From contig JAPWUD010000001.1 of assembly GCA_028275705.1 (NCBI GenBank), positions 62,001 to 126,000 of the forward strand: a DNA stretch of 64,000 nucleotides, in the 5' to 3' direction. Under the pieces are notes generated by a model that saw nothing but the letters and a program-made list of their open reading frames with translations, made no database searches and was not told where the DNA came from. Numbering within the stretch: the first letter of the stretch is position 1; every line of letters begins with the position of its first letter. Shown piece after piece: positions 1-64,000 of this stretch. The translations under genes and the position numbers were made by a program. Source of the DNA: Desulfurococcaceae archaeon. GTDB lineage: Archaea > Thermoproteota > Thermoprotei_A > Sulfolobales > Desulfurococcaceae.

Positions 1-102
1 GAGGATAACTACTACTATAAAGAAGCTAGGAGGTTCTGGAGTAGAATTAGGAGAGAGCAGATTAAGAGCGAATTAGAGCCAGGCGAGGAAGAACCTACTT
101 AG
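1..102 (+). CDS. 3' end of an unidentified protein
   Basis: An open frame enters from the left edge and ends at a TAG at 100-102, giving 33 residues rich in Arg, Glu and Tyr (it reads EDNYYYKEARRF near the edge). The frame overlaps the convergent GTPase gene by 8 bases, a usual spacing for compact archaeal genomes. The charged tail has no recognisable motif, so the product cannot be named. It could be a spurious open frame, but codon use resembles the neighbours. Confidence 0.4.
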   Translation, partial: EDNYYYKEARRFWSRIRREQIKSELEPGEEEPT

Positions 103-1327
103 ACTTTGCGGCAACTATTTTAACTACATCATTGTCTTCGAGTATGTGGGATTCTCCTACTCGTCGTTTCAACTTTGCGTCGATCGCATATAGAAAGCTC
201 TTCCCGAGATCCGTGTGCACCATATACGCTAGTTCTCTAGCCGTGGTTCCTTTCTCGACAATATAGGCGTCTGGCAGTATGTTCCCGTAGTGATCAGTGT
301 ATTTGTTTTCATCTTCAACGGGGTATACGGTGATCATGTGGAGTTTCTCAAATACTGCTTTCCTCAGTAGTTCTTGAACCCCTGTAGAGCCGTAAACTCT
401 CAATACGTTTTTATCAATGAGCTCTAGTGCTTTCAATTGCTCACTTGTAATACTCCTTGCTATTAATCGAAACTCCTTGTCACCAGGTAGGTAGTCTATA
501 ACCCCTGATTGACTAGCCTTCCTTAGTATTAATTCAGCGAGAGCACTTACGGGGACTACGTTCTCCACACCGAATCTCTCTATTAGCTCCTTAATGTAAT
601 CCCTCGACTCGGGGTAGTCTGCTTTATTAGCAGCTATTAGTATGGGTTTTGAAGCCTCTCTTAACTTAACTGCGAATTCATCGACATCGCTCTGACTCCA
701 TAAACGCGGGTCTTTGTTCTCCAACCCCGCTGCCTTAATTGCTTCAATAACGTTTCTCTTCTTAATGCTGAGGCCTGTTAAGTTCTGGTAGATTACTTCT
801 AGGGGGTTTTGACTAGTTGCAATAGCTCTTGATATTTTACTACTCCACACTCTCTGAACAACGCTCTTAAACCACTCATCAATCTCTCTTCTAATTAACT
901 CTGCCTCTTCAACGGGGTTGTATGTACCTGGTTTGCCTTTATTCCCCTCGAGGTCTGTTGAACCAGAGGCGTCCACCACGTGTATTAATACATCTGCTTG
1001 CCTCAAGTCATCCATGAACTTATTTCCAAGACCTCTACCCTGGCTAGCTCCCGGTATTAAGCCAGCTACATCGATTACTTTAACTGGGATAAATCTGTCT
1101 CCTCGGGTGCAGAAGCCGCTTCTTGGATTGCACCCTGATAGTCCGAGCTCTACGTGGACGCACTTCTTCCTTAAGTATGCTACTCCCACGTTTGGCTCTA
1201 TGGTGGTGAACGGGTGATCGGCTATTTTAACCGGGATCATGGTTAAGGCAGCGAAAAGTGTTGACTTCCCTACATTTGTTTTTCCAACAACTCCAATTAT
1301 TTTCTCTGGTGGGGGCATTTCGAGCAT
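95..1327 (-). CDS. YchF/Obg-family GTPase with TGS domain
   Basis: This is a TRAFAC-class GTPase of the archaeal YchF-like (COG0012) group. A G1 loop (GKTNVGKS) lies at residues 15-22, the G3 motif DVAGL at 86-90 and the G4 motif NKAD at 234-237. The C-terminal 75 residues (about 335-408) have the beta-rich look of a TGS domain. Family members bind ribosomes or translation factors and hydrolyse GTP or ATP; the exact role here is unknown. Length 410 aa is normal. Two in-frame ATGs (1327 and 1318) compete; TATA-like sequences at about 1335-1342 and 1355-1361 lie close upstream. It is divergent from the L15e gene across a 56-base gap. Confidence 0.88.
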
Positions 1328-1383
1328 CCAGGTTATATAAACCCCTAGATTTCTATTTAAGTAGGTTTGGTATGGTGTTTACA

Positions 1384-2049
1384 GTGGCTAAGAGCATGTA
1401 TCACTATTTAGCGGAGACATGGCGGGAAATATATGGAGGAGACATTAAACCACTACTTAGAGAGAGGTTAATTCAGTGGAGGCGTCAACCAAGCATTGTG
1501 AGAGTTGATAAACCAACAAGACTAGATAGAGCTAGAGCGCTAGGTTATAAGGCTAAAACGGGATTCATTGTTGTGAGAGTAAGAGTGCGTAAGGGAGGGC
1601 AGAGGAAGCCAAGGCCGAGGACGGGTAGAAGACCAAAGAGAATGGGTATATATGGGTATGCGCCGGCGAAGAGCCTAAAGCTTATAGCCGAGGAGAGAGC
1701 TGCTAGAAAGTATAGAAACATGGAGGTTCTAAATAGCTACTACGTAGGCGAAGACGGTAAATACAAGTGGTTTGAGGTAATACTAGTTGATAGAAGCCAT
1801 CCATCTATCTGCAGAGACCCCGAGATAAACTGGATCTGTGAACCCCAAAATAGAGGTAGAGCATTTAGGGCTTTAACGAGTGCTGGGAAGAAAATGAGGG
1901 GGTTGAGGAAGAGCAGGGGGTTGAGGGGGACTATATACTACAAGTGGAAGAGGAAGCAGAGGGAGAGAGAGTTGAGGAAACGCCATGAGGCTAGTAGAGG
2001 AGCGCGTGAACCATGGCAAGTAGTAGAGAAGCTAAGAGAAGAAAAGTAG
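1384..2049 (+). CDS. rpl15e: 50S ribosomal protein L15e
   Basis: A basic protein of about 221 aa beginning [12 protein letters not shown] and carrying the [16 protein letters not shown] segment typical of L15e, a large-subunit protein shared by archaea and eukaryotes. An in-frame ATG at 1372 is possible, but the family start (M-AKSMYxY) and a GGTG ribosome binding site at 1374-1377 favour the GTG at 1384. It heads the long plus-strand superoperon and overlaps the next gene by 37 bases, which suggests coupled translation. Confidence 0.95.
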
Positions 2050-2489
2050 AGGTTTTCCAAGTAGAGATCTCTGCTTTCTGCCATGCTACAGAAGACTGCA
2101 CTAGGGTTGAATACGCAGTTAAAAACCTACTACCCCCCGAACTCAAAAACATCGTCTTCATAAATACAACTACACATGAAGGATACTATGGAAACCCAAT
2201 AAGTGTCTTAAACTTAAAGTTAACGAGTAAGGAGCATGTGGATTTACTACTAAGACACTTATCTAATACACTACAACCACTTGAGAAGTCTATACTAAAG
2301 GCTACTTTCGACTTGAGATACGACCCTCCTACAAAGAGACTTATAGTGAGGTTTTCAAAGCAAGACCTATACCTCGGAGGATTGAAGATTACGGATTCAG
2401 ACGATGTTGTGAAGCTGGTGGTTCACTTTAAAAACGCGAAGAGTAAGAACGATGCGTTAGATTACTTAAGTAGAGTGAATTTATTATAG
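2013..2489 (+). CDS. COG1325-type RNA-binding protein
   Basis: 158 aa; an alpha/beta protein beginning with a basic KRRK stretch. Its sequence and its position between L15e and the RNase P proteins match the COG1325 family, which has been predicted from gene neighbourhood to work with the archaeal exosome. No catalytic motif is visible, and RNA binding is inferred from family and context. The ATG at 2013 lies inside the L15e gene in another frame, so the start is coupled to L15e translation. Confidence 0.7.
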
Positions 2490-2508
2490 AGTCCATTGTT
2501 AACGTGAA

Positions 2509-3153
2509 GTGTGCGCAGGGTGTATTTTTCTGAAACCAAGGGTATTCGTAGATAGCTTTGTTAAAAAATGCAATACACACTTACTCAACATAGCTTGGAT
2601 TATTGGATACCGTGCTTTATCATGTGAGGAATTAGAGGTAGGCGGGGACTTGGGTAAATCAATTGATTCCCCTAGAGTATTACAAAAGATCGTTATATCA
2701 TCTAGTAGTGTTAGTGAAGTTAGGAATACACTTGCGAGAGTAAACTATAAATCCATGTTTGTCACGGTAGAGCCGCTCTCCATGGAGGTTGCACGTTGGT
2801 CTACACACGATACTAGAGTGGACACTATATTGATCACTAGTCGAAACACCGAGCTATTTGATAAAAAGCAACTGGGCATTATGAAGTATTATTCAAAACC
2901 GCTAGAAATACCTCTCCCCCACTTACTTGGTGAAGATAGGGCTGAGAGTGCTTTATATAGGAGGATTAGGCTGTATGCTTCATCAAGGGTACCATTGGTT
3001 ATATCATCCATGGCTACTCATTGGCATGAGTTAATCCATCCATACTCACTCCTAAAATTCCTGAGATTATCCTATGATATACCAGAGAGAATAGGTTTAC
3101 TTGCCGTTTCAGATATTCCCTGGTTTATTATAAGTAGGAAAGAGGGGGTTTAA
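2509..3153 (+). CDS. rnp3: RNase P protein component 3 (Rpp30)
   Basis: 214 aa with the layout of the Rpp30/Rnp3 family, a PHP-like barrel without metal catalysis that binds RNase P RNA as a partner of Pop5. The N-terminal strand (RVFVDSFVKKCNTHLLNIAW) and the C-terminal segment ending in a predicted helix fit the family, and the gene directly precedes the Pop5 gene. The start is a GTG at 2509; no ATG is available near it. Its stop abuts the TTG start of the next gene. Role: removal of tRNA 5' leaders. Divergent sequence keeps confidence moderate. Confidence 0.75.
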   Translation: MCAGCIFLKPRVFVDSFVKKCNTHLLNIAWIIGYRALSCEELEVGGDLGKSIDSPRVLQKIVISSSSVSEVRNTLARVNYKSMFVTVEPLSMEVARWSTHDTRVDTILITSRNTELFDKKQLGIMKYYSKPLEIPLPHLLGEDRAESALYRRIRLYASSRVPLVISSMATHWHELIHPYSLLKFLRLSYDIPERIGLLAVSDIPWFIISRKEGV

Positions 3154-3615
3154 TTGAGCCTCGAAGTCTTCACTATGCTTCTTCTAGCTACCTCTATGGT
3201 ATTACTCATTGCATCTATAATACTGCTTGGAAAAACCATGGTGTACTATAGAGGTGTAAAGAGGCTCCTGGGAACAGGATTAAAACCCATTGGGAAAGCT
3301 AGAAAGAGGTATGTTGTCTTCACAGCCCTCTGCGAGGAGAGAGTTTCACAAAGAGATGTTGAAGATGCAATTAGTGAAACAATGAAGAAACACTATGGTG
3401 TAAGTATCTATAGAAAAACCTCACCCCAGGTGATTCTCTATGATGAATCCACTGGTAGAGGAGTTGTAAGAGTACTACACGCATACACTAGCTACTTAAT
3501 TGCCACACTAGGTTTAACAAAGCGAGCGGGGGGTAAAAACTGTCTCATAGTACCTATTAGAACCACCGGTACACTTAGAAAAGCCCGCGAGATCTTATCT
3601 AAATCTAAGATTTAG
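3154..3615 (+). CDS. rnp2: RNase P protein component 2 (Pop5) with N-terminal membrane helix
   Basis: Residues 50-153 match Pop5/Rnp2 (RYVVFTALCEERVSQ, then the GVVRVLHAYTSYLIATL core), the RRM-like RNase P subunit that pairs with Rpp30. Unusually, residues 6-30 form a strongly hydrophobic segment followed by Arg/Lys residues, like a membrane anchor. The long form is supported by a strong GAGGGGG ribosome binding site six bases before the TTG at 3154, directly after the preceding stop; the internal ATG at 3238 has no comparable site. Anchoring of RNase P to the membrane is inference. Confidence 0.8.
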   Translation: MSLEVFTMLLLATSMVLLIASIILLGKTMVYYRGVKRLLGTGLKPIGKARKRYVVFTALCEERVSQRDVEDAISETMKKHYGVSIYRKTSPQVILYDESTGRGVVRVLHAYTSYLIATLGLTKRAGGKNCLIVPIRTTGTLRKAREILSKSKI

Positions 3616-3751
3616 CTCTGAGACTCACTCGCGTTAAATCCTAGTGTTTCATTAATTAGACAACTATAAATGCGGCCTTTTAAAGCGATCAAAGTAAATG
3701 TCATCATTGTAGTTAAGAGTAAAGATTAAAACAGCCTATTTTTCATAGTAT

Positions 3752-3812
3752 TACTAGATGATGAAGCCGCTCCAGTATGATTAGTGATTACTTCGCGACG
3801 ATCTGATAGTTA
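3752..3812 (+). ncRNA. C/D box sRNA candidate
   Basis: Box order and spacing are those of archaeal 2'-O-methylation guides: C box ATGATGA (3758-3764), a 12-nt guide, D' ATGA (3777-3780), a 3-nt spacer, C' GTGATTA (3784-3790), a second 12-nt guide (cttcgcgacgat) and D box CTGA (3803-3806). ACTA before and TAGT after the boxes can pair as a closing stem. I could not recall an rRNA target for either guide, so this rests on architecture and intergenic position (between Pop5 and tRNA-Leu). Confidence 0.6.
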
Positions 3813-3850
3813 CGGGTTTTAACCCCCTAACAATAATTATAATAAATAGT

Positions 3851-3935
3851 GCGGGGGTGCCCGAGCCTGGTCAAAGGGGGCGGACTTAAGATCCGCTGGC
3901 GTAGGCCTGCGTGGGTTCGAATCCCACCCCCCGCA
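3851..3935 (+). tRNA. tRNA-Leu (anticodon TAA)
   Basis: An 85-nt cloverleaf. The acceptor stem GCGGGGG (3851-3857) pairs with CCCCCGC (3928-3934), A is the discriminator, the T arm is GTGGG-TTCGAAT-CCCAC, and a class II variable arm fits leucine. The anticodon loop CTTAAGA gives TAA. CCA is not encoded and no intron is seen. Confidence 0.95.
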
Positions 3936-4097
3936 CATAATCCTCAGCGGTAATTAAGTTAAGTGCGTAGTGTATAGTTTATGTACTGAGGGTTCTGAGC
4001 AAGGGTGTTGTAGGGCTTATTTCCCGGTATCTTCTTTGATAAACTATGTTTTTATTCCCCTTTGTCATTATGTGGGTTAGTAGTGTGTGGTGGGATT

Positions 4098-4838
4098 ATG
4101 GGTTTGTCAATGGCGGCGGCATACGATAGAGCGATCACGATATTTTCGCCTGATGGTAGAATATACCAAGTAGAGTACGCTTTTGAAGCTGTTAGAAGAG
4201 GCTGGACTACGCTGGGTTTAAAGACTAAGACCTCTGCTATTATTGCCGCTGAGAAGCGCAAGATCACTTCTCTACACGATGAGAGATCTATCCAGAAGAT
4301 CTTCAAAATAGACGACCACGTTGGAGCAAGCTACGCTGGAATGGCTGGCGATGGGAGAATACTAATAGACTACGCTATTCAGAAAGCACTGATACACAGG
4401 TTCTACTACGATGAACCAATACCAATAGAGTACCTTGCGAAACTAGTTTGCGATGTCAAGCAAATATATACACAACACGCAGGAGTAAGACCATTCGGTG
4501 TCTCCATTATATTTGCAGGTATTGATGAGAGAGGCCCGCAAGTGTACATGACTGAGCCGAGTGGTAGGTATGTAGGCTACTACGCAACAGCTATTGGCGA
4601 GAAGAGTAGTAGTGTTCTCGAGTTTTTCGAGAAGAATTATAAACACGACTTAGAAGTAGATGACTCATTGAAACTCGCAATTGAAGCAGTAGGACTAATC
4701 CTAGAGAGCAAGCCTTACGAGAATTTCATAGAGGTAGGCTACGTAGATGTATACGATAGGAAGTTCAAAATACTGAGCTTGAATGAAGTAAAGAAATATG
4801 TAGATGAATTAATAAGTGAGGGTAAATTAAAACCTTAA
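4098..4838 (+). CDS. psmA: Proteasome subunit alpha
   Basis: 246 aa; the N terminus AAAYDRAITIFSPDGRIYQ followed by VEYAFEAVRRG is the alpha-subunit signature that forms the gate and the ring helices of the 20S proteasome. No N-terminal catalytic threonine is present, as expected for alpha. The ATG at 4098 is chosen because GGTGGG lies just upstream; an open frame reaches back to 4062 without a better start. Proteasome alpha next to SBDS and exosome genes is the classic archaeal superoperon order, linking protein and RNA turnover. Confidence 0.96.
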   Translation: MGLSMAAAYDRAITIFSPDGRIYQVEYAFEAVRRGWTTLGLKTKTSAIIAAEKRKITSLHDERSIQKIFKIDDHVGASYAGMAGDGRILIDYAIQKALIHRFYYDEPIPIEYLAKLVCDVKQIYTQHAGVRPFGVSIIFAGIDERGPQVYMTEPSGRYVGYYATAIGEKSSSVLEFFEKNYKHDLEVDDSLKLAIEAVGLILESKPYENFIEVGYVDVYDRKFKILSLNEVKKYVDELISEGKLKP

Positions 4839-4893
4839 AACAATTACTCGACACAGTTTAAAGTACTTTTTTCTACCCCTATGGTGAGCCGGT

Positions 4894-5589
4894 TTGAAGG
4901 AGAAGTACGTTATCGCCAAGTACGAGTTTAAGGGGCATAGATTCGAGATCTTGGTTGACCCTGATAAAGCCCTAGAGCTTAAATCAGGTAAAAGCATAAG
5001 TATAGACGAGGTGTTAATCAGCGATATAGTCTATAAAGACGCTAAGAAGGGCTTAAAGGCATCACCAGAGGCTATGAGAGAGGTCTTTGGTACAGAAGAC
5101 CCCAGAACCGTGGCTTTAGAGATTATTAAGCGTGGAGAGATCCACTTAACAGCTGATCAACGCAGAAGGCTAATCGAGGAGAAAAAGGCACAGGTAGTTA
5201 ACCTAATAGCCAAGAACGCTGTGGATCCAAAGACTAAGCTCCCAATACCCATTAAGAGAATAGAGCTTGCAATGGAGCAGGCGAGGGTGAGTATTGATCC
5301 ATTTAAGCCAGCTGAGCAGCAATTCGAGGAAGTAGTCTCCCAGATCGCGAAAGTAATACCAATAAAGATAGCTAAGGCATATGTAACTGTCAAAATACCG
5401 GCAGAGTACTCTAGTAGGGGGATAAAGCTACTGCAATCCATGGGCGTTATCAAGAAGACCAGGTGGTTGAGTGATGGAAGCTTAGAGGCAGAGGTTGAAA
5501 TACCCGCTGGTATGCAACAAGAGTTAATAGACAAAGTCAATGCTTTGACTAAGGGTAGTGGAGATGTAAAGATCATGAGTGTGGGGTAG
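4894..5589 (+). CDS. SBDS-family ribosome maturation protein
   Basis: 231 aa with the three-part SBDS layout: N-terminal FYSH-like domain (residues 1-90), a helical middle with LTADQRRRLIEEKKAQ, and a C-terminal ferredoxin-like domain from about 165. The eukaryotic homolog removes the anti-association factor eIF6/Tif6 from 60S subunits; the archaeal protein is thought to act in large-subunit maturation. The start is a TTG at 4894 five bases after GGTGAG. It overlaps the exosome Rrp4 gene by one base. Confidence 0.93.
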   Translation: MKEKYVIAKYEFKGHRFEILVDPDKALELKSGKSISIDEVLISDIVYKDAKKGLKASPEAMREVFGTEDPRTVALEIIKRGEIHLTADQRRRLIEEKKAQVVNLIAKNAVDPKTKLPIPIKRIELAMEQARVSIDPFKPAEQQFEEVVSQIAKVIPIKIAKAYVTVKIPAEYSSRGIKLLQSMGVIKKTRWLSDGSLEAEVEIPAGMQQELIDKVNALTKGSGDVKIMSVG

Positions 5590-6326
5590 TGGATTTGAAG
5601 ATCTTGGTGGCAGATAGGCAAATAGTGAGGCCTGGAGACTGCCTCGCATTACTTGAAAAGGAGGAAGCCCCCCCTGAGGGTGGATTTAAGTATTTTCCAG
5701 ATAGACACGTGTACATACTGAACAATAAAGTCTACAGTGATATCGTTGGATTAGTCAGCATTGAAGGGGGGACAATAACCGTCATACCCCTGGAAGGAGT
5801 ATACTTTCCAAGGAAAGACGACATAGTAATTGGTGTTATAAGCGATGTAGGTGTTTCACAGTGGATTGTAGATATTAAAGCTCCATATAAAGCCATTCTA
5901 CCAGCCTCTGATGTAATAGAGGGGTTTAACCCAGCTGTCCACAATCTACGTAGTTACTTAGACATAGGGGACTATGTACTAGCAAAGATCGCTACTTTTG
6001 ATAGACTTAGAGACCCTGTTTTAACAACACGTGGGAAAGGACTTGGGAAAATACTCGAAGGCTTCGTCATAGATATAAAACCAAGTAAGGTTGCACGTGT
6101 AATTGGAAAGAGAGGTAGTATGCTTAATGTATTGACAACAATGACTCGCTGTGAAATTGTTGTGGGCTTGAATGGGTTAATATGGGCTAAGTGCCCGGAT
6201 GAACAAACACTAAACGCCTTGGTGAGAGCAGTTAAGTTAATAGAGGCTAAAGCCCATATGAAGGGATTGACCGAGGAGGTTAAACTATATTTAGAGACAG
6301 TGCTGGGTGGTAAGCGTGGTCAGTAA
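5589..6326 (+). CDS. rrp4: Exosome complex RNA-binding protein Rrp4
   Basis: 245 aa with an N-terminal domain, an S1-like beta barrel (about 65-150) and a KH domain whose loop reads VIGKRGSM (about 171-178). Rrp4 caps the Rrp41/Rrp42 ring and feeds 3' ends of RNA into the exosome. The gene starts with a GTG sharing a base with the SBDS stop and overlaps the Rrp41 gene at its end, so all exosome subunits are translated from one message. Confidence 0.96.
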
Positions 6327-7050
6327 ACCAGTCTTAATCAGAGAGGATGGTAGGAGAGTAGATGGGAGACTACCAGAGGAGCTTAGACCAATAAGAATAA
6401 CTATTGGAGTGTTGAAAAACGCTAATGGAAGTGCACTAGTAGAGTATGGAGGTACAAAAGTAATAGCAGCTGTTTACGGACCGCGAGAAGCCCTGCCAAG
6501 ACACATAAGTATAGCTGATAGAGCTGTACTAAGGGTAAGATACCACATGGCACCATTCTCAACAGAGGAGAGGAAATCGCCAGCCCCCACGAGGAGGGAA
6601 ATAGAGTTATCAAAGGTTATTAGAGAAGCCCTTGAAGCAGTTGTATTCACTCAGCTATTCCCAAGAACGGGGATTGATGTATTCATAGAGGTTCTTCAAG
6701 CTGATGGAGGGACGAGAACAGCTGGCTTAACAGCGGCTTCTCTAGCTCTAGCAGATGCAGGTATTCCAATGAAGGACTTAGTGGTTGGAGTCGCTGTGGG
6801 TAAAGTTGATGGAGTACTTGTAGTTGATATAAATGAACTCGAGGATCAGTATGGAGAGGCAGACTTACCAGTAGGTATAGCTCCAAATATAGGCGAGATC
6901 GTTTTGTTCCAGTTGAATGGAGTGTTAACAAGAGATGAATTGAAGAAAGCCCTAGACATGGCTTTTAATGCATCGGAGCAAATCTACAAGGTTGCAAAGG
7001 AGTCCCTACACCGTAAATACATGAAGTTAATTGAAGAGGTGAAGGCTTAG
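6316..7050 (+). CDS. rrp41: Exosome catalytic subunit Rrp41
   Basis: RNase PH-fold protein of about 244 aa. The motif [10 protein letters not shown] near the N terminus and the acidic segment [14 protein letters not shown] near residue 180 are those of the phosphorolytic, catalytically active archaeal subunit. It degrades or tails RNA 3' ends in a hexamer with Rrp42. The GTG at 6316 is preferred over 6307 because GGGTGGT (6305-6311) sits at good distance. It overlaps Rrp4 by 11 bases and Rrp42 by one. Confidence 0.95.
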
Positions 7051-7913
7051 TGAGTATAACGCCTGAGCGTGAACTAGTACCTAGAATGCAATTAGAGTAC
7101 ATATTAAAGCTGTTGAAGCGTGGGGAGAGAGCTGACAATCGAGGACTACTAGATTACAGACCCTTGGGGATAATACTCTCACCAATAGAGAAAGCCGAGG
7201 GAAGCGCACTAGTTAAACTAGGCAAGACACAAGTACTAGTCGGGGTTAAATTAGACCTTGGATCGCCATTCGAGGATAGACCCAATGAAGGAGTACTACA
7301 AGTCCACGCTGAATTCGTCCCTCTAGCATCTCCATCATTTGAGCCCGGTCCACCAGATGAAAACGCTGTAGAGTTGGCTAGGGTTATAGATAGGTCTATT
7401 AGAGAGCCGAAAGTTATTAAACTCGATGAGCTTGTATTAGAGCCCGGTAGACTAGTGTGGGTTATATATAATGACATCTACTTAATAGACCACGCGGGAA
7501 ACGCTATTGATGCGAGTATGATTGCTTCAATGCTAGCACTAGCATCTGCAAAACTACCGAGCCTCGTTAAAACAGAGGAGGGGTATAGAATTAATAGAGG
7601 ATTAAGGGAGCGTAGTCTACCCGTTTCAAGCCTTGTAGCTACAGTGACTATGGCTATAATTGAAGATGCAATCCTCGTAGACCCAAGCATGGAGGAGGAA
7701 AACATCGCTGATACATTGTTAACGATAGCTGTGGATGAGAAAGAGAGAATATGTGGTGTTCAAAAGAGGGGAGAAAAGGGTATATCGAGGAGTATTCTTG
7801 ATAAAGCAGTAGACGTGGCAGTTGAGAAGAGTAAGTGGTTAATAAGCCAAATGAAGAATGCTTTAAATAACCCCGGTGAATACACTAAACCATTATCGGA
7901 AATGGGTGCTTAG
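7050..7913 (+). CDS. rrp42: Exosome subunit Rrp42
   Basis: 287 aa; the second RNase PH-fold subunit, which lacks the active-site aspartates of Rrp41 but shapes the active site and binds RNA in the hexameric ring. Diagnostic segments include RADNRGLLDYRPL near residue 28 and EGSALVKLGKTQVLVGVK near residue 52. The GTG start overlaps the Rrp41 stop by one base (TAGTG). It precedes L37Ae by two bases. Confidence 0.95.
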   Translation: MSITPERELVPRMQLEYILKLLKRGERADNRGLLDYRPLGIILSPIEKAEGSALVKLGKTQVLVGVKLDLGSPFEDRPNEGVLQVHAEFVPLASPSFEPGPPDENAVELARVIDRSIREPKVIKLDELVLEPGRLVWVIYNDIYLIDHAGNAIDASMIASMLALASAKLPSLVKTEEGYRINRGLRERSLPVSSLVATVTMAIIEDAILVDPSMEEENIADTLLTIAVDEKERICGVQKRGEKGISRSILDKAVDVAVEKSKWLISQMKNALNNPGEYTKPLSEMGA

Positions 7914-7915
7914 AT

Positions 7916-8176
7916 ATGGGGAGGACAAAAATCGTTGGTATTGCTGGTAGGTATGGAGCTAGGTATGGAGCAACACTACGTAAGAAAGTGAGAGATATTT
8001 TGACTAAGAGGTATGCACCACACACATGCCCATTCTGTGGACACAGCGGTAGAGTTGTGAGACTTAGCACCGGGATATGGATGTGTAAGAAGTGCGGTGC
8101 TAAGTGGGCTGGAGGTGCATATCTACCGAGAACTGAGCTATCAAAGTACTATCCAAGTGTAATTGTTAGGGAGTAG
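7916..8176 (+). CDS. rpl37ae: 50S ribosomal protein L37Ae
   Basis: 86 aa, beginning MGRTKIVGIAGRYGARYG, with a zinc ribbon formed by CPFC and CKKC (about residues 38-60). It is a large-subunit protein of archaea and eukaryotes. The ATG follows the Rrp42 stop by two bases. Its end overlaps the longest possible frame of the next gene, but not the likely start of that gene. Confidence 0.96.
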   Translation: MGRTKIVGIAGRYGARYGATLRKKVRDILTKRYAPHTCPFCGHSGRVVRLSTGIWMCKKCGAKWAGGAYLPRTELSKYYPSVIVRE

Positions 8177-8180
8177 GTTT

Positions 8181-8720
8181 TTGATAGTTATAACGACTTC
8201 TCGTAGACCCTCTCCTCGTACACGTTCATTTGTAAAAGACCTCTCCTCTATTCTCCCATCGTCGCTGAGAATTAGTAGAGGGCATAAATCACTCGTAGAC
8301 CTAGCCGTTGAGACAGCTAAACTCGGTGCAAAATACATACTTCTAGTTACTGAGAAGAGTGGGAATCCACGTGGATTGATAATCTATGGAGTTGAGGAAA
8401 TAGAGCATCACCACGCTGTCTCTAAGCGATTAGCGATTCTACTGATTAAGGGTGTTAAGCTATCTCGTGAAAACCCGGAATCATCTAAAGCATATGGTGT
8501 AGGCAGTATATCTATAGACTACTCAAAGTGTTTTTCAGACGATTGCTTCTATATTGCTGATTTACTAGTGAAGATCCTTGGAGACATGGTCTCCGAGAAG
8601 GGTGATCTAAGGATTCTGCTCGGAGAAAACAAGTACATCTCTATCCAAGCCCTCAATATACATGGTAAACCAGTTGGGCCCTTAGTATTGGTTGAAAGGG
8701 TGATCAGGCTTCAAGACTAG
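8181..8720 (+). CDS. Brix-domain ribosome biogenesis protein
   Basis: 179 aa beginning IVITTSRRPSPRTRSFVKDL, the conserved start of archaeal Brix/Imp4-type proteins, followed by GHKSLVDLAVE and GNPRGLIIYGV. Eukaryotic homologs bind pre-rRNA and guide rRNA folding; the archaeal single-domain protein is presumed to assist large-subunit assembly. TTG at 8181 with GGGAG upstream gives the family-typical N terminus; a longer frame to 8163 is less likely. A perfect ribosome binding site for the next gene lies inside its last codons. Confidence 0.9.
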   Translation: MIVITTSRRPSPRTRSFVKDLSSILPSSLRISRGHKSLVDLAVETAKLGAKYILLVTEKSGNPRGLIIYGVEEIEHHHAVSKRLAILLIKGVKLSRENPESSKAYGVGSISIDYSKCFSDDCFYIADLLVKILGDMVSEKGDLRILLGENKYISIQALNIHGKPVGPLVLVERVIRLQD

Positions 8721-9021
8721 GTACTTCGCCATAGAGTATAGGGTAGAAGTACCAGGGAGAGATCTCTTAGAATCAATAGTCTCCTCACTCATACCAGATT
8801 TAAATAATCTTCCAGGGGAGTGTAGAGGGGATATTAAGGAAGTTAGTGGCTTGCTCGTGGCTAGGTTTGAGTGTTCAAGCATCTCGAAGTTAATGGCTTT
8901 AAATAATAGCTTTATAGGTGTTTTAACCATGTTATTGGAGATTGTGAGTGTGGTTGGAAATGAGCGAGAAAACTCTTCCCCCGGAGGTGCAACAACTACT
9001 AATACAGTATCAGACACTTAG
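8713..9021 (+). CDS. KEOPS subunit Pcc1-like protein, no usual start codon
   Basis: The frame reads KTRYFAIEYRVEVPGRDLL and later SISKLMALNNSFIGVLTML, the two-strand plus long-helix pattern of Pcc1, the small dimerising subunit of the KEOPS complex that makes t6A in tRNA. It sits in the usual Pcc1 place between Brix and prefoldin. In this frame a TGA at 8701-8703 is followed by no ATG, GTG or TTG before the domain begins. A strong GGGTGATC site at 8698-8705 points to initiation near 8710-8719, where the only near-cognates are AAG (8713) and AGG (8719). The 3' end overlaps prefoldin by about 60 bases. The identity is likely; the start is unresolved. Confidence 0.65.
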   Translation, partial: KTRYFAIEYRVEVPGRDLLESIVSSLIPDLNNLPGECRGDIKEVSGLLVARFECSSISKLMALNNSFIGVLTMLLEIVSVVGNERENSSPGGATTTNTVSDT

Positions 9022-9337
9022 AGACCACTACGCAAGAATAGAGACAGAACTACGAGTAGTCGAAGCAGAGCTAGGTGAAATAGACAACGTCATGGATAGT
9101 ATTAAGGGACTCAGCGATGATGCAGAGTTATATAAAGCTATTGGACACATACTTGTTAGGAAGACAAAAGCGGAGATTACTAGAGAACTCGAGGAGAGGA
9201 AGGAGCTACTTATCATAAAGAGGGATAAGTACAGGAAGCAATTAGAGTTCCTCAATAAGCAAATCAATGAGACTGAGAATAAATTACGCGAAGCACTGTC
9301 AAAGTATGGTTTAACAACTCCGAGACAGCAGGGCTAA
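8960..9337 (+). CDS. pfdB: Prefoldin subunit beta
   Basis: 125 aa, almost entirely helical with heptad patterns on both sides of a short hairpin (DNVMDSIKGLSDDAELYKAI), which is the prefoldin beta design: two coiled-coil arms joined by beta hairpins. Prefoldin captures unfolded proteins and passes them to the thermosome. The ATG at 8960 is preferred over the in-frame GTG at 8948. Its first codons overlap the end of the Pcc1-like frame. Confidence 0.93.
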   Translation: MSEKTLPPEVQQLLIQYQTLRDHYARIETELRVVEAELGEIDNVMDSIKGLSDDAELYKAIGHILVRKTKAEITRELEERKELLIIKRDKYRKQLEFLNKQINETENKLREALSKYGLTTPRQQG

Positions 9338-9365
9338 GTCCTTTATTCTCTAAGGGTGGAGTATA

Positions 9366-9698
9366 CTGAGTAATAAGAATAGAGATAGAGAATACCTAGA
9401 GATCCTTAGAAGCCTACCGGAGGACGTGTTAGAAGAGCTTGTACTGTATCTAGAGAAGGAGACGAGTGGGTATTTAGAGCGGTTACTACCACCAAGAACA
9501 GACTACAGTGTATCCATCTCTATTAATAAGGAGAGAAAAGGCGTAGACGTTGCATTGGAGGTTTCAATTAGGGGGCGCCTCGAGGAGTTTAGAGAAGAGG
9601 CTAGAGATGCAGTAAGCTATGCGAGGAGAAAACTAATTGATTGGCTTGAAGCATATAAGTCTAAGTCTACACATGGATACCACGTGGAGTCAACGTAG
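9366..9698 (+). CDS. DUF3194-family protein, apparent CTG start
   Basis: The conserved part (EDVLEELVLYLEKETSGYL and KLIDWLEAY) matches small archaeal DUF3194 proteins found next to prefoldin beta; function unknown. The first canonical start is a GTG at 9426, but the reading frame stays open and protein-like upstream (NKNRDREYLEILRSLP). A strong GGGTGG site at 9354-9359 sits six bases before CTG at 9366, preceded by ATA, so the real start is probably a near-cognate CTG. About 110 aa from there. Confidence 0.7.
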   Translation: MSNKNRDREYLEILRSLPEDVLEELVLYLEKETSGYLERLLPPRTDYSVSISINKERKGVDVALEVSIRGRLEEFREEARDAVSYARRKLIDWLEAYKSKSTHGYHVEST

Positions 9699-9727
9699 TT
9701 CATACTATAGGGATTAGTCTATCAAGG

Positions 9728-9735
9728 TATAAATT
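9728..9735 (+). promoter_or_regulatory. TATA box for EF-2
   Basis: The sequence TATAAATT lies 59 bases before the EF-2 ATG, so transcription would begin near 9757 and leave a leader of about 30 bases carrying the GGGTG ribosome binding site at 9775-9779. This gives EF-2 its own promoter downstream of the superoperon. Confidence 0.5.
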
Positions 9736-9786
9736 GCCATTTTTCCTATAACACTGGGTTGAGATGCTTAGAACGGGTGTAGGTAT

Positions 9787-11997
9787 ATGGTTAAGTATAA
9801 GCAGACAATTGAAGTCTTGAAGATAATGAGGAATATTGAACAAGTGAGAAATATTGGTATAACAGCCCATGTAGACCATGGAAAAACCACACTGTCAGAC
9901 TCTCTACTAAGTGCTGCTGGATTACTATCTGAGAAACTCGCTGGTCAGGTACTTGCACTAGACTACCTCGACATAGAGCAAAAGCGCCAAATGACTGTGA
10001 AAGCTGCAAACGTAAGTCTTTACCACGAGCACAAGGGTAAGCCATATGTCATTAACTTAATTGACACCCCTGGACACGTAGACTTCCAGTCGAGGACTTT
10101 GAGGGCTTTGAGGGCAATTGATGGTGCTATAGTGGTTGTAGACTCTGTTGAAGGCGTAATGACGCAGACAGAGATGTACTTGAGAGTTGCACTCGAGGAG
10201 AGGGTTAGACCAGTGTTATTTATTAATAAGATCGATAGGTTGATCAAGGAGTTGAAGCTATCTCCAAACGAGATCCAGCAGAGGTTAATACAGATAATAA
10301 AGGATATAAATACACTGATAGCTAACTATGCAGATAAGGAATTCCAGAGAGCATGGCTACTTGACCCCTCTAAAGGCCAGGTTGCATTTGGATCGGCTAG
10401 AGACAGGTGGGGTTTAACACTACCACTAGCTATGCAGAAGGGAATAAAGTTCAGCGACATCATAGATATTTACAATAGGGGGAGAGAAGCTGTTGCAGAA
10501 CTCCAGAAGAGCGCACCCCTCCACGAAGCAGTATTAGACATGGTTGTAAAGTTTATTCCAAACCCTAGAGAAGCCCAGAAGTATAGAATTCCAAAGATAT
10601 GGCATGGTGATGTAAACAGCGAGATCGCTAAGTACATGATGGACTGCGATCCAAACGGCCCACTAGTAATGATGGTTACAGATGTAAAAGTAGATCCACA
10701 CGCTGGGTTAGTTGCAACAGGTAGAGTGTTCTCAGGTACTCTAAAGCCCGGTGATGAAGTATACCTAGTTAACGCTAAGGCTAATCAGAGAGTTCTACAG
10801 GTTAGCCTCTATATGGGTCCATATAGAGAACTAGCTGATGAAATACCGGCAGGCAATATCGCAGCAGCCCTTGGACTAGATAAAGCCAGGTCTGGAGAGA
10901 CTATAACTCATCAAAGCTTGAGGGATTTAATGATCCCATTCGAGAGAATGAGGATGATCACGGAGTCCGTTGTTACAGTTGCCCTCGAACCAAAGAACCC
11001 CCAGCAATTGACGAAAATGATTGACTCTCTCTATAAACTCCACTTGGAGGATCCAAGCCTTGTAGTGAAGATTAATGAGGAGACTGGTGAGTACTTACTG
11101 AGTGGTGTTGGAACACTCCACATTGAGATCGCGTTGACTCTCCTCAGAGACCTCTATGGAATCGATGTATTGGCTTCTCCACCAGTAATAGTCTATAGGG
11201 AGACCATTAAGAATGAGAGTAAGGTATTCGAGGGTAAATCACCCAATAAACACAATAGATTCTACATTAGCGTGAGACCACTAGATGAGGCTACAATTAA
11301 GTTAATACAAGAAGGCCTTGTTGTAGAGGATATGGATTCACGTGAGAGAGCAAAAATCCTCAGAGAACACGCTGGCTGGGATGCAGACATGGCTAGGAGG
11401 ATTATTGCGATCGATGAGAACATTAATCTATTCGTAGACATGACGGCTGGTGTTCAGTACTTAAAGGAGGTAAAGGACACTGTGATCCAGGCTTTTAGGC
11501 TCGCGATGAGGGAGGGTCCACTTGCGCATGAGCCAGTTAGAGGACTACTTGTATTACTCCACGATGCAGTTATACACGAAGACCCAGCACACAGGGGTCC
11601 AGCGCAGATATATCCAGCGGTTAGAAACGCTATTTTCGCGGGGATATTAACGTCTAATCCAACACTACTTGAACCCATCCTCAAATTCGACATTAAGACC
11701 CCTATGGAGTACATTGGAAACATATCAGTGATCATCACGAAGAAGCGTGGAAAAGTAATTGACATACAGCAATCCGAGAACCTAGCTAGAATCATTGCAG
11801 AGGTACCAGTATCCGAGTCATTTGACATGGCGGACATGCTGAGAAACGCCACAGCTGGAAAAGCAATCTGGGGACAAGACTTTAGTAGATGGTCTCCAGT
11901 TCCAGACTCAATGCTACTAGACCTCATTGGTAAAATAAGACAACGTAAAGGACTAAAGCCAGAGCCTCCAAAACCCGAAGACTTCATCTCATTGTAG
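9787..11997 (+). CDS. fusA: Translation elongation factor 2
   Basis: 736 aa, full length for archaeal EF-2, the GTPase that moves tRNA and mRNA through the ribosome. The G domain shows AHVDHGKTT (27-35), DTPGHVDF and NKID. Domain IV carries [13 protein letters not shown] near residue 605, where the histidine is the site of diphthamide modification. The ATG at 9787 follows a GGGTG site by seven bases. Confidence 0.98.
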
Positions 11998-12061
11998 GAG
12001 TAAAACCACTAGGAGACAACAGTATTTTCTACTCTCCTGGATCATCTCAGAATTTGTTGAA

Positions 12062-12163
12062 CGCCGGGGCGGGGATTCGAACCCCGGACCACCGGGTATC
12101 TGCCAGGCTGAACCCCAGTTTTGGTTAACAGCCCGGCGCTCTTCCAGGCTGAGCTACCCCGGC
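12062..12163 (-). tRNA. tRNA-Asn (anticodon GTT) with intron
   Basis: On the minus strand GCCGGGG (12163-12157) pairs with CCCCGGC (12069-12063), with G as discriminator. The T arm is CGGGG-TTCGAAT-CCCCG. The anticodon stem CCGGG/CCCGG is interrupted in its loop after position 37 by about 28 bases (12098-12125), the canonical archaeal intron site; removal leaves the loop CTGTTAA, anticodon GTT. No CCA is encoded. Confidence 0.93.
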
Positions 12164-12220
12164 TCTAATAGTTATTTAGGGATTCGGGGTTTTAAAGAAT
12201 ACCTTGTTTTGGTTAATTGT

Positions 12221-13498
12221 TTATTGCTTTAACTCAATACTCTCTCCGTTTTGTGGAGTGTAGATGTTTACGTCGTCTCCTAGCTCTCTTCTTAGTTTAC
12301 TTGCTAGTGCAAGTGCGTCTTCTTCACTACCGTGAATTATGACTATGTTCTTCACGCTTCCTCTATATCTAAGTACAAATCTAGCTAGATCATCTCCACT
12401 AGCATGGCTCGAGAAGTCCAGCCACTCGAGTCTAGCGTCTACTTTATCAATCTCCTGTGCTTTAATAACGCCTGTTTCTAGGAGTTCGTGTCCATTACTA
12501 TTAACAGCCTGGTAGCTTACAAGTATAATACTGTTTCTCGGGTTTTTAGATAGGTGCTTAAGGTAGTATAGTGCAGGGCCTCCTTTAAGCATACCAGCCG
12601 AGGCTATTATAACACACGGCTTCTTCATAATCTTCTTCCTCATAGAGTAGTCTGTAACCATTTCTACTCCCTCAACAACCCTCGTGAATAACGCAGGGTC
12701 TCTCAAGTACTTCTTGTGCTTTAAATACACCTCTGTTACATCCCTGCTCATTCCATCAATATATATCTCTAGGTATGGAGCCTGCGAGTATAGTAGTGTC
12801 ATAACCTCCTGTGTTCTACCAACACTAAAAGCTGGTATTAATACAACCCCACCACTATCAATAGTGGATTCAACAATCTCCAACAACCTCTTCTCCACGA
12901 GGTGTCTTGGCGGGTGGTTTCTACCACCATAAGTTGACTCAACTATGATTGTTGTAGGTGAAACTGGCGGGGTTTCAGCACCCGGTAGAGTCCATGTTTG
13001 AATAGTGTTGAAGTCCCCTGTATATAGCACTCTACCACCACTAGGGGTCTCTACATACACAGTTGAACTACCAATTATGTGCCCTGCATTATATAGTGTG
13101 ATTTTAAATCCATCTACTTCAACGTCTCTACCATACTCAGCGAAGACCGTGCTATCATACATTCTATCAAACTCTCTTAGTTCATACTCTATGTAGTATG
13201 CATTAATCCTCAGGAAGTCTATAGTTAGTAGTTTTGCAACATCTAGCGTAGGCTTTGTAGCAACAGCCCTTGGATTACCAGAAATGTATAGAATGGGTGC
13301 TGCACCCACATGATCCAAGTGCGCATGCGATAACACGAGTGCAGATAAGTCAACCGGTCTTACATGCATAGGTAGTTGAGGTATATCCTTCTCATTGAAG
13401 TTTACGCCGTAGTCGAGTAGTATAGACTTACCACTATCCTTCAACAATATAGCTGCTCTACCAACCTCTCGGCCTCCGCCAAGGACCTTGATCTCCAT
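12221..13498 (-). CDS. Beta-CASP RNase, aCPSF2 type
   Basis: 425 aa metallo-beta-lactamase protein: HAHLDH at 58-63, later GHIIGSS, YTGDFN, and the beta-CASP segments with FSSHAS and IIHGSEE near the C terminus. It lacks the N-terminal KH domains of aCPSF1, so it fits the shorter archaeal aCPSF2 group of endo/5'-exoribonucleases related to eukaryotic CPSF73. Likely cytosolic, in RNA maturation or decay. Its 3' end faces tRNA-Asn, about 60 bases away. Confidence 0.9.
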   Translation of the reverse strand: MEIKVLGGGREVGRAAILLKDSGKSILLDYGVNFNEKDIPQLPMHVRPVDLSALVLSHAHLDHVGAAPILYISGNPRAVATKPTLDVAKLLTIDFLRINAYYIEYELREFDRMYDSTVFAEYGRDVEVDGFKITLYNAGHIIGSSTVYVETPSGGRVLYTGDFNTIQTWTLPGAETPPVSPTTIIVESTYGGRNHPPRHLVEKRLLEIVESTIDSGGVVLIPAFSVGRTQEVMTLLYSQAPYLEIYIDGMSRDVTEVYLKHKKYLRDPALFTRVVEGVEMVTDYSMRKKIMKKPCVIIASAGMLKGGPALYYLKHLSKNPRNSIILVSYQAVNSNGHELLETGVIKAQEIDKVDARLEWLDFSSHASGDDLARFVLRYRGSVKNIVIIHGSEEDALALASKLRRELGDDVNIYTPQNGESIELKQ

Positions 13499-13595
13499 TT
13501 AATCCACCAAGCAGTAAGCAATACTTGATTACTCGTGTTTTTTAAAACATAATAAGGATGAACCTTAATAAAGAAGAGGGAGAGGTGCGCTTACA

Positions 13596-13970
13596 TTGGC
13601 CTTCTTTAGTCCACATGAATTGAGAAAACTCCTCAGGAGATATGGTGTAGAAGTCGAAGAGTTGAAAGACATTGAGAGAGTTGAATTATACTCCAGCAAG
13701 AAGAAACTAGTTGTGAATAAACCCCAAGTAGTAGCATTTAAGCTCACTGGCCAGACAATATACCAGGTTGTAGGAGGAGAAGTAGTTGAAGAGGAGATAG
13801 TGGAGAAGCCTCTGGAGAAGCCCGTGGAGGAGGCTAAGTTCTCCGAGGAAGACGTGAACTTCATAGTAGAGTACACTGGTGTTACAAGGGAGAAAGCAGT
13901 AGAGGCATTGAAGAAGGCTGGAGGAGACTTAGCGAAGGCAATAATGATCCTACGTGGTGAATCAACATAG
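13596..13970 (+). CDS. nac: Nascent polypeptide-associated complex protein
   Basis: 124 aa with an N-terminal NAC domain (residues about 15-65, including KPQVVAFKLTGQTIYQVVG) and a C-terminal UBA domain (about 83-122, FIVEYTGVTREKAVEALKKA). Archaeal NAC is a homodimer that contacts chains leaving the ribosome. A TTG at 13596 follows GAGAGGTG at suitable distance. The linker is rich in Glu and Lys. Confidence 0.93.
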   Translation: MAFFSPHELRKLLRRYGVEVEELKDIERVELYSSKKKLVVNKPQVVAFKLTGQTIYQVVGGEVVEEEIVEKPLEKPVEEAKFSEEDVNFIVEYTGVTREKAVEALKKAGGDLAKAIMILRGEST

Positions 13971-14004
13971 AAGTAGCCATTAGCACAGATACGGTGGATT
14001 GAAC

Positions 14005-16596
14005 TTGAATGAGGCGTCAATAGCTAAACTAAGCACACCCATGTTTAATTACGCAGAGAACACATTGTTATTTAAGACGAAGTTTGAAAAATCCCTCACA
14101 ACACCACACTATCTACTCAATGTATACTACGATGGAAAACTAGGTAGAGCGGTATTAGAGTTCATAAGTGAAGACGGATCTAAACTAGTAAGAGTCCCCG
14201 ATCCCTACGGTCACAAGCCATACTTCCTCACAAGTGAACCAGTAGATGAGTTAAAGACAAAAATAGGTGCTAATAGTGGAGTAGAGGACTTTGAGGAAGT
14301 TGAGAAGATAAATCCACTAACAATGAAAAAGATCAAGCTAGTGAAGGTAATTACAAAAGACCCACTCGTAGTCAAGAAGCTTAGAGGCAAGGTCTCGAGT
14401 GCGTGGGAGGCCAAGATCAAGTACCACGCAAACTACGTATTCGACATGGGCTTAATTCCAGGAATGAAGTATATTGTACCAAACAATGGAGAGAGTAAGC
14501 CAATACTAATTGAGCCTAAAATACCAGAGGAGGTTTTAAGGAATATTGACAAGTTATTTGAGAGAGAACCCGAGTCTACTAGACAACTAGCTAGAGAACT
14601 CGCTAAGCTCTTTGAAGAGCCACCTCCCAGGGCTCTAAGAGCGTCAATAGATATAGAAGTCTATACTCCATTTAAGGGGAGAGTCCCAAGCCCTAAACTA
14701 GCAGAATACCCCGTTATCAGTATTGCAATAGCTGGTAGTGATGGATTTAGAAAGGTATTTATGCTTTCAAGGCCCTTCAAAAACCCATTCCTCTATGAGG
14801 CTGAAGGAGTTTACCCAGTAGACGCAGAGATAGAGGTATTTGACTCTGAGATGGCTCTCATACTAGAGGTTTTCAAGGCTATTGCGAAGTACCCTATTGT
14901 ACTAACATATAATGGTGATAAATTCGACCTCGTCTACCTCTACACGAGGAGTTTAAAGCTAGGTATCCCCAGGTATCTAATTCCAATACAGATCAGGGAG
15001 GATTTATCTAGATTTGAAACCAGTATACACATAGACTTATACAAGTTCTTCGCGAATAGAGCTATTAAGAACTATGCTTTTAGTGGTAAATACCAAGAGG
15101 AGAAACTAGAGTCTGTATCTCAAGCACTACTCGGTGTTTCAAAAATCGGTATTGAGGGAACAGTTAGCGATATATCAGCCGGTTACCTTGCCGCATACAA
15201 CTTAAGAGACGCTACAATAACGCTCTCCCTTACACTATTCAATAATGAACTAGTCTGGAAGCTCATTATTCTACTAATGCGTATTTCAAAAACCACTCTC
15301 GAGGAGCAGTGTAGAAGGCAGATCTCTGCTTGGATCCAGAATATGTTCTTCTGGGAGCACCGTAGACTAAACTACCTAATTCCAAACAAGGAGGATATTG
15401 CAAGCCAGGTTAAAGCATCTACGAAAGCTGTAATAGATGGAAAGAAGTATGCTGGAGCACTAGTAATTCTCCCGCCACAAGGAGTATTCTTCGACGTAGT
15501 AGTCCTCGACATTGCATCTCTATATCCAAGTGTAATAAAGAACTACAATTTAAGTTATGAAACAGTTGATGTAAACTGGTGCTCTAGGAGAAACACTGTT
15601 GAAGACGAGACTGGGAAACCACTACACGTAGTCTGCATGGATGCACCTGGATTAACAGCACAAATTATTGGAGTACTACGCGATTTTAGAGTCGGGGTTT
15701 ACAAGAAGAGAATTAAAGACCCCTCACTAGCACCCGAGCAGAGAACATGGTATGACGTAGTTCAGAGAGCTATAAAGGTATTCATAAACGCTAGTTATGG
15801 AGTCTTTGGAGACGAGAAGTTTTCACTGTATTCACCAGCAGTTGCTGAGAGCGTTACAGCTCTTGGCAGGAGATCATTTATGAGCATTGTCATAAAGGCA
15901 GCTGAAATGGGGGTTAAGACACTGTATGGAGACACAGACTCTATATTTATCTGGGCTCCCGCACAGATGCAACTAGAATTACTACAAAAGTGGATTATGC
16001 AAACACTTGGATTAGAGATAGAGATTGACAAGGAATTCTCCTACGTGATTTTCACAGGTTTAAAGAAGAACTATCTTGGTAGAACAAGAGATGGCGAAAT
16101 CGAGGTTAAGGGGTTAGTTGCTAAAAAGCGCAATACACCTGAGTTCGTAAAATACCTCTTCCAGGAAATACTCGATTCCTTGAAGAAAGTTGAAAGCCCC
16201 GTGGACTTTGCATCGTTTATTGAGTGGCTTGAAGGAGTTACAAGAGAGTATTATCAGGGCCTTAGGCACCGAGAGATCCCATTGGATCAATTGGCGATTA
16301 AAATGGCTTTAACTAAGGATCCATCCGCGTACACTAAGAATAAACCACCACATGTCAAGGCAGCACTACAACTTAGAAAACACAATGTGAGCGTCCAAGA
16401 GGGTGATGTAATAGTAGTTGTCAAGATCAAGGGTGGGGAAGGCTATAAGGCAATACAGTTAACTAGGCAGCACGAGGTAGACCCTGATAAATACGTTGAA
16501 TTACTAAAGTCTAGTCTAGAGCAATTATTAATGGCTCTTGGAATCAAGTGGGAGGACATTACAGGTGGAGCGGGTCTAGCGAAATTCACAGCTTGA
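14005..16596 (+). CDS. polB: Family B DNA polymerase
   Basis: About 863 aa with intact proofreading and polymerase motifs. Exo I is SIDIEVYTP near residue 215, Exo II is YNGDKFDLVYLYTR, and Exo III contains YNLRDATITL. The polymerase motifs are DIASLYPSVIKNYNLSYE, VFINASYGVFG and YGDTDSIF. Both metal-binding aspartates are present, so it should be an active replicative or repair polymerase of the crenarchaeal B-family type. TTG at 14005 fits the GGTGG site at 13993-13997 better than TTG at 13999. Confidence 0.96.
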   Translation: MNEASIAKLSTPMFNYAENTLLFKTKFEKSLTTPHYLLNVYYDGKLGRAVLEFISEDGSKLVRVPDPYGHKPYFLTSEPVDELKTKIGANSGVEDFEEVEKINPLTMKKIKLVKVITKDPLVVKKLRGKVSSAWEAKIKYHANYVFDMGLIPGMKYIVPNNGESKPILIEPKIPEEVLRNIDKLFEREPESTRQLARELAKLFEEPPPRALRASIDIEVYTPFKGRVPSPKLAEYPVISIAIAGSDGFRKVFMLSRPFKNPFLYEAEGVYPVDAEIEVFDSEMALILEVFKAIAKYPIVLTYNGDKFDLVYLYTRSLKLGIPRYLIPIQIREDLSRFETSIHIDLYKFFANRAIKNYAFSGKYQEEKLESVSQALLGVSKIGIEGTVSDISAGYLAAYNLRDATITLSLTLFNNELVWKLIILLMRISKTTLEEQCRRQISAWIQNMFFWEHRRLNYLIPNKEDIASQVKASTKAVIDGKKYAGALVILPPQGVFFDVVVLDIASLYPSVIKNYNLSYETVDVNWCSRRNTVEDETGKPLHVVCMDAPGLTAQIIGVLRDFRVGVYKKRIKDPSLAPEQRTWYDVVQRAIKVFINASYGVFGDEKFSLYSPAVAESVTALGRRSFMSIVIKAAEMGVKTLYGDTDSIFIWAPAQMQLELLQKWIMQTLGLEIEIDKEFSYVIFTGLKKNYLGRTRDGEIEVKGLVAKKRNTPEFVKYLFQEILDSLKKVESPVDFASFIEWLEGVTREYYQGLRHREIPLDQLAIKMALTKDPSAYTKNKPPHVKAALQLRKHNVSVQEGDVIVVVKIKGGEGYKAIQLTRQHEVDPDKYVELLKSSLEQLLMALGIKWEDITGGAGLAKFTA

Positions 16597-16721
16597 AATA
16601 CATATACTCTCAACTCCATGGAGAACTCCACGTCACACTACATGATCCATAATATAGCTAATTTAAACCCTTGAAGTATTTAAGAGACTAGTACTCAATA
16701 TAAGCTGGTAAGGTGAATTGC

Positions 16722-17009
16722 TTGCCTAAGAAGAGAGAGAGTCGTGGGCGTAGGAAAGGCGATAAGGGTACTATTGAGAGAGTCCAGTGCGATAACTGCG
16801 GTGCACTAATACCAGCTGATAAAGCAATATGCGTAACAAGAATGTATAGTCCTGTTCCACCAGGACTAGCCGAGGAGCTCGAGAAGAAGGGGGCTGTGAT
16901 AATGAAGTATCCAGTTAAGAAATGCTATTGTATTTCATGCGCTATACACTTCGGTATAATCAAAGTTAGACCTGAGGAGGAGAGGAAGCCAAGGCAGTTG
17001 ACTATTTAA
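16722..17009 (+). CDS. rps26e: 30S ribosomal protein S26e
   Basis: 95 aa: a basic start PKKRESRGRRKGDKG, then zinc-binding CDNC and CISC motifs, matching S26e, which lies near the mRNA exit channel of the small subunit. The TTG at 16722 follows GGTGA by five bases and yields the family-typical M-PKKR start; the longer frame from 16713 would add three residues. Confidence 0.93.
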   Translation: MPKKRESRGRRKGDKGTIERVQCDNCGALIPADKAICVTRMYSPVPPGLAEELEKKGAVIMKYPVKKCYCISCAIHFGIIKVRPEEERKPRQLTI

Positions 17010-17054
17010 AGTATTTTAGCCCACTAGGTTTTACGAGTAAATGGGTTGATAGAG

Positions 17055-17399
17055 TTGAAGGTAAAGAAAATAATATTAGTCACAGCGGAGCATCACCCAT
17101 ACCATAAACTATGGACTAGGCTCGCGGAAAACCTCAGTAAACTACTCAATACACCACTAGAGGTGAAAGTAGAGGACTATGTATACCTAGTAGAGCACGG
17201 GGATAAAGACGAGTTTGGCATGGCCTGGCTGCCTCAAATCCTAGTTGAACTAGAGGATGGAAGTATTCAGTGGCTTCTATCTAAGCTACCGCTAAATAAT
17301 GCCCTGCAGCCAGATGAGGGGAAAGCAATTAATGAAATGCTCGAGAAGTTGAAGTCTATTGGTGTCGAAGTACCTGAACAAGATCAACCAATTGATTAG
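17055..17399 (+). CDS. Hypothetical protein, alpha/beta
   Basis: About 114 aa: a basic first strand (KVKKIILVTAEHHPYHKLW), alternating strands and helices, and an acidic C terminus. I do not recognise a family motif; the pattern of a central beta strand followed by LWTRLAENLSKLLN could be a small Rossmann-like or thioredoxin-like fold, but that is a guess. Starts at TTG 17046 or 17055. Lies between S26e and the lysine methyltransferase, with a separate promoter for the latter. Confidence 0.7.
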   Translation: MKVKKIILVTAEHHPYHKLWTRLAENLSKLLNTPLEVKVEDYVYLVEHGDKDEFGMAWLPQILVELEDGSIQWLLSKLPLNNALQPDEGKAINEMLEKLKSIGVEVPEQDQPID

Positions 17400-17418
17400 C
17401 CTTTAAGACGCCAAATAT

Positions 17419-17428
17419 TTTTATAAAT
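17419..17428 (+). promoter_or_regulatory. TATA box, leaderless promoter of aKMT4
   Basis: TTTATAAATA is centred 26 bases before the ATG at 17450, the standard archaeal TATA-to-start distance. Together with the lack of a ribosome binding site this predicts a leaderless mRNA. Confidence 0.65.
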
Positions 17429-17449
17429 ACTAGCACCAGGGTCTAGTGA

Positions 17450-17929
17450 ATGGTCTTCGTACCATATGTTCCAACCCCATACCCGGTTGTTAGAGCAATG
17501 TTGAAAATTGCGAGTGCAGGACCCGGAGACGTAGTATACGACCTAGGGTGTGGGGATGGGAGGTTCCTCATAGTGGCAGTTAAGGAATTTAATGTAAGAA
17601 AAGCCGTGGGCATTGAAATAGATAAAGAGAGGTATAAACTAGCAGTTTCAAGAATACAGGAGGAGGGGGTTTCAAGTAGAGCACATGTAATACAAGGAGA
17701 CTTCTTCAATGTAGACATAAGTGAGGCAACAATTGTAACCCTCTTCCTATTAACCTCAGTTAATGAAATGCTAAAACCAAAACTAGAGAAAGAGCTAAAG
17801 GAGGGTGCTAGAGTAGTAAGCCACGAGTTCAGGATACCTGGTTGGAAGCCACAGAAGATCATTGATGTAAGAGATGATAGTGGATTACTACACACAATAT
17901 ACCTCTACGTTAAGGGGTCTCATCAATGA
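17450..17929 (+). CDS. Protein-lysine methyltransferase, aKMT4-like
   Basis: 159 aa single-domain SAM-dependent enzyme. Motif I is VYDLGCGDGRF (about 28-38), the acidic loop is GIEIDKERY, and the segment VTLFLLTSVNEMLKPKLEKE is closely like the Dot1-related aKMT4 of Sulfolobus, which monomethylates lysines in many proteins including chromatin proteins. The match in length and in the N-terminal YVPTPYPVVRAML is close. Substrate range here is inferred. A T-rich stretch after the gene may end its transcript. Confidence 0.85.
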   Translation: MVFVPYVPTPYPVVRAMLKIASAGPGDVVYDLGCGDGRFLIVAVKEFNVRKAVGIEIDKERYKLAVSRIQEEGVSSRAHVIQGDFFNVDISEATIVTLFLLTSVNEMLKPKLEKELKEGARVVSHEFRIPGWKPQKIIDVRDDSGLLHTIYLYVKGSHQ

Positions 17930-17994
17930 TGGATAAAGCAATATAGAAATTCATGTGGAGATCCTCGAAGAATTAACTACGAGGCCCCCAGCCA

Positions 17995-18025
17995 CTTCTT
18001 CTTTTCGAGTTTTATCCTTTTTATC
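17995..18025 (+). terminator. T-rich transcription end
   Basis: Three T tracts (TTCTTCTTTT, GTTTTATC, CTTTTTATC) within 31 bases start 66 bases after the aKMT4 stop. Archaeal polymerases stop at such U-rich runs without a hairpin. The rest of the gap up to 18157 shows nothing else I can name. Confidence 0.45.
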
Positions 18026-18157
18026 TAACACCCTTTACTTAGCACCTCCACGCGCTAGGTCTCTACTTCCCTCAACCCCTCAAATTACATTGGTTTAATG
18101 GGGAAGACAATACATACCTGGTAAACCAGTGAAAACTACTTGTAGAATACACCCTGA

Positions 18158-18943
18158 TTAAATAGTTGTAGTCTTTGATAACTTCCTCCCGAACACTATG
18201 TATCCTGTGTGCCCAATCATTCTTGAGTGTGGCCTAACTGCGCCTTCCTCCACGCTTAGTTCTCTTAGTAGTAGTTCATAGACGTGTATGTCTCCAAACA
18301 CTCTGAGATTCCTCATAGCTAATACTGTTTTCTCTACTTGGTTTACTGTTGGTATATAGACTAGTATTGTAGCTGAGTCTTTTAGGGAGTAAGCTATTTT
18401 CTCAAGTGCACTCCATGGGTCTGGTATATCTAGGAAGAACGAGTCTAGGTTATCCACGTCTACACCCTCTCTAACATCCCTCTTAGTTAACACCACTCTA
18501 TGCCTCAACCCGGCTTTCTCTAGGTTTTCACTTGTAGTTGACAATGCTTCATCTAATATGTCGAATCCATATAGTACTCCACTATCTCCTATTATGGAGG
18601 CTATAGCTATTGTTAAAAAACCAGATCCAACGCCTGCTTCACCAACTCTACTGCCAGGCCCAATACCAGATAGGTATATCATTAATGCAGCGTCTTTGGG
18701 GTGTATTACCTGTGTAACTCTCTTCAAGCCAGAGTAGAAGTCCTGCCTCAGTGGCTTATATAAGTATGCCTTAACACCCATACTAGTCTCCACTACCGAC
18801 CCGTGTGGCTTACCTATTAAATCATCGTGTTTAATAAACCCCTTATCAGTACCGAGTAGTTTACCAGGCTCAACTCTAATAATAAACTTCCTCTTCTCGT
18901 CAATGTACACTAAGACTCTATCTCCTTCACGAATAGCCTCCAA
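18158..18943 (-). CDS. trmI: tRNA (adenine-N1)-methyltransferase TrmI
   Basis: 261 aa with an N-terminal beta domain and a Rossmann methyltransferase domain: VGEAGVGSGFLTIAIA (about 98-113), YGFDILDE and the catalytic-region DIPDPW. TrmI methylates N1 of adenines 57/58 in the tRNA T loop, which adds heat stability; archaeal enzymes often modify both positions. Starts at an ATG at 18943, just downstream of a C/D box sRNA candidate on the same strand. Confidence 0.93.
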   Translation of the reverse strand: MEAIREGDRVLVYIDEKRKFIIRVEPGKLLGTDKGFIKHDDLIGKPHGSVVETSMGVKAYLYKPLRQDFYSGLKRVTQVIHPKDAALMIYLSGIGPGSRVGEAGVGSGFLTIAIASIIGDSGVLYGFDILDEALSTTSENLEKAGLRHRVVLTKRDVREGVDVDNLDSFFLDIPDPWSALEKIAYSLKDSATILVYIPTVNQVEKTVLAMRNLRVFGDIHVYELLLRELSVEEGAVRPHSRMIGHTGYIVFGRKLSKTTTI

Positions 18944-18954
18944 GACTCTTAAAC

Positions 18955-19012
18955 CCCCTCAGCCCCGGTGTCTTACATCATTAGTCAGTAATACCAGCTC
19001 TCAGCATCAATA
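18955..19012 (-). ncRNA. C/D box sRNA, 16S rRNA guide
   Basis: On the minus strand: C box ATGCTGA (19007-19001), 12-nt guide gagctggtatta, D' CTGA (18988-18985), 3-nt spacer, C' ATGATGT (18981-18975), 12-nt guide aagacaccgggg, D CTGA (18962-18959). The D' guide is complementary over all 12 bases to UAAUACCAGCUC, which I recall as the archaeal 16S segment following the 530 loop. By the N+5 rule it would methylate the A equivalent to E. coli A535. The second target is not known to me. The gene lies just upstream of TrmI and may share its transcript. Confidence 0.8.
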
Positions 19013-19073
19013 ATAAAATACTGCTTACACACTATTAAACCATACTGGGGAGTTTTAATAAGGGGGATTCTTA

Positions 19074-19523
19074 ATGGTTGTCTTAGTTATTCCAATAAAG
19101 CCTGTTTTTGCATATAGGATTTTCACTGGTAGGAAGAAGTATGATTTGAGGAAGGCGAGGAGTGGTTTTTTAGTAGAGCCAGGCAACCGCGTTGTTCTCT
19201 ACGTATCTGGTGGTGTTAAGGCTTTTATGGGTGAGTACACTATTGGAGAAGTAATTACTGGTAGTCCAGACTACGTTATTAGAGAGGTCTCTAGGAGGCC
19301 TAGTAGTGGTGTTGGAGAGGAAGACTTCTCATATATAAGGGACTCCAAGTATGCTCTCGCAATGGAGGTTTTAAACCCCATTATATACAGGAAGCCTATT
19401 GAAATGAAGGAGGTTTTGAGGATTATACCAGACTATAATCCACCACTAGGTATTCAAAAACTAGATGACTACGAGCCCCTCGTTGTCTTATTATTCAATA
19501 AGGCGAGGGGATTACGTGGTTGA
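19074..19523 (+). CDS. ASCH/PUA-like domain protein
   Basis: 149 aa beginning IPIKPVFAYRIFTGRKKYDL, the hallmark of ASCH-type proteins (PUA-related fold that binds RNA or modified bases), with later strands VVLYVSGGVKAFMGEYTIGE. The first half carries the whole domain; the rest holds a Pro/Arg-rich extension. Role unknown; RNA binding is inferred from the fold. ATG at 19074 follows a GGGGGAT site. A second ASCH protein lies at 45900-46523. Confidence 0.8.
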   Translation: MVVLVIPIKPVFAYRIFTGRKKYDLRKARSGFLVEPGNRVVLYVSGGVKAFMGEYTIGEVITGSPDYVIREVSRRPSSGVGEEDFSYIRDSKYALAMEVLNPIIYRKPIEMKEVLRIIPDYNPPLGIQKLDDYEPLVVLLFNKARGLRG

Positions 19524-19526
19524 ATA

Positions 19527-19703
19527 CTAGATTGCCTCTACCTCCTTCATCCACAACTCCTTCCTCAACAACTCCCTCACAGCGATTCTAATAACCTCAC
19601 TCCTATTCCTATACTTCCCAATCTTCACTAGTTCATCAATACCCTCCAAGTAGATATCAGGCATTTTAACAGTTATTATCCTAAGCCTTGGCCTAATATA
19701 CAC
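19527..19703 (-). CDS. Ribbon-helix-helix (CopG-type) regulator
   Basis: About 58 aa: strand [19 protein letters not shown], then helices [17 protein letters not shown], the CopG/Arc DNA-binding pattern that acts as a dimer. A GTG at 19703 behind GGTGGT is the likely start; frames up to 19715 are possible. It overlaps nothing and converges with the ASCH gene (3-base gap). It may be a stand-alone repressor or the antitoxin half of a lost pair; no toxin gene is adjacent. Confidence 0.75.
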
Positions 19704-19827
19704 AAACACCACCAATCATACTATGGCGACTATGAATACTTTTAAAACCAAGGGAGCAAGTGCAGAGAACTAGCGGTAAAGCATAAACACTAATTTAAAA
19801 CCCCATTGAATAATATAACTCATTGGA

Positions 19828-19911
19828 GCCGGGGTCGCCTAGCCTGGTAGGGCGCCGGCCTGCTAAGCCGGTGGGGGAAACCCCGCGCGGGTTCAAATCC
19901 CGCCCCCGGCG
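19828..19911 (+). tRNA. tRNA-Ser (anticodon GCT)
   Basis: An 84-nt class II tRNA: GCCGGGG (19828-19834) pairs with CCCCGGC (19904-19910), with G as discriminator; T arm GCGGG-TTCAAAT-CCCGC; a long variable arm (TGGGGGAAACCCCG region); anticodon loop with GCT. No CCA and no intron. It marks the left border of a decayed accessory region, and tRNA genes are frequent integration sites. Confidence 0.95.
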
Positions 19912-20097
19912 CGTTTCCACCCCCTTCTCGAATTCTTCGTAGATAGCTTGGATGGTCTCAAGGTTGTCTCCTTAATTATTCCTTCTTGCACCACGTTGTC
20001 TCGGGGTCTGCTAGGAGGCTTGGTGGTCAAAGGCTCTCTCATGGAGTAATCTTAAGAACATAGTGGGAAAGGGTGATTCTTACTTACTACATGAAAC

Positions 20098-20330
20098 TTA
20101 TGTTCTATATTTTGAGTGCAGTATTTTTATTGCTTTAGGTAAAAGGTTTTCTATTGGTCTATACTCTCCATTTTCTGTTCTCTCTATAAAGCCGCATTTG
20201 ACTAAGTTTTGAAGTAATGAGTTAAATCTATTGTCCGGTATATCCCCTGCAACACCCTCTGCAAAATGCTTTATTTCACCCCAAGACTTTAAACCTAGCG
20301 AGATTGCCTTTTGCAACTGTTTCGAGTTTC
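20098..20330 (-). pseudogene. 3' remnant of an archaeal AAA ATPase
   Basis: The minus-strand frame (SLGLKSWGEIKHFAEGV, then FNSLLQNLVKCGFIER) matches the C-terminal winged-helix part of archaeal MoxR/STAND-like ATPases of the Arch_ATPase type. Only about 72 residues remain; the P-loop part is absent, and a GC-rich insert lies just upstream. The gap 19912-20097 holds nothing I can identify. Probably a dead fragment. Confidence 0.6.
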
Positions 20331-20384
20331 ATAAAGGTTTATAAGGGTTGTTGATGCTTCCTCTACTGGAGGACGCCTCGAGAT

Positions 20385-20600
20385 GCGGGTATCGTGGAGA
20401 CCCAAGAGAGGCGTGTTTTGCGGGGAGGAATCCAGGATGCGGGGTTTCCCCCACAGCAATGACCCAGAGGAAACAATGAAGGGGGAGCTGTGGGCTGGGG
20501 TCACCCAGAGCGGGTGGAGCCCAGTGACATGGATCCCGGTGAAAAGGGATCCCGAGGGCTGTGAAGCCAAGGGTTGAGGGCTTAATATCAAGCAATATCA
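20385..20600 (+). mobile_element. GC-rich insert A, possible IS605/TnpB 3' relic
   Basis: A stretch far richer in G and C than its surroundings, with a perfect hairpin GGATCCC-loop-GGGATCC (about 20531-20552) followed by CGAGG, and a second hairpin GGGCTT/AAGCCC (20578-20605). The plus frame 20383-20577 reads RMRGFPHSN and then GWSPVTWIPVKRDPEGC, like Pro/Trp-rich C-terminal tails of archaeal TnpB proteins, where coding sequence overlaps the guide-RNA scaffold. It shares GTGGAGCCC and CCCGAGG with insert B. It interrupts the protease pseudogene. Identity is uncertain; a structured RNA of another kind is possible. Confidence 0.4.
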
Positions 20601-21040
20601 AGCCCAATGAAACCCAAACCCCAGACCAGTGGAATCCCCTGATTTTATCTCCCTGACGGCAGGACCATAGAAACGCTAGCCTCGTGGAGGCATTTGAGGA
20701 GTATGAGTATATATCTTTATCGAAAACTTTGTTCCCAGAATCGTCAAGTATGTAGTATTGCAATTCATAATACCAGGTTCATCCAGCCCAATTCCACACA
20801 TACTCTTTACCACCATGGCCGATATAAAAGATCGCCGCTCTCGAGTCACCAACCCCTCCTGCAGCCGTATACTTGTTATTCCTCGTTGTCAAAGCACCAT
20901 ACCAGTTATAAACAACAAAGCCTTTGACCGATCTATAATTACTTGCGATTAGTTGTAGATAGCTATGGATAGTTGGCTTGTATTTATTAGCTTCTCTAAG
21001 TGTGTTTACTCGTGGATGATGAGTCTTGGGACATAAGTTA

Positions 21041-21200
21041 ATGTCTCCAACGCGGATGAGGGGCTTTTGGGTTAAGTGGAGCCCTGATAGCCCGGGCAGT
21101 GATGCAATGAAAACCCGAACGGAGCCCGGGAACCCCGAGGCAGAGAAGTATTCAAAAGTATTTACAGCTAATTACAAACAATCGCCTCGGGGAAACCCTC
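21041..21200 (+). mobile_element. GC-rich insert B, possible IS605/TnpB 3' relic
   Basis: About 155 bases inserted in the protease pseudogene. The plus frame reads SPTRMRGFWVKWSPDSPGSD and then KTRTEPGNPEA, resembling TnpB C-terminal tails. The DNA can fold: GGGCT/AGCCC, then CCCGGGC (21092 on) with GCCCGGG (21124-21130). It ends in GGAACCCCGAGGC, as in right ends carrying the TnpB guide-RNA scaffold. No transposase body and no left end remain. Compare insert A. Confidence 0.45.
21128..21198. repeat. Inverted repeat in insert B
   Basis: GGGAACCCCGAGGC (21128-21141) is repeated inverted as GCCTCGGGGAAACCC (21184-21198), with one extra A. The 42 bases between are AT-rich. The pair may be two copies of the element end facing each other, or a strong hairpin. 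Confidence 0.7.
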
Positions 21201-21380
21201 TACCACTAAAGTTGCCAGCTATGTCGTTCGCAACACTCTGAGCCGTTAAAATTTCATAATAGTCAACTAGATATCGCGAGCCTAATATAATAGCTGTTCT
21301 TGCATAGACGTGTGTAGGAGTAACTATCATAGCGAAGATGACGACCACGAGCAACATTGAAACAAATTCATCGACTTTCT

Positions 21381-22037
21381 TCATCCCCTAACCACCTTCC
21401 TCAAGAGTATTAGGGAGGTGAGAGGTATAGTTATCGTAAGTAGCAGAATTAATATCATTGATGCTGGAGATCTACCTGAGTCGCTAAGGGGTATAGGCCC
21501 ATAGTATCCTTGAGGCACTGCGTAAAAGACCTCCCCTGTATCAGCCCACATAGGGACTGCGTAGCCAAATACATAGCAACAAATTACCCTATCAAACTTC
21601 ACATCAATATGTCAGACCGGGTAAAGCTTCAGTGGACCCCCTCCTCTTAGTCCATCATAATCTTTTTCAAATACCAGAGAAATACTTACATTCACTATGT
21701 TGACGCCCATCTTCTTAGCGTACCTCTCTATATAACTCATGGCAGTGCTCAACGCCTCTCCTCTTGGTACTCTGATCTCTATTGTTGCTATCTGGTAGAT
21801 GCTAATGCTGTTAATGAAGCCTGACACTACACCATCTCTAGAGATCTCAAGCTCTATAGCTCTAAAGGGAACTCTCACTCCAAGAACCTTCTCCTCAAAC
21901 CTTACACGAACGTAGTATAAGGAATCATCTTTCAACTCTATTGTAAGAGCACCCTCACTATCCTCTACACTAAAGCTTCCACTGGCCATAGCCTCCTCAA
22001 TCATTTTAGCGAATTTTGCATAGTAGCCTTCACTCAT
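21381..22037 (-). pseudogene. Surface protein with C-terminal membrane anchor, in-frame TGA
   Basis: Two open frames lie in the same phase, separated only by a TGA (21614-21612) and three codons. The first (22037-21615) begins MSEGYYAKFAKMIEEAM and ends GGPLKLYPV; the second goes on with VICCYVFGYAVPMWADTGEV, GYYGPIPL and a C-terminal membrane helix (ILILLLTITIPLTSLILL) with an RK tail. Read through, it is one anchored ectodomain protein. Either a nonsense mutation or readthrough is involved. The ATG at 22037 overlaps the upstream stop (ATGAGTGA), so the N-terminal part may also have been separated by a frameshift from the signal-peptide gene. Confidence 0.6.
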
Positions 22038-22548
22038 TAATGAGCTTTTGAAGTGTGTTTGTAACCTCAATAGCTCTCGATAGGTACTGCCTCAACTCAT
22101 TGGCTAGAGCAGAACTTCTCGAATAGGTGTTGGAAAGGTTTAGAGAACCCAATGCATAGAGCCTATACCACTCCAGAACTCCGTTTGTAAATAAGAATGA
22201 GGCTTCGAGGCTCTCACTCTCACCGCAGAGAATTCTTGCTTTAATAGTTACTCTATCACCGAATGTCTTAGCAGAGCCATTGCCGCCTGGAAACGTAAGG
22301 ACCGCGTCCTCAGTCTCAACGATCTTCACTGGGCTAACACTTATCGAGGACGATTCTATGCCACTCCAGTAAACCATACACTCACTTGAATTGATCTTGG
22401 CCACCTCATACAGGAAATTACGGGCTACATCAACCTCGCTAATACCTGAAGCATTGACATTTGGGAGAATGCTAACACTAAGTAGAAGCAGGAGTGTTAG
22501 GCAAAAGAAGCTGCCATGCACAAGTTTCTTAATCATATTTGCCTCCAA
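22030..22548 (-). CDS. Secreted protein of unknown function, or N-terminal part of a split surface protein
   Basis: 172 aa. Residues 6-33 form a signal peptide (FFCLTLLLLLSVSILPNVNA). The rest is a beta-rich exported domain with few charged clusters and ends in a helix (LANELRQYLSRAIEVTNTLQ). It overlaps the next minus-strand frame by 8 bases. Because the downstream product lacks a signal peptide but has a membrane anchor, both may be halves of one former protein. No family recognised. First gene of the operon; an AT-rich stretch with TATATAAATA at 22582-22591 lies upstream. Confidence 0.7.
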   Translation of the reverse strand: MEANMIKKLVHGSFFCLTLLLLLSVSILPNVNASGISEVDVARNFLYEVAKINSSECMVYWSGIESSSISVSPVKIVETEDAVLTFPGGNGSAKTFGDRVTIKARILCGESESLEASFLFTNGVLEWYRLYALGSLNLSNTYSRSSALANELRQYLSRAIEVTNTLQKLINE

Positions 22549-22627
22549 GTGTTTATTTTTGTATTAATTTATATTAAAAATTATATAAATACTTCACTGG
22601 GAGAACGGCTGCAGTAACTATAACGAT

Positions 22628-22780
22628 GTGGTGGTTATAACTGAGAAGATTGTCGATATAGCAGTACTCTCACCACAACTAGTAGTAGGCGTTATTGTGG
22701 GCTACTTAATACCACACGCTACTATTTACATCTACAGCTGTGAGTTGATGCGATTAAACAACCCGCTTTACATTACGTGA
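22628..22780 (+). CDS. Possible 50-residue membrane peptide
   Basis: A GTG-initiated frame (22628 or 22631) encodes about 50 residues with one hydrophobic stretch, LVVGVIVGYLIPHATIYIY, ending in TGA at 22778. No ribosome binding site is obvious and no homolog comes to mind, so it may be chance. The rest of the gap 22549-23029 contains the promoters of the flanking genes and no other gene I can support. Confidence 0.25.
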   Translation: MVVITEKIVDIAVLSPQLVVGVIVGYLIPHATIYIYSCELMRLNNPLYIT

Positions 22781-23002
22781 TTGAATAGTGCTGGACTGAG
22801 CCTCACTACGCTTCTTCACAGCTTTTCCAGCGGCTAGAGCCCCACCGTGGCTTAATATAAGTAAAACCCGGTATGGGTTTAATTCCTGCACTCGGTGCTG
22901 AATACTTTAAAAGGCAGATTTGAAGATAGACTAGTTGAGTTATGCAATTATATAAGCGGGATTATAGTGGAGTAGAGTATGAAACCCTATGATGTCTTGG
23001 TC

Positions 23003-23012
23003 TTTAATATAA
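23003..23012 (+). promoter_or_regulatory. TATA box for thiM-thiE
   Basis: TTTAATATAA is centred about 24 bases before the ATG at 23030, predicting a leaderless thiM transcript. No THI-box riboswitch is seen in the 300 bases before it. Confidence 0.5.
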
Positions 23013-23029
23013 TAGTTTATAGTTTCTAA

Positions 23030-23878
23030 ATGACTACTAGCACGGGGTTGGACATGGATTGGCTGAGTAGATCCCTTGAGAGAGTTAGGGAGAGGAGGCC
23101 CCTTGTCCACAATATAACTAACTTTGTGGTTATGAATACTACGGCTAATGCCCTGTTAGCGCTTGGTGCTTCACCAATAATGGCTCATTCCCCGGAGGAG
23201 GTTGAGGAGTTGGTTGCGAGTGCTGATGCTGTAGTTGTAAATATTGGTACTCTAGACCATCTCTTCACGTACTCCATGATCAAGGCTGTGGCGAAGGCTA
23301 GAGAACTCGGTAAACCCGTAGTCTTAGACCCCGTTGGCGCTGGCGCAACTACACTTAGAACTAGGGTTGCAACATACATTCTGAGCCTCGGTGGCGTAAG
23401 CACTGTGAGAGGTAATTTTGGAGAGATCTCGGCACTGAGTGGAGAACTCGGTAAAACACGTGGAGTTGACACAGCGGTCTATGACGAGTCAGTGGCTAGA
23501 GAGATGGTGAAAAGCGTAGCCAAGAAGTACTCAACAGTGGCAGCAGTCACGGGTAGTGTAGACTATGTGAGTAATGGCGAGAGAGTATACGCTATAAAGC
23601 CCGGGGCTCCCAGTACAGAGGAGCTAGTCCAGAGAGTAATAAGAAGAGTGACGGGATTAGGGTGCATAGTAACAGCACTAATTGGAGCATACTTAGCAGT
23701 AGAAGACCCTCTAAAAGCCACGATAGCTGGTATAGTGACATTTAAAGTAGCTGCTGAAGAGGCAGTCAAAGAAGCCCCCTACCCGGGTAGTTTCCACGTT
23801 AAACTATACGACTGGCTCTATAGACTAAGCGGAGACACACTAAGTAAGCTTGCAGAGGGGAGAATTATTGAGGCTTGA
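23030..23878 (+). CDS. thiM: Hydroxyethylthiazole kinase
   Basis: 282 aa ribokinase-like enzyme that phosphorylates the thiamine thiazole moiety, allowing salvage. Typical segments: PLVHNITNFVVMNTTANALL (24-43), AHSPEEVEEL, VLDPVGAGATTLR, and the anion-hole region GLGCIVTALIGAY, where other family members have GTGC. It overlaps thiE, whose product joins the phosphorylated thiazole to HMP-PP. Start ATG with a leaderless promoter. Confidence 0.94.
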   Translation: MTTSTGLDMDWLSRSLERVRERRPLVHNITNFVVMNTTANALLALGASPIMAHSPEEVEELVASADAVVVNIGTLDHLFTYSMIKAVAKARELGKPVVLDPVGAGATTLRTRVATYILSLGGVSTVRGNFGEISALSGELGKTRGVDTAVYDESVAREMVKSVAKKYSTVAAVTGSVDYVSNGERVYAIKPGAPSTEELVQRVIRRVTGLGCIVTALIGAYLAVEDPLKATIAGIVTFKVAAEEAVKEAPYPGSFHVKLYDWLYRLSGDTLSKLAEGRIIEA

Positions 23879-24509
23879 AGAACACCTTAAACTACTCGTT
23901 ATAACAGAGCCTAAATTAAAGCCCAACGTGGTTAAATCAGTGGAGGAGGCTCTTGAAGGAGGGGCTACCTCGATTCAGCTTAGAATGAAGGATGCTTCAA
24001 CTAGGCAAATGATCGATGTAGGCTTAGAGATTAGGAGGTTGACGAGAGACTATGGTGCACTCTACTTCGTAGACGATAGACTAGACGTAGCTCTAGCTAC
24101 AAACGCTGATGGAGTCCAACTAGGACCGGAGGATATGCCTATAAATATAGCTAAGGAGATCGCGCCAAACATGTTGATAGGCGCCTCTGTGTATAGCCTT
24201 AGGGAAGCCATAGAAGCTGAAAAACAAGGAGCACACTTCCTCGGAGCAGGCTCTATATACCCCTCTCCAATAAAACCCAACGTCCCCGTAATTGGACTAG
24301 AGGGCCTTAAACTCATAGTTAAGTCTGTGAAGATCCCCGTAGTGGCCATAGGTGGTATAACAGAATCCAATGTTCTCGAAGTCATGGAGACGGGGGTTGT
24401 GGGCGTAGCAGTTATATCAGCCATTATGGGGGCTCCAAGCGTTAGAGAAGCAACGGCTAAGCTTAGAAGCCTAGTAGATAAAGCATATATCACTCGTCCA
24501 TCCAAGTGA
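23868..24509 (+). CDS. thiE: Thiamine-phosphate synthase
   Basis: About 213 aa TIM barrel: SIQLRMKDASTRQM, YFVDDRLDVALATNADGVQL, GPEDM, and phosphate-binding AIGGITESNV near residue 170. It condenses HMP-PP with thiazole phosphate to thiamine phosphate. The TTG at 23868 follows GAGGGGA by six bases; an alternative TTG at 23850 is less likely. It overlaps thiM by 11 bases, so the two are co-translated. The ThiD-ThiN fusion 14 kb away gives a second route for the same condensation. Confidence 0.92.
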   Translation: MRLEEHLKLLVITEPKLKPNVVKSVEEALEGGATSIQLRMKDASTRQMIDVGLEIRRLTRDYGALYFVDDRLDVALATNADGVQLGPEDMPINIAKEIAPNMLIGASVYSLREAIEAEKQGAHFLGAGSIYPSPIKPNVPVIGLEGLKLIVKSVKIPVVAIGGITESNVLEVMETGVVGVAVISAIMGAPSVREATAKLRSLVDKAYITRPSK

Positions 24510-24984
24510 TCAGCACGTAGTACATATACATGCTCGGCTAGTGACCAATCTCAGTATTAGGTTTATAACCCCCTCTCAGCTTCTACATTACTTCACTCTA
24601 CTCTCAGCGTTCATCAATCACTAAAAAGCTGTTAATATTTCTAAATACTCATATACTCTGTGAGACATGCCCATACCGTGCAATAGCTTATTTATAAATC
24701 TCCAGATCATTTACTATAAATCAAGCGCCTCCAAGCCCATGAGACCAAGAGCTGCAAACCAATAAGCAAATAATATTGAGCTACTACGGTGAGCGGATCG
24801 GGAATAGCGTAATGAACTACTCGCCATTTAATCACAGAGCAGGGTGAGTAACAAATGCCTATAGACTGCTAATACTCCATTGGATTAATCTAGAAGACTT
24901 CTACGTTGAGACACGATCTTGCGACCACGAATTCCCGCGATTCAACGATACGAGAAGCCACCATGCTTGCAAAAAAGCATTCAA
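24510..24984. other. 475-base gap without a supported gene
   Basis: No open frame of note, no tRNA, and no complete C/D box set. It carries pyrimidine-rich runs after thiE (about 24565-24615) that could end the thi transcript, and several stop codons in every frame. I see nothing else in it. Confidence 0.5.
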
Positions 24985-25830
24985 CTATAGCGGTGGTGGT
25001 ATTGGTGGAGTTGGTGGCGTTGGTTGAGTAGGTGTAGCTCCCACTCTACTAATGCTTTCTCCAAGCGCTATGTATAGTAGAATCCACGCTGTGAATAGTA
25101 GTGCAGAGTCTATGATTGATATGAAGCTCCCTATGTATGGAGCCATCGATATGAATGAGGCGATGATGTATACTATGAATAGTACTGCTGATGCTAGATA
25201 TAGTGGGTTTTTCTCGTGCTCGTGTAGTCTATACACTAGAATTATAAGACCTATAGTCCCAATAAACACTAGTAAACCCCCTATCAATACTCCAGCTAGG
25301 AGACCCATGGCTGAAGCTACAACTCCAAATAAATTCCTAGTGCTAATAGTGTATGCGAGTGCACTAATACCTATGATTAATGCCACTAGTATTATTAAAT
25401 AACCCCAGAAATACCCAACTCCTATTAGTGTCGAAGCAGTACTAAACTCCAAGTTCACACTCCCAAGTCTCCTAACACCTGGAATAAAACGGGGCCAGAG
25501 CCCAATTAAATTCAGTATCACCGAGGCCAGTAGAAATATGACTATGATTAACCCCATCATGAGTAGATGTGGAGACTTCAAAATCCTCTCAAGAAACTCC
25601 TCTAATACTCTACCAGGACGGTTTGCCACAACAGGCATTATCTCAATGGGTGGAGCAATAGATATCCCAGTATACCTAGGAATAAACCATGAGAGTACAA
25701 ACAATAACAGTACTCCAGCGATAAAGCTCAAAATACTCGCTATAATAATAAATAATGTACCACTACGCATTAGCCTCAAACCCTCAATGAACACCTCCCT
25801 CTGACCCCTCCCCTGGATCACGCTCAACAC
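24985..25830 (-). CDS. DUF973-family membrane protein
   Basis: About 281 aa: after FIEGLRLMRSG comes a first long membrane helix, and in total about six hydrophobic segments (for example GTLFIIIASILSFIAGVLLL and LGVGYFWG-like repeats), ending in a Pro-rich tail (PTQPTPPTPPIPPPL). This is the layout of DUF973, a protein family largely confined to crenarchaea; function unknown. GTG at 25830 lies after GAGAGGTG; an upstream ATG at 25881 is also in frame but would add an untypical N terminus. Confidence 0.75.
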   Translation of the reverse strand: MLSVIQGRGQREVFIEGLRLMRSGTLFIIIASILSFIAGVLLLFVLSWFIPRYTGISIAPPIEIMPVVANRPGRVLEEFLERILKSPHLLMMGLIIVIFLLASVILNLIGLWPRFIPGVRRLGSVNLEFSTASTLIGVGYFWGYLIILVALIIGISALAYTISTRNLFGVVASAMGLLAGVLIGGLLVFIGTIGLIILVYRLHEHEKNPLYLASAVLFIVYIIASFISMAPYIGSFISIIDSALLFTAWILLYIALGESISRVGATPTQPTPPTPPIPPPL

Positions 25831-26015
25831 AGTACACCTCTCTATACAAATTAATCTATAGAGAGTAGTGTTATTTATCACTTATACCCGGTTTTATGGA
25901 TAACGTAAATTGTTCAATCCATCAGGTGGGCTAGCGTAGAAGTATTGGAGAGGTCTGTTTGATCTACTTACCTATATATAGCTTAGATTTTCATTAATTT
26001 ACGTGGTGTGTGTTT

Positions 26016-26582
26016 TTGATTCAATGCCGCGAACTCTTGGATTCCACTCTAGCAGTAGAGAGGCTTAGCCTGGATCCAGTGGAGGTTTTCAGCACACTCC
26101 TCGCCTTACTTAGTGAGGGTATTGGACGAGTTGCATTGTCTAAGAAACTTGGTTTCCCCGAGAGAACTGTGAGAAAAGTGGTTACTCTAGTTAAGACTGG
26201 AGAGCTCTCGTGGCTAAGAGGGGTTTTCAAAGAGATCTCGGTGACTAGTATTAATGCCCCATGGCTCAATTGTCAACCAGTACTCTACGAGGGGTTTAAT
26301 AGTGGATTATTGGATACTGTGAGAGAGAATATTGTCTTACTCAGAGACTTCATTGTCATATCTAGTAGAGAGCCTGGTAAAGTAGAAGTTATCGGTGTTC
26401 TCATAGGAGACAACCTAGTCTACCCGGGGCTTGTAGAGGAGTATAGTGAGCCTTACTTAAAACTTAGAGAACTCCTACCGAGAACTAGTGGACTACTCGT
26501 ATGCTGGAGGAGTTATAGAAGGTACCTCGACGACTCTATACTCATTGCCTCACTAGCTTACCTCTGTAAGCACTCTGATTGA
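26016..26582 (+). CDS. Helix-turn-helix regulator next to an ABC importer
   Basis: About 188 aa. Residues 15-65 form a predicted winged-helix (VEVFSTLLALLSEGIGRVAL, then GFPERTVRKVVTLVKTGEL). The rest is an alpha/beta domain of unknown type (VEVIGVLIGDNLVYPGL) with two cysteines in its last quarter, possibly a ligand sensor. A TTG at 26016 lies behind GTGGTG. Its 3' end overlaps the convergent importer ATPase gene by 41 bases, so it is the natural candidate regulator of that importer, but no direct evidence shows this. Confidence 0.6.
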   Translation: MIQCRELLDSTLAVERLSLDPVEVFSTLLALLSEGIGRVALSKKLGFPERTVRKVVTLVKTGELSWLRGVFKEISVTSINAPWLNCQPVLYEGFNSGLLDTVRENIVLLRDFIVISSREPGKVEVIGVLIGDNLVYPGLVEEYSEPYLKLRELLPRTSGLLVCWRSYRRYLDDSILIASLAYLCKHSD

Positions 26583-27336
26583 GTGGTATGAGGACTCTTA
26601 ATCCACCAATAGAGATACTTGTAAAGGATACATTGTAAACCCTCTCCAATACACTAGTGTCTCTAAGTAATTCATCGTGAAATCCCGTGAAGACTACTCG
26701 ACCCCGTGATAATACTACATAGTAGTCGCACGTCATCGAGGCGAATAACGGGTCGTGTGTAGAGAGAACAATTGTTACACGACTAGAGATCTCCCTGAGG
26801 AAGCTAGACAGCCAGGTCTTCGAGTAGACGTCTAGGTGGCCGTCCGGCTCATCTAGTAATAGCACCTTTGGATCTTTCACAAGCGCCGCTGCGAGTACAA
26901 CTCTCTGTAATTCACCAGCACTGAGTTCACCAAGCCTCCTATTCGCTAGATCACTTAATCCAAGCATCTCACACACCTCGCTAACCCTCCTAAGATCCTC
27001 CTCGCTCGTAAAGAACCCCCTTGAAGCAGGGTATCTAGAGTAGACGAGTACATCTAGTACTGTGATACCGAGTAGATCTAGCTCCTCGAGTGTTGAAGAG
27101 TATGATAGCATTCTCCTAAGTTCACTAATAATACCCCTAGCATCTCTACCATTAACCTCGACTACGCCATCATAGCTGATTAACTGCGCTATGGCTTTAA
27201 GTAGCGTTGTCTTACCAGACGCATTGGGGCCTAGAATGCACGTGACTTTGTTACTAGGTATATCTATACTCACATCTCTAAGTGCTACTACACCACTACG
27301 CTTATACCTGACACTGAGACTCTTAATAGAGATCAA
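26542..27336 (-). CDS. ABC importer ATPase, cobalamin/iron-siderophore type
   Basis: 264 aa with Walker A GPNASGKTT (about 36-44), signature LSAGELQRV, Walker B VLLLDEP and the H-loop STHD. It matches the FecE/BtuD class that powers type II importers. The gene is the last of a three-gene minus-strand operon with 4-base overlaps: binding protein, permease, ATPase. Substrate (cobamide, haem or ferric chelate) cannot be told from sequence. Confidence 0.93.
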   Translation of the reverse strand: MISIKSLSVRYKRSGVVALRDVSIDIPSNKVTCILGPNASGKTTLLKAIAQLISYDGVVEVNGRDARGIISELRRMLSYSSTLEELDLLGITVLDVLVYSRYPASRGFFTSEEDLRRVSEVCEMLGLSDLANRRLGELSAGELQRVVLAAALVKDPKVLLLDEPDGHLDVYSKTWLSSFLREISSRVTIVLSTHDPLFASMTCDYYVVLSRGRVVFTGFHDELLRDTSVLERVYNVSFTSISIGGLRVLIPLNQSAYRGKLVRQ

Positions 27337-28292
27337 GTGAAGCCACCCCGAAACCTCCTAACAAGGAGCACTAGGAAGAATGGCGCTCCAATAGCAGATA
27401 TAACTGCTCCAGCTGGAACTTCACCCACAACTCTAGCCACTAGAGACCTAGATAGAGTATCCGTGGTGAATAATAGTAGTGAGCCGAGAGCCATGGCCAG
27501 GGGTATTACTAGTCTATTATCACTAGTCTTCAGTAAAAACCTAGCAGTGTGTGGAGTCACGAGACCGAGGAATCCAATAACTCCAAACTGCGAGACAATA
27601 ATGCTAGCGCTCACACCGGCAATTATAGAGGATAGTAGCCTCGTTAAGCCGGGATCGACTCCGAGTTGGGCAGCGTGATCGTCTCCAAGCATGATAACGT
27701 TGAGTCTCTTCGCCAAGACAACGTAGCCGAGAACTACTAGTATCGCTGCTAGTAGCGTGTATGGTAGGTTCTCGAGACGTGACTGTATAAATGTACCCGT
27801 TAACATTAGTGATGCATAGCCATACCTCGAGGAGACGTAGTAGAGTAGGAGCACTGAGAGACCTGAGAATAAGCTTGTAACACCAATACCTGAGAGTACA
27901 TAGGCGATGTCGCTTCCAGATATACTCTCAGCGATGAGGATCGTCACTGCTAGTGCAGAGAGACCCCCAATAGCTGCTGCTAAACTAATAATCCATAGAG
28001 TAACATGATCTAACACTAGTAATGTAGCGTAGACAGCGAATAATGCACCAGACCCCGTGCCGAGGATATAGTGGTCCACTAGTGGATTCCTCAGTGAAGC
28101 CTGCAGTATACATCCAGATGTTGCGAGGACGGTGCCGGCTAGTATCGTGTATAGTGCTCTATAGAGTCTATACATGACTATTCTCCCCGGTAACCCCTCG
28201 TTGAGGGTAACTATGTAGGTGTAGAGTATGGGTAGTGTAGTCGAGGCTAGTAGTATTGAAAAAACAAGGAGTAGTCTTAACTTACTATTCAA
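27333..28292 (-). CDS. ABC importer permease, FecCD/BtuC family
   Basis: 319 aa with about ten membrane helices. Conserved FecCD features: YRLYRALYTILAGTVLATSG, LRNPLVDHYILGTGSGA and the C-terminal GFLGLVTPHTARFL coupling segment. It forms the channel with the adjacent ATPase. TTG start after GGAGGAGAGG. Confidence 0.93.
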   Translation of the reverse strand: MNSKLRLLLVFSILLASTTLPILYTYIVTLNEGLPGRIVMYRLYRALYTILAGTVLATSGCILQASLRNPLVDHYILGTGSGALFAVYATLLVLDHVTLWIISLAAAIGGLSALAVTILIAESISGSDIAYVLSGIGVTSLFSGLSVLLLYYVSSRYGYASLMLTGTFIQSRLENLPYTLLAAILVVLGYVVLAKRLNVIMLGDDHAAQLGVDPGLTRLLSSIIAGVSASIIVSQFGVIGFLGLVTPHTARFLLKTSDNRLVIPLAMALGSLLLFTTDTLSRSLVARVVGEVPAGAVISAIGAPFFLVLLVRRFRGGFT

Positions 28293-29404
28293 GAACCTCT
28301 CCTCCGGGAGCCAATATATAGCCCGGTAAAGAACACTACTATGGCTACAACTATTGTTATTGCTACCGCTTGATTTATCTCCATAGCCCCCGCCATCCCT
28401 CCCTGTGTAGTGATCGTAGTGGTCTCGGTCTCCTTTACAGTTACAGTAGTTGCCTGTGGCGTAGTCACAGTCGGCGTCTCCACGGGTTTACCCAGTCTAC
28501 GCTCGAGTGCTGCGTAGAGTACTTGCGGTACTAGTTGTATTAGTGGCCCCGGCCTCGAGATAATGTCTACTTCTGTACTATTCAGTAATACTATGGGTTT
28601 ACCTAGATCGTATAGACCAGCCTCTCTAATGGTCTCGTTGGTTGCATATGAGCAGGCCACTATAATGAGGTCTGGACTCCACTTAGACACGGTCTCCACG
28701 CTCACTGCACTCCACCCATATGTAGTAGCTGCGTTGACTAGCCCAAGTCTTGAGAGTACATCATCTATGAATGTCGCTCTACCTGCGACCCATATACCCT
28801 GCCAGAAGTCCAGTACTACTAGTATTCTCCTACCACTATATGGCCTCAGTATTTTAAAACCCTCGTTTAACCCACTAGTAATTCTACCTATGAGTTCCTC
28901 AGCCCTACTAGTTTCATTGAATACTAATCCAATAGTGTATATATCGCTGAGGACCTCGTTGACACTCCTAGCTGAACCACCATGAATATACACTACTGTC
29001 ACATTGTAGGATTCAAGAGTCTCCAGTAGTGGCTTGTGCGCACCACTATCAGCCAATACAACATCGGGGTTTAGCCCCAGGATCTCCTCCACCCTAATAG
29101 CACTCCACCAGTAGCCACCAACATCAACTATACCCATCTCTCTAAGTCTACCACTAGTATTCAAATACCAATCACTCATTGAGAAACTATCAACACCAAC
29201 AACTCTATCAAGTAAATCGAGTTCAGCGAGAACCTCTGTAATAGATGGAGCCATTGAAACCACACGCCTAGGAACACCAGGCAACTCAACGTGCCTACCA
29301 AGAACATCCTCGACAACAATAGACTGCTCAGCCGTAGTCAACACACTTAAAGCAACTAGCAACAACAGTAGTGTAGGTATCCACCTATGAATCCGCTTGG
29401 ACAT
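28289..29404 (-). CDS. Membrane-anchored substrate-binding protein of the ABC importer
   Basis: 371 aa: signal segment WIPTLLLLLVALSVLTTA, a BtuF/FhuD-like binding domain (PRRVVSMAPSITEVLAELDL through about residue 310), a Thr-rich linker (TVTTPQATTVTVKETETT) and a C-terminal membrane helix with an RRR tail. Archaeal binding proteins are commonly anchored in this way. ATG at 29404 is chosen over 29506 because it gives a normal signal peptide. A perfect palindrome covers this start. Confidence 0.9.
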   Translation of the reverse strand: MSKRIHRWIPTLLLLLVALSVLTTAEQSIVVEDVLGRHVELPGVPRRVVSMAPSITEVLAELDLLDRVVGVDSFSMSDWYLNTSGRLREMGIVDVGGYWWSAIRVEEILGLNPDVVLADSGAHKPLLETLESYNVTVVYIHGGSARSVNEVLSDIYTIGLVFNETSRAEELIGRITSGLNEGFKILRPYSGRRILVVLDFWQGIWVAGRATFIDDVLSRLGLVNAATTYGWSAVSVETVSKWSPDLIIVACSYATNETIREAGLYDLGKPIVLLNSTEVDIISRPGPLIQLVPQVLYAALERRLGKPVETPTVTTPQATTVTVKETETTTITTQGGMAGAMEINQAVAITIVVAIVVFFTGLYIGSRRRGS

Positions 29405-29413
29405 ATTGTCCAA
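29397..29413. promoter_or_regulatory. Palindromic operator at the importer start
   Basis: TTGGACATATTGTCCAA is a perfect 7-3-7 inverted repeat with the importer operon start codon at its centre. A TTTAAG box sits about 20 bases upstream on the minus strand, so the site overlaps the predicted transcription start. A dimeric repressor bound here would block the promoter; the factor is unknown. Confidence 0.6.
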
Positions 29414-29750
29414 CACCCTTAAAGAGTATATTAGTGAGGGGCTAATATACCCAGACCATTGTAGATCAAGATCTAATATATAGCAATCCACAAGCAAACA
29501 GCACATTGAAGTAATTTACAAATAGCCATGTTCTTCCTAGTCCTTGACCTAGGCAATGACTTCATGGTTCCACCGCGAAACCGTGTTCCACACTGGAACT
29601 ATTCGGATAGTTTATGCATCGCTATGGATTAATCCATGGAGATATTACTGGTTTACCAGGGCTTCGTGGTTTTACATTTAAACTTGTTGTTTATTAGGTT
29701 TATTACCTCGTACATCGTATTAGGATGGTTTTGCACTTGGTGGTTTATAG

Positions 29751-30320
29751 ATGCTTACTCGGAGTAAGGTTTTAGTGGTTGTATTGCTTCTAGTGGCTTT
29801 AGTTATTCTACTATACTTATTTAACCCATGGGTTTACGCATATAAACCAGAATTTGCCTTCTACATAGACGTCTCCACGGGTAGACCCATTGTAGTCGGG
29901 GTAGTAGAGTGTATTGGCTTTACTCCATATTCAACGGGTGTATTGGGAGTCCGCATTATCCCAGGGGATTTTGTTTGCTATAGTGGGAGGGGTGAGAGTG
30001 TCTTCGACTCTTTGAGGATCTATATTAATGCATCAATAGGATACTGGGTTTATAGTGATGTAGCGTTATTCTACGCTAATACAACTAGTGTTAAGTACGT
30101 TGATGTAATAGTTGAGAAGCCACTGAATATGACTGGGCTAGAGGTAATACTGAGGGATAGGAGTGGAAATACTGTCCTAGTAGTAGACGCTACAAAATAT
30201 AATAAATACGAGTTAAGCCTACCCCAGGGGGAGTCTGTGTACAGGGTTACAATAGTATTAAATAGTGACAAGCCAACTAGAGGGGTATTCCGCATAGGAT
30301 TCTACATTAAAAACACATAG
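29751..30320 (+). CDS. Secreted beta-rich protein, possible fibre subunit 1
   Basis: 189 aa: an uncleaved or cleaved N-terminal helix (VLVVVLLLVALVILLYLF), then a wholly beta-rich exported domain with N-glycosylation sequons. The C-terminal half (LRIYINASIGYWVYSDVALF, VDVIVEKPLNMTGLEVIL) aligns by eye with the next protein, so the two are paralogs. This fold pattern is compatible with TasA/AbpA/cannula-type subunits, which is inference. ATG after a GGTGG site. First gene of the surface locus; the 244-base gap before it holds only a 14-base palindrome at 29624-29637. Confidence 0.65.
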   Translation: MLTRSKVLVVVLLLVALVILLYLFNPWVYAYKPEFAFYIDVSTGRPIVVGVVECIGFTPYSTGVLGVRIIPGDFVCYSGRGESVFDSLRIYINASIGYWVYSDVALFYANTTSVKYVDVIVEKPLNMTGLEVILRDRSGNTVLVVDATKYNKYELSLPQGESVYRVTIVLNSDKPTRGVFRIGFYIKNT

Positions 30321-30434
30321 TTAAACAAGTGAAGTCTACACCAAGGTATTCAATAGAGACGAGACTATAAAGTTTAAAAAGGGTTTATGATTGATAAAAG
30401 CTAAGCAAGAGGTATATGGAAAAAGGTGGGTGGA

Positions 30435-31091
30435 GTGGATAGAAGACTACTAGTACTAATAGTAGCAGCAGTAGCCCTCACAGGAGTAGTAAACGCAACA
30501 GCATTTGCATACAGGTGGATGACAGGCAACATAACAATATCTGACGCAAGTAGTGCAAGGGGTATAGCGTGCACAGGATTCTACGCTGCAGATAACCGCG
30601 ATCCAATCATGCCAAATGTAGGTACAAACTACAACGCACAAACATATGGAGGAAACACTATATCAGTAACACACGGCAATGCCGTCTGCCAGTGGACTGA
30701 TAGCGGAGGGAATACGAGGTACCTATATGAGAGTATCAAGGTAGATATTCCTGTAACTGTTGGATCCTGGTATATAAAGGACTTCTACGGCTTCGGCTAC
30801 CACGGCTTAAGTGAAGATCCATCAACAGTATATGTAACATTTAAACTAGAGCAACCCGTGAATGATACTACAGCGATAAGCAATGCATACTTGATAATAA
30901 AGTCCTCTGATGGCTCCACCGAGATCGGGAGATTAGACTTGGTGTCGGGTACTACCATAGGCCCATACTCGCTGAGTCGTAATAGTTCTTGGAGACTAGA
31001 TCTAAGATTTAATGCAACTAGTACTAGTACTGGCCCAGTATCGTTCACGGTAGGAGTGTACGTATCGCTAAGTAGCACTGAGTCTCCATAG
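30435..31091 (+). CDS. Secreted beta-rich protein, possible fibre subunit 2
   Basis: About 218 aa: signal peptide (LLVLIVAAVALTGVVNATAF), then AYRWMTGNITISDASS and a beta-sandwich-like domain ending in Ser/Thr-rich strands (FTVGVYVSLSSTESP). N-terminal xxYRWxxxNITIS recurs in the 33032 protein (YTQRWSYFTVNIS). The look resembles bundling-pilus or cannula subunits that polymerise by donor-strand exchange, but no diagnostic residue proves this. GTG at 30435 follows GGTGGG; frame opens at 30426. Likely the abundant subunit because it has its own TATA-like box (GTTTAAAAAG). Confidence 0.65.
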   Translation: MDRRLLVLIVAAVALTGVVNATAFAYRWMTGNITISDASSARGIACTGFYAADNRDPIMPNVGTNYNAQTYGGNTISVTHGNAVCQWTDSGGNTRYLYESIKVDIPVTVGSWYIKDFYGFGYHGLSEDPSTVYVTFKLEQPVNDTTAISNAYLIIKSSDGSTEIGRLDLVSGTTIGPYSLSRNSSWRLDLRFNATSTSTGPVSFTVGVYVSLSSTESP

Positions 31092-31112
31092 CGTGGTTAA
31101 AAGGTGGCGGGA

Positions 31113-32293
31113 GTGACTTATAACCCAAAAAGTTTTTTTCTCGTAGTCGCTTCCTCGGTGTCCTAGCTTATATTGGTTTATTCTTGTTCTTTGTGTTGTT
31201 TACTGGTAAGGCTTTCTACTCTCCTGTAGCATTTATTATTTCTACTAGTGGTAACCACGTTGTATCCCAGTGGAGTCTTGTTGTTGGATTAGCTGACTAC
31301 GTGGTTAAGCCGGGTAATCAGAGCAGTGTGTTGGTTTGCCGTGTTGAGGCTTGGAGTACTCCTTGCTTTATGGGCTTGTATGTACTTAATGGTAACGGGG
31401 TTAATGGAGGCTCTGTGTTAGTGGGGAATGGTAATGGGTTGACTCGTGTCGGGCTTAATGGCGACCATGTGAGGCTTTATGGTGTAGTAGCTAGTTTCCC
31501 TATTTATATTTGGCTCCCGCTCCTCACACTATACTTCGCTCTAATAGCATACATTCTCTTAAGAGAGGTTGAGAGGGGCTATGTACACCCACTTAGGGAC
31601 CCCCGTGTTCTCGGTGTAGCAATTCTAATAGCGATATCTATTAATAGCGTTCTTGTCGGGGCTCTATATGTTGACCAAGCTACTCCAAGGTATAGTCTAC
31701 CAGGCATTAGCGTTGAGTGGGGCTTTAACCTAGAGAATAGCACTGTATCCGCTAAGCTACTTCTCAGTGGTTTCTACATACTCCAGAGTGCTACGTGTAG
31801 TTACAGCCCGATCGGGGCTAATACTAGCTACCCACTCGAGACTATTATTGTGAGCGGGGACACTGTGATAGCTACTATACCTAGTACTATATATGGGCAA
31901 GTATATAAGTCTAGAGTACTCGAGCCGATACCCCCAATTCCAGCTAATTTATCAGTCTACGAGGCTATACCAGTTAAGTGTAGGTTTACACTTGATAAAG
32001 GGGTTTTTGAGGCTTCATACCTAGCTGTCTTCTACTGGAGGGACCTCGTAGTACTCGTCGTGGATTCCAGTGTACTAGTTAGTAATCCAAACCCCGTTGG
32101 AGTCAACGCTAGTATCTACATCGTGGATCTTAAGCGGGGTCGCTTACTGAACTCTACGAGTGTGTTTGTTAAGCCATTGTCTAGTGTGTGGATCGACCTA
32201 GGCTTGTATGGTGCTGGAGTCTATAGAGTGATTGTACAGTATAATTTACTAGGCTTGGTGAGAACTCGTGTCGTGGAGACTGTGGTTTCGTAG
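31113..32293 (+). CDS. Surface protein with internal membrane helices; frameshift at a T7 run
   Basis: The main frame opens only after a TAA and has no start codon before TTG 31184, in the middle of a hydrophobic helix. A well-placed start exists upstream in another phase: GTG 31113 behind AAGGTGG, reading VTYNPKSFF up to a run of seven T (31133-31139). One slipped T joins it to SRSRFLGVLAYIGLFLFFVL, a perfect N-terminal anchor. After that come an ectodomain, two membrane helices (about 120-145 and 165-185) and a second beta-rich ectodomain. Function unknown; possibly the assembly or anchor protein of the fibre locus. Confidence 0.6.
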
Positions 32294-33035
32294 GAGGAGG
32301 GTTAAGCCTCTACAAGAGCTTGTCTCAGAGGAGATTGCGTGGTATTGGTGGACTAGGCTTGGGTTTATTGGTAAACTATACTTATTAATCTCCAGTATAG
32401 TGTCAATATCATCCTCACTACTCACAGTCTACATACTATTCCAGCCGCTAGTAGTCTATGATGGATACACACTTAGTGGATACATATCCCCACTAAGCTA
32501 CAGCCTCAGAGTAGCTGGATACCCAGCTAAATACCCATTTCTCGATAGCCTAGTCTCAATATCTATCTTCATGTTGGCTTACGCAGCGGTCACAGGGATA
32601 CTCGGTGCTCTAGGAGTCATTGGAGTAGCCAAGGAGTGGAGGTCTTGGGTTGCATTTGCACCATCCTCGACTGCGTCAGCCTCACTACTAGTATCACTAC
32701 TATACTCACTACTACGCTTTGCTTCACTAGACGCTATACCATCAATACCATACACAGTGACAATAACAAGCACTGGTGGAGGCAGAGTCTACTTAAACTC
32801 ACCTAGAGCAACATACAATTGGACATACTACCTACCATGGAGGCCAATATACTTCTTCACAGCATTCAACATACTAATAGCATTCACAGCTGGCTCAATA
32901 ATACTCCTACTACTAAAGCCAAAAACACCAGTAACACGCGCTAGAATTAGAAGGAAGAGTGAGGTGAGCAGCTTAAACCCATTGTTGAATAAATTAAGGG
33001 GCTTATTTACTAAAAGTAGAGGTGGCAGTGTGTGA
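32268..33035 (+). CDS. Polytopic membrane protein of the surface locus
   Basis: 255 aa with four predicted membrane helices (LYLLISSIVSISSSLLTVYI, FMLAYAAVTGILGALGVIGV, a Ser/Leu-rich helix and FNILIAFTAGSIILLLL), an external loop with beta strands, and a basic C-terminal tail. Both ends probably face the cytoplasm. It overlaps the upstream gene by 26 bases and the next by 4, so the three are one translational unit. No family recognised. Confidence 0.7.
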   Translation: MSWRLWFRRRRVKPLQELVSEEIAWYWWTRLGFIGKLYLLISSIVSISSSLLTVYILFQPLVVYDGYTLSGYISPLSYSLRVAGYPAKYPFLDSLVSISIFMLAYAAVTGILGALGVIGVAKEWRSWVAFAPSSTASASLLVSLLYSLLRFASLDAIPSIPYTVTITSTGGGRVYLNSPRATYNWTYYLPWRPIYFFTAFNILIAFTAGSIILLLLKPKTPVTRARIRRKSEVSSLNPLLNKLRGLFTKSRGGSV

Positions 33036-34498
33036 CTCGACGAGCATTCATCGCAGTAATAGTCTTGCTCCTAGTAGCAAGCATTGCCTACGCTACAATA
33101 TATACGCAGAGATGGAGTTACTTCACAGTTAATATTTCACAACCCCACGTGTGGTTTGAAGACCCCCAGTACCCAAACGTAGTGGTAGAGCTATCCAACT
33201 ACAAGACAAGCGCAATAGTGAATATTCCGGCTGGGAATATGGGTGTAAGGCTAGTTAATAGAACTGGGCTAGTTTATAACCTCACTCAAGGCTATGACTA
33301 CGTCTCACAGTACTTTGAGCAATACGGTCAAAAAAACTGCAATTTCTCTTACACAAGTGACGGTAGCGTTATAGTGGCAACCGGCAACCCAAGTGGTGGA
33401 CTATACGGTGGCTGCACACTAAGATACAAATACCCCCCAGGTGTAATCGCCAACATCTCGTTCACAGCACTCATGAAGACTGATGACACAAATGAACAAG
33501 GCATTAGAGGAGTGTCTCTCTGGAATAGCACAAGTGGATACTACTACTTAGCTGGAATAAAAAACAATGCTACAGGGCAGTGGTTTTTCGGAATATATAA
33601 GTACACGGGGACAACTACAAGGGAGCCGGGAGGCCCCGTAATACCGGCACTAGTAGATACTGCAATAACTGGTGGTGTAACTAGTGCTTGGTTTAGTGTA
33701 TCTTTTCAGCAGATCATATACCCCAATGGCACGGTAGTTCTCAAAGCATGGCTCTACAATATTACGGGTGGAGGTGGATTAGTAGCCTACTTGGAGAAAG
33801 TTGACTCCTCACCTATATATGCCGATAACTTTGGATTAACAGTATATCAAATCGTTAATAAACCATCTGCTGTTTTCCAAATCGTTGGTTTTACGACTGA
33901 GACCCGTGTACTCATTGTTAAGGGTTTACCCTACTGTTGCTATGTCTATATTTACGACTCCTCCGGTGGTCTCATTGGATCCGGCCATGTAAATGAATCC
34001 GGTATTGTTGAAATCCCACTTGTGAATCCAAGTGTAATTAACGCGACTATTAGTGTTTCCTGCAGTGGGTATACATACAATTATACGCAGAGCATACTAC
34101 TAGGTGGAGACGTCTTTGAAGTATACTTTTGGTTTGAAGGACCAGCGCTCATGGTCTACACAGATATATTAGGCATGAACTTCACTGGCTGGTTAAGACT
34201 ATACAATGCTTCTTGTAATGGCTCAATATACAGTATTAAAGTATGGTTGGTTAATCAGACTGCCATCAGTAGTAGTATAAATATTACTCAAGTAGATAGC
34301 GGCCTCCTAGTATACCCCGATGAAACCAGCTTAATAATACTCACTCCACAGTCCACAGGCTGGGCTGGCAATGTAACTCTAAGGGCAGAACTTTACTATA
34401 ACACTTACTGCACACTGTACACATACTTCTACTATAACTACTCAATAGGCGCGTTCAGTTGGCTAGACGCCACAATGAACATTAAGGGGGGTCCGTGA
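33032..34498 (+). CDS. Large secreted multidomain surface protein
   Basis: 488 aa: signal peptide (AFIAVIVLLLVASIAYATIY), a first domain rich in strands and glycosylation sequons with a LamG/concanavalin-like feel (residues about 95-290, GVSLWNSTSGYYYLAGIKNN), then two Ig-like beta domains with a CC pair (GLPYCCYVYIYDSSGG). Possibly an adhesin or minor fibre component. GTG start after GAGGTG. Last gene of the locus; function inferred from position only. Confidence 0.7.
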   Translation: MTRRAFIAVIVLLLVASIAYATIYTQRWSYFTVNISQPHVWFEDPQYPNVVVELSNYKTSAIVNIPAGNMGVRLVNRTGLVYNLTQGYDYVSQYFEQYGQKNCNFSYTSDGSVIVATGNPSGGLYGGCTLRYKYPPGVIANISFTALMKTDDTNEQGIRGVSLWNSTSGYYYLAGIKNNATGQWFFGIYKYTGTTTREPGGPVIPALVDTAITGGVTSAWFSVSFQQIIYPNGTVVLKAWLYNITGGGGLVAYLEKVDSSPIYADNFGLTVYQIVNKPSAVFQIVGFTTETRVLIVKGLPYCCYVYIYDSSGGLIGSGHVNESGIVEIPLVNPSVINATISVSCSGYTYNYTQSILLGGDVFEVYFWFEGPALMVYTDILGMNFTGWLRLYNASCNGSIYSIKVWLVNQTAISSSINITQVDSGLLVYPDETSLIILTPQSTGWAGNVTLRAELYYNTYCTLYTYFYYNYSIGAFSWLDATMNIKGGP

Positions 34499-34678
34499 AT
34501 TATTACCTAGTAGTTTACTCTTAGCGGAGTCTTGATAGCTTACCACTCGTGAGGAATCCCATTATTCCTGAATATTTGAGTAGAGTTTTATGAACTTTCT
34601 AAATACCTGGGATCAGTCAACAATGTAGCAAGCTATGCTTTAAAAACCAAGTTTAAACACAAGAATTGTGAATAACCC

Positions 34679-35143
34679 CTACAGGTCAAGAGGCATTATG
34701 AAGACGTCACTCCTGAGATTTCTACTTTTGATGAAGGTTTTGAGTGATTCATCTATCGTCAAGAACTTTACATCTTCTTGTGTAATAGTGATGCTATATA
34801 GTATATTGTCTATTAAGTCTCTGTGGCCAAGTACATAGAGTTTTATTGCCTCCTTTACCGCCTCTTCAGTGATTTCTGCTCTGTTTAAGTCTCTTCTAAT
34901 TGCTCTAATTCCGTTAGCTACGGCTTCCACTATATTATTTCTGTTGTAATCCTGTCCACTACTTAGTTCACGTATTTTCTTTGTTATCTTCCACAGTGCC
35001 TCTAAAATACTTAGTTCACTATAGTATACCTCATGCTCTTTTAATTTTTCTATACAATTCATTACTACCTCGTCTGTTTTAAATCCTATAAAAGGCAATA
35101 GAAATGAGGTATCAAGTAGAATTTTGTAGTTTTTCTTGTTCAC
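34679..35143 (-). CDS. PIN-domain toxin, VapC type
   Basis: About 154 aa: the first strand KILLDTSFLLPFIG carries the first PIN aspartate, SELSILEALWKI the conserved Glu, and GHRDLIDNILYS plus FLTIDESL the remaining acidic residues. PIN proteins cut RNA; with the AbrB-like partner encoded just upstream and overlapping it forms a VapBC toxin-antitoxin pair. GTG at 35143 with GAGGAGAG before it is preferred over 35161. Confidence 0.82.
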   Translation of the reverse strand: MNKKNYKILLDTSFLLPFIGFKTDEVVMNCIEKLKEHEVYYSELSILEALWKITKKIRELSSGQDYNRNNIVEAVANGIRAIRRDLNRAEITEEAVKEAIKLYVLGHRDLIDNILYSITITQEDVKFLTIDESLKTFIKSRNLRSDVFIMPLDL

Positions 35144-35357
35144 GCTCACTCTCCTCTTCAAGCTCTTTAAAACTTATATATCCTACTTTAGGACCATATA
35201 GTGCATACCAGAACGCATCTCTAACTGGTTCAATAACTATTCTATCGCCCTCAATGTACATCCTGAGCTTCATCCCCTCTCTTATACCCATTTTATCTGC
35301 AATAGCCTTAGGTAATGAAACCAGTCTCTTCTTAGACACTTTAACTTCAAAACTCAT
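35112..35357 (-). CDS. AbrB-type antitoxin, VapB
   Basis: About 81 aa: SpoVT/AbrB swapped-hairpin N terminus (VSKKRLVSLPKAIADKMGIR, GDRIVIEPV) and a charged C-terminal helix that would embrace the toxin. It overlaps the toxin gene by 32 bases, typical for VapBC. ATG 35357 or GTG 35369 may be the start. Confidence 0.82.
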   Translation of the reverse strand: MSFEVKVSKKRLVSLPKAIADKMGIREGMKLRMYIEGDRIVIEPVRDAFWYALYGPKVGYISFKELEEESEREQEKLQNST

Positions 35358-35503
35358 CGTAGTAGACACTACCCCACCCCGCTAATATTCTCACCATATG
35401 GGCTTTTAAACTTAGTTCTCTACAATGGGCTTAAACCAGGATATGTCTAGGTTCACTTCAATAATCTTAGTTATTAAAGAATACTTATTGTTCTCCATGG
35501 GCT

Positions 35504-37090
35504 TTACGACTTGATTAACTTCTCCTCGTATTTTGCTATGAGTAGTATGAGTGGTTTTAGTGGCTTGATCTTTGAGAAGGCGTTGACTATGAAGTCTAAG
35601 TCGCCTCTATTGATAACCCCTAGTTTTGGTAGGAGGGTTGCGTAAATTAGTAGGTATGCTAGTCCACCAATTACTATTTTCAATAGATTGGGGAGTACTC
35701 CAACGACTTGTATACTCGTTGATAATATGTATGCTGGTATAGCTGATGACACAGCCGCTCCAAAAACACCTAGTGTTGAGTAGTAGTCTAGGCTCACCCC
35801 GTGCTTCCTACGTGCAACTACTAGGCTGTAGATTGTTGAAGCGGCATTCGCCAATACTATTGAGTATGCTAATCCATCAACCCCTATTAACCCAGAGAGA
35901 GCTACTGCTAACCCTGCGAATACCACAGCGTAGACTACTGTAGCCTCTAGATTAACCCTAGTATCCCCTACACCACTAAAGAAACTACCTAGAACCATGT
36001 AGCCCAATGCAACGTATAGGTAGTTTAGAGATATCAAGGCGAAGTAGTGTGGTGTTAAAGCGAGGTACTCTCTACCAAGTAACACAGCTACTATTTCACG
36101 AGGCATAACTATACAAAATACTGCGGCTGGGACAACTACGAGCGAGGAGTATTTAACAGATATAGTGAACAACTTCCCCAACTCAGCCCTGTTATTGCTA
36201 AGCCTAGAGAATGCGGGGAATAGCATTGTTGATATGGGGGCCATGATAATGGTTATCAATGTTACAAATCTAAAGGCGGCATTAAAGCTCCCAACAACAT
36301 AATCGTCTGCAATTCTAGATAGTAAGGCGTTTCTATAGGTGTCTACAAGGCTTGATACAACACTCGATACGTATAGTGGAGCACCATAAGTAATCATTTG
36401 GATTAGTAGTAGTCTACCCGACTCCACACCATCATTATCCCTCACCAGTGCGTAGTAGTGGTAGAGGTATACTAGAGCGGGGATTATTGCTAGAGCGTAC
36501 GCTATTGTATTCCCAATTAATGCACCAATTAATCCAAACCCAGCGATAATTAGTAATGGAGCTAGAGCAAGTCTAAAAACCTGCTGTATAATACTTACAT
36601 ACGTAACTCTCTTAGCGTCGTTAAAGCCTAGTAGAGCACCTATCGATGCATTCACAATCGCCTGGAACACCACTACTGGGAGTAGGTATAGAGTTGGGTT
36701 GGATAACTCAGGTCTATTAATTAGCCACGTAGATAGCCAGTCGATAAATAGTAATCCAACTAGGTAGACTACAATAGACTCTAGTAGAGTGAAGACCATG
36801 CCGATCCTTATCATTGAGGCTATTCTACTAGACCTCCCTCCCCGATACAAGCTTGATATATACCTAGTTAACGCACTATTAACCCCGAAGCCCGTGAAAA
36901 CTGTGAGGAAGAATGGTATAGTGAAGGCTAGTGAGTATGCTCCATAATCCTCAGGCCCCAGTAACCTAGCAATAATGATCCCGCACAGCGCTGAGAGAGC
37001 AGTGGCTATAAAGCCACCGCTAAATAGGTAGAAAGCACCCTTCGCAGTCTCCTCTAGTACACTCGTGAATGCAGTGTCTTCACTCACCAA
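35504..37090 (-). CDS. MATE/MOP-superfamily flippase (polysaccharide exporter-like)
   Basis: 528 aa with about 14 membrane helices; the start GAFYLFSGGFIATALSALCG and ARLLGPEDYGAYSLAFTIPF is typical of Wzx/RfbX and oligosaccharide flippases. It likely moves lipid-linked sugars across the membrane for S-layer or surface glycosylation, which suits the nearby glycosylated secreted proteins. No glycosyltransferase is next to it. Starts at TTG 37090 or GTG 37087. Confidence 0.85.
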   Translation of the reverse strand: MVSEDTAFTSVLEETAKGAFYLFSGGFIATALSALCGIIIARLLGPEDYGAYSLAFTIPFFLTVFTGFGVNSALTRYISSLYRGGRSSRIASMIRIGMVFTLLESIVVYLVGLLFIDWLSTWLINRPELSNPTLYLLPVVVFQAIVNASIGALLGFNDAKRVTYVSIIQQVFRLALAPLLIIAGFGLIGALIGNTIAYALAIIPALVYLYHYYALVRDNDGVESGRLLLIQMITYGAPLYVSSVVSSLVDTYRNALLSRIADDYVVGSFNAAFRFVTLITIIMAPISTMLFPAFSRLSNNRAELGKLFTISVKYSSLVVVPAAVFCIVMPREIVAVLLGREYLALTPHYFALISLNYLYVALGYMVLGSFFSGVGDTRVNLEATVVYAVVFAGLAVALSGLIGVDGLAYSIVLANAASTIYSLVVARRKHGVSLDYYSTLGVFGAAVSSAIPAYILSTSIQVVGVLPNLLKIVIGGLAYLLIYATLLPKLGVINRGDLDFIVNAFSKIKPLKPLILLIAKYEEKLIKS

Positions 37091-37237
37091 TACTCATCAT
37101 CCCAAGTATTCTCCCCTATAACTCCTCGCTTCGAGAGACACTTATGCAACTCAATGTATAATCCAGGGTGTTTTTAATTATTTCCATGGATTAGCCGCGA
37201 TAATGTAGTTATTAACTCCTCAATTACTAAGTAATCA

Positions 37238-38020
37238 ATGGTGGTTCCATTGGAGCTAGAGTCCACTATATCTAGGCTAATAGTACTAGAGGCGAGTAGA
37301 GACTTACTAAACCACCTTGAAAACGACGTTGTAATTGTCGGGGCAGGGCCTTCTGGATTAACAGCGGCTAAGTACCTTGCTGATAGAGGGTTTAAAGTAG
37401 TTGTATTGGAGAAGAGGCTTAGTTATGGTGGTGGTATAGGGGGTGGTGGTAGTTTATTCCACAAAGTAGTCGTTGACTCCAGGGCTTTAGAGATCTTGAG
37501 GGACTTCGGGGTAAGGTACAGGGAGACCGAGATCAATGGATACTACGTTGTAGACGCTGCTGAGTTAATGTCTAAGCTAGCAGCTAGATCCCTCGACTCG
37601 GGTGCTAAGATAATTCTGGGGGTTGAAGTAGAGGATTTAATTGTGCGTGAAAACCCATTTAGAGTAGTTGGAGTTGTATTTAAGTGGAGTGCTATAAGCC
37701 TAGCGGGGCTACACGTAGATCCACTATTCATGATGGCCAAGGCAACAGTAGATGCAACAGGGCATGACGCTGCCTTATTAAACATACTCGTAAGGAAGAA
37801 CAAAGACTTAGGTCTACGGATCGGAGGCGAGAGGTCGGCATATGCTGAGAAGGCTGAGGTGGATGTTGTAGAGTACACGGGTAGAGTAGTCCCAGGACTC
37901 TACGCTACTGGAATGGCTGTTGCCTCACTACATGGACTCTATAGAATGGGCCCCATATTTACTGGTATGCTTTTATCTGGTAGGAGAGTTGCTGAGGCTA
38001 TTGCAAGAGACTTGGTGTAG
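37238..38020 (+). CDS. thi4: Thiazole synthase Thi4, sulfide-using type
   Basis: 260 aa with FAD/NAD-binding VVIVGAGPSG (31-40), a Gly-rich GGGIGGGGS loop (64-72) and the C-terminal RMGPIFTGMLLSGRRVA. At residue 159 the sequence is GLHVDP: a His replaces the Cys that yeast Thi4 sacrifices as sulfur donor, as in archaeal enzymes that use free sulfide and iron and turn over many times. It makes ADP-thiazole from NAD and glycine. ATG 37238; TTG 37250 behind GGTGG is an alternative. The ThiD-ThiN gene follows after 4 bases. Confidence 0.93.
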   Translation: MVVPLELESTISRLIVLEASRDLLNHLENDVVIVGAGPSGLTAAKYLADRGFKVVVLEKRLSYGGGIGGGGSLFHKVVVDSRALEILRDFGVRYRETEINGYYVVDAAELMSKLAARSLDSGAKIILGVEVEDLIVRENPFRVVGVVFKWSAISLAGLHVDPLFMMAKATVDATGHDAALLNILVRKNKDLGLRIGGERSAYAEKAEVDVVEYTGRVVPGLYATGMAVASLHGLYRMGPIFTGMLLSGRRVAEAIARDLV

Positions 38021-38024
38021 AGGT

Positions 38025-39377
38025 ATGGGTCTCTACAGAATCCCCGTCGCCATGACTATTGCTGGGAGCGACTCTGGTGGTGGTGCTGGAATACAGGCTG
38101 ATTTAAAGACATTTAGTGCTCTCGGAGTATATGGTGTAGTTGCATTAACTAGTATTACAGCGCAGAACACCTATAGTGTTACAGCAATACATGACCTACC
38201 GGGTAGAATGGTCTATGAGCAGATAAGAGTAGTCTACGAGGATATGGGTGTAGATGCAGCTAAGACGGGTATGTTGAGTAACTCCGAGATTATTAACAGC
38301 GTTGCTGAGGCTATTAGAGAGTTCAATATAAGGCTTGTAGTAGACCCAGTAATGGTTGCTAAGTCAGGGGCTAGGCTACTACGAGAGGATGCAGTAGATG
38401 CTTTAAAACACAAACTACTACCACTAGCACAAGTAGTAACACCAAATGCACTTGAAGCAGAGATACTTGCAGGCTTCAAAGTAGAGACACTTGAAGACGC
38501 TGTTAAAGCAGCTAGAGTAATTAGTGAGAAGTATGGAGTACCAGGAGTAGTTGTGAAGGGAGGTCACTTAAAACACCCCGAGGTTGTCGACGTACTATAC
38601 TATAATGGAGAACTACACTACTTTAAGTCACCTAGGTATCCACATGGATGCTTCCACGGAGCAGGCTGCGCATACTCAGCAGCAATAGCAGCTTTCATGG
38701 CGAGGGGAGAGAGCATAGTGAACGCTGTGAAATCAGCAAAGGAGTTCATAGACCTCGCAATAGACTACGGCATTAAGATTGGTAAAGGACACTGCCCCGT
38801 CAACCCAGTGGCGATCCTCGAGATCCCCGCACTAAAGTACCGGGCCATTGAGAACGTGGAGAGAGCTGTGGAGCTACTACTAGAGAACCAAGACATCGTT
38901 ATCCCACACACCCCCGAAGTTGGATTAAACATTGTAGAAGCCATAGACCCTAGATACGCGAGGAGCATAAACGACGTTGCAGGAGTAGAGGGTAGAGTGG
39001 TTAAAGCAGGAAGTAGACTCGTGAAAGTCGGCCCAGTGAGAATGGGTGGTTCAAGCCACCTTGCAAGACTAGTTCTAGCACTATTGAGGAGGGGGTTCAC
39101 GACTAGGGGGGCTGTAAACATTAAGTACTCGAGAGAAGTAGTTGAGAGAGCTGGGAGAAAGGGGTTTAAAGTAGTGTTTATTGATAGAACAAGAGAGCCA
39201 TTGGAATTAAAGAAAGCAGAGTCTGGGTCAATGGAGTGGATTGCATCACAAATACAAGGATATGAAGCCCCGGACTTGATATATGACACGGGTGATGTAG
39301 GCAAAGAAGCAATGATAAGAATTCTGGGTAGGGGGGCTATTGAAGCAGTTGAGAAACTAGTAGAGATCCTTGACTAG
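38025..39377 (+). CDS. thiDN: HMP/HMP-P kinase fused to thiamine-phosphate synthase ThiN
   Basis: 450 aa. Residues 1-265 are ThiD ([20 protein letters not shown], then PVMVAKSG and the [20 protein letters not shown] region), which phosphorylates HMP twice. Residues about 275-450 are ThiN ([20 protein letters not shown], ending VEKLVEIL), which joins HMP-PP and thiazole phosphate. The fusion is common in archaea. With Thi4 it provides most of the de novo route; a ThiC for HMP is not in the window. Confidence 0.94.
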
Positions 39378-39386
39378 AACCAGTAA

Positions 39387-40625
39387 CTAATATAGTAGCG
39401 TCTTCAAGGAGAAGTATATAGAGAGCGCTAGAGTAGATACTAGTAGGAAAGACCTAGATGGCGTTAATCCACCATCACGCATAACGCATGGTGGTGTCGA
39501 CACAACGAGTACTCCTAGGTAGCCATATAGTGCTAAAACCTCTACGCCACTAGTAGCACCCGGTATCCTGGCGATCATGTAGTATGATATGAGTATTAGG
39601 AAAGCTGTGAATACTGAGTATAATATGTAGAATCTAGATTTCTCGGCTACGTATCTACGTAGACTAAGTATTTCATCAATGTAACGACCTATAGCGGCGA
39701 CATATGAGTTGTCTAGTCTACTATACATTGTGAGGGAGGTAAGTAAAGCCGTAATTCTACGCGAGAGAATGGGTAGTTTTAATCCCTCAGCAACACGCTT
39801 GAGGTCTACTCCATTTAGGAAACCGTACCATAAAATCCTATACTCCCTCAATGTGGAACTACTCATAGAGCCTGCGAGAGCTATATCCATAGACTCCCCT
39901 AGCATTGACTTAGAATATACGTTTTCAAATATTCTAATGGATTCTCGTTCAAGACTCTTAATCAACCCCCACGCCTTACCAGCGAATAAGTGGAGTATTA
40001 ATAGTGATAATACGTGTATAATGGGCCCGTGCTCCAATAGAGGAGTAATAAGACCTCCCATAGTAAGGTAGAGTGAGTCGAGTGTGAACACCAAGGGGTT
40101 TACTTCGAAAAACATTTTCCCCAGTATAGAAGTTGATAATGCATAGCCAAAGCCCCATGCTAAAACCAAGAGTATGGAACCTGTTATTGACTGGAGTGGA
40201 AACAAGGGGAAAATAGTGAGCATTGAGAGGCCTAGTACTATTACTAATACAACCTCGTAGAGTACTTCAACAACCCTCATGTACTCAGAGATCTTTGCTT
40301 TCAACGACTCAAACTCTGATCTAAGCTCACTAGATACAAGTGTCTTTGTATCACCTGTAGTTAGTAAGACACTACTGTATTCCTTTAGAAAACTCGATAG
40401 CCTCGATTTACCCACGAGGTTTCCAAGAGTGTGGAGTGCTAGCCTGGGATCACCGAGTGTTGCTTCAAGAGCAATATAGGTTTTTGAGAGCTCGCGGTAA
40501 CAGGGGTTTACATCTACTTCTCCACTGTAGATAGCCCTGAATAAGTCATATATCTTCAACCCAGTGATCTCTAGTCCATTGAGGTATGTGAGGAAGTCTA
40601 TGTAGTAGCCGTCGAGACACTTCAA
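39387..40625 (-). CDS. Type IV pilus platform protein (TadC/FlaJ-like)
   Basis: 412 aa with two cytoplasmic helical regions and clusters of membrane helices (VLYEVVLVIVLGLSMLTIFP, RFYILYSVFTAFLILISYYM, LVVSTPPCV region). This repeated pattern and its position after the secretion ATPase fit the FlaJ/TadC platform that anchors the motor. Sequence is divergent, so the call leans on topology and context. TTG start; the gene ends ten bases from thiDN. Confidence 0.7.
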   Translation of the reverse strand: MKCLDGYYIDFLTYLNGLEITGLKIYDLFRAIYSGEVDVNPCYRELSKTYIALEATLGDPRLALHTLGNLVGKSRLSSFLKEYSSVLLTTGDTKTLVSSELRSEFESLKAKISEYMRVVEVLYEVVLVIVLGLSMLTIFPLFPLQSITGSILLVLAWGFGYALSTSILGKMFFEVNPLVFTLDSLYLTMGGLITPLLEHGPIIHVLSLLILHLFAGKAWGLIKSLERESIRIFENVYSKSMLGESMDIALAGSMSSSTLREYRILWYGFLNGVDLKRVAEGLKLPILSRRITALLTSLTMYSRLDNSYVAAIGRYIDEILSLRRYVAEKSRFYILYSVFTAFLILISYYMIARIPGATSGVEVLALYGYLGVLVVSTPPCVMRDGGLTPSRSFLLVSTLALSIYFSLKTLLY

Positions 40626-40638
40626 AAAACCAGTCCTC

Positions 40639-42183
40639 TCAACCAGTCACTCTAGCCTCCTTCTCTTTAAGCTCCTCTAAGTCCAACCCCTTAGAGTAGA
40701 ATCGAGAGAGCTCCTCTACGAGGTTCTCTATTTCGAAAACCCCTTTCTCAGTGATTTTCTCGAGGAATAATGCCCTCCTCTCGATCTCCGCTTGTAGATC
40801 AACACCTCTATAACCCCGCTTCAACCTCACACTACTCTTAGCGATTTCCACGGGGTCGACCTCGGATTTGGGGTTTTTGAGAATATACACTGGCTCTGCT
40901 TTCTCATCTACCTCTGCTAGTGCTAAAACCCCTCTCTTCCCCTTTGGATCAACACCCATAACTACAATGCTCCATATGTTGTTCAGTAGATTCTTCGGGA
41001 TTGATATTGGAGGAGCCATTAGTCTCTTAATAACTGATTCAGGAGTGTCAGCGTGTATTGTGTTTAATACACCGTGTCCAAGCCTTGAAGCCTGAACTAG
41101 TAGTCTGGCCTCAACACCCCTCACCTCACCTATAACAATGTAGTCTGGCCTCCTCCTCAAAGCGAATTTCAATAGTGTATAGGAGTCTATTTGAGACTCG
41201 CGTGTAAAAACCTCTGTTTTCTCAATTAACTGCTCCCATATGCCAGTAGACCCGGATAACTCTGGAGTATCCTCGATTGCAACAACCTTCCTCCCAGGTG
41301 GGATTAGTGTTAATAGTGCTTGGAGAAGAGTTGTTTTACCAGATCCTATGTGCCCTGCGACGATAACCCAGCCCCTTTCCTCGAGTAATAGCCAGAGGTA
41401 TGCAGCAATAAACTTATCTAATGTACCCTCCTCGATTAGCCTTGTAATAGTCCAGGTTGAAGTACTCTTTTTACGTATAACGAGGCTACTCCCAATGGTT
41501 GAAACAGTGTCCCCGTAGATTAGGCTTACTCTCAAGTAGCCTCCATAAGCCCCCTCGGATAGTGGGTAAGCCTGCGATATGTGTTTACCAATCCTCCTCG
41601 AGATCGAGACAACTACTCTATCAACTAGGGAGGGCTCTAGTACAATGTTTGTCTTCAACCACCCACTCCAAGACAACTTATTATTTACAACGAATACTCT
41701 ACCTATATCCCTAGATACGTATACGTCCTCTATGTAGGGGTCTAGTATTAGAGGTGCAATTGGGCCTAAACCACTCACAATCTTGAAGTATAGGTAGTCT
41801 TCTAGACTACTTAGATTCCAAGATACAATACCCCGGGGGTTAGCAACCAACTCCCCTTGTAAAACCCTCTCTAAAACCCTATCTACTACGTGGTCTATGC
41901 CCTCTAGACTTACTTCAGGCTCCTCTACAACATATAATACATCACAACCCCTAGTACCAATCTTAACACGCACTCCACCACGTAGTTCGTAAGCGTATAG
42001 AACCTCCTCTAATTCAACGTGTTCCAGCCTATACTGCTCTACATAGGGCTTAACAAACTCCTTGATAATATTCTTTAAGGTTAACTTATTACGATCACTA
42101 AGTAAGCGAGATCCCTTAGAGAAGAGGGGAATATGTGAAAAAATAGATTGAATTTGGGGTATTAAACGAGGCATCCCCAGCAC
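40639..42183 (-). CDS. Type IV pilus assembly ATPase (GspE/TadA family)
   Basis: 514 aa secretion ATPase: an N-terminal helical domain, the DVYVSRDIGRVFVVN strand region, Walker A GHIGSGKTT (about 270), the Asp box, VAIEDTPELS, and the His box region RPDYIVIGEVRGVEA with HADTPES. It hydrolyses ATP to push pilin from the membrane. It lies between the pilin-like and the platform genes, on one strand. Confidence 0.92.
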   Translation of the reverse strand: MLGMPRLIPQIQSIFSHIPLFSKGSRLLSDRNKLTLKNIIKEFVKPYVEQYRLEHVELEEVLYAYELRGGVRVKIGTRGCDVLYVVEEPEVSLEGIDHVVDRVLERVLQGELVANPRGIVSWNLSSLEDYLYFKIVSGLGPIAPLILDPYIEDVYVSRDIGRVFVVNNKLSWSGWLKTNIVLEPSLVDRVVVSISRRIGKHISQAYPLSEGAYGGYLRVSLIYGDTVSTIGSSLVIRKKSTSTWTITRLIEEGTLDKFIAAYLWLLLEERGWVIVAGHIGSGKTTLLQALLTLIPPGRKVVAIEDTPELSGSTGIWEQLIEKTEVFTRESQIDSYTLLKFALRRRPDYIVIGEVRGVEARLLVQASRLGHGVLNTIHADTPESVIKRLMAPPISIPKNLLNNIWSIVVMGVDPKGKRGVLALAEVDEKAEPVYILKNPKSEVDPVEIAKSSVRLKRGYRGVDLQAEIERRALFLEKITEKGVFEIENLVEELSRFYSKGLDLEELKEKEARVTG

Positions 42184-42189
42184 CAGTGG

Positions 42190-42579
42190 CTACAATATCC
42201 TCACTTCAAAGGGCTCTGTATGGGCTTTATCATTGTCGTATTTAACGATGACGTATAGTGGTTGGACCCCCGTACCAAGAGAAATCGATATTGTCTTTAC
42301 TTCACCTGGTTTCACAGGGGTGTTTATTGCTTGGCTTATAGAGCTACCATTCGAATATACTACCTCTACCCCAGTTACATTAACTTCATTACTCCCAATG
42401 TTCTCCACTGTTACTCTCAGTGAACCAGTTGAGCTTATGTAGTATGCTTCATGTATTATGATCCTGCCGCTGCCTGCGTTAGCTAGGTATTTCGTTGCAA
42501 AAGTATATAGTAGTACTCCACCAGCTATAGTCATTGCTAGTAAGAGTGCTGTAGCTACTATACTAGATATCCCCTTCAC
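42190..42579 (-). CDS. Type IV pilin-like protein with class III signal peptide
   Basis: About 129 aa beginning KGISSIVATALLLAMTIAGG: a positive residue and Gly before a hydrophobic helix, the cleavage context of archaeal prepilin peptidases, then a small beta-rich ectodomain with sequons. GTG at 42579 lies five bases after GGTGGG. First gene of the three-gene pilus operon; the prepilin peptidase is not in the window. Confidence 0.82.
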   Translation of the reverse strand: MKGISSIVATALLLAMTIAGGVLLYTFATKYLANAGSGRIIIHEAYYISSTGSLRVTVENIGSNEVNVTGVEVVYSNGSSISQAINTPVKPGEVKTISISLGTGVQPLYVIVKYDNDKAHTEPFEVRIL

Positions 42580-42722
42580 GCATCCCACCCGTTTTAAAGA
42601 GTAGGGGTTTAATAGCGGCCTAGTTGATAATATTTAAAAGCTCTACCAGGTGGACTTGGCCGATAGTAATCCCTAGGTCTTTTAACGAGTTGATTAAGTA
42701 GTGAATATGTAGCGGTGTGCTT

Positions 42723-44321
42723 ATGTCGCAGTATGATGAAGTGTATAGAGCTGTAAGCCCAGCTGAGTTCTTCTACAAGTATAGGGAGATAGCTGGTTTT
42801 GCAAACCCAGTTAGAGCAGTGTATCAAACTGTACGTGAGCTAGTTGAGAACGCTCTAGACGCTACAGATGTTCATGGTATACCACCTGATGTAAAGGTGA
42901 CGATTAAGAAAGCTGATGAAACGCAGGAGTTCTACCAGATCACTGTTGAAGACAATGGTATAGGAATACCTCCAAACATTGTTCCAAACGCGTTTGGAAA
43001 GGTTTTATTTAGTAGTAAGTACGTGATGAGGCAGTCTAGGGGTATGTATGGACTAGGAGTGAAGATGGTTGTACTCTATGCGCAAATGACTACTGGTAGA
43101 CCAGTGGAGGTAATTACGAGTAAGCCAAACTTTAAGAGAATATACTACTTCAAGTTGAGAATAGATGTAAATAAAAATGAGCCAGTAATCCTAGAAGCGG
43201 GGAGTTGGAGGAAGACTAGGGATTGGCATGGAACAATAGTGTCTGTGACCATTGAGGGTGATTGGAATAGAGCGAAGAGCAGAGTCCTCGAGTACATAAA
43301 TAGAACAGCAACTATACTCCCATACGCCAACATAGCTCTACTAACCCCTGAAAACGAGATTATATACTACCCGAGAGTAGTGAATACAATGCCGAGGCCT
43401 CCAGTAGAGACAAAGCCACATCCACAGGGATTAGACTTAGAATTCCTCAGTAGCCTCGTTAAAAACACAGGCTTTGAGACACTCGAGAAGTTGCTAATTA
43501 ATAGCTTTCAGAGTATAGGTGAAGCTACAGCTAGGCAGATTATTCAAAAAGCCGGCTTAGACCCCGCTAAAAAACCAGAGTCTTTAACTAATGAAGAACT
43601 ACTAGCACTAGTAAACGCTATCAAGTCCTATGATAAATACAGACCCCCATCCCCCAAATCCCTTTCACCACTAGGCGAGGAGATAATTACAGCTGGCTTG
43701 AAACGCGCATTTGAGCCTGAATTCGTAACAGCTGTATCTAGGAGGCCTAGTGCATACAGTGGCCACCCATTCATTGTAGAGGTGGGGCTAGCGTATGGGG
43801 GTAAAACACCAATTGGGGAGGATAAGCCTGTTGTATTGAGGTATGCTAATAAAATACCACTACTATACGATGAGGCAACAGACATGGTTGTAGAAGTCGT
43901 TAAAGACGAGATTAGTTGGGATAACTACATGGTTTCACTCCCAGCTCCAATACTTGTCTTAGTCCACGTGTGTAGCACTAAAGTACCATTCAAGGGTGTT
44001 GGTAAAGAGAGTATTGCAGATATACCTGAGCTACGTAGAGAGGTGAAGCTCGGCATAATGGAGGCTGCCAGAGGGCTTAAACAATACCTATCAAAGAAGA
44101 TTAGAGAGGAGGAGGCGAAGAAGAGGGCTGAGAACATTGCGAAGTATATACCAGAGGTTGCGAGAAGCCTCTCAATAATACTCGCTGATGAAGACTCATT
44201 TAATGCATATAGAAGCGAGGTAGTTAGAAAACTAACCACGGTTGTCGCCAAGAGGACTGGCGTATCACTAGACTTAATCCAGGGTATTGTGAAGTCTGTT
44301 GAGGCAGAGGCTGGGGTGTAG
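42723..44321 (+). CDS. top6B: DNA topoisomerase VI subunit B
   Basis: 532 aa GHKL ATPase: RELVENALDATDV (N box), VEDNGIGIP, SRGMYGLGVKMVVLYAQM (ATP lid), a helix-two-turn-helix insert, and the transducer domain after about 240. It uses ATP binding to open and close the type IIB enzyme that relaxes and decatenates DNA. ATG at 42723 follows GGTG by six bases. The subunit A gene follows after 4 bases. Confidence 0.97.
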   Translation: MSQYDEVYRAVSPAEFFYKYREIAGFANPVRAVYQTVRELVENALDATDVHGIPPDVKVTIKKADETQEFYQITVEDNGIGIPPNIVPNAFGKVLFSSKYVMRQSRGMYGLGVKMVVLYAQMTTGRPVEVITSKPNFKRIYYFKLRIDVNKNEPVILEAGSWRKTRDWHGTIVSVTIEGDWNRAKSRVLEYINRTATILPYANIALLTPENEIIYYPRVVNTMPRPPVETKPHPQGLDLEFLSSLVKNTGFETLEKLLINSFQSIGEATARQIIQKAGLDPAKKPESLTNEELLALVNAIKSYDKYRPPSPKSLSPLGEEIITAGLKRAFEPEFVTAVSRRPSAYSGHPFIVEVGLAYGGKTPIGEDKPVVLRYANKIPLLYDEATDMVVEVVKDEISWDNYMVSLPAPILVLVHVCSTKVPFKGVGKESIADIPELRREVKLGIMEAARGLKQYLSKKIREEEAKKRAENIAKYIPEVARSLSIILADEDSFNAYRSEVVRKLTTVVAKRTGVSLDLIQGIVKSVEAEAGV

Positions 44322-44325
44322 TGGG

Positions 44326-45630
44326 GTGACGTCAAAGATCGATCTTGAGGCTAGAGGTAAGGCCCTCGATATTGTCAAGTACTCTATGAGGGAGCTACTA
44401 GAGCAGATTGAGAGAGGTGAGAAGCCAACACTAATAATGCCTAAGAGAACGCTGTCAAACACAATATATGATTTAAAACACAAAATGCTCCTCCTAGGCC
44501 CCGAGCTGCAGAAGAGGTCTTTCACAGATGTCAATGAAGCTAAGAAATTCATGCAGACTCTTCTAATGGCCTCGATAATATATGAGGCGCTTAGAAACAA
44601 TGAATACCCAACAATCCGTGACTTGTACTATAGGGGTAAGCACTCTATTGTATATAGATCTATTGATGGGAAGAGAGTGTCCGAGAATACGTGGGATGAG
44701 CAGAGGGAGTCCGATAGTGTTATAAGAGACTTAGAGGTACTACTCTCTGTTCTACGAGAAGACTTATTGATACTTAGTAAGGAGAAGGGGAAGGTTGTTG
44801 GAAACCTAGTTATTAGGAGTGGAGATGACACTATAGATTTGAGTAAAATGGGTCATGGAGCATACTCTATAGAGCCTACTCCAGACTTAATAGAGTTCAT
44901 AGATGTAGATGCAGAGTACATACTAGTAGTGGAGAAGGATGCTGTATTCCAGCAACTCCACAGGTATGGATTCTGGAGGAAGTATAAGGCAATACTAGTG
45001 ACGAGTGCTGGTCAACCAGATAGAGCTACAAGGAGGTTTGTGAGGAGACTTAGTGATGAGTTAAAACTACCAGTCTACATACTCGCAGATAGTGATCCTT
45101 ATGGATTCTACATATACAGCGTCTTCAAGGCGGGGAGTATTACGTTGTCATATGAAAGCGAGAGACTTGCAACTCCATCAGCTAAGTTTATTGGAGTAAT
45201 GATGACGGATATCTTTGGAGACTCTGTATTCAAGAAGATCATTAAAGAGAGGGAAGCTAGGAAAACACTAGAGGAGGTAGCTACTGGGATCGAAGACTTA
45301 AAGCCAAAGACGCCTTATCTGAGTGAATCAGAGAGATCAAACTTCATAATTAAAGCTAAAACAAAAGACCTAGAGAGAGCAGTAGAGCTCATTGGCTACA
45401 AAGTAGCAGATGTATGCATGGAGGATAAAGATGCTAAAAGCAAGATCAAGAGAAAAGAGGGTTTAACAGGTTATCCATGGTTTGCCACCCCCCACTGGGT
45501 CCGAGAACTCTGCATATTCTTCAACACTCTGAGTAAACTAGAGATCGAAGCAATGGCTAGCAAGGGGTTGAAGTTCCTAGCGGATAAGTACATACCCGAG
45601 AAGATTAGCAGTGGAGACTGGATTGACTAA
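44326..45630 (+). CDS. top6A: DNA topoisomerase VI subunit A
   Basis: 434 aa Spo11-like cleavage subunit: the winged-helix domain carries IRDLYYRGKHS with the catalytic Tyr at about residue 102, and the Toprim domain shows VVEKDAVFQQL and ILADSDPYGFYI metal ligands. GTG at 44326 begins right after the top6B stop, with GGGGTG upstream. Its 3' end faces a C/D box sRNA candidate on the other strand. Confidence 0.97.
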   Translation: MTSKIDLEARGKALDIVKYSMRELLEQIERGEKPTLIMPKRTLSNTIYDLKHKMLLLGPELQKRSFTDVNEAKKFMQTLLMASIIYEALRNNEYPTIRDLYYRGKHSIVYRSIDGKRVSENTWDEQRESDSVIRDLEVLLSVLREDLLILSKEKGKVVGNLVIRSGDDTIDLSKMGHGAYSIEPTPDLIEFIDVDAEYILVVEKDAVFQQLHRYGFWRKYKAILVTSAGQPDRATRRFVRRLSDELKLPVYILADSDPYGFYIYSVFKAGSITLSYESERLATPSAKFIGVMMTDIFGDSVFKKIIKEREARKTLEEVATGIEDLKPKTPYLSESERSNFIIKAKTKDLERAVELIGYKVADVCMEDKDAKSKIKRKEGLTGYPWFATPHWVRELCIFFNTLSKLEIEAMASKGLKFLADKYIPEKISSGDWID

Positions 45631-45633
45631 ATC

Positions 45634-45697
45634 CACGTCAGTTGAGACAGGTGTTTTCATCCCCTTAAAGTCAAACCCGTGGATTCATCATCCCATA
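45634..45697 (-). ncRNA. C/D box sRNA candidate, 23S rRNA guide
   Basis: Minus strand: C box ATGATGA (45691-45685), first guide atccacgggt, D' TTGA, C' ATGAAAA (weak), 12-nt guide cacctgtctcaa, D box CTGA (45641-45638). The second guide is complementary over ten bases to UGAGACAGGU, which I recall from the archaeal 23S segment before the sarcin-ricin loop region. An inverted repeat (ATCCACG 45631-45637 and CGTGGAT 45678-45684) could close or compete with the fold. Confidence 0.55.
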
Positions 45698-45736
45698 AAG
45701 TTATCTAATTAGACAACTTAATTACTATTTTCCGCA

Positions 45737-45895
45737 TTATTTGTCCTCTCTATACTCCAATATATCGTGGAATGTATTTTTACCGCAGTTCTCGCAGTAG
45801 TGGTATAACTGCTTATACTCCTTCTTCAGTGGGAAGCTAACTAGCAGACTCCACTCTCTACCACACTCTCTACACTTCAATACCCAATAGCCCAT
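45737..45895 (-). CDS. Small zinc ribbon protein, 52 aa
   Basis: A short gene easily overlooked. It begins MGYWVLKCRECGREWSLL and later has YHYCENCGKNTFHDIL, so two CxxC pairs (residues 8-11 and 34-37) form a zinc ribbon. The ATG lies seven bases after GGTGA inside the end of the upstream ASCH gene, which ends five bases before it, so the two are co-translated. Function unknown; RNA or ribosome binding is plausible for such ribbons. Confidence 0.75.
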   Translation of the reverse strand: MGYWVLKCRECGREWSLLVSFPLKKEYKQLYHYCENCGKNTFHDILEYREDK

Positions 45896-45899
45896 CTAA

Positions 45900-46523
45900 T
45901 CATTCACCACTACTTTCCTCTCCACGTCTTCCTCTATGGGTAGTAATGATGTTTTTCTCTATTAAAAGCCTTAGTGCATTCTTAACCGCTCTTCTAACTA
46001 ACCTCCTCTTATTTAGATCGCTGAATATATTCACCGCGGTTTTCCTAATACTATTAGTCCGCGTGAGGTCGAGAAGTATCTTCTTATCCAGCTCTGTTAA
46101 ATCACTAGTTAGATATCTGAGGGAGATTCGTGCAATGTCTGCGGGGCTTAAGCCACAGTATGGATCCTCTATTGGTAGATTATCTAGTCTTTGAACAATC
46201 TCGAGCTCTATTATAGTGAAGTACTCTTCACCACTAAGATCTCCATAAACCCTTCTAAGCTCACTCATTAATTCATCAATAGAATTATAGCCCTCTAATC
46301 TAGCCTCGTACTCACTCAGCTCTCTGAGTTTCTTATAGTAAATCCTTGTAATCCTAGCTTTAGCTACAGGCCTCCCTCCCGCATGTATTATAACCTCGCT
46401 GTATCTAGGCTTATATATGCCCTTCCTTATTGTCGCTTTCTTCTCGCCACGAAGTAGCTTCTCGAGGTAGACTCCTTTGAGCATTATGTGTCTTCCAATA
46501 TACTTAATCCCCGATCTAGGCAA
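45900..46523 (-). CDS. ASCH domain protein with C-terminal helical domain
   Basis: 207 aa. The ASCH part is HIMLKGVYLEKLLRGEKKAT through about residue 115 (VIIHAGGRPVAKARITRIYY). A C-terminal helical domain with winged-helix-like segments (ELDKKILLDLTRTNSIRKTA) follows and is basic. RNA or nucleic acid binding is likely. TTG 46523 or ATG 46484 can be the start. Forms an operon with the 52-aa zinc ribbon gene. Confidence 0.75.
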   Translation of the reverse strand: MPRSGIKYIGRHIMLKGVYLEKLLRGEKKATIRKGIYKPRYSEVIIHAGGRPVAKARITRIYYKKLRELSEYEARLEGYNSIDELMSELRRVYGDLSGEEYFTIIELEIVQRLDNLPIEDPYCGLSPADIARISLRYLTSDLTELDKKILLDLTRTNSIRKTAVNIFSDLNKRRLVRRAVKNALRLLIEKNIITTHRGRRGEESSGE

Positions 46524-46560
46524 GGATCAATCCCGGTCGATGAGTAGCGTGTATAGTGGA

Positions 46561-48384
46561 TTAAAACACGGGTCTAGTGCTGAGCCTTGGGGGCATTGTT
46601 AACTCTACTTGTGGATAATCCTTGACTTCTCTCTTCACGAGTTCTACTAACTCCTCTACTTTCATGACTCTCTGCTCATTATTTACTCTTATCTTGACGT
46701 TAATTGTTCCAGTCTCCACCTCTCTCTGACCAATCACGACAATGTATGGTATCCAGTTCATAGCGGCTTCTCTAATTTTCTTACCTAGTGATAAGTCTCT
46801 ATCATCTATGTCTACTCGTATATTGCTCTGGTTTATCTCCTCATACACTTTCAAAGCGTGATCAAGGAACTCCCTTGAGACAGGTATTACTCTAACTTGG
46901 ACTGGTGCTAGCCATGTTGGAATATATGGAACTCTACCCTGCTTCTCCATTTGCGCAGCTGTATCTAGAACCATGTATATGTATCTCTCAATGCTACCAA
47001 TGATCGCTGTGTGTATGATCACTGGGTGCTTTTTCTCACCCTTCTCATCAACGTAGACTATGTTGAATCTCCTTCCATTACCGATGTCTATTTGCCAAGT
47101 GGCTATCTCTCTTGGTCTACCTAGATTATCTATTATGTGGTATTCTACGTTTATAACCCAGTAGTATATTCCACTCGGTATAACTGCAACTAATACCGGG
47201 GTGTTCTCCCTCTTAATGAACTCAACTAGTTTATCTCTATAATCTCGTAGAAAGTCCTCCGTTACATTGTATAGAGCAATGTACTTCCTCCCAACTTTAG
47301 CGGCTTCCTCAAATATCTTCTCCTGAACCCTCAACGCTGCCTCTATAGCCTCGTCAATGTCCTTTGTCAATATGTGTAGATCAGGCATGTAGAACTTTCG
47401 CAGTCTAAAGCACAGTGTTAACTCCCCACGCTGCTCTAATCTATAGCTATCCGCAACCTCGAATACACCTAAGGGGAGCTCTTTATAGCTTATAATCCAG
47501 TCCTTCAACATCGCGAATTGCTGGTGGCATGCCGCATACCTCAACACATGTCTCTCATTGTCTACTTCAACCTCATACAACCTATCTCCAAAGAGGACTG
47601 CGTGTTCGTAGACAGGCCTCGACTTCAAGCTAAACATATTTGTACCCATTACCCTGAAAACCGGGATTCCAAGGCTTCTAGCAACCTGCCAGGAATACCT
47701 TGAAACAGCATCCATCATTAGAGTAGCTGGTGGATTATACCTCATATGCCCGTGGTCGCTCATCGACTCCCACTCGAAGCCGAATTTCCTACAGTAGTCA
47801 TTAACTCTGTTCTCACCACCCTCCATTTCTCTACCATAGACTTCCTTATCCACCAGTATCTTTAACTCAGGGTAGTTTGAGTAGTCGAATTCGCTGGGTG
47901 AGTATAGTTCACCACTAGGCGTCATAATGAAGTATTTCTTCTCTATAACCCTACGCTGCACAACCCCTCTACGAGTTATACTCCTCGACAACTCACTCAA
48001 TGGGTGTCCATAACACTCTAGTTTAAAGGACTTATACCATCCAAATGGAGCTTTATACACTGGTACATCTAGGGATCTAGAGGCCTCCTCATGTAGTTTA
48101 ATCAATAGCTCTAAAGCCCTACTAGGAGGTGCTAGGTCTGTTGATAAGTGAGCGTAGGGGTATATTAAGACCTCTAGTGGCTTAACCTGGGTGAGTAGGT
48201 TTTTCAACTCGACAACGGTATCCCTCACAGTCTCCTCGTCATCTCCAGACTCCACAGTGGTGAATACTACGAGTACGTTTTCAAAGCTCTTCTTCCCACA
48301 GCACTTTAAGTCCTCTGGCTCCTCTACAGCCGGCTCAACTACATCATAGGAAAAACTCTTCGCGTGTATAGTTAGTATACGCAT
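46561..48384 (-). CDS. thrS: Threonyl-tRNA synthetase with archaeal editing domain
   Basis: 607 aa. The N-terminal 140 residues (RILTIHAKSFSYDVV) are the archaeal editing domain, related to D-aminoacyl-tRNA deacylase, that removes serine. The catalytic class II core follows: MSDHGHMRYNPPATLMMD (motif 1-2 region), ACHQQFAMLKDW with a zinc-ligand Cys, LCFRLRKFYMPDLHI, and the C-terminal anticodon-binding domain. Because the editing domain is present the enzyme need not be split into two proteins as in several other crenarchaea. Confidence 0.95.
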   Translation of the reverse strand: MRILTIHAKSFSYDVVEPAVEEPEDLKCCGKKSFENVLVVFTTVESGDDEETVRDTVVELKNLLTQVKPLEVLIYPYAHLSTDLAPPSRALELLIKLHEEASRSLDVPVYKAPFGWYKSFKLECYGHPLSELSRSITRRGVVQRRVIEKKYFIMTPSGELYSPSEFDYSNYPELKILVDKEVYGREMEGGENRVNDYCRKFGFEWESMSDHGHMRYNPPATLMMDAVSRYSWQVARSLGIPVFRVMGTNMFSLKSRPVYEHAVLFGDRLYEVEVDNERHVLRYAACHQQFAMLKDWIISYKELPLGVFEVADSYRLEQRGELTLCFRLRKFYMPDLHILTKDIDEAIEAALRVQEKIFEEAAKVGRKYIALYNVTEDFLRDYRDKLVEFIKRENTPVLVAVIPSGIYYWVINVEYHIIDNLGRPREIATWQIDIGNGRRFNIVYVDEKGEKKHPVIIHTAIIGSIERYIYMVLDTAAQMEKQGRVPYIPTWLAPVQVRVIPVSREFLDHALKVYEEINQSNIRVDIDDRDLSLGKKIREAAMNWIPYIVVIGQREVETGTINVKIRVNNEQRVMKVEELVELVKREVKDYPQVELTMPPRLSTRPVF

Positions 48385-48480
48385 TTACAATCACACACCA
48401 CACTCTCCTTAATGTCTCTCTAAACCGACAAATAGTATAATAAACGTTTTTAAAGACTATATTAGTATTGGGGGAGAGAA

Positions 48481-49461
48481 ATGAGTAGGGAGAAGGAGAA
48501 AACAATTACGGAAACCGGGGTTTCATCCATTAGGGAAATCCCGGGATTAAATCCAGGTATGGCTGAGAAGCTCGAGGCAGCGGGCTATGTATCCCCTTGG
48601 ACACTCGTTGTTGCAAAGCCGGAGGAGGTGTCGGAGAAAACCGGTATTCCACTTGTAACAGTACAGAAGATTATTGAGAATGCCCGTAGGTTACTAGGTA
48701 TACGCTTCAAGACCGCGAAGGAGGTTAAACAAGAGAGAATGAATATTGGTAAGTTAACTACTGGTTCAAAAGCACTCGACGAGCTCCTAGGTGGTGGAAT
48801 AGAAACTAAGACGATTACAGAGTTCTATGGTGAATATGGCTCTGGGAAGACTCAGATATGCCACCAATTAAGCGTAAACGTCCAGCTTCCACCAGAGAGG
48901 GGTGGGTTGAGCGGTAGAGCAGTCTACATAGATACAGAGGGTACTTTCAGGTGGGAGAGAATAGAAGCCATGGCTAGAGCACTAGGCTTAGACCCCGACG
49001 TCGTCATGGACAACATATACTATATTAGGGCATACAATAGCGACCACCAAATGTCAATAGTTGACGAGCTATTCTCCCTCATCCCAAAGAACAATGCTAA
49101 ACTCGTAGCAATAGATAGCGTGACAAGCCACTTTAGAGCAGAGTACCCGGGTAGAGAGCACCTAGCAGAGAGACAGCAAAAACTAAACGCACACCTACAC
49201 CAATTGCTGAGACTAGCAGAAGCATACAACATCGCGGTAGTCGTAACAAACCAAGTGATGGCGAGACCAGATGTCTTCTATGGAGATCCGACAACAGCCG
49301 TTGGTGGACACGTACTAGCACACGTACCAGGCGTTAGAGTACACTTGAAGAAAGCAAGAGGTAATAAGAGAGTAGCCCGTGTAGTTGATGCTCCACACCT
49401 ACCGGAAGGAGAAGCAGTGTTTGCAATTACAGAGGAGGGTATTAGAGACGCTGAAGAGTAG
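48481..49461 (+). CDS. radA: DNA repair and recombination protein RadA
   Basis: 326 aa archaeal Rad51/RecA. N-terminal HhH domain ([19 protein letters not shown]), polymerisation motif region, Walker [10 protein letters not shown] (117-125), Walker [12 protein letters not shown] and the L2 loop [15 protein letters not shown]. It forms helical filaments on single-stranded DNA and exchanges strands. ATG after GGGGGAGAG; a TTTTTAAA box lies upstream at about 48450. Confidence 0.98.
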
Positions 49462-49497
49462 CAAACTACTACTTACTCCTAGAGTGAATAGGTGTAC

Positions 49498-49998
49498 TTG
49501 TCTTTGAAGATACTGTGGAATCCGTGGAGGTACGAGTATATTAAGTCTCTTTCACCAAGGGAGAGCGGAGAGAGCGAGTGTCTATTCTGCACACTACAAA
49601 AGCGGAGTGATGAAGAAGCCTTGATAATACACCGTGGTAGAAGAGCATTTGTAGTTATGAATGCATATCCATATAACTCAGGGCACTTAATGATCGCTCC
49701 ATACACTCACGTAGGGGATCCAGTATTGCTTGACCAAGAAACCACGATTGAGATCTTTGAGTTAATTAGAAAATCCATAATAGCTCTACGCGAAGCATTC
49801 CACCCAGATGGATTCAATATAGGTGCAAATATCGGCAGAGCCGCGGGGGCAGGTGTACCAGACCACTTCCACATACACGTAGTACCGAGATGGGTTGGAG
49901 ACGCGAACTTCATGGCCATTATAGCTGATACAAAGCCCCTGCCAATAGCTCTTAGAGAAGCATTTGAATTAATAAGAAAACACTGGAGTCAGGGATAA
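49498..49998 (+). CDS. HIT-family nucleotide hydrolase
   Basis: About 166 aa with the HIT signature HFHIHVVPRW near residue 130, an N-terminal LWNPWRYEYIKSLSP stretch, and CLFC that may bind zinc. This matches the archaeal/bacterial Ap4A-phosphorylase-like HIT group acting on dinucleoside polyphosphates or similar; the substrate is unknown. TTG 49498 or 49504 after GGTG are the likely starts. Follows radA closely and probably shares its transcript. Confidence 0.88.
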   Translation: MSLKILWNPWRYEYIKSLSPRESGESECLFCTLQKRSDEEALIIHRGRRAFVVMNAYPYNSGHLMIAPYTHVGDPVLLDQETTIEIFELIRKSIIALREAFHPDGFNIGANIGRAAGAGVPDHFHIHVVPRWVGDANFMAIIADTKPLPIALREAFELIRKHWSQG

Positions 49999-50003
49999 TG
50001 TAG

Positions 50004-50225
50004 TTGGTTACTAGAAGCGAACTCAAGATACTAGAATCATACGAGCTTTTCGGTGAGTTAAGGTATAGAGTCTGTGTTCAGGGAACAAACATAGTTGTCA
50101 ACGTTAAAGCATCAAACCCCGAGGAAGCACTCGATAGAGCACTCGAGATACTGAGTAGCATTGGATTAAGTGATGAATCCCTGAGTAAACTCCGTGAATT
50201 AGTGGGTAAAAACACACGGTGCTAG
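50004..50225 (+). CDS. Hypothetical small protein
   Basis: 73 aa: three strands (KILESYELFGELRYRVCVQG, NIVVNVKA) and two helices (NPEEALDRALEILSSIG), giving a compact alpha/beta fold such as a ferredoxin-like or dodecin-like domain. No family recognised. It starts with a TTG five bases after the HIT stop, so it belongs to the radA operon. Confidence 0.65.
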   Translation: MVTRSELKILESYELFGELRYRVCVQGTNIVVNVKASNPEEALDRALEILSSIGLSDESLSKLRELVGKNTRC

Positions 50226-50244
50226 ACAATAGTGTCCTTTGGCT

Positions 50245-50312
50245 ACACATCAGTCCGCGGTAATTTCTTCATCCCTTTTACAGTCTAAGGGGGACAAGTG
50301 TCATCACTGGGT
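50245..50312 (-). ncRNA. C/D box sRNA, 16S 530-loop guide
   Basis: Minus strand: C box GTGATGA (50307-50301), guide cacttgtcccc, D' CTTA (weak), C' ATGAAGA (50272-50266), 12-nt guide aattaccgcgga, D box CTGA (50253-50250). The second guide is complementary to CCGCGGUAAU, the universal 16S 530-loop sequence. By the N+5 rule the target nucleotide is the C equivalent to E. coli C528. The gene lies in a 121-base gap, and a TATATATAAAG box on the minus strand (about 50330-50342) is placed to drive it. Confidence 0.85.
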
Positions 50313-50346
50313 ATTTCTATTCACTTAGCTCTTTATATATAGTGAT

Positions 50347-50595
50347 CTAAGCGATCCTCTTCGACCTCAATCTTTGTTTTTGCTCTAAGAGCTCTATGTA
50401 CTCCTCACGTAGTTTCTTAATGTAGCCTTTGACTTCCTCTTCTGGGAGCCTAGTTAGTAGATCCCTGGCGAACTTGGAGAAGCACTTTGAACTATGGAAT
50501 TCTAATACTTCACCACTAATTCTAAGTACTATGCCCTGCCCTTCAGGGAATGGCCTACCGCAGACGATACACTTGTGTCTACGCTCTACACTCAT
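50347..50595 (-). CDS. L24e-like/TRASH-domain zinc protein
   Basis: About 82 aa: KCIVCGRPFPEGQGIVLRIS and FHSSKCFSKF form a Cys4-type TRASH/L24e zinc site, followed by a charged helix (LPEEEVKGYIKKLREEYIEL). The C-terminal half differs from ribosomal L24e, so it is better called L24e-like. ATG 50595 lies inside the end of the upstream membrane-protein gene, giving a 17-base overlap. Confidence 0.7.
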   Translation of the reverse strand: MSVERRHKCIVCGRPFPEGQGIVLRISGEVLEFHSSKCFSKFARDLLTRLPEEEVKGYIKKLREEYIELLEQKQRLRSKRIA

Positions 50596-51352
50596 ATAAA
50601 CCAACTTCGCGTAGTCTATCAGCTAATTTACTTGTTTCAAGAGTGTAGAGTCTAATATCATATGGTAGTCTAGGGCTGAGGATCTGTATAAACCTCCTCT
50701 TGGAATTCACTTTATAACACATATCCTTCTCTAATTTAAGTAATCTACCATCCATTAACAATCCATCTTTGTATAGTGCGAAAACCTGTGGAGTAAGCAT
50801 CTGCTTTCTCTGCTTAGCCCTACTCATCATGGCTAATCTAGGGATTTGAACAGATAGCATTATTAACGCGTAGAACACTAGAGTTGAAATGAAGCGAACA
50901 ACGATCTCGTTGCTGGATAATTGCCTAGCAAAGCCCTCTATGTAGGGGGCAATATAGTGAGAGTAGAGTGGTGGAATAATGAATATTATCAAGAACGGGG
51001 TAAACATTAGTAGCATTAACATCTTAAACTGCTCTTTAACCTCCTGTAGTAATGCAGCGTCACTACTCATGGCTACTCTAGCATTGTCTTCTTTGAATAA
51101 AGGAGCACCCTTTACACCAGTTGGTTTCTTAAATCCAGCCATAGTCATCCTCGTCATAATGAGCATTATTACAACAATGTATATTATGAAGAAAATCGGC
51201 ATATAGCCAGGTGCAATGGCTGAAACAAGGGAAATAGCAATCAACGACCCTATTTGAATAGCTAGTGTAGTTACCTTACTCGGCAATACACCCACCAGTA
51301 TAAAATCATCCATTGTATTTATCGAAACCAGGGTATTAAATACAGTAGTCAA
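50579..51352 (-). CDS. Membrane protein, DUF106/EMC3-like (Oxa1 superfamily)
   Basis: 257 aa: an N-terminal membrane helix pair (AIQIGSLIAISLVSAIA, MPIFFIIYIVVIMLIM), a cytoplasmic charged loop, then FKMLMLLMFTPFLIIFIIPP and a fourth helix, and a C-terminal cytoplasmic domain. The helix-loop-helix plan and the KMLM-xxxTPF motif resemble DUF106 proteins, archaeal relatives of EMC3/Get1/YidC that insert membrane proteins. Neighbourhood with Sec61-beta supports a role at the translocon; the assignment is tentative. Confidence 0.6.
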   Translation of the reverse strand: MTTVFNTLVSINTMDDFILVGVLPSKVTTLAIQIGSLIAISLVSAIAPGYMPIFFIIYIVVIMLIMTRMTMAGFKKPTGVKGAPLFKEDNARVAMSSDAALLQEVKEQFKMLMLLMFTPFLIIFIIPPLYSHYIAPYIEGFARQLSSNEIVVRFISTLVFYALIMLSVQIPRLAMMSRAKQRKQMLTPQVFALYKDGLLMDGRLLKLEKDMCYKVNSKRRFIQILSPRLPYDIRLYTLETSKLADRLREVGLYECRA

Positions 51353-51404
51353 TACACCTTGAGAAACGTGTCTTCAAATATAAACGGGGTTATTAATTAA
51401 GATA

Positions 51405-51463
51405 TTAGTGATGATGAATCGCCACATTACAGAAGTGTGAAGAAGGTCCGTGTTACTGACTTA
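51405..51463 (+). ncRNA. C/D box sRNA, 23S rRNA guide
   Basis: C box ATGATGA (51411-51417), 12-nt guide atcgccacatta, D' CAGA (51430-51433), 3-nt spacer, C' GTGAAGA (51437-51443), 12-nt guide aggtccgtgtta, D CTGA (51456-51459). The second guide is complementary to AACACGGACC, a segment I recall as highly conserved in archaeal and eukaryotic large-subunit rRNA (ACACGGACCAAGGAG). A TATA box (AAATATAAAC, 51376-51385) sits about 26 bases before the expected 5' end. Confidence 0.82.
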
Positions 51464-51509
51464 TTGGTGGTTCAATATAAGCTTGAAAGGGGGGCAAGAG
51501 GCTTTATCT

Positions 51510-51568
51510 AGCGATGAAGAGCGATGGGAGACTGATCCACAGTGATGTCTTTATCCCCAACTGAGCTC
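51510..51568 (+). ncRNA. C/D box sRNA candidate, second of a tandem pair
   Basis: C box ATGAAGA (51514-51520), 11-nt guide gcgatgggaga, D' CTGA (51532-51535), 6-nt spacer, C' GTGATGT (51542-51548), 12-nt guide ctttatccccaa, D CTGA (51561-51564). Both D boxes are perfect. The second guide could pair with GGGGAUAA segments of 16S rRNA but I could not confirm a target. It lies 51 bases downstream of the other sRNA, antisense to and just outside the Sec61-beta stop. Confidence 0.65.
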
Positions 51569-51569
51569 T

Positions 51570-51758
51570 CTACATTGGTGGTATGAGTTTCGATATCGCT
51601 ACCACTATTGCTACGAATATGAAGCCTATGATTATTATTAAGTGGGGTTTTAACGCGATCTTTAAGTCTGTTTCCTCAAAGAACCTAACTAGTCCAGCTG
51701 CAGACGCTACCGTGGGTGATTGCCTCTTCTTAGCCTTCTTACTCACATTCGACACCAC
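51570..51758 (-). CDS. secG: Preprotein translocase subunit Sec61-beta
   Basis: 62 aa: a basic N terminus (SKKAKKRQSPTVASAAGLVR), the conserved FFEETDLKIALKP, and one C-terminal membrane helix (IIIIGFIFVAIVVAISKL) ending in PPM. This is the tail-anchored beta subunit of the archaeal Sec61/SecY channel. Confidence 0.92.
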   Translation of the reverse strand: MVSNVSKKAKKRQSPTVASAAGLVRFFEETDLKIALKPHLIIIIGFIFVAIVVAISKLIPPM

Positions 51759-51806
51759 TTTCCCTTATTTTACACTGGTTATTTATATTTTAGATGGGTG
51801 GTTTAT

Positions 51807-52061
51807 GTGGAGATCAAGGCAGCCCAAGAGTACATTAAATCAACCTACTACGAGAGAGACTCCACGAGGGGACTATACTCCACCTTTACATGGTTTGTCG
51901 AGGAAGTAGGGGAGTTGGCTGATGCACTAATAAAGCTTGATAAGGAGTCACTCGAAGAGGAGTTAGCCGACGTCTTTGCTTGGCTTTTAAGTGTAGCAAA
52001 CCTCGTTGGCGTAGACCTGGAAGAAGCTTTTAGAAAGAAGTACCTAACTACTGAGAAGTAG
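51807..52061 (+). CDS. MazG-like nucleotide pyrophosphohydrolase
   Basis: 84 aa helical protein with the MazG metal motifs EEVGELADAL and EEELADVFAWLL. Such small enzymes hydrolyse NTPs, often damaged or non-canonical ones. GTG at 51807 follows GGGTGG by five bases; the long open frame from 51720 runs through the promoter and is not used. Its 3' end overlaps the convergent GGGP synthase gene by 14 bases. Confidence 0.88.
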   Translation: MEIKAAQEYIKSTYYERDSTRGLYSTFTWFVEEVGELADALIKLDKESLEEELADVFAWLLSVANLVGVDLEEAFRKKYLTTEK

Positions 52062-52797
52062 TCTCCTTGATTGCTTTAATTATCCTAGCTGCGAGATCGG
52101 GGTCTTTTTCAACAATTGTTCCAGTGACTATTATGTCTGCTCCAGCCTCAGTAAGCTTCCTCGCAGAGTCCGGATCCCTAATCCCCCCTCCCACGATCAC
52201 TGTTAAACCCGTGTGTTGTTTAATAACTCGTGGAAACTCCAGTGGAATTGGCTGCTGCGCACCACTACCAGCTTCGAGGTATATATACTTCAACCCCATC
52301 ATTTCAGCTGCTAGTGCATAGGCAGCAACCAATTCAGGCTTATTCCTGGGAACAGGGTATACTCGGCCTACATGCGCTACAGCAGTATCTTGGTCTACTA
52401 CGAGGTAGCCTGTTGGTAGAGTCTCTAATCCATACTTTGCAATTATTGGAGCGGCTATTACTTGAATCTGCATTAAGTAGTATGGCTCAAGGGTATTTAG
52501 TAGAACCATGAATAAGACAGCGTCTGCGTAGCGGGATAGACAGTTTATGTTGCCGGGGAAGATCACTACTGGTAAACCCCTCTTCTTCAGGGTGGATACC
52601 ACGAGATCTGCCTCTTCATGGGTTATACCAAGACTCCCCCCAACTAGGAACGCATCTGTACCTGCTTCAACCATTTTCTCTGAAACTTCCTCCAATTTTA
52701 CTAAATCCGTAGCTTTATCAGGGTCTATTAGGGTGAAGTGGAGTTTTTCGCCAGTCCCCACTCTAGACTTTATGTATTCATGAACCCTCCCCAACAC
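52048..52797 (-). CDS. Geranylgeranylglyceryl phosphate synthase
   Basis: 249 aa TIM barrel: HFTLIDPDKATDLVKLEEVS near the N terminus, VGGSLGIT, FPGNINCLSRYADAVLF and the phosphate-binding IVGGGIRDPDSA. It forms the first ether bond of archaeal lipids by joining sn-glycerol-1-phosphate to geranylgeranyl diphosphate. Its GTG start lies inside the end of the Elf1 gene (20-base overlap). Confidence 0.95.
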   Translation of the reverse strand: MLGRVHEYIKSRVGTGEKLHFTLIDPDKATDLVKLEEVSEKMVEAGTDAFLVGGSLGITHEEADLVVSTLKKRGLPVVIFPGNINCLSRYADAVLFMVLLNTLEPYYLMQIQVIAAPIIAKYGLETLPTGYLVVDQDTAVAHVGRVYPVPRNKPELVAAYALAAEMMGLKYIYLEAGSGAQQPIPLEFPRVIKQHTGLTVIVGGGIRDPDSARKLTEAGADIIVTGTIVEKDPDLAARIIKAIKETTSQ

Positions 52798-53086
52798 CCT
52801 CCTCCCCGCCCTTAACTTCTTTAATTCTCGCTACACCAGTATTGAATAAATCAATAAACTTTGCATAAACATCTATGGGTTGGTAAACCACTGGAATATC
52901 CTGAAAGTCCTCGTCATCGTATAATCCACAACTCCCACAGGATACAATAGCATAAGCCCTACTCTCATTCTTCTTCTTAATAACAATTGTTAGTGCTCTA
53001 GATGAACACCTAGGACACTCAAATACCTTTGGTATTCTAACAACCTTCTTTGGAATAACTTTTCTCCTCTTCCTCCTACGACCCAA
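52778..53086 (-). CDS. elf1: Elf1-family transcription elongation factor
   Basis: 102 aa: a very basic N terminus (GRRRKRRKVIPKKV), a zinc ribbon with CPRC and CGSC about 25 residues apart, and an acidic tail. Elf1 binds the elongating RNA polymerase near downstream DNA. It is translationally coupled to the GGGP synthase gene. Confidence 0.88.
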   Translation of the reverse strand: MGRRRKRRKVIPKKVVRIPKVFECPRCSSRALTIVIKKKNESRAYAIVSCGSCGLYDDEDFQDIPVVYQPIDVYAKFIDLFNTGVARIKEVKGGEEGVGEGS

Positions 53087-53132
53087 AACACCAACACCAC
53101 GTGAGTAATTACGTCAATATACTATAAAAACA

Positions 53133-53522
53133 CTAGCTTCCCCGAGAGATCCTCCTCCTAAGAGCCAGCGATAAACCCTTATCGAGTAGCTCTTTAACTA
53201 CTACATAGGCCTCATCCATGGATAAATCCAACTCCACATACCTCCCCCTAGCTAATGCACTGTATAAGCCAACTTGGTGCTTGCAGAAGCTTGAAGTCTT
53301 ATTGATAATAGTCCTTAGAGTAAAATCCCTGCAACTACAGTATACACCGGGGATTAAGACGTAGTCCCTCTCCCTCCCCATGTAAAACCACAACTCTAAT
53401 CCAACACCATTAATCCTTATACTCGCCTTTACATACCTTAATTCAAAAACCTCTGGAGGAGCTGGGTGCACACCCTTCTCCACAACCTCCTCTAGTGCCC
53501 GCCTAGTAGCTCTAAACGACAA
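53133..53522 (-). CDS. SWIM zinc-finger domain protein
   Basis: 129 aa with YCSCRDFTLRTIINKTSSFC-KHQ, the CxC...CxH SWIM pattern, after a beta-rich N-terminal half, and a helical end. SWIM domains bind DNA or proteins; in archaea similar small proteins occur with Rad51 paralogs or restriction-like systems. No partner is adjacent here. TTG start. Confidence 0.8.
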   Translation of the reverse strand: MSFRATRRALEEVVEKGVHPAPPEVFELRYVKASIRINGVGLELWFYMGRERDYVLIPGVYCSCRDFTLRTIINKTSSFCKHQVGLYSALARGRYVELDLSMDEAYVVVKELLDKGLSLALRRRISRGS

Positions 53523-53546
53523 ATAAACACCTTCAATACAAAGCAG

Positions 53547-53621
53547 TGGGCCCGCGGGGATTTGAACCCCGGGTCACGGGGACCCGAACCCCGCATCCTA
53601 GCCAGGCTAGACCACGGGCCC
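53547..53621 (-). tRNA. tRNA-Pro (anticodon CGG)
   Basis: 75 nt: GGGCCCG (53621-53615) pairs with CGGGCCC (53554-53548), with A as discriminator. T arm CGGGG-TTCAAAT-CCCCG. Anticodon stem CGGGG/CCCCG with loop TTCGGGT, anticodon CGG. No intron and no encoded CCA. Confidence 0.94.
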
Positions 53622-53672
53622 TACTATATTAAATAAGTAATATGGGGGTTAAAACCTGTTGAATTAGACCAG

Positions 53673-54167
53673 CTACCTCCATGAATGAATATGTAGGAAT
53701 TTCTCAATGGTCTCAATAATGTATCTAACCTCCTCTAGTCTGCTTTGGATGCACTTCCTCGTGGTGCTCTCCGGTATCGGTTGGTCTACTACTTCTCTAC
53801 ATGCATCTATCCACGCCACCTTATACACAGTTCTACCTTTCACACCGGGCCTTACATATATGCATACTCCATCCTTACTGAGTACTCTGCGGTTTTCTCC
53901 TCTACGCCTCCCATGTACTTCAATCCATGCTTCTACACAGGCGTGATTCCACATACTCATAGTCTCCTCCATGGTCTTAGACAATGCCTTAACCCGCTCG
54001 ATTATTAATTGTACTCTAGCGGGCTCTATGGATACCCGCTCTCTCATTCTTAACGCATCATAGGAGATCTGCCTAATTGAAAAACCCCTCTCCCTAAGGT
54101 ACTTCGCTAGCTTCGACGTATTCCCCATAGTGCAGTAGAAGTCAATGAGTATGTTTAACTCCTCCAT
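53673..54167 (-). CDS. Hypothetical protein
   Basis: 164 aa, mostly helical at both ends (VQLIIERVKALSKTMEETMS and RLEEVRYIIETIEKFLHIH) with a beta-rich middle (AWIEVHGRRRGENRRVL, GVCIYVRPGVKG). Cysteines at about 12, 77, 103, 123 and 138 are not arranged as a known metal site. No family recognised. It is 13 bases before the end of the oxidoreductase operon on the same strand, so it may be co-transcribed. Confidence 0.65.
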   Translation of the reverse strand: MEELNILIDFYCTMGNTSKLAKYLRERGFSIRQISYDALRMRERVSIEPARVQLIIERVKALSKTMEETMSMWNHACVEAWIEVHGRRRGENRRVLSKDGVCIYVRPGVKGRTVYKVAWIDACREVVDQPIPESTTRKCIQSRLEEVRYIIETIEKFLHIHSWR

Positions 54168-54180
54168 TATCCACCGCGTT

Positions 54181-55104
54181 CTATGGAGTCGCCATTTTTA
54201 AAACCCACTTCCAGTTTTCATCAACGTATTTCCTTACCTCGCTTAACACGTCGCTTGTAACACCTTTAAACCTACCTTGGTACTTTAAGTACTCCTCGAT
54301 TGGCTTTCTCCTAGATGGATCCTGGAATGGCCTACTAGGACCCGATATCACTAGTTTTCCATCCACATACTCATAGAGTATCCATAAACCAGTCTCAACA
54401 GCTAACTTAGCAACTCTAACTGTATACTGTGGGTCGAACCTCCAGCCTGGAGGGCATGGTGCGTGGATATGAATGAATCTAAAGCCCCTAGTATTCCTAG
54501 CCCTCTGTAGCTTACTGTACAAGTCGTGTGGATAGCCTACACTAGCTGTAGCCACATATGGAACACCATGAGCTATTAGTATTCTAGCAACATCTTTCTT
54601 ATTCTCGACTTTACCAGTTGGAGTAGTAGTTGTCCAAGCACCCTTAGGAGTTGCAGAACTCCTCTGAATACCCGTATTCATGTATGCTTCATTATCATAC
54701 ATTATATATATAAAGTCCTCGTTTCTCTCAGCTGCACCACTAAGAGAAGCCATTCCAATATCAGCCGTCCCTCCATCTCCAGCCCACGCTATAACGTGTA
54801 CATCGCTAACACCCCTTGCTTTTAGAGCTTGTGATATACCTGAAGCTACTGCTGCAGCAGATGCGAAAGGCACATGCACTATACTAGCTTTAATTGATTG
54901 ACCTGGGTATGTTCCTACAATAACTGATGTACAACAAGCTGGTATAACGAGGATTGCTTTCTCCCCGAAAACAGCTGAGATAACTTTCAGGGCCATTGGT
55001 ATTGGGCAACCGGGGCATGCGGCATCGCCTGGTAGTACCCCTTCTCTAGCATCGTGTGGTAGTGGTAGTCTCCTCCTCTCGAGACTCGTAGCCATAGCTC
55101 TCAC
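54181..55104 (-). CDS. porB: 2-oxoacid:ferredoxin oxidoreductase, beta subunit
   Basis: 307 aa TPP-binding subunit: CPGCP near residue 32 and a later Cys (IPACCTSVIVG, HAPCPPGW) bind a 4Fe-4S cluster, and GDGGTADIGMASLSG with IMYDNEAYMNTG is the TPP/Mg site. With alpha, gamma and delta it converts pyruvate (or a related 2-oxoacid) and CoA to acyl-CoA and reduced ferredoxin. Four separate genes point to the pyruvate-type enzyme. Overlaps porA by four bases. Confidence 0.93.
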   Translation of the reverse strand: MRAMATSLERRRLPLPHDAREGVLPGDAACPGCPIPMALKVISAVFGEKAILVIPACCTSVIVGTYPGQSIKASIVHVPFASAAAVASGISQALKARGVSDVHVIAWAGDGGTADIGMASLSGAAERNEDFIYIMYDNEAYMNTGIQRSSATPKGAWTTTTPTGKVENKKDVARILIAHGVPYVATASVGYPHDLYSKLQRARNTRGFRFIHIHAPCPPGWRFDPQYTVRVAKLAVETGLWILYEYVDGKLVISGPSRPFQDPSRRKPIEEYLKYQGRFKGVTSDVLSEVRKYVDENWKWVLKMATP

Positions 55105-56285
55105 CTCCTAACTTTCACCCATGCAAAGTAGTTTCTTGTTAATCTACCCTCCTCAATACTATCAATAAAGGACTTCACTATACCGTAGAAGTCATCTGAT
55201 GTAACATTTACACCCGCTATTCCAGCAACAATGTTAGCCATGTATGGTAAATTACTCGTATATAGTGAGAGGCCTGCCGCGAGATCAGTGTATATAGGCC
55301 CCCAAGCACCGAAACTTATTGCTCTATCAAATACTATGATCCCCTTCACACCCCTAACAACACTCCAAATGTCCTCTATGGGGAATGGCCTATAGAATCT
55401 CACCCTCAATACTCCAACAGGATACCCCTCACCCCTCAATTTCTCAACAGCCTCTATGAGGTCTCCACTCCAAGCCCCCATAGCCATGGCTATGTACTTT
55501 GCATCACTACACCAGTAACAGGAGATAAGGCCCCCATAACTCCTGCCAAAAATCCTTCCATACTCTTCATCAACCTCCCTCACTACTTTCTTAGCACTCT
55601 CCTGTGCCTCCTGTATAGCGTAGAACATGTCTTCAGTGTCCTCTGGGAATGTTAATCCCCCCAATCCCAGTGGCTCCGAGCCATCTATTACATATGGCTG
55701 CCTTCTCTCACCAAGCCATTGATCAACGAGGTCCTCATCAGGTATTTCAACAGGCATTGTTGTGTGTCCAAGTATAAAGCCTTCAATACCCAGCATTACG
55801 GGGAGGTATACTCTCGGGTCTTCACCAATTTTAAATGCTTGTAGCGTTAAGTCAAATGCTTCTTGATTATCCATAGCGTAAGCCATAACCCACCCTGCAT
55901 CCCGTTGATCTACGAAATCACTGTGGTCAGGCCATATATTCCACGGGGTATTAATAGTCCTAGACACTATGGCCATAACCAGCGGAGCTCTAGCCCTAGA
56001 AACCCAGTGGACGAATTCATGCATGTATAGCAGTCCCTGACTACTAGTTGCTGTAAAAGCCCTAGCTCCTGCAACAGCTGCGCCAAAGCAAGCTGCTAGT
56101 GCTGAGTGCTCCGACTCTACTCTAATCATCCTCGACTTCAACTCCCCACTCTCAATCATTTCCGCGAGTTTCTCAACTATTGTTGTCTGAGGCGTAATGG
56201 GGTATGCCGCGATAACCTCTGGTTTAGCTAGTTTCACAGCGTACGATATAGCGTGATTCCCTGTTAAAGCAATCTTCAACACCAC
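55101..56285 (-). CDS. porA: 2-oxoacid:ferredoxin oxidoreductase, alpha subunit
   Basis: About 394 aa beginning ALTGNHAISYAVKLAKPEVI, with YPITPQTTIVEKLAEM and the substrate-region VESEHSALAACFGAAVAGAR and TSSQGLLYMHE. It forms the active site with beta. GTG at 56285 (or 56282) is chosen; frames up to 56294 overlap porD. Third gene of the operon, which is transcribed in the order gamma, delta, alpha, beta. Confidence 0.94.
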   Translation of the reverse strand: MVLKIALTGNHAISYAVKLAKPEVIAAYPITPQTTIVEKLAEMIESGELKSRMIRVESEHSALAACFGAAVAGARAFTATSSQGLLYMHEFVHWVSRARAPLVMAIVSRTINTPWNIWPDHSDFVDQRDAGWVMAYAMDNQEAFDLTLQAFKIGEDPRVYLPVMLGIEGFILGHTTMPVEIPDEDLVDQWLGERRQPYVIDGSEPLGLGGLTFPEDTEDMFYAIQEAQESAKKVVREVDEEYGRIFGRSYGGLISCYWCSDAKYIAMAMGAWSGDLIEAVEKLRGEGYPVGVLRVRFYRPFPIEDIWSVVRGVKGIIVFDRAISFGAWGPIYTDLAAGLSLYTSNLPYMANIVAGIAGVNVTSDDFYGIVKSFIDSIEEGRLTRNYFAWVKVRR

Positions 56286-56286
56286 G

Positions 56287-56571
56287 CTAAACACCCCCTT
56301 CTGGAATCATTACTATTGCGTGAGTTGGGCAAACATCTACGCAGACACCGCAGCCCTTGCAGTAGTCATAGTTTATCACAGCCCCTGTCTCTGGCTCTAC
56401 TCTAATAACGTTCACTGGACAATAGATCTCACATTGATAGCACCTCGTACACTTCTCGTTGTTAACCACGGGCTTCATATTACGCCATAAACCAGTCCTC
56501 CCTGCCACACCTACAATGGGCTTTGAAACCGGGAGCTTGGCCCCCCCAACAGGCTTCACTACTTTAACCAC
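56287..56571 (-). CDS. porD: 2-oxoacid:ferredoxin oxidoreductase, delta subunit
   Basis: 94 aa with two 4Fe-4S binding motifs, CTRCYQCEIYCPVNVIRV and CKGCGVCVDVCPTHAIV, that carry electrons from the active site to ferredoxin. The N-terminal 40 residues are typical of archaeal PorD. It lies three bases after the gamma gene. Confidence 0.95.
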   Translation of the reverse strand: MVKVVKPVGGAKLPVSKPIVGVAGRTGLWRNMKPVVNNEKCTRCYQCEIYCPVNVIRVEPETGAVINYDYCKGCGVCVDVCPTHAIVMIPEGGV

Positions 56572-56574
56572 GAA

Positions 56575-57141
56575 TTACACCTCTCCAATACGTGTAGTCT
56601 CAGAGTATGCCTTCTTAACTGCCTCTACGTTTCTACCCCCTGTCTTCTCTCCAAAGTAGTCTATTATCGCCTTCTCAACACTACTCAGTGAAACAATCCC
56701 TGTTGCTGCAACTAGTGCTCCAAGCATTGGGGTATTTACAAGGGGCCACCCAGCTATGACTAAACCCAGCTCTTTCGCTACCTTCGTAGCATTTACAGCG
56801 TATACTAATGCCCTACCTCTCAATGATAAATAGTCTTTACTCACATCACTCCGTGCTGTATTCACAATGAGGAATCCACCGTCTCTAATAGTATACCTCT
56901 TAGCTACACCAAGCTCTAATAGGCTCTCATCGAGTACTACGAGTACATCTGCTTCACTAAACATACCGTGCTTCAATATAGGCCTATCACTGATCCTAGC
57001 GTATGCGGTTACGGGAGCACCCCTCCTCTCAGCCCCGAAGAATGGAAAGCTCTGCCCATACTTTGAATCGTAGATTGCGGCCTGTACTAGTATATTTGAT
57101 GCCGTCACTCCCCCCTGCCCTCCTCTCCCCAAGAAGATCAT
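56575..57141 (-). CDS. porG: 2-oxoacid:ferredoxin oxidoreductase, gamma subunit
   Basis: About 188 aa beginning MIFLGRGGQGGVTASNILVQ with the conserved SFPFFGAERRGAPV. It binds CoA or stabilises the complex. ATG at 57141 is about 26 bases from a TATA-like box (GTGTATATTG), suggesting a leaderless mRNA and making this the first gene of the operon; TTG 57153 is less likely. Confidence 0.94.
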   Translation of the reverse strand: MIFLGRGGQGGVTASNILVQAAIYDSKYGQSFPFFGAERRGAPVTAYARISDRPILKHGMFSEADVLVVLDESLLELGVAKRYTIRDGGFLIVNTARSDVSKDYLSLRGRALVYAVNATKVAKELGLVIAGWPLVNTPMLGALVAATGIVSLSSVEKAIIDYFGEKTGGRNVEAVKKAYSETTRIGEV

Positions 57142-57290
57142 TTCAACTAGCAATAATTACACCAATATACACGTATATACGGAGGGGATTTATATGTATG
57201 GAGAAGAATAAATACTATACTCCATAGAGACATTTTACTTATAAAGTATTAGTATTATTGAAGATTAAGTAGTGGATAAGGGGATTATAC

Positions 57291-57539
57291 ATGACTATTT
57301 ACTGGGATAGATGCGATTTATGTGGTCAATATAGGCCAACAAGTAAGTGTAGTCTATTCCCAGAAATCATGGTTGATGTGCATTGTTGCTTTGCATGTCC
57401 ATATAGAGGGGGTAAATGCAAAACACCAGTGTGGAGAGTTGAAACCCTAATACAACCCCAGATGAGCCGTAAGGGTTTGAGTGACAGAGAGAAGGAGAAG
57501 TTGTTAAAAGAACTCACTACACTCTTGAAGCCTAGTTAA
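57291..57539 (+). CDS. Cys-rich hypothetical protein
   Basis: 82 aa. The first half holds seven cysteines (CDLC at 8-11, C20, CCFAC at 32-36, C43), likely one or two metal sites; the second half is a helix with basic residues (LSDREKEKLLKELTTLLK). Preceded by GGGGAT and a TATAAAG box (about 57240). I do not recognise the family; a metal- or Fe-S-binding regulator near the oxidoreductase operon is only a guess. Confidence 0.7.
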   Translation: MTIYWDRCDLCGQYRPTSKCSLFPEIMVDVHCCFACPYRGGKCKTPVWRVETLIQPQMSRKGLSDREKEKLLKELTTLLKPS

Positions 57540-57540
57540 T

Positions 57541-58290
57541 CTATCCTCTTGGGACAATCCAGTATATTAGCTTCCCCCCTCCAAGATCATACTCTATCTT
57601 CATGGGTTTACCGGTATCAAATGATATTGTAACATTCTTAGACGCCGAGGCTGCTCTCGCAGCAACAACTAGCATATCTATACTATATGAAGAACTCGCT
57701 TTCTCAACACTAGAGGTTAGCATAATTAATGGAGCTCCTTCACGTAGAGTACACGAGTACTCCTTCTGCTGCTCAAAAGCCTTTACAACTACCGCTCCAT
57801 TTTCATATGAAAAAACAGCTTCTTCACCAACGAGTTTTAAATCCCCAATAATATCCTTAAAGTCCTCTGATAGTATCGTGAAGCTAACTGAGAGATCTAT
57901 CTTCAGCTCTGGAACAGGTTCAACGGGTCTTGGAACAATCGGTATACCAAACTCTCTCTCTACACCAGTCTTCCTATCTCTCAAAGCCATTACTAATTCA
58001 CCAGCCTCCTTATTTATCGTTAAGAATATAGAGTCGTTCCTCGTAGCCCTCCTCACAACTTTCTTAAGCTCCGTTGTTGGCACAATAAAGCTAGTCTCCT
58101 CCTCTACACTTAGTTCTTCAAACTCTAAACTAGGTATTGAGACAACTGCAAGCATTGTTTTATCGGGGGTTAAGACCTTGAAGTCTATACCATTACTTGT
58201 AACATAGAATGGAATTTCATCACTTAGTTTTACAAGAGCCTGAATAATCTTCTTAAACTTAGAGGCATTGGGGTAAGTAGCTTTAAACAA
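57541..58290 (-). CDS. pcn: DNA sliding clamp PCNA
   Basis: 249 aa with two clamp domains: MFKATYPNASKFKKII at the start, LAVVSIPSLEF, the interdomain loop PRPVEPVPELKIDLSVSF and a C-terminal DLGGGKLIYWIVPRG. Crenarchaea often have three PCNA genes forming a heterotrimer; only this one is here. TTG at 58290 directly after GGTGGGGAGG is preferred to 58302. Converges with the Cys-rich gene across one base. Confidence 0.95.
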   Translation of the reverse strand: MFKATYPNASKFKKIIQALVKLSDEIPFYVTSNGIDFKVLTPDKTMLAVVSIPSLEFEELSVEEETSFIVPTTELKKVVRRATRNDSIFLTINKEAGELVMALRDRKTGVEREFGIPIVPRPVEPVPELKIDLSVSFTILSEDFKDIIGDLKLVGEEAVFSYENGAVVVKAFEQQKEYSCTLREGAPLIMLTSSVEKASSSYSIDMLVVAARAASASKNVTISFDTGKPMKIEYDLGGGKLIYWIVPRG

Positions 58291-58449
58291 CCTCCCCACC
58301 AAAACTATATTTTCACATAGACCGGGATATATATAAGAGGTTTAAAACCAGGGAAGTAGGTATTTTAATAAACCAAGAACTGTATACAAGCGGATTTTAA
58401 ACTATGTTATTAGGTTCCGCCTCGATCCCCGGTTTCTATTGAGATAGAT

Positions 58450-58767
58450 CTAGCTCTTCTTTGCTTTCCTCGACACTCTCTTCTTCCCCTCCTTCCTCTT
58501 CGTAGTCTTAGGCTTCTTCGCCTTCTTCTTTTTCCCCCTCCTATGCTCTACGCTTTTAACCTCTTGTTTCACGGGTGAAATCAATGAGAATTCCTCGATT
58601 TTTGCTTCATTTCTCAATACTCTACGCCATAGCCTCGTAACATCTAGTAGGAGCTTCAATTGATCTAATACAACCTCTCCACCCTCCTCGACCTCCTCCT
58701 CTTCCTCCTCAACACCTACTTCTTCTTCCTCTTCCTCAACTTCTTTAGACTGCTCCTCGCCAATCAT
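58450..58767 (-). CDS. rpo13: RNA polymerase subunit Rpo13-like
   Basis: About 105 aa: an acidic N terminus of Glu runs (residues 8-28), a central helix-turn-helix (LDQLKLLLDVTRLWRRVLRN) and a Lys/Arg-rich tail. This charge layout and the LWxxxLRNxAKIEE helix match Rpo13 of Sulfolobus, the crenarchaeal-specific subunit that contacts downstream DNA. ATG at 58767 follows GGTGGTG by six bases. Low complexity of both tails limits certainty. Confidence 0.65.
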   Translation of the reverse strand: MIGEEQSKEVEEEEEEVGVEEEEEEVEEGGEVVLDQLKLLLDVTRLWRRVLRNEAKIEEFSLISPVKQEVKSVEHRRGKKKKAKKPKTTKRKEGKKRVSRKAKKS

Positions 58768-58838
58768 AAACACCACCAATCGATTGAAGGTAGTTTAGCT
58801 GATTATATATTTAACAACTTAAATAAATGGCCATTGTC

Positions 58839-60809
58839 TCATGGAGTAGTATTTAGCGTGGGGGACTTAAGTAATAATACCTCTTCTAAGCCCGTGGCGT
58901 GGACGATGTAAGCGTGTGGGGGTAATGTGCGTAGAACTCTAGATACTGCCAACTGCCTCTCCCTCGACTCTGCACCAGCTATTATTCTCGAAGCTTCTTC
59001 AATGCTCTTGGGATCATTCAATAGGAAGAATACGCGTAGTCCAGCATTATTTATTAATGCACGGGGTACACCGCGGATTTCTTGTGTAACCACGATTATG
59101 GAAAAACCAAACTTACGGCTCTCTGTGAATAGCCTAAGAAGTAACTCCCGTGAAAGTTTTCTCGGCATTAAACCCCTTGCCTCTTCGAAAACTACTTGAA
59201 TTCTCTCAGTTTTCTTTACTCTATACATCTCGCTGATCAATAGGTAAATCAGTGTATCAATGTATAATGCCCTCGCGAAATCGCTGGGCAATTTACTTAG
59301 ATCCACCACTATATTCCCCCTCATTAATTCATCTATACTAAGCCAGCCAAACTGCGGTAAGTTATCTCTTAGTAGTGTGAGATATGGGAGAACCCTATGA
59401 TACTCCGGCTTAGATGATAACAACTCCTCACATACCTTGACAAGATCTGCTAGAGAAGGAGGCTCTCTACTCCACGTGCTTGAATCACTATCAATAATCC
59501 CCCTAGATTCATACGTGTAGAAAATTAATTCCTCAAGCATTCTCCTCTGGAGGAGCCCAAGCTTGAAGACAGTTGAGACAACGTGTGATAGTTGAAGTGC
59601 TCTCTCACGCGGCGATGCCCTCCCTAAGTATAATGGGTTTAAAGCGTGTTTAGAGGCGTCTATAACCCTCCCCTCCCCAGTTCTCTCAACGAGGTCTCTA
59701 TACTCACCGTGGGGATCAATAACGATGAATCTAGACCCATACTTCCCCGTAGACTCCAGGATTAAGTGTTTGGACAATGTGGTCTTACCAGAGCCTGAAA
59801 CACCCACGACAACTACGTGTGGGGTATTTAAATCCTCTAATTTAACAAAAATACTCCCCCTACTCCTCCTCCAAACACATGGTTCAAAAACATGTTTCTC
59901 AGATTCCCCGCCACCTGCCACTAATCCCCCGCTACATACCAGGATTGATTCTAATTCACCAATGTATACTCCACCCCCAGCTCTATAAAACACTCTACTT
60001 GGAAACACAGAGACCTCCTTCACCGGGGATCCAAGGTAAGTGATCAATGGGGTTAACCCAAGTAAACCATACCCACTAGTAATACCTAGTATCAGTGCTT
60101 CCTGGTAGTGTAGGCAGCCACGTCGTATAAGCACAGGCAATAGTAGTATCGGTGGTATTATCATGGGTAAATAGTGGAAGTATCTATCCTCTACGATAAT
60201 GCCCATTCTCCCAAATAATATTAAAAGAACTAAGGTCGTGGAGAAAGAAACCGCGTGCGAAGCCAGCAGTGTAGGTAAGTAGCTAAACCTATTTAAACCC
60301 AGTGCTTTAGACTCCTTTACCTCCTCAATAAACCCCTTAATCTCACCTATGCCTGAGCCTTTAAACCACTTCGAGCTCCAAAACATGATCCGCGATATGA
60401 AGAGAAGTATAAAGAAAGAAATCCAAGCAGCTGCCTCGAGGATAAATAGGTACTGTGAGAAATCCCCCCACCCAGTAATTGATAATAAGAAGAAAAACGT
60501 ACACACCCTATTCAACAATGAAGTGGAGAGATCTAATGTCAGTGCAGAAACTATGAATATGTGAAAAGCTGAGAGAACTATGTAGGAGATAACCGCGAAG
60601 AGAGATGATTCGAGGAGGTGCGTGGCTGTATAAATGAAGCCGTGAAGTAGAGAAGTAGGCGTGGACTTTACAGTTTTTATAGCGAGGACTAGGTCCATGG
60701 AAAACACTATAGTGGCTAGAACGAGTGATACATTAATCAATAACATTGCAGTAGGCTTAATCCACTTTTTCGAATCAGTGTAATTCATTTCCATGCACTC
60801 ATAATCCAC
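58839..60809 (-). CDS. Membrane HerA/VirB4-like ATPase (CedB-like)
   Basis: 656 aa. Residues 17-260 contain about seven membrane segments; the rest is a HerA/FtsK-type ATPase with Walker A GVSGSGKTT (336-344), FIVIDPHGEYRDL and a second acidic strand (IQVVFEEARGLMPRKL). Soluble HerA pairs with NurA, which is absent here. The membrane-bound form recalls CedB, the motor of crenarchaeal DNA import, or a conjugation-like motor. No CedA is recognised in the window, so the role is inferred. Confidence 0.75.
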   Translation of the reverse strand: MDYECMEMNYTDSKKWIKPTAMLLINVSLVLATIVFSMDLVLAIKTVKSTPTSLLHGFIYTATHLLESSLFAVISYIVLSAFHIFIVSALTLDLSTSLLNRVCTFFFLLSITGWGDFSQYLFILEAAAWISFFILLFISRIMFWSSKWFKGSGIGEIKGFIEEVKESKALGLNRFSYLPTLLASHAVSFSTTLVLLILFGRMGIIVEDRYFHYLPMIIPPILLLPVLIRRGCLHYQEALILGITSGYGLLGLTPLITYLGSPVKEVSVFPSRVFYRAGGGVYIGELESILVCSGGLVAGGGESEKHVFEPCVWRRSRGSIFVKLEDLNTPHVVVVGVSGSGKTTLSKHLILESTGKYGSRFIVIDPHGEYRDLVERTGEGRVIDASKHALNPLYLGRASPRERALQLSHVVSTVFKLGLLQRRMLEELIFYTYESRGIIDSDSSTWSREPPSLADLVKVCEELLSSKPEYHRVLPYLTLLRDNLPQFGWLSIDELMRGNIVVDLSKLPSDFARALYIDTLIYLLISEMYRVKKTERIQVVFEEARGLMPRKLSRELLLRLFTESRKFGFSIIVVTQEIRGVPRALINNAGLRVFFLLNDPKSIEEASRIIAGAESRERQLAVSRVLRTLPPHAYIVHATGLEEVLLLKSPTLNTTP

Positions 60810-60857
60810 AATTTTTAATCTACTTTACAAATCTTATAACTATGGTTTGCTCAAACT

Positions 60858-63683
60858 ATGGATTTTACCAATGTCGCGAAGTGTTTAAAGGAGCTTGGAT
60901 ACGAGAGGCTCACAGAGCTACAGAAGAAGAGCCTTCTCGAAGTTGCCAGAGGAGATCGCTCCGTAGTAATAGTGGCTCCCACTGGTAGTGGTAAAACCGA
61001 GGCTGCTGTCTTCCCAGTAATGGCTAGAATAGTAGCTGAGAGGAGGCAGCCCATTGCCGCTATTTATATAACTCCATTAAGGGCCCTCAATAGGGATATT
61101 GAGCGTAGATTGAAATTAATTGCTAAGTGCTTTGGACTAGACGTTGGCGTGAGACATGGTGATACCCCATCTTCTATAAGGAGGAGTATTACTGAGAATC
61201 CACCACACATATTAATCACTACTCCTGAGACGCTGAATTATATAGTGATCAACGAGCAGTTAAAAAAGTACATGGCTAACCTAGAGTTCATCATAGTAGA
61301 TGAATTTAGGGATCTCATAGAGAGTAAAAGGGGTTTACTAGCTTTAACAACTATTTATCTACTCGAGAAGATTCTAGGTAAAAGAATAAATATCATTGCA
61401 TTATCAGCCACTCTATATGATGAAGATGCAGCGAAGAAAATACTTGGATTGTATAGTGGAGACGAGGTCTTAGTTATAAAAGATCCCTCCTTGAGGAGAT
61501 TTGATATAGAAGTCTCTATCCCTACGTGTAGTAGCGAGTTATGTAGGAAGATATTGGGGGATTTAGATGATGAAAAACTATCTGCTAGATTAACAGAGAT
61601 CTTTGAGAGAGCAATTAAAGAGAAGCATATCCTAGTCTTCACAAACACCCGTACACTTGCTGAGAGCCTGGGGGCATTATTGAGGAGTTTATCGGAGAAA
61701 CTAAAACTAGGACTTCAAGTTGATGTACACCATGGTAGTCTATCCAGGCAACATAGAGAGAGAGTTGAAAGAGAATTCAGGGAGAGAAAGCTAAACGTTC
61801 TTGTCTCCACGTCGAGCCTCGAGCTAGGTATTGATATTGGACATGTCGACTATGTTGTTCAATACATGTCTCCGAGGCAGGTGGTAAGGGTTGTTCAGAG
61901 GATTGGGAGAAGCCGCCATAGACTTGGAGATGTGAGTAGAGGGGAGATCGTTACAACTAGTAATCCACTACACATGCTTGAATCATGTATTATAGCTACG
62001 AGGGCGATGAATGGGGATCTAGAGAAGGAGATCATATTGTCTAAACCCCTCGACGTCTTAGCTTACGCTTTATCTCTATATGTTTACCTCCACCCAGAGG
62101 GGGTTTCAACAAGCGAAGTTTACGAAGCGATCAGAAAACACCCTCTCTTCACAGAGCTAAGCATAGAGGAATTTAGAGAGGTATTAGAGTACCTAGTCTA
62201 CACGCGGATCATTAGAGAACTAGGTGGAAGACTATACCCTACGAGGAAGACAAGACTCTACATATACAAGACGTCCATGATACCTTCAACAATAGATGTA
62301 CAAGTAGTAGAGGTTGGAAGCGGTAGGAGAGTTGGCTCACTAGATGAAGAATACGTAGTAGTAAACCTCAGCCCTGGAGACATAATAGTACTCGCTGGTA
62401 GACCGTGGAGAATTATTAGCTATGATGAAACAGAGAGGAAACTATACGTAGAGCCCGCTGGAATTTCAGAGGAGGTTGTAATACCACACTGGGAGGGTGA
62501 GAACATCCCCGTTGAATACGAGACTGCTCAAAGCGTTGGCTTGCTAGTTAAGTACTACAAGGAGAAAGGCGCACTCCCCGAGTTTATCAATAAAGTCTTA
62601 GCTGGGAAAGCCCATGATCAGGGGCTTGAAGCCCTCCGTTCTCTAGGTGATACTGACAGCATATTTGTCGACTACATTGGGGAATTCAACTTGATCATTA
62701 TTAATGTTTACGGGGGATCTAAAGTAAACTCCTTGATAAGAGACCTAGTTAAGTATGTTTTAAAGACCCAATACCCTTACATCAAGGTTACAGCTAACTC
62801 AACGCCATACACTATATTAATCCAATTACATGGCCCACTAGTTGGGGTTGGTAAAACACCTGTTGAAGTAGTACATGAAGTAGTAAAAGAGCTCTGGAGG
62901 TACTCCACCCGGGAAACCATAGAGAGAGTTGCGAGAGAGAGTAGTCAATTCCTGTGGAGGATCTACCAGGTAGCTCAGCGCTTTGGGGCAATAACACCTG
63001 AAACTACACATGTAAATAAACGACTCTTAGAAGCATTCTCCGATACAGTTATTGGTAAGGAAGCATTGAAGGAAGTACTTGTAAGAGACTACGATATATC
63101 CTCCTACATGGATCTAGCTGAGAGGATTAAGCAGGGTAGAATAGGGGTTTATTTAAGGAGATATGAGAAGCTCCAAGAACACCACATACTATTACTCAGC
63201 TACATTGAGCTACCTGTTTTAAGAGAACTACCACCACTAGACACATCTACATTCATGGAGAAACTCCTCAAGAGACGCGTCACAATACTCTGCTTGAGGT
63301 GTGGTTACTATAGAGAGGGCAGAGTCGAGGAATTCATGAAAATGAGCAAGTTTACTTGTCCTAAATGCAACTACGCCACTCTCACACTTGTAAAGGGTGA
63401 TGTCCACGCAGAACTAGAGGTCGTTGGAAAACTCAGAAGAGGAGAGAAGCTGACTCCCGAGGAGAGGAAAATACATGAGGATTTAGTTCAGAGAGCGGTC
63501 CTACTCTACAACTATGGAGATAAAGCACTACTAGCTCTTTCAACACCGGGCGTGGGATCTCGAGACGCTGCAAGGATCATAAATAGCTACATTAACGGTG
63601 CAGACTTACTTCAACTACTCTACGAGTACGAGAAGAGGTTTATCAAGATAAAGAAGTACCTTAAGGAGAGGGAGGGTAAGTGA
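60858..63683 (+). CDS. Lhr-type superfamily 2 helicase
   Basis: 941 aa. Motif I is APTGSGKT (40-47), motif Ia TPLRAL, motif II DEFR (148-151) in place of DEAH/DEIH, motif III SAT, and motif VI QRIGRSRHR. After the two RecA domains come a winged helix and the Lhr-core beta domain, then a C-terminal zinc site (CLRCGYYREG ... CPKCN at about 815-850) and a helix-hairpin-helix-like end. Lhr proteins unwind DNA or hybrids during repair. ATG at 60858 follows a TATA-like CTTATAAC. Confidence 0.88.
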   Translation: MDFTNVAKCLKELGYERLTELQKKSLLEVARGDRSVVIVAPTGSGKTEAAVFPVMARIVAERRQPIAAIYITPLRALNRDIERRLKLIAKCFGLDVGVRHGDTPSSIRRSITENPPHILITTPETLNYIVINEQLKKYMANLEFIIVDEFRDLIESKRGLLALTTIYLLEKILGKRINIIALSATLYDEDAAKKILGLYSGDEVLVIKDPSLRRFDIEVSIPTCSSELCRKILGDLDDEKLSARLTEIFERAIKEKHILVFTNTRTLAESLGALLRSLSEKLKLGLQVDVHHGSLSRQHRERVEREFRERKLNVLVSTSSLELGIDIGHVDYVVQYMSPRQVVRVVQRIGRSRHRLGDVSRGEIVTTSNPLHMLESCIIATRAMNGDLEKEIILSKPLDVLAYALSLYVYLHPEGVSTSEVYEAIRKHPLFTELSIEEFREVLEYLVYTRIIRELGGRLYPTRKTRLYIYKTSMIPSTIDVQVVEVGSGRRVGSLDEEYVVVNLSPGDIIVLAGRPWRIISYDETERKLYVEPAGISEEVVIPHWEGENIPVEYETAQSVGLLVKYYKEKGALPEFINKVLAGKAHDQGLEALRSLGDTDSIFVDYIGEFNLIIINVYGGSKVNSLIRDLVKYVLKTQYPYIKVTANSTPYTILIQLHGPLVGVGKTPVEVVHEVVKELWRYSTRETIERVARESSQFLWRIYQVAQRFGAITPETTHVNKRLLEAFSDTVIGKEALKEVLVRDYDISSYMDLAERIKQGRIGVYLRRYEKLQEHHILLLSYIELPVLRELPPLDTSTFMEKLLKRRVTILCLRCGYYREGRVEEFMKMSKFTCPKCNYATLTLVKGDVHAELEVVGKLRRGEKLTPEERKIHEDLVQRAVLLYNYGDKALLALSTPGVGSRDAARIINSYINGADLLQLLYEYEKRFIKIKKYLKEREGK

Positions 63684-63694
63684 GTATACAGTGC

Positions 63695-64000
63695 TTAACC
63701 CATTGGCCGCGCTCTAGTCTTCCTCTTAAATGACTTATAGTCGCTTGTTACCAGTGAAACCACTATTTTCTCAACGAGCTGGTCGCTTATTGGACATACT
63801 TCTACATACACTACTCTCTCTTTATCACTAAGCTCAACTAATGGCTGAGGGCCACTATGTGTTAACACAACTGATCCTCTACGCGTCCACAGAACGCATG
63901 CCCCACAGTAAACACAGGCTCTCAGCCTATACGCTATCTTCAGTAGATCTACTAGTTCCTCGAGAACTTGTTTATCACCCGCAGGCTTTACACGAATACT
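63695..64000 (-). CDS. 3' end of a Cys-cluster protein, cut by the window edge
   Basis: A 101-residue C-terminal part entering from the right edge: KPAGDKQVLEELVDLLKIAY, then RACVYCGACVLWTRRGSVVL, and VYVEVCPISDQLVEKIVV before a basic tail. Four cysteines in CxxCxxC...C suggest an iron-sulfur or zinc site, as in some archaeal PAPS-reductase-like or radical proteins, but the catalytic part is not visible and no family can be assigned. Confidence 0.55.
   Translation of the reverse strand, partial: SIRVKPAGDKQVLEELVDLLKIAYRLRACVYCGACVLWTRRGSVVLTHSGPQPLVELSDKERVVYVEVCPISDQLVEKIVVSLVTSDYKSFKRKTRARPMG

Follow-up and report, generated by a model that had tools for sequence, protein, structure and literature searches.

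A five-gene archaeal locus that probably encodes a donor-strand-type pilus of the thread/AbpA superfamily

Introduction

What do five genes for secreted β-proteins and membrane proteins, packed in one direction, build together, and does the product have known relatives? A sequence-only reading of the 64-kb stretch of DNA analysed here, the whole of which we call the window, had taken this locus for a possible new fibre or sheath system. The evidence below indicates that the locus probably encodes an extracellular pilus of the donor-strand type, within the superfamily of archaeal threads and AbpA, and that novelty is to be sought in its accessory genes.

Results

The locus comprises five conserved genes

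All five ORFs were found on the + strand where they had originally been placed within the window:

ORF1, 29751 to 30320, + strand: secreted β-subunit of 189 aa, a paralog of ORF2; putative minor subunit
ORF2, 30426 to 31091, + strand: pilin-like secreted β-subunit of 221 aa; putative major subunit
ORF3, 31113 to 32293, + strand: signal peptidase I-like domain, two further TM helices and a C-terminal β ectodomain
ORF4, 32268 to 33035, + strand: multi-TM membrane protein of 255 aa with 3–4 helices
ORF5, 33032 to 34498, + strand: large secreted glycoprotein of 488 aa with a subunit-type signal/tail motif

ORF3 and ORF4 overlap by 26 nt, and ORF4 and ORF5 by 4 nt. Pairwise comparisons between the window and sister genomes gave dN/dS values of 0.16–0.47, indicative of purifying selection, and the gene set was found again in many genomes; these results together argue that the ORFs are genuine genes. 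The genes are conserved and run in one direction, with ORF3 and ORF4 as the two membrane proteins that had been proposed.

The small subunits are probably related to thread and AbpA pilins

ORF1 and ORF2 had been described as paralogous secreted subunits, and comparison of their family profiles bore this out (hhalign 98.7%, E = 4e-16 over 176 columns). ORF2 consists of a signal peptide, an N-terminal tail containing a putative donor strand (about residues 27–45) and a jelly-roll head. Its AlphaFold2 (AF2) model (pLDDT 75, pTM 0.71) has low confidence at residues 23–45, as would be expected of a donor strand modelled in a monomer. When the model was searched with Foldseek, the best near-full-length match was the AbpA pilus subunit (PDB 7UEG; E = 4.4e-4, probability 1.00, TM-scores 0.46/0.55), and the predicted structure combines a TasA/AbpA-type jelly-roll head with an N-terminal tail. 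An enzyme or solute-binding fold, the outcome that would have spoken against a fibre, was ruled out for ORF2 by the Foldseek matches of the predicted model.

Many of the partial Foldseek matches were to carbohydrate-binding modules and other jelly rolls, and ORF5 orthologs at loci L038 and L039 bear DUF2341. Both observations would suit secreted or S-layer-associated glycoproteins or lectins that do not polymerise, with ORF1, ORF2 and ORF5 sitting on ORF3/ORF4 and binding sugars or surfaces. We consider this unlikely, however, as the carbohydrate-binding-type matches have low coverage and TMq values of 0.35 or below versus 0.46/0.55 for AbpA, the sequence profiles favour filament subunits, and the N-terminal tail motif is conserved (TAFAYRW in ORF2, ASVFVYYP in relatives).

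Single-sequence searches with the window ORF2 gave no match in the PDB or Pfam, AbpA included, so the link to threads and AbpA runs through profiles; likewise, phmmer, Pfam and NCBIfam searches with the window proteins returned chance-level matches only. A subunit profile built without the window (A6) matched the thread subunit (PDB 7PNB/8RZL; E = 1.5e-8) over nearly its full length, and also matched the window ORF2 (E = 1.3e-9). The alignment of the ORF1/ORF2 family (A1) matched the thread-family alignment (hhalign 98%, E = 2.6e-13), also when restricted to ORF2-type sequences (E = 2.8e-6). A related subfamily on a neighbouring branch (A13) matched both AbpA 7UEG (E = 3.7e-8) and A1 (E = 5e-13). 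For ORF1 on its own, the comparison with the thread family gave no match (P = 0.08). As the subunits are connected to threads by profile and to AbpA by profile and fold, they most likely represent, judging from these comparisons, a new branch within the superfamily of donor-strand pili that includes threads and AbpA, rather than a fibre without homologs.

Other pilus types were less consistent with the data. Of the proposed analogy to TasA, AbpA and cannulae, the TasA/AbpA-like fibre logic held by fold and family, whereas cannulae found no support in sequence or fold. A CanA-type tube or sheath, in place of a beads-on-a-string pilus, would fit β-rich secreted subunits in hyperthermophilic Thermoproteota, and the locus occurs in genomes of family f8. 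CanA was nevertheless missing from the profile matches in the PDB and from the 50 best Foldseek matches of ORF2, and the closest profile kin are thin pili, which makes a cannula very improbable. No Pfam match to the TasA/camelysin family was found among the window ORFs or their relatives, and no Pfam or NCBIfam pilin match indicative of type IV pilins or archaellins among the window ORFs. Unlike in pilins with class III signal peptides, the hydrophobic helix of the subunits lies before an AxA-type site, leaving a mature tail without a helix.

The ORF2 head is hypervariable between close relatives

Comparison with the sister genome G118 revealed a region of strong divergence:

ORF2 hypervariable head, 30501 to 31090, + strand: 41–75% nucleotide identity to G118

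Coding windows around ORF2 are mostly about 90–99% identical to G118, and in sister genome comparisons dS was 0.57–1.07 for ORF2 versus 0.09–0.18 in the adjoining ORFs. Similarly, the two loci of genome G085 are 93–94% identical in their machinery and 44% identical in their subunits. Two other genome pairs showed no such hypervariability, and a family-wide signature of it found no support there. Carriage of the subunits by viruses was rejected, as no relatives were found among viral contigs.

A conserved accessory module accompanies the subunits

The locus had been thought to have no recognised homolog set. Contrary to this, a synteny search recovered many loci across the Thermoproteota with a module made up of a long ORF3 that fuses a signal peptidase to an ectodomain, an ORF4 with ~4 TM helices and a large secreted ORF5. 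Using ORF4 as the marker of the module, we inspected 39 ORF4 genes and found a long ORF3 within 3 kb of 36; for 33, a subunit gene on the same strand lies no more than 9 kb away. ORF1 is present in some loci only. In several genomes ORF4 is fused to an ORF5-like protein, and these fusions keep an internal signal-like stretch and an A/SVFVYNP-type motif, so that the predicted cleavage site adjoins the dedicated peptidase.

ORF5 shares the N-terminal motif of the subunits, as had been noticed from the sequence (69 columns, E = 3.7e-6). Its proposed glycosylation is supported by 19 N-X-S/T sequons, where shuffled sequences would give 5.2 (p < 0.0005). In ORF1, ORF2 and ORF4 no significant excess was seen. 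The AF2 model of ORF5, made from a two-row alignment, was unusable (mean pLDDT 37.5). We regard ORF5 as a putative terminal adhesin. A partial literature search found no description of the accessory module, and it is this part, ORF3/ORF4/ORF5, that looks new. The description of the system as undescribed is therefore fair for the module and too strong for the filament, whose subunits match threads and AbpA by fold and family.

ORF3 is a signal peptidase relative that has lost its catalytic residues

Through its orthologs, ORF3 could be recognised as a relative of signal peptidase I (TIGR02228, E = 1.2e-17 in relatives), with alignment of the Ser/His/Asp positions. The relatives score better against the archaeal signal peptidase model (1e-17) than against SipW (4e-5). 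Family members of 340–410 aa combine the peptidase with a second membrane-anchored β domain, and the catalytic Ser/His/Asp are intact in 33/39 relatives, within the motifs SGxSMxP..HRV..KGD. In the window ORF3 the catalytic columns read N/G/N/R, and Ser/His/Asp are lost across its clade. A housekeeping signal peptidase (G000:C4:2308-2760) has an intact active site. Genome G003 encodes the ORF3 ectodomain without the peptidase domain, and L173 alone matched the ectodomain profile (193 columns, P = 3.3e-8). Two features of ORF3 are relevant here:

T_TTT_TTT heptamer, 31133 to 31139, + strand: putative site of −1 frameshifting or of transcriptional slippage, at the 5' end of ORF3
ORF3 C-terminal ectodomain, 31664 to 32293 (approximate limits), + strand

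The open frame of ORF3 truncates the first TM helix and has no usable start upstream. The probable start of ORF3 is GTG 31113, followed by a −1 shift in the T7 run; the alternative without a shift is TTG 31184. The T7 run is retained in L002 and L029, L030 has an in-frame T8, and from sequence ORF3 appears to be read through a −1 shift at this run in three genomes.

Loss of the catalytic residues and a frame broken at T7 could also mean decay of the whole system in the window's clade, with ORF3 a pseudogene and the fibre no longer produced. This is very improbable, since the frame break is identical in three genomes, ORF3 residues are conserved upstream of the sole in-frame TTG, and dN/dS versus sister genomes is 0.16–0.26 for ORF3 and 0.22–0.41 for ORF1, ORF4 and ORF5. 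The dead peptidase domain by itself gave 0.16–0.24. ORF3 is thus still under purifying selection in this clade, and on these values we reject a simple pseudogene.

Discussion

In the donor-strand pilus that we favour, ORF1, ORF2 and ORF5 would be Sec substrates with class I signal peptides, cut just before the conserved aromatic tail (..VNA/TAFAYRW.. in the window, ..A/SVFVYYP.. in relatives), and the N-terminal strand freed in this way would be taken up by the next subunit's head. The main, surface-exposed and variable subunit would be ORF2, with ORF1 a possible minor initiating or capping subunit, and ORF5 a heavily N-glycosylated adhesin at the tip. A specific assignment of ORF1 as a Saci_0405-type cap received no support from sequence comparison. 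ORF3 and ORF4 may act as a membrane-bound unit for processing and for assembly or anchoring. The peptidase domain of ORF3 would be active in most relatives and probably cleave the substrates of its own locus; in the window's clade, it may be a pseudo-peptidase retained for binding and assembly, and as it is catalytically dead, cleavage would fall to the housekeeping signal peptidase.

The thread papers report that the assembly pathway is unknown and the functions of neighbouring genes elusive (PMC9715654, PMC11607397), and ORF3 and ORF4 in the relatives may be the missing machinery. Tentatively, and with less than even confidence, we propose that they are the assembly machinery of archaeal donor-strand pili, in which a signal peptidase was turned into an assembly platform: still cutting in most lineages, stripped of catalysis with assembly kept in the window's clade, where it would be made via a programmed −1 frameshift, and with the peptidase domain shed in G003 and possibly in Sulfolobus threads.

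The locus and its relatives bring threads and AbpA together in a single superfamily, and they supply a candidate processing and assembly unit that is widely conserved. Natural variants of ORF3 that are active, dead or missing the domain separate cleavage from assembly, and a variable ORF2 amid near-identical flanks suggests that an exposed fibre is under selection, with viruses or partners as examples of possible agents.

Comparison with known systems

The closest known system is the archaeal thread of Sulfolobus acidocaldarius, whose subunit is Saci_0406 (PDB 7PNB/8RZL; PMC9715654, PMC11607397). Its subunit is homologous over nearly the full length, and there too a class I signal peptide precedes an aromatic N-terminal strand. 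The thread cluster likewise encodes another small subunit, a large secreted protein and membrane proteins, and its partners 0405, 0407/0408 and 0409 resemble our locus in architecture. The thread family, however, retains ADVIYYY, where Asp24 and the YYY motif carry an intersubunit isopeptide bond; this motif is absent from the window subunits, which makes the locus superfamily kin and not a thread proper. The Sulfolobaceae/Vulcanisaeta-type thread clusters inspected encode a TM-ectodomain protein that, unlike ORF3, has no peptidase domain, and a 4-TM protein without demonstrable homology to ORF4. Comparisons of ORF3 and ORF4 with these cluster proteins were not significant (P = 0.001–0.09), a higher score for the 4-TM protein against ORF4 being circular, as both sets contained L173, and no long signal peptidase was found in the Vulcanisaeta family.

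The AbpA bundling pilus of Pyrobaculum calidifontis resembles the locus in its subunit, by fold and, in sequence, via subfamily A13. The TasA-TapA-SipW system of Bacillus subtilis (PMC9674648) is comparable in operon logic, as it too groups a fibre subunit and a minor subunit with a type I signal peptidase of their own. ORF3 differs in lying closer to the archaeal signal peptidase model than to SipW, in bearing an additional ectodomain and in being accompanied by a multi-TM protein; in the window it is also catalytically dead. Archaeal-type signal peptidase I (TIGR02228/S26) shares its family and, in most relatives, its catalytic motifs with ORF3, which differs in its length, its second membrane-anchored β domain and the loss of those motifs in the window's clade.

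A conserved five-gene locus

The sequence-only reading had claimed a five-gene locus on one strand, and we found all five genes as described:

29751-30320, shared strand: ORF1, small secreted beta-subunit
30426-31091, shared strand: ORF2, small secreted beta-subunit and candidate major pilin-like subunit
to 32293, shared strand: ORF3, signal peptidase I-like domain with a C-terminal ectodomain
32268-33035, shared strand: ORF4, multi-TM protein
33032-34498, shared strand: ORF5, large secreted protein

ORF3 and ORF4 overlap by 26 nt, and ORF4 and ORF5 by 4 nt. The source is a 1.47-Mb draft genome (G000), with Desulfurococcaceae as its nearest named relatives, and codon comparison with sister genomes indicated that each of the five genes evolves under purifying selection (dN/dS 0.16-0.47). 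The divergent operon upstream (26542-29506) looks by sequence like a BtuFCD-type iron-siderophore or cobalamin ABC transporter, and the small gene pair downstream (34679-35369) like an AbrB-type/PIN (VapBC) toxin-antitoxin, whose PIN-like gene is also present in a sister genome (L029).

The small subunits probably belong with archaeal threads and bundling pili

Searches with the single ORF sequences returned no match. ORF2 relatives were found in 20 of the order's 197 genomes, after which we aligned the small subunits encoded at syntenic loci. A profile built without the window's sequences (A6) matched both window ORF2 (E = 1.3e-9) and the thread subunit Saci_0406 of Sulfolobus acidocaldarius (7PNB, E = 1.5e-8; 8RZL, E = 3e-4). 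When the Sulfolobaceae/Vulcanisaeta thread family was compared with the ORF1/ORF2 family, profile against profile, the result agreed (98%, E = 2.6e-13; E = 2.8e-6 when restricted to ORF2-type sequences). A further subfamily retrieved with A6 (A13) matched the bundling pilin AbpA (7UEG, E = 3.7e-8) as well as the ORF1/ORF2 family (E = 5e-13), and ORF1 and ORF2 are themselves paralogous (98.7%, E = 4e-16).

In the predicted structure of ORF2 (pLDDT 75, pTM 0.71), a beta-sandwich forms the head, and the tail before it, residues 23-45, has low confidence. AbpA was its top near-full-length PDB fold match (E = 4.4e-4, prob 1.00, TM 0.46/0.55, 201 columns); the remaining 49 matches listed, carbohydrate-binding modules among them, had lower coverage or TMq ≤0.35. 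The rmsd to AbpA is high, probably because the tail is placed differently in a monomer and in a fibre.

AbpA-like small subunits in other archaeal genomes (L203-L206, L212) lie beside a different 3-6 TM family (MPEFFxLLGIDxFLAxSLLTC..), possibly another pilus module.

The subunits travel with a membrane and secretion module

Neighbouring genes of the subunit across Thermoproteota encode a large secreted protein, a long protein resembling signal peptidases and a protein with several TM helices. Among 398 genomes sampled in the phylum, 41 carry ORF4-type genes; a long ORF3 lay within 3 kb of 36 of 39 ORF4 genes and a same-strand subunit within 9 kb of 33 of 39, the exceptions being mostly contig ends and one peptidase-less locus, L173. 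Since one locus set was retrieved via ORF2 and another (L109-L127) via ORF3/ORF4 matches, this linkage is not merely a sampling effect.

ORF5 is beta-rich, with a single N-terminal hydrophobic segment, an N-terminus similar to that of the small subunits and 19 sequons against 5.2 expected; two orthologs carry DUF2341. It is a putative adhesin. ORF4 is joined to an ORF5-like protein in several genomes (loci L165, L166, L167, L168, L178), and the junction, read in L165, L166 and L178, keeps an internal signal-like hydrophobic stretch and an A/SVFVYNP-like tail motif, as if cleavage would set the large protein free.

ORF3 has lost its catalytic residues in the window's clade

The archaeal signal peptidase I model TIGR02228 matched 9 of 14 aligned ORF3 members (best 1.2e-17) and the SipW model 6 of 14 (best 4.1e-5); Pfam S26 matches were weaker. 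Of 39 long forms, 33 keep the catalytic Ser, His and Asp, a count that takes in L169, whose called start removes the serine; these residues are gone in the four window-clade members, L041 and L032. The best tree topology requires at most two losses, and a single loss is also compatible. Purifying selection still acts on the dead domain (dN/dS 0.16-0.24), and the housekeeping signal peptidase of G000 is intact. In genome G003 (L173, 829-1557), the ectodomain has no peptidase domain attached, and its neighbours are an ORF4 homolog and a subunit; judging from this arrangement, the peptidase part is dispensable there. Two loci have an extra short, motif-intact signal peptidase gene within or beside them (L039, 10581-11069; L040, 12528-12947).

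The ORF3-coding frame has no ATG, GTG or TTG 5' of 31184, and the residues encoded there are conserved with relatives. Another frame opens at GTG 31113, preceded by a GGTGG-type sequence, and a -1 shift on T_TTT_TTT (31133-31139) joins the two. The shared T7 and -1 break in three genomes (window 31113-31190, L002, L029), with an unbroken frame at T8 in L030 (6930-7080), suggests a candidate programmed frameshift or transcriptional slippage.

The candidate major subunit is hypervariable in some comparisons

Against the relative G118, the ORF2 head (30501-31090) is 41-75% identical, versus 90-99% in most coding windows of ORF1, ORF3, ORF4 and ORF5; the dip recurs against L002, and dS is 0.57-1.07 for ORF2 versus 0.09-0.18 for its neighbours. 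Two module copies in G085 (L045 and L118) share 93-94% protein identity in ORF3/ORF4 and 44% in their subunits. Two other genome pairs showed no subunit hypervariability. Where the variability occurs, it is compatible with an exposed major subunit that recombines or is replaced, and a variable subunit amid near-identical flanks, as in the window against L029/L002 and in L045 against L118, resembles pilin or flagellin allele replacement.

Proposed assembly and comparison with known threads

In our best reading, ORF1, ORF2 and ORF5 would be exported by Sec and cleaved just before their aromatic tails; ORF2 would polymerise by donor-strand insertion, and ORF1 and ORF5 would serve as subunits that are minor or terminal. 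ORF3/ORF4 would form a membrane unit that carries out processing in most lineages and would only assemble or anchor in the window's clade. ORF2 polymerisation and the roles of the other four proteins are putative.

Published work on threads describes their assembly pathway as unknown and the accessory-gene functions as elusive (PMC9715654, PMC11607397). The Vulcanisaeta family has no long ORF3-type form. Sulfolobaceae and Vulcanisaeta-like thread clusters encode a TM-ectodomain and a 4-TM protein, for whose homology to ORF3 and ORF4 sequence comparisons gave no statistical support, in positions similar to those of ORF3 and ORF4.
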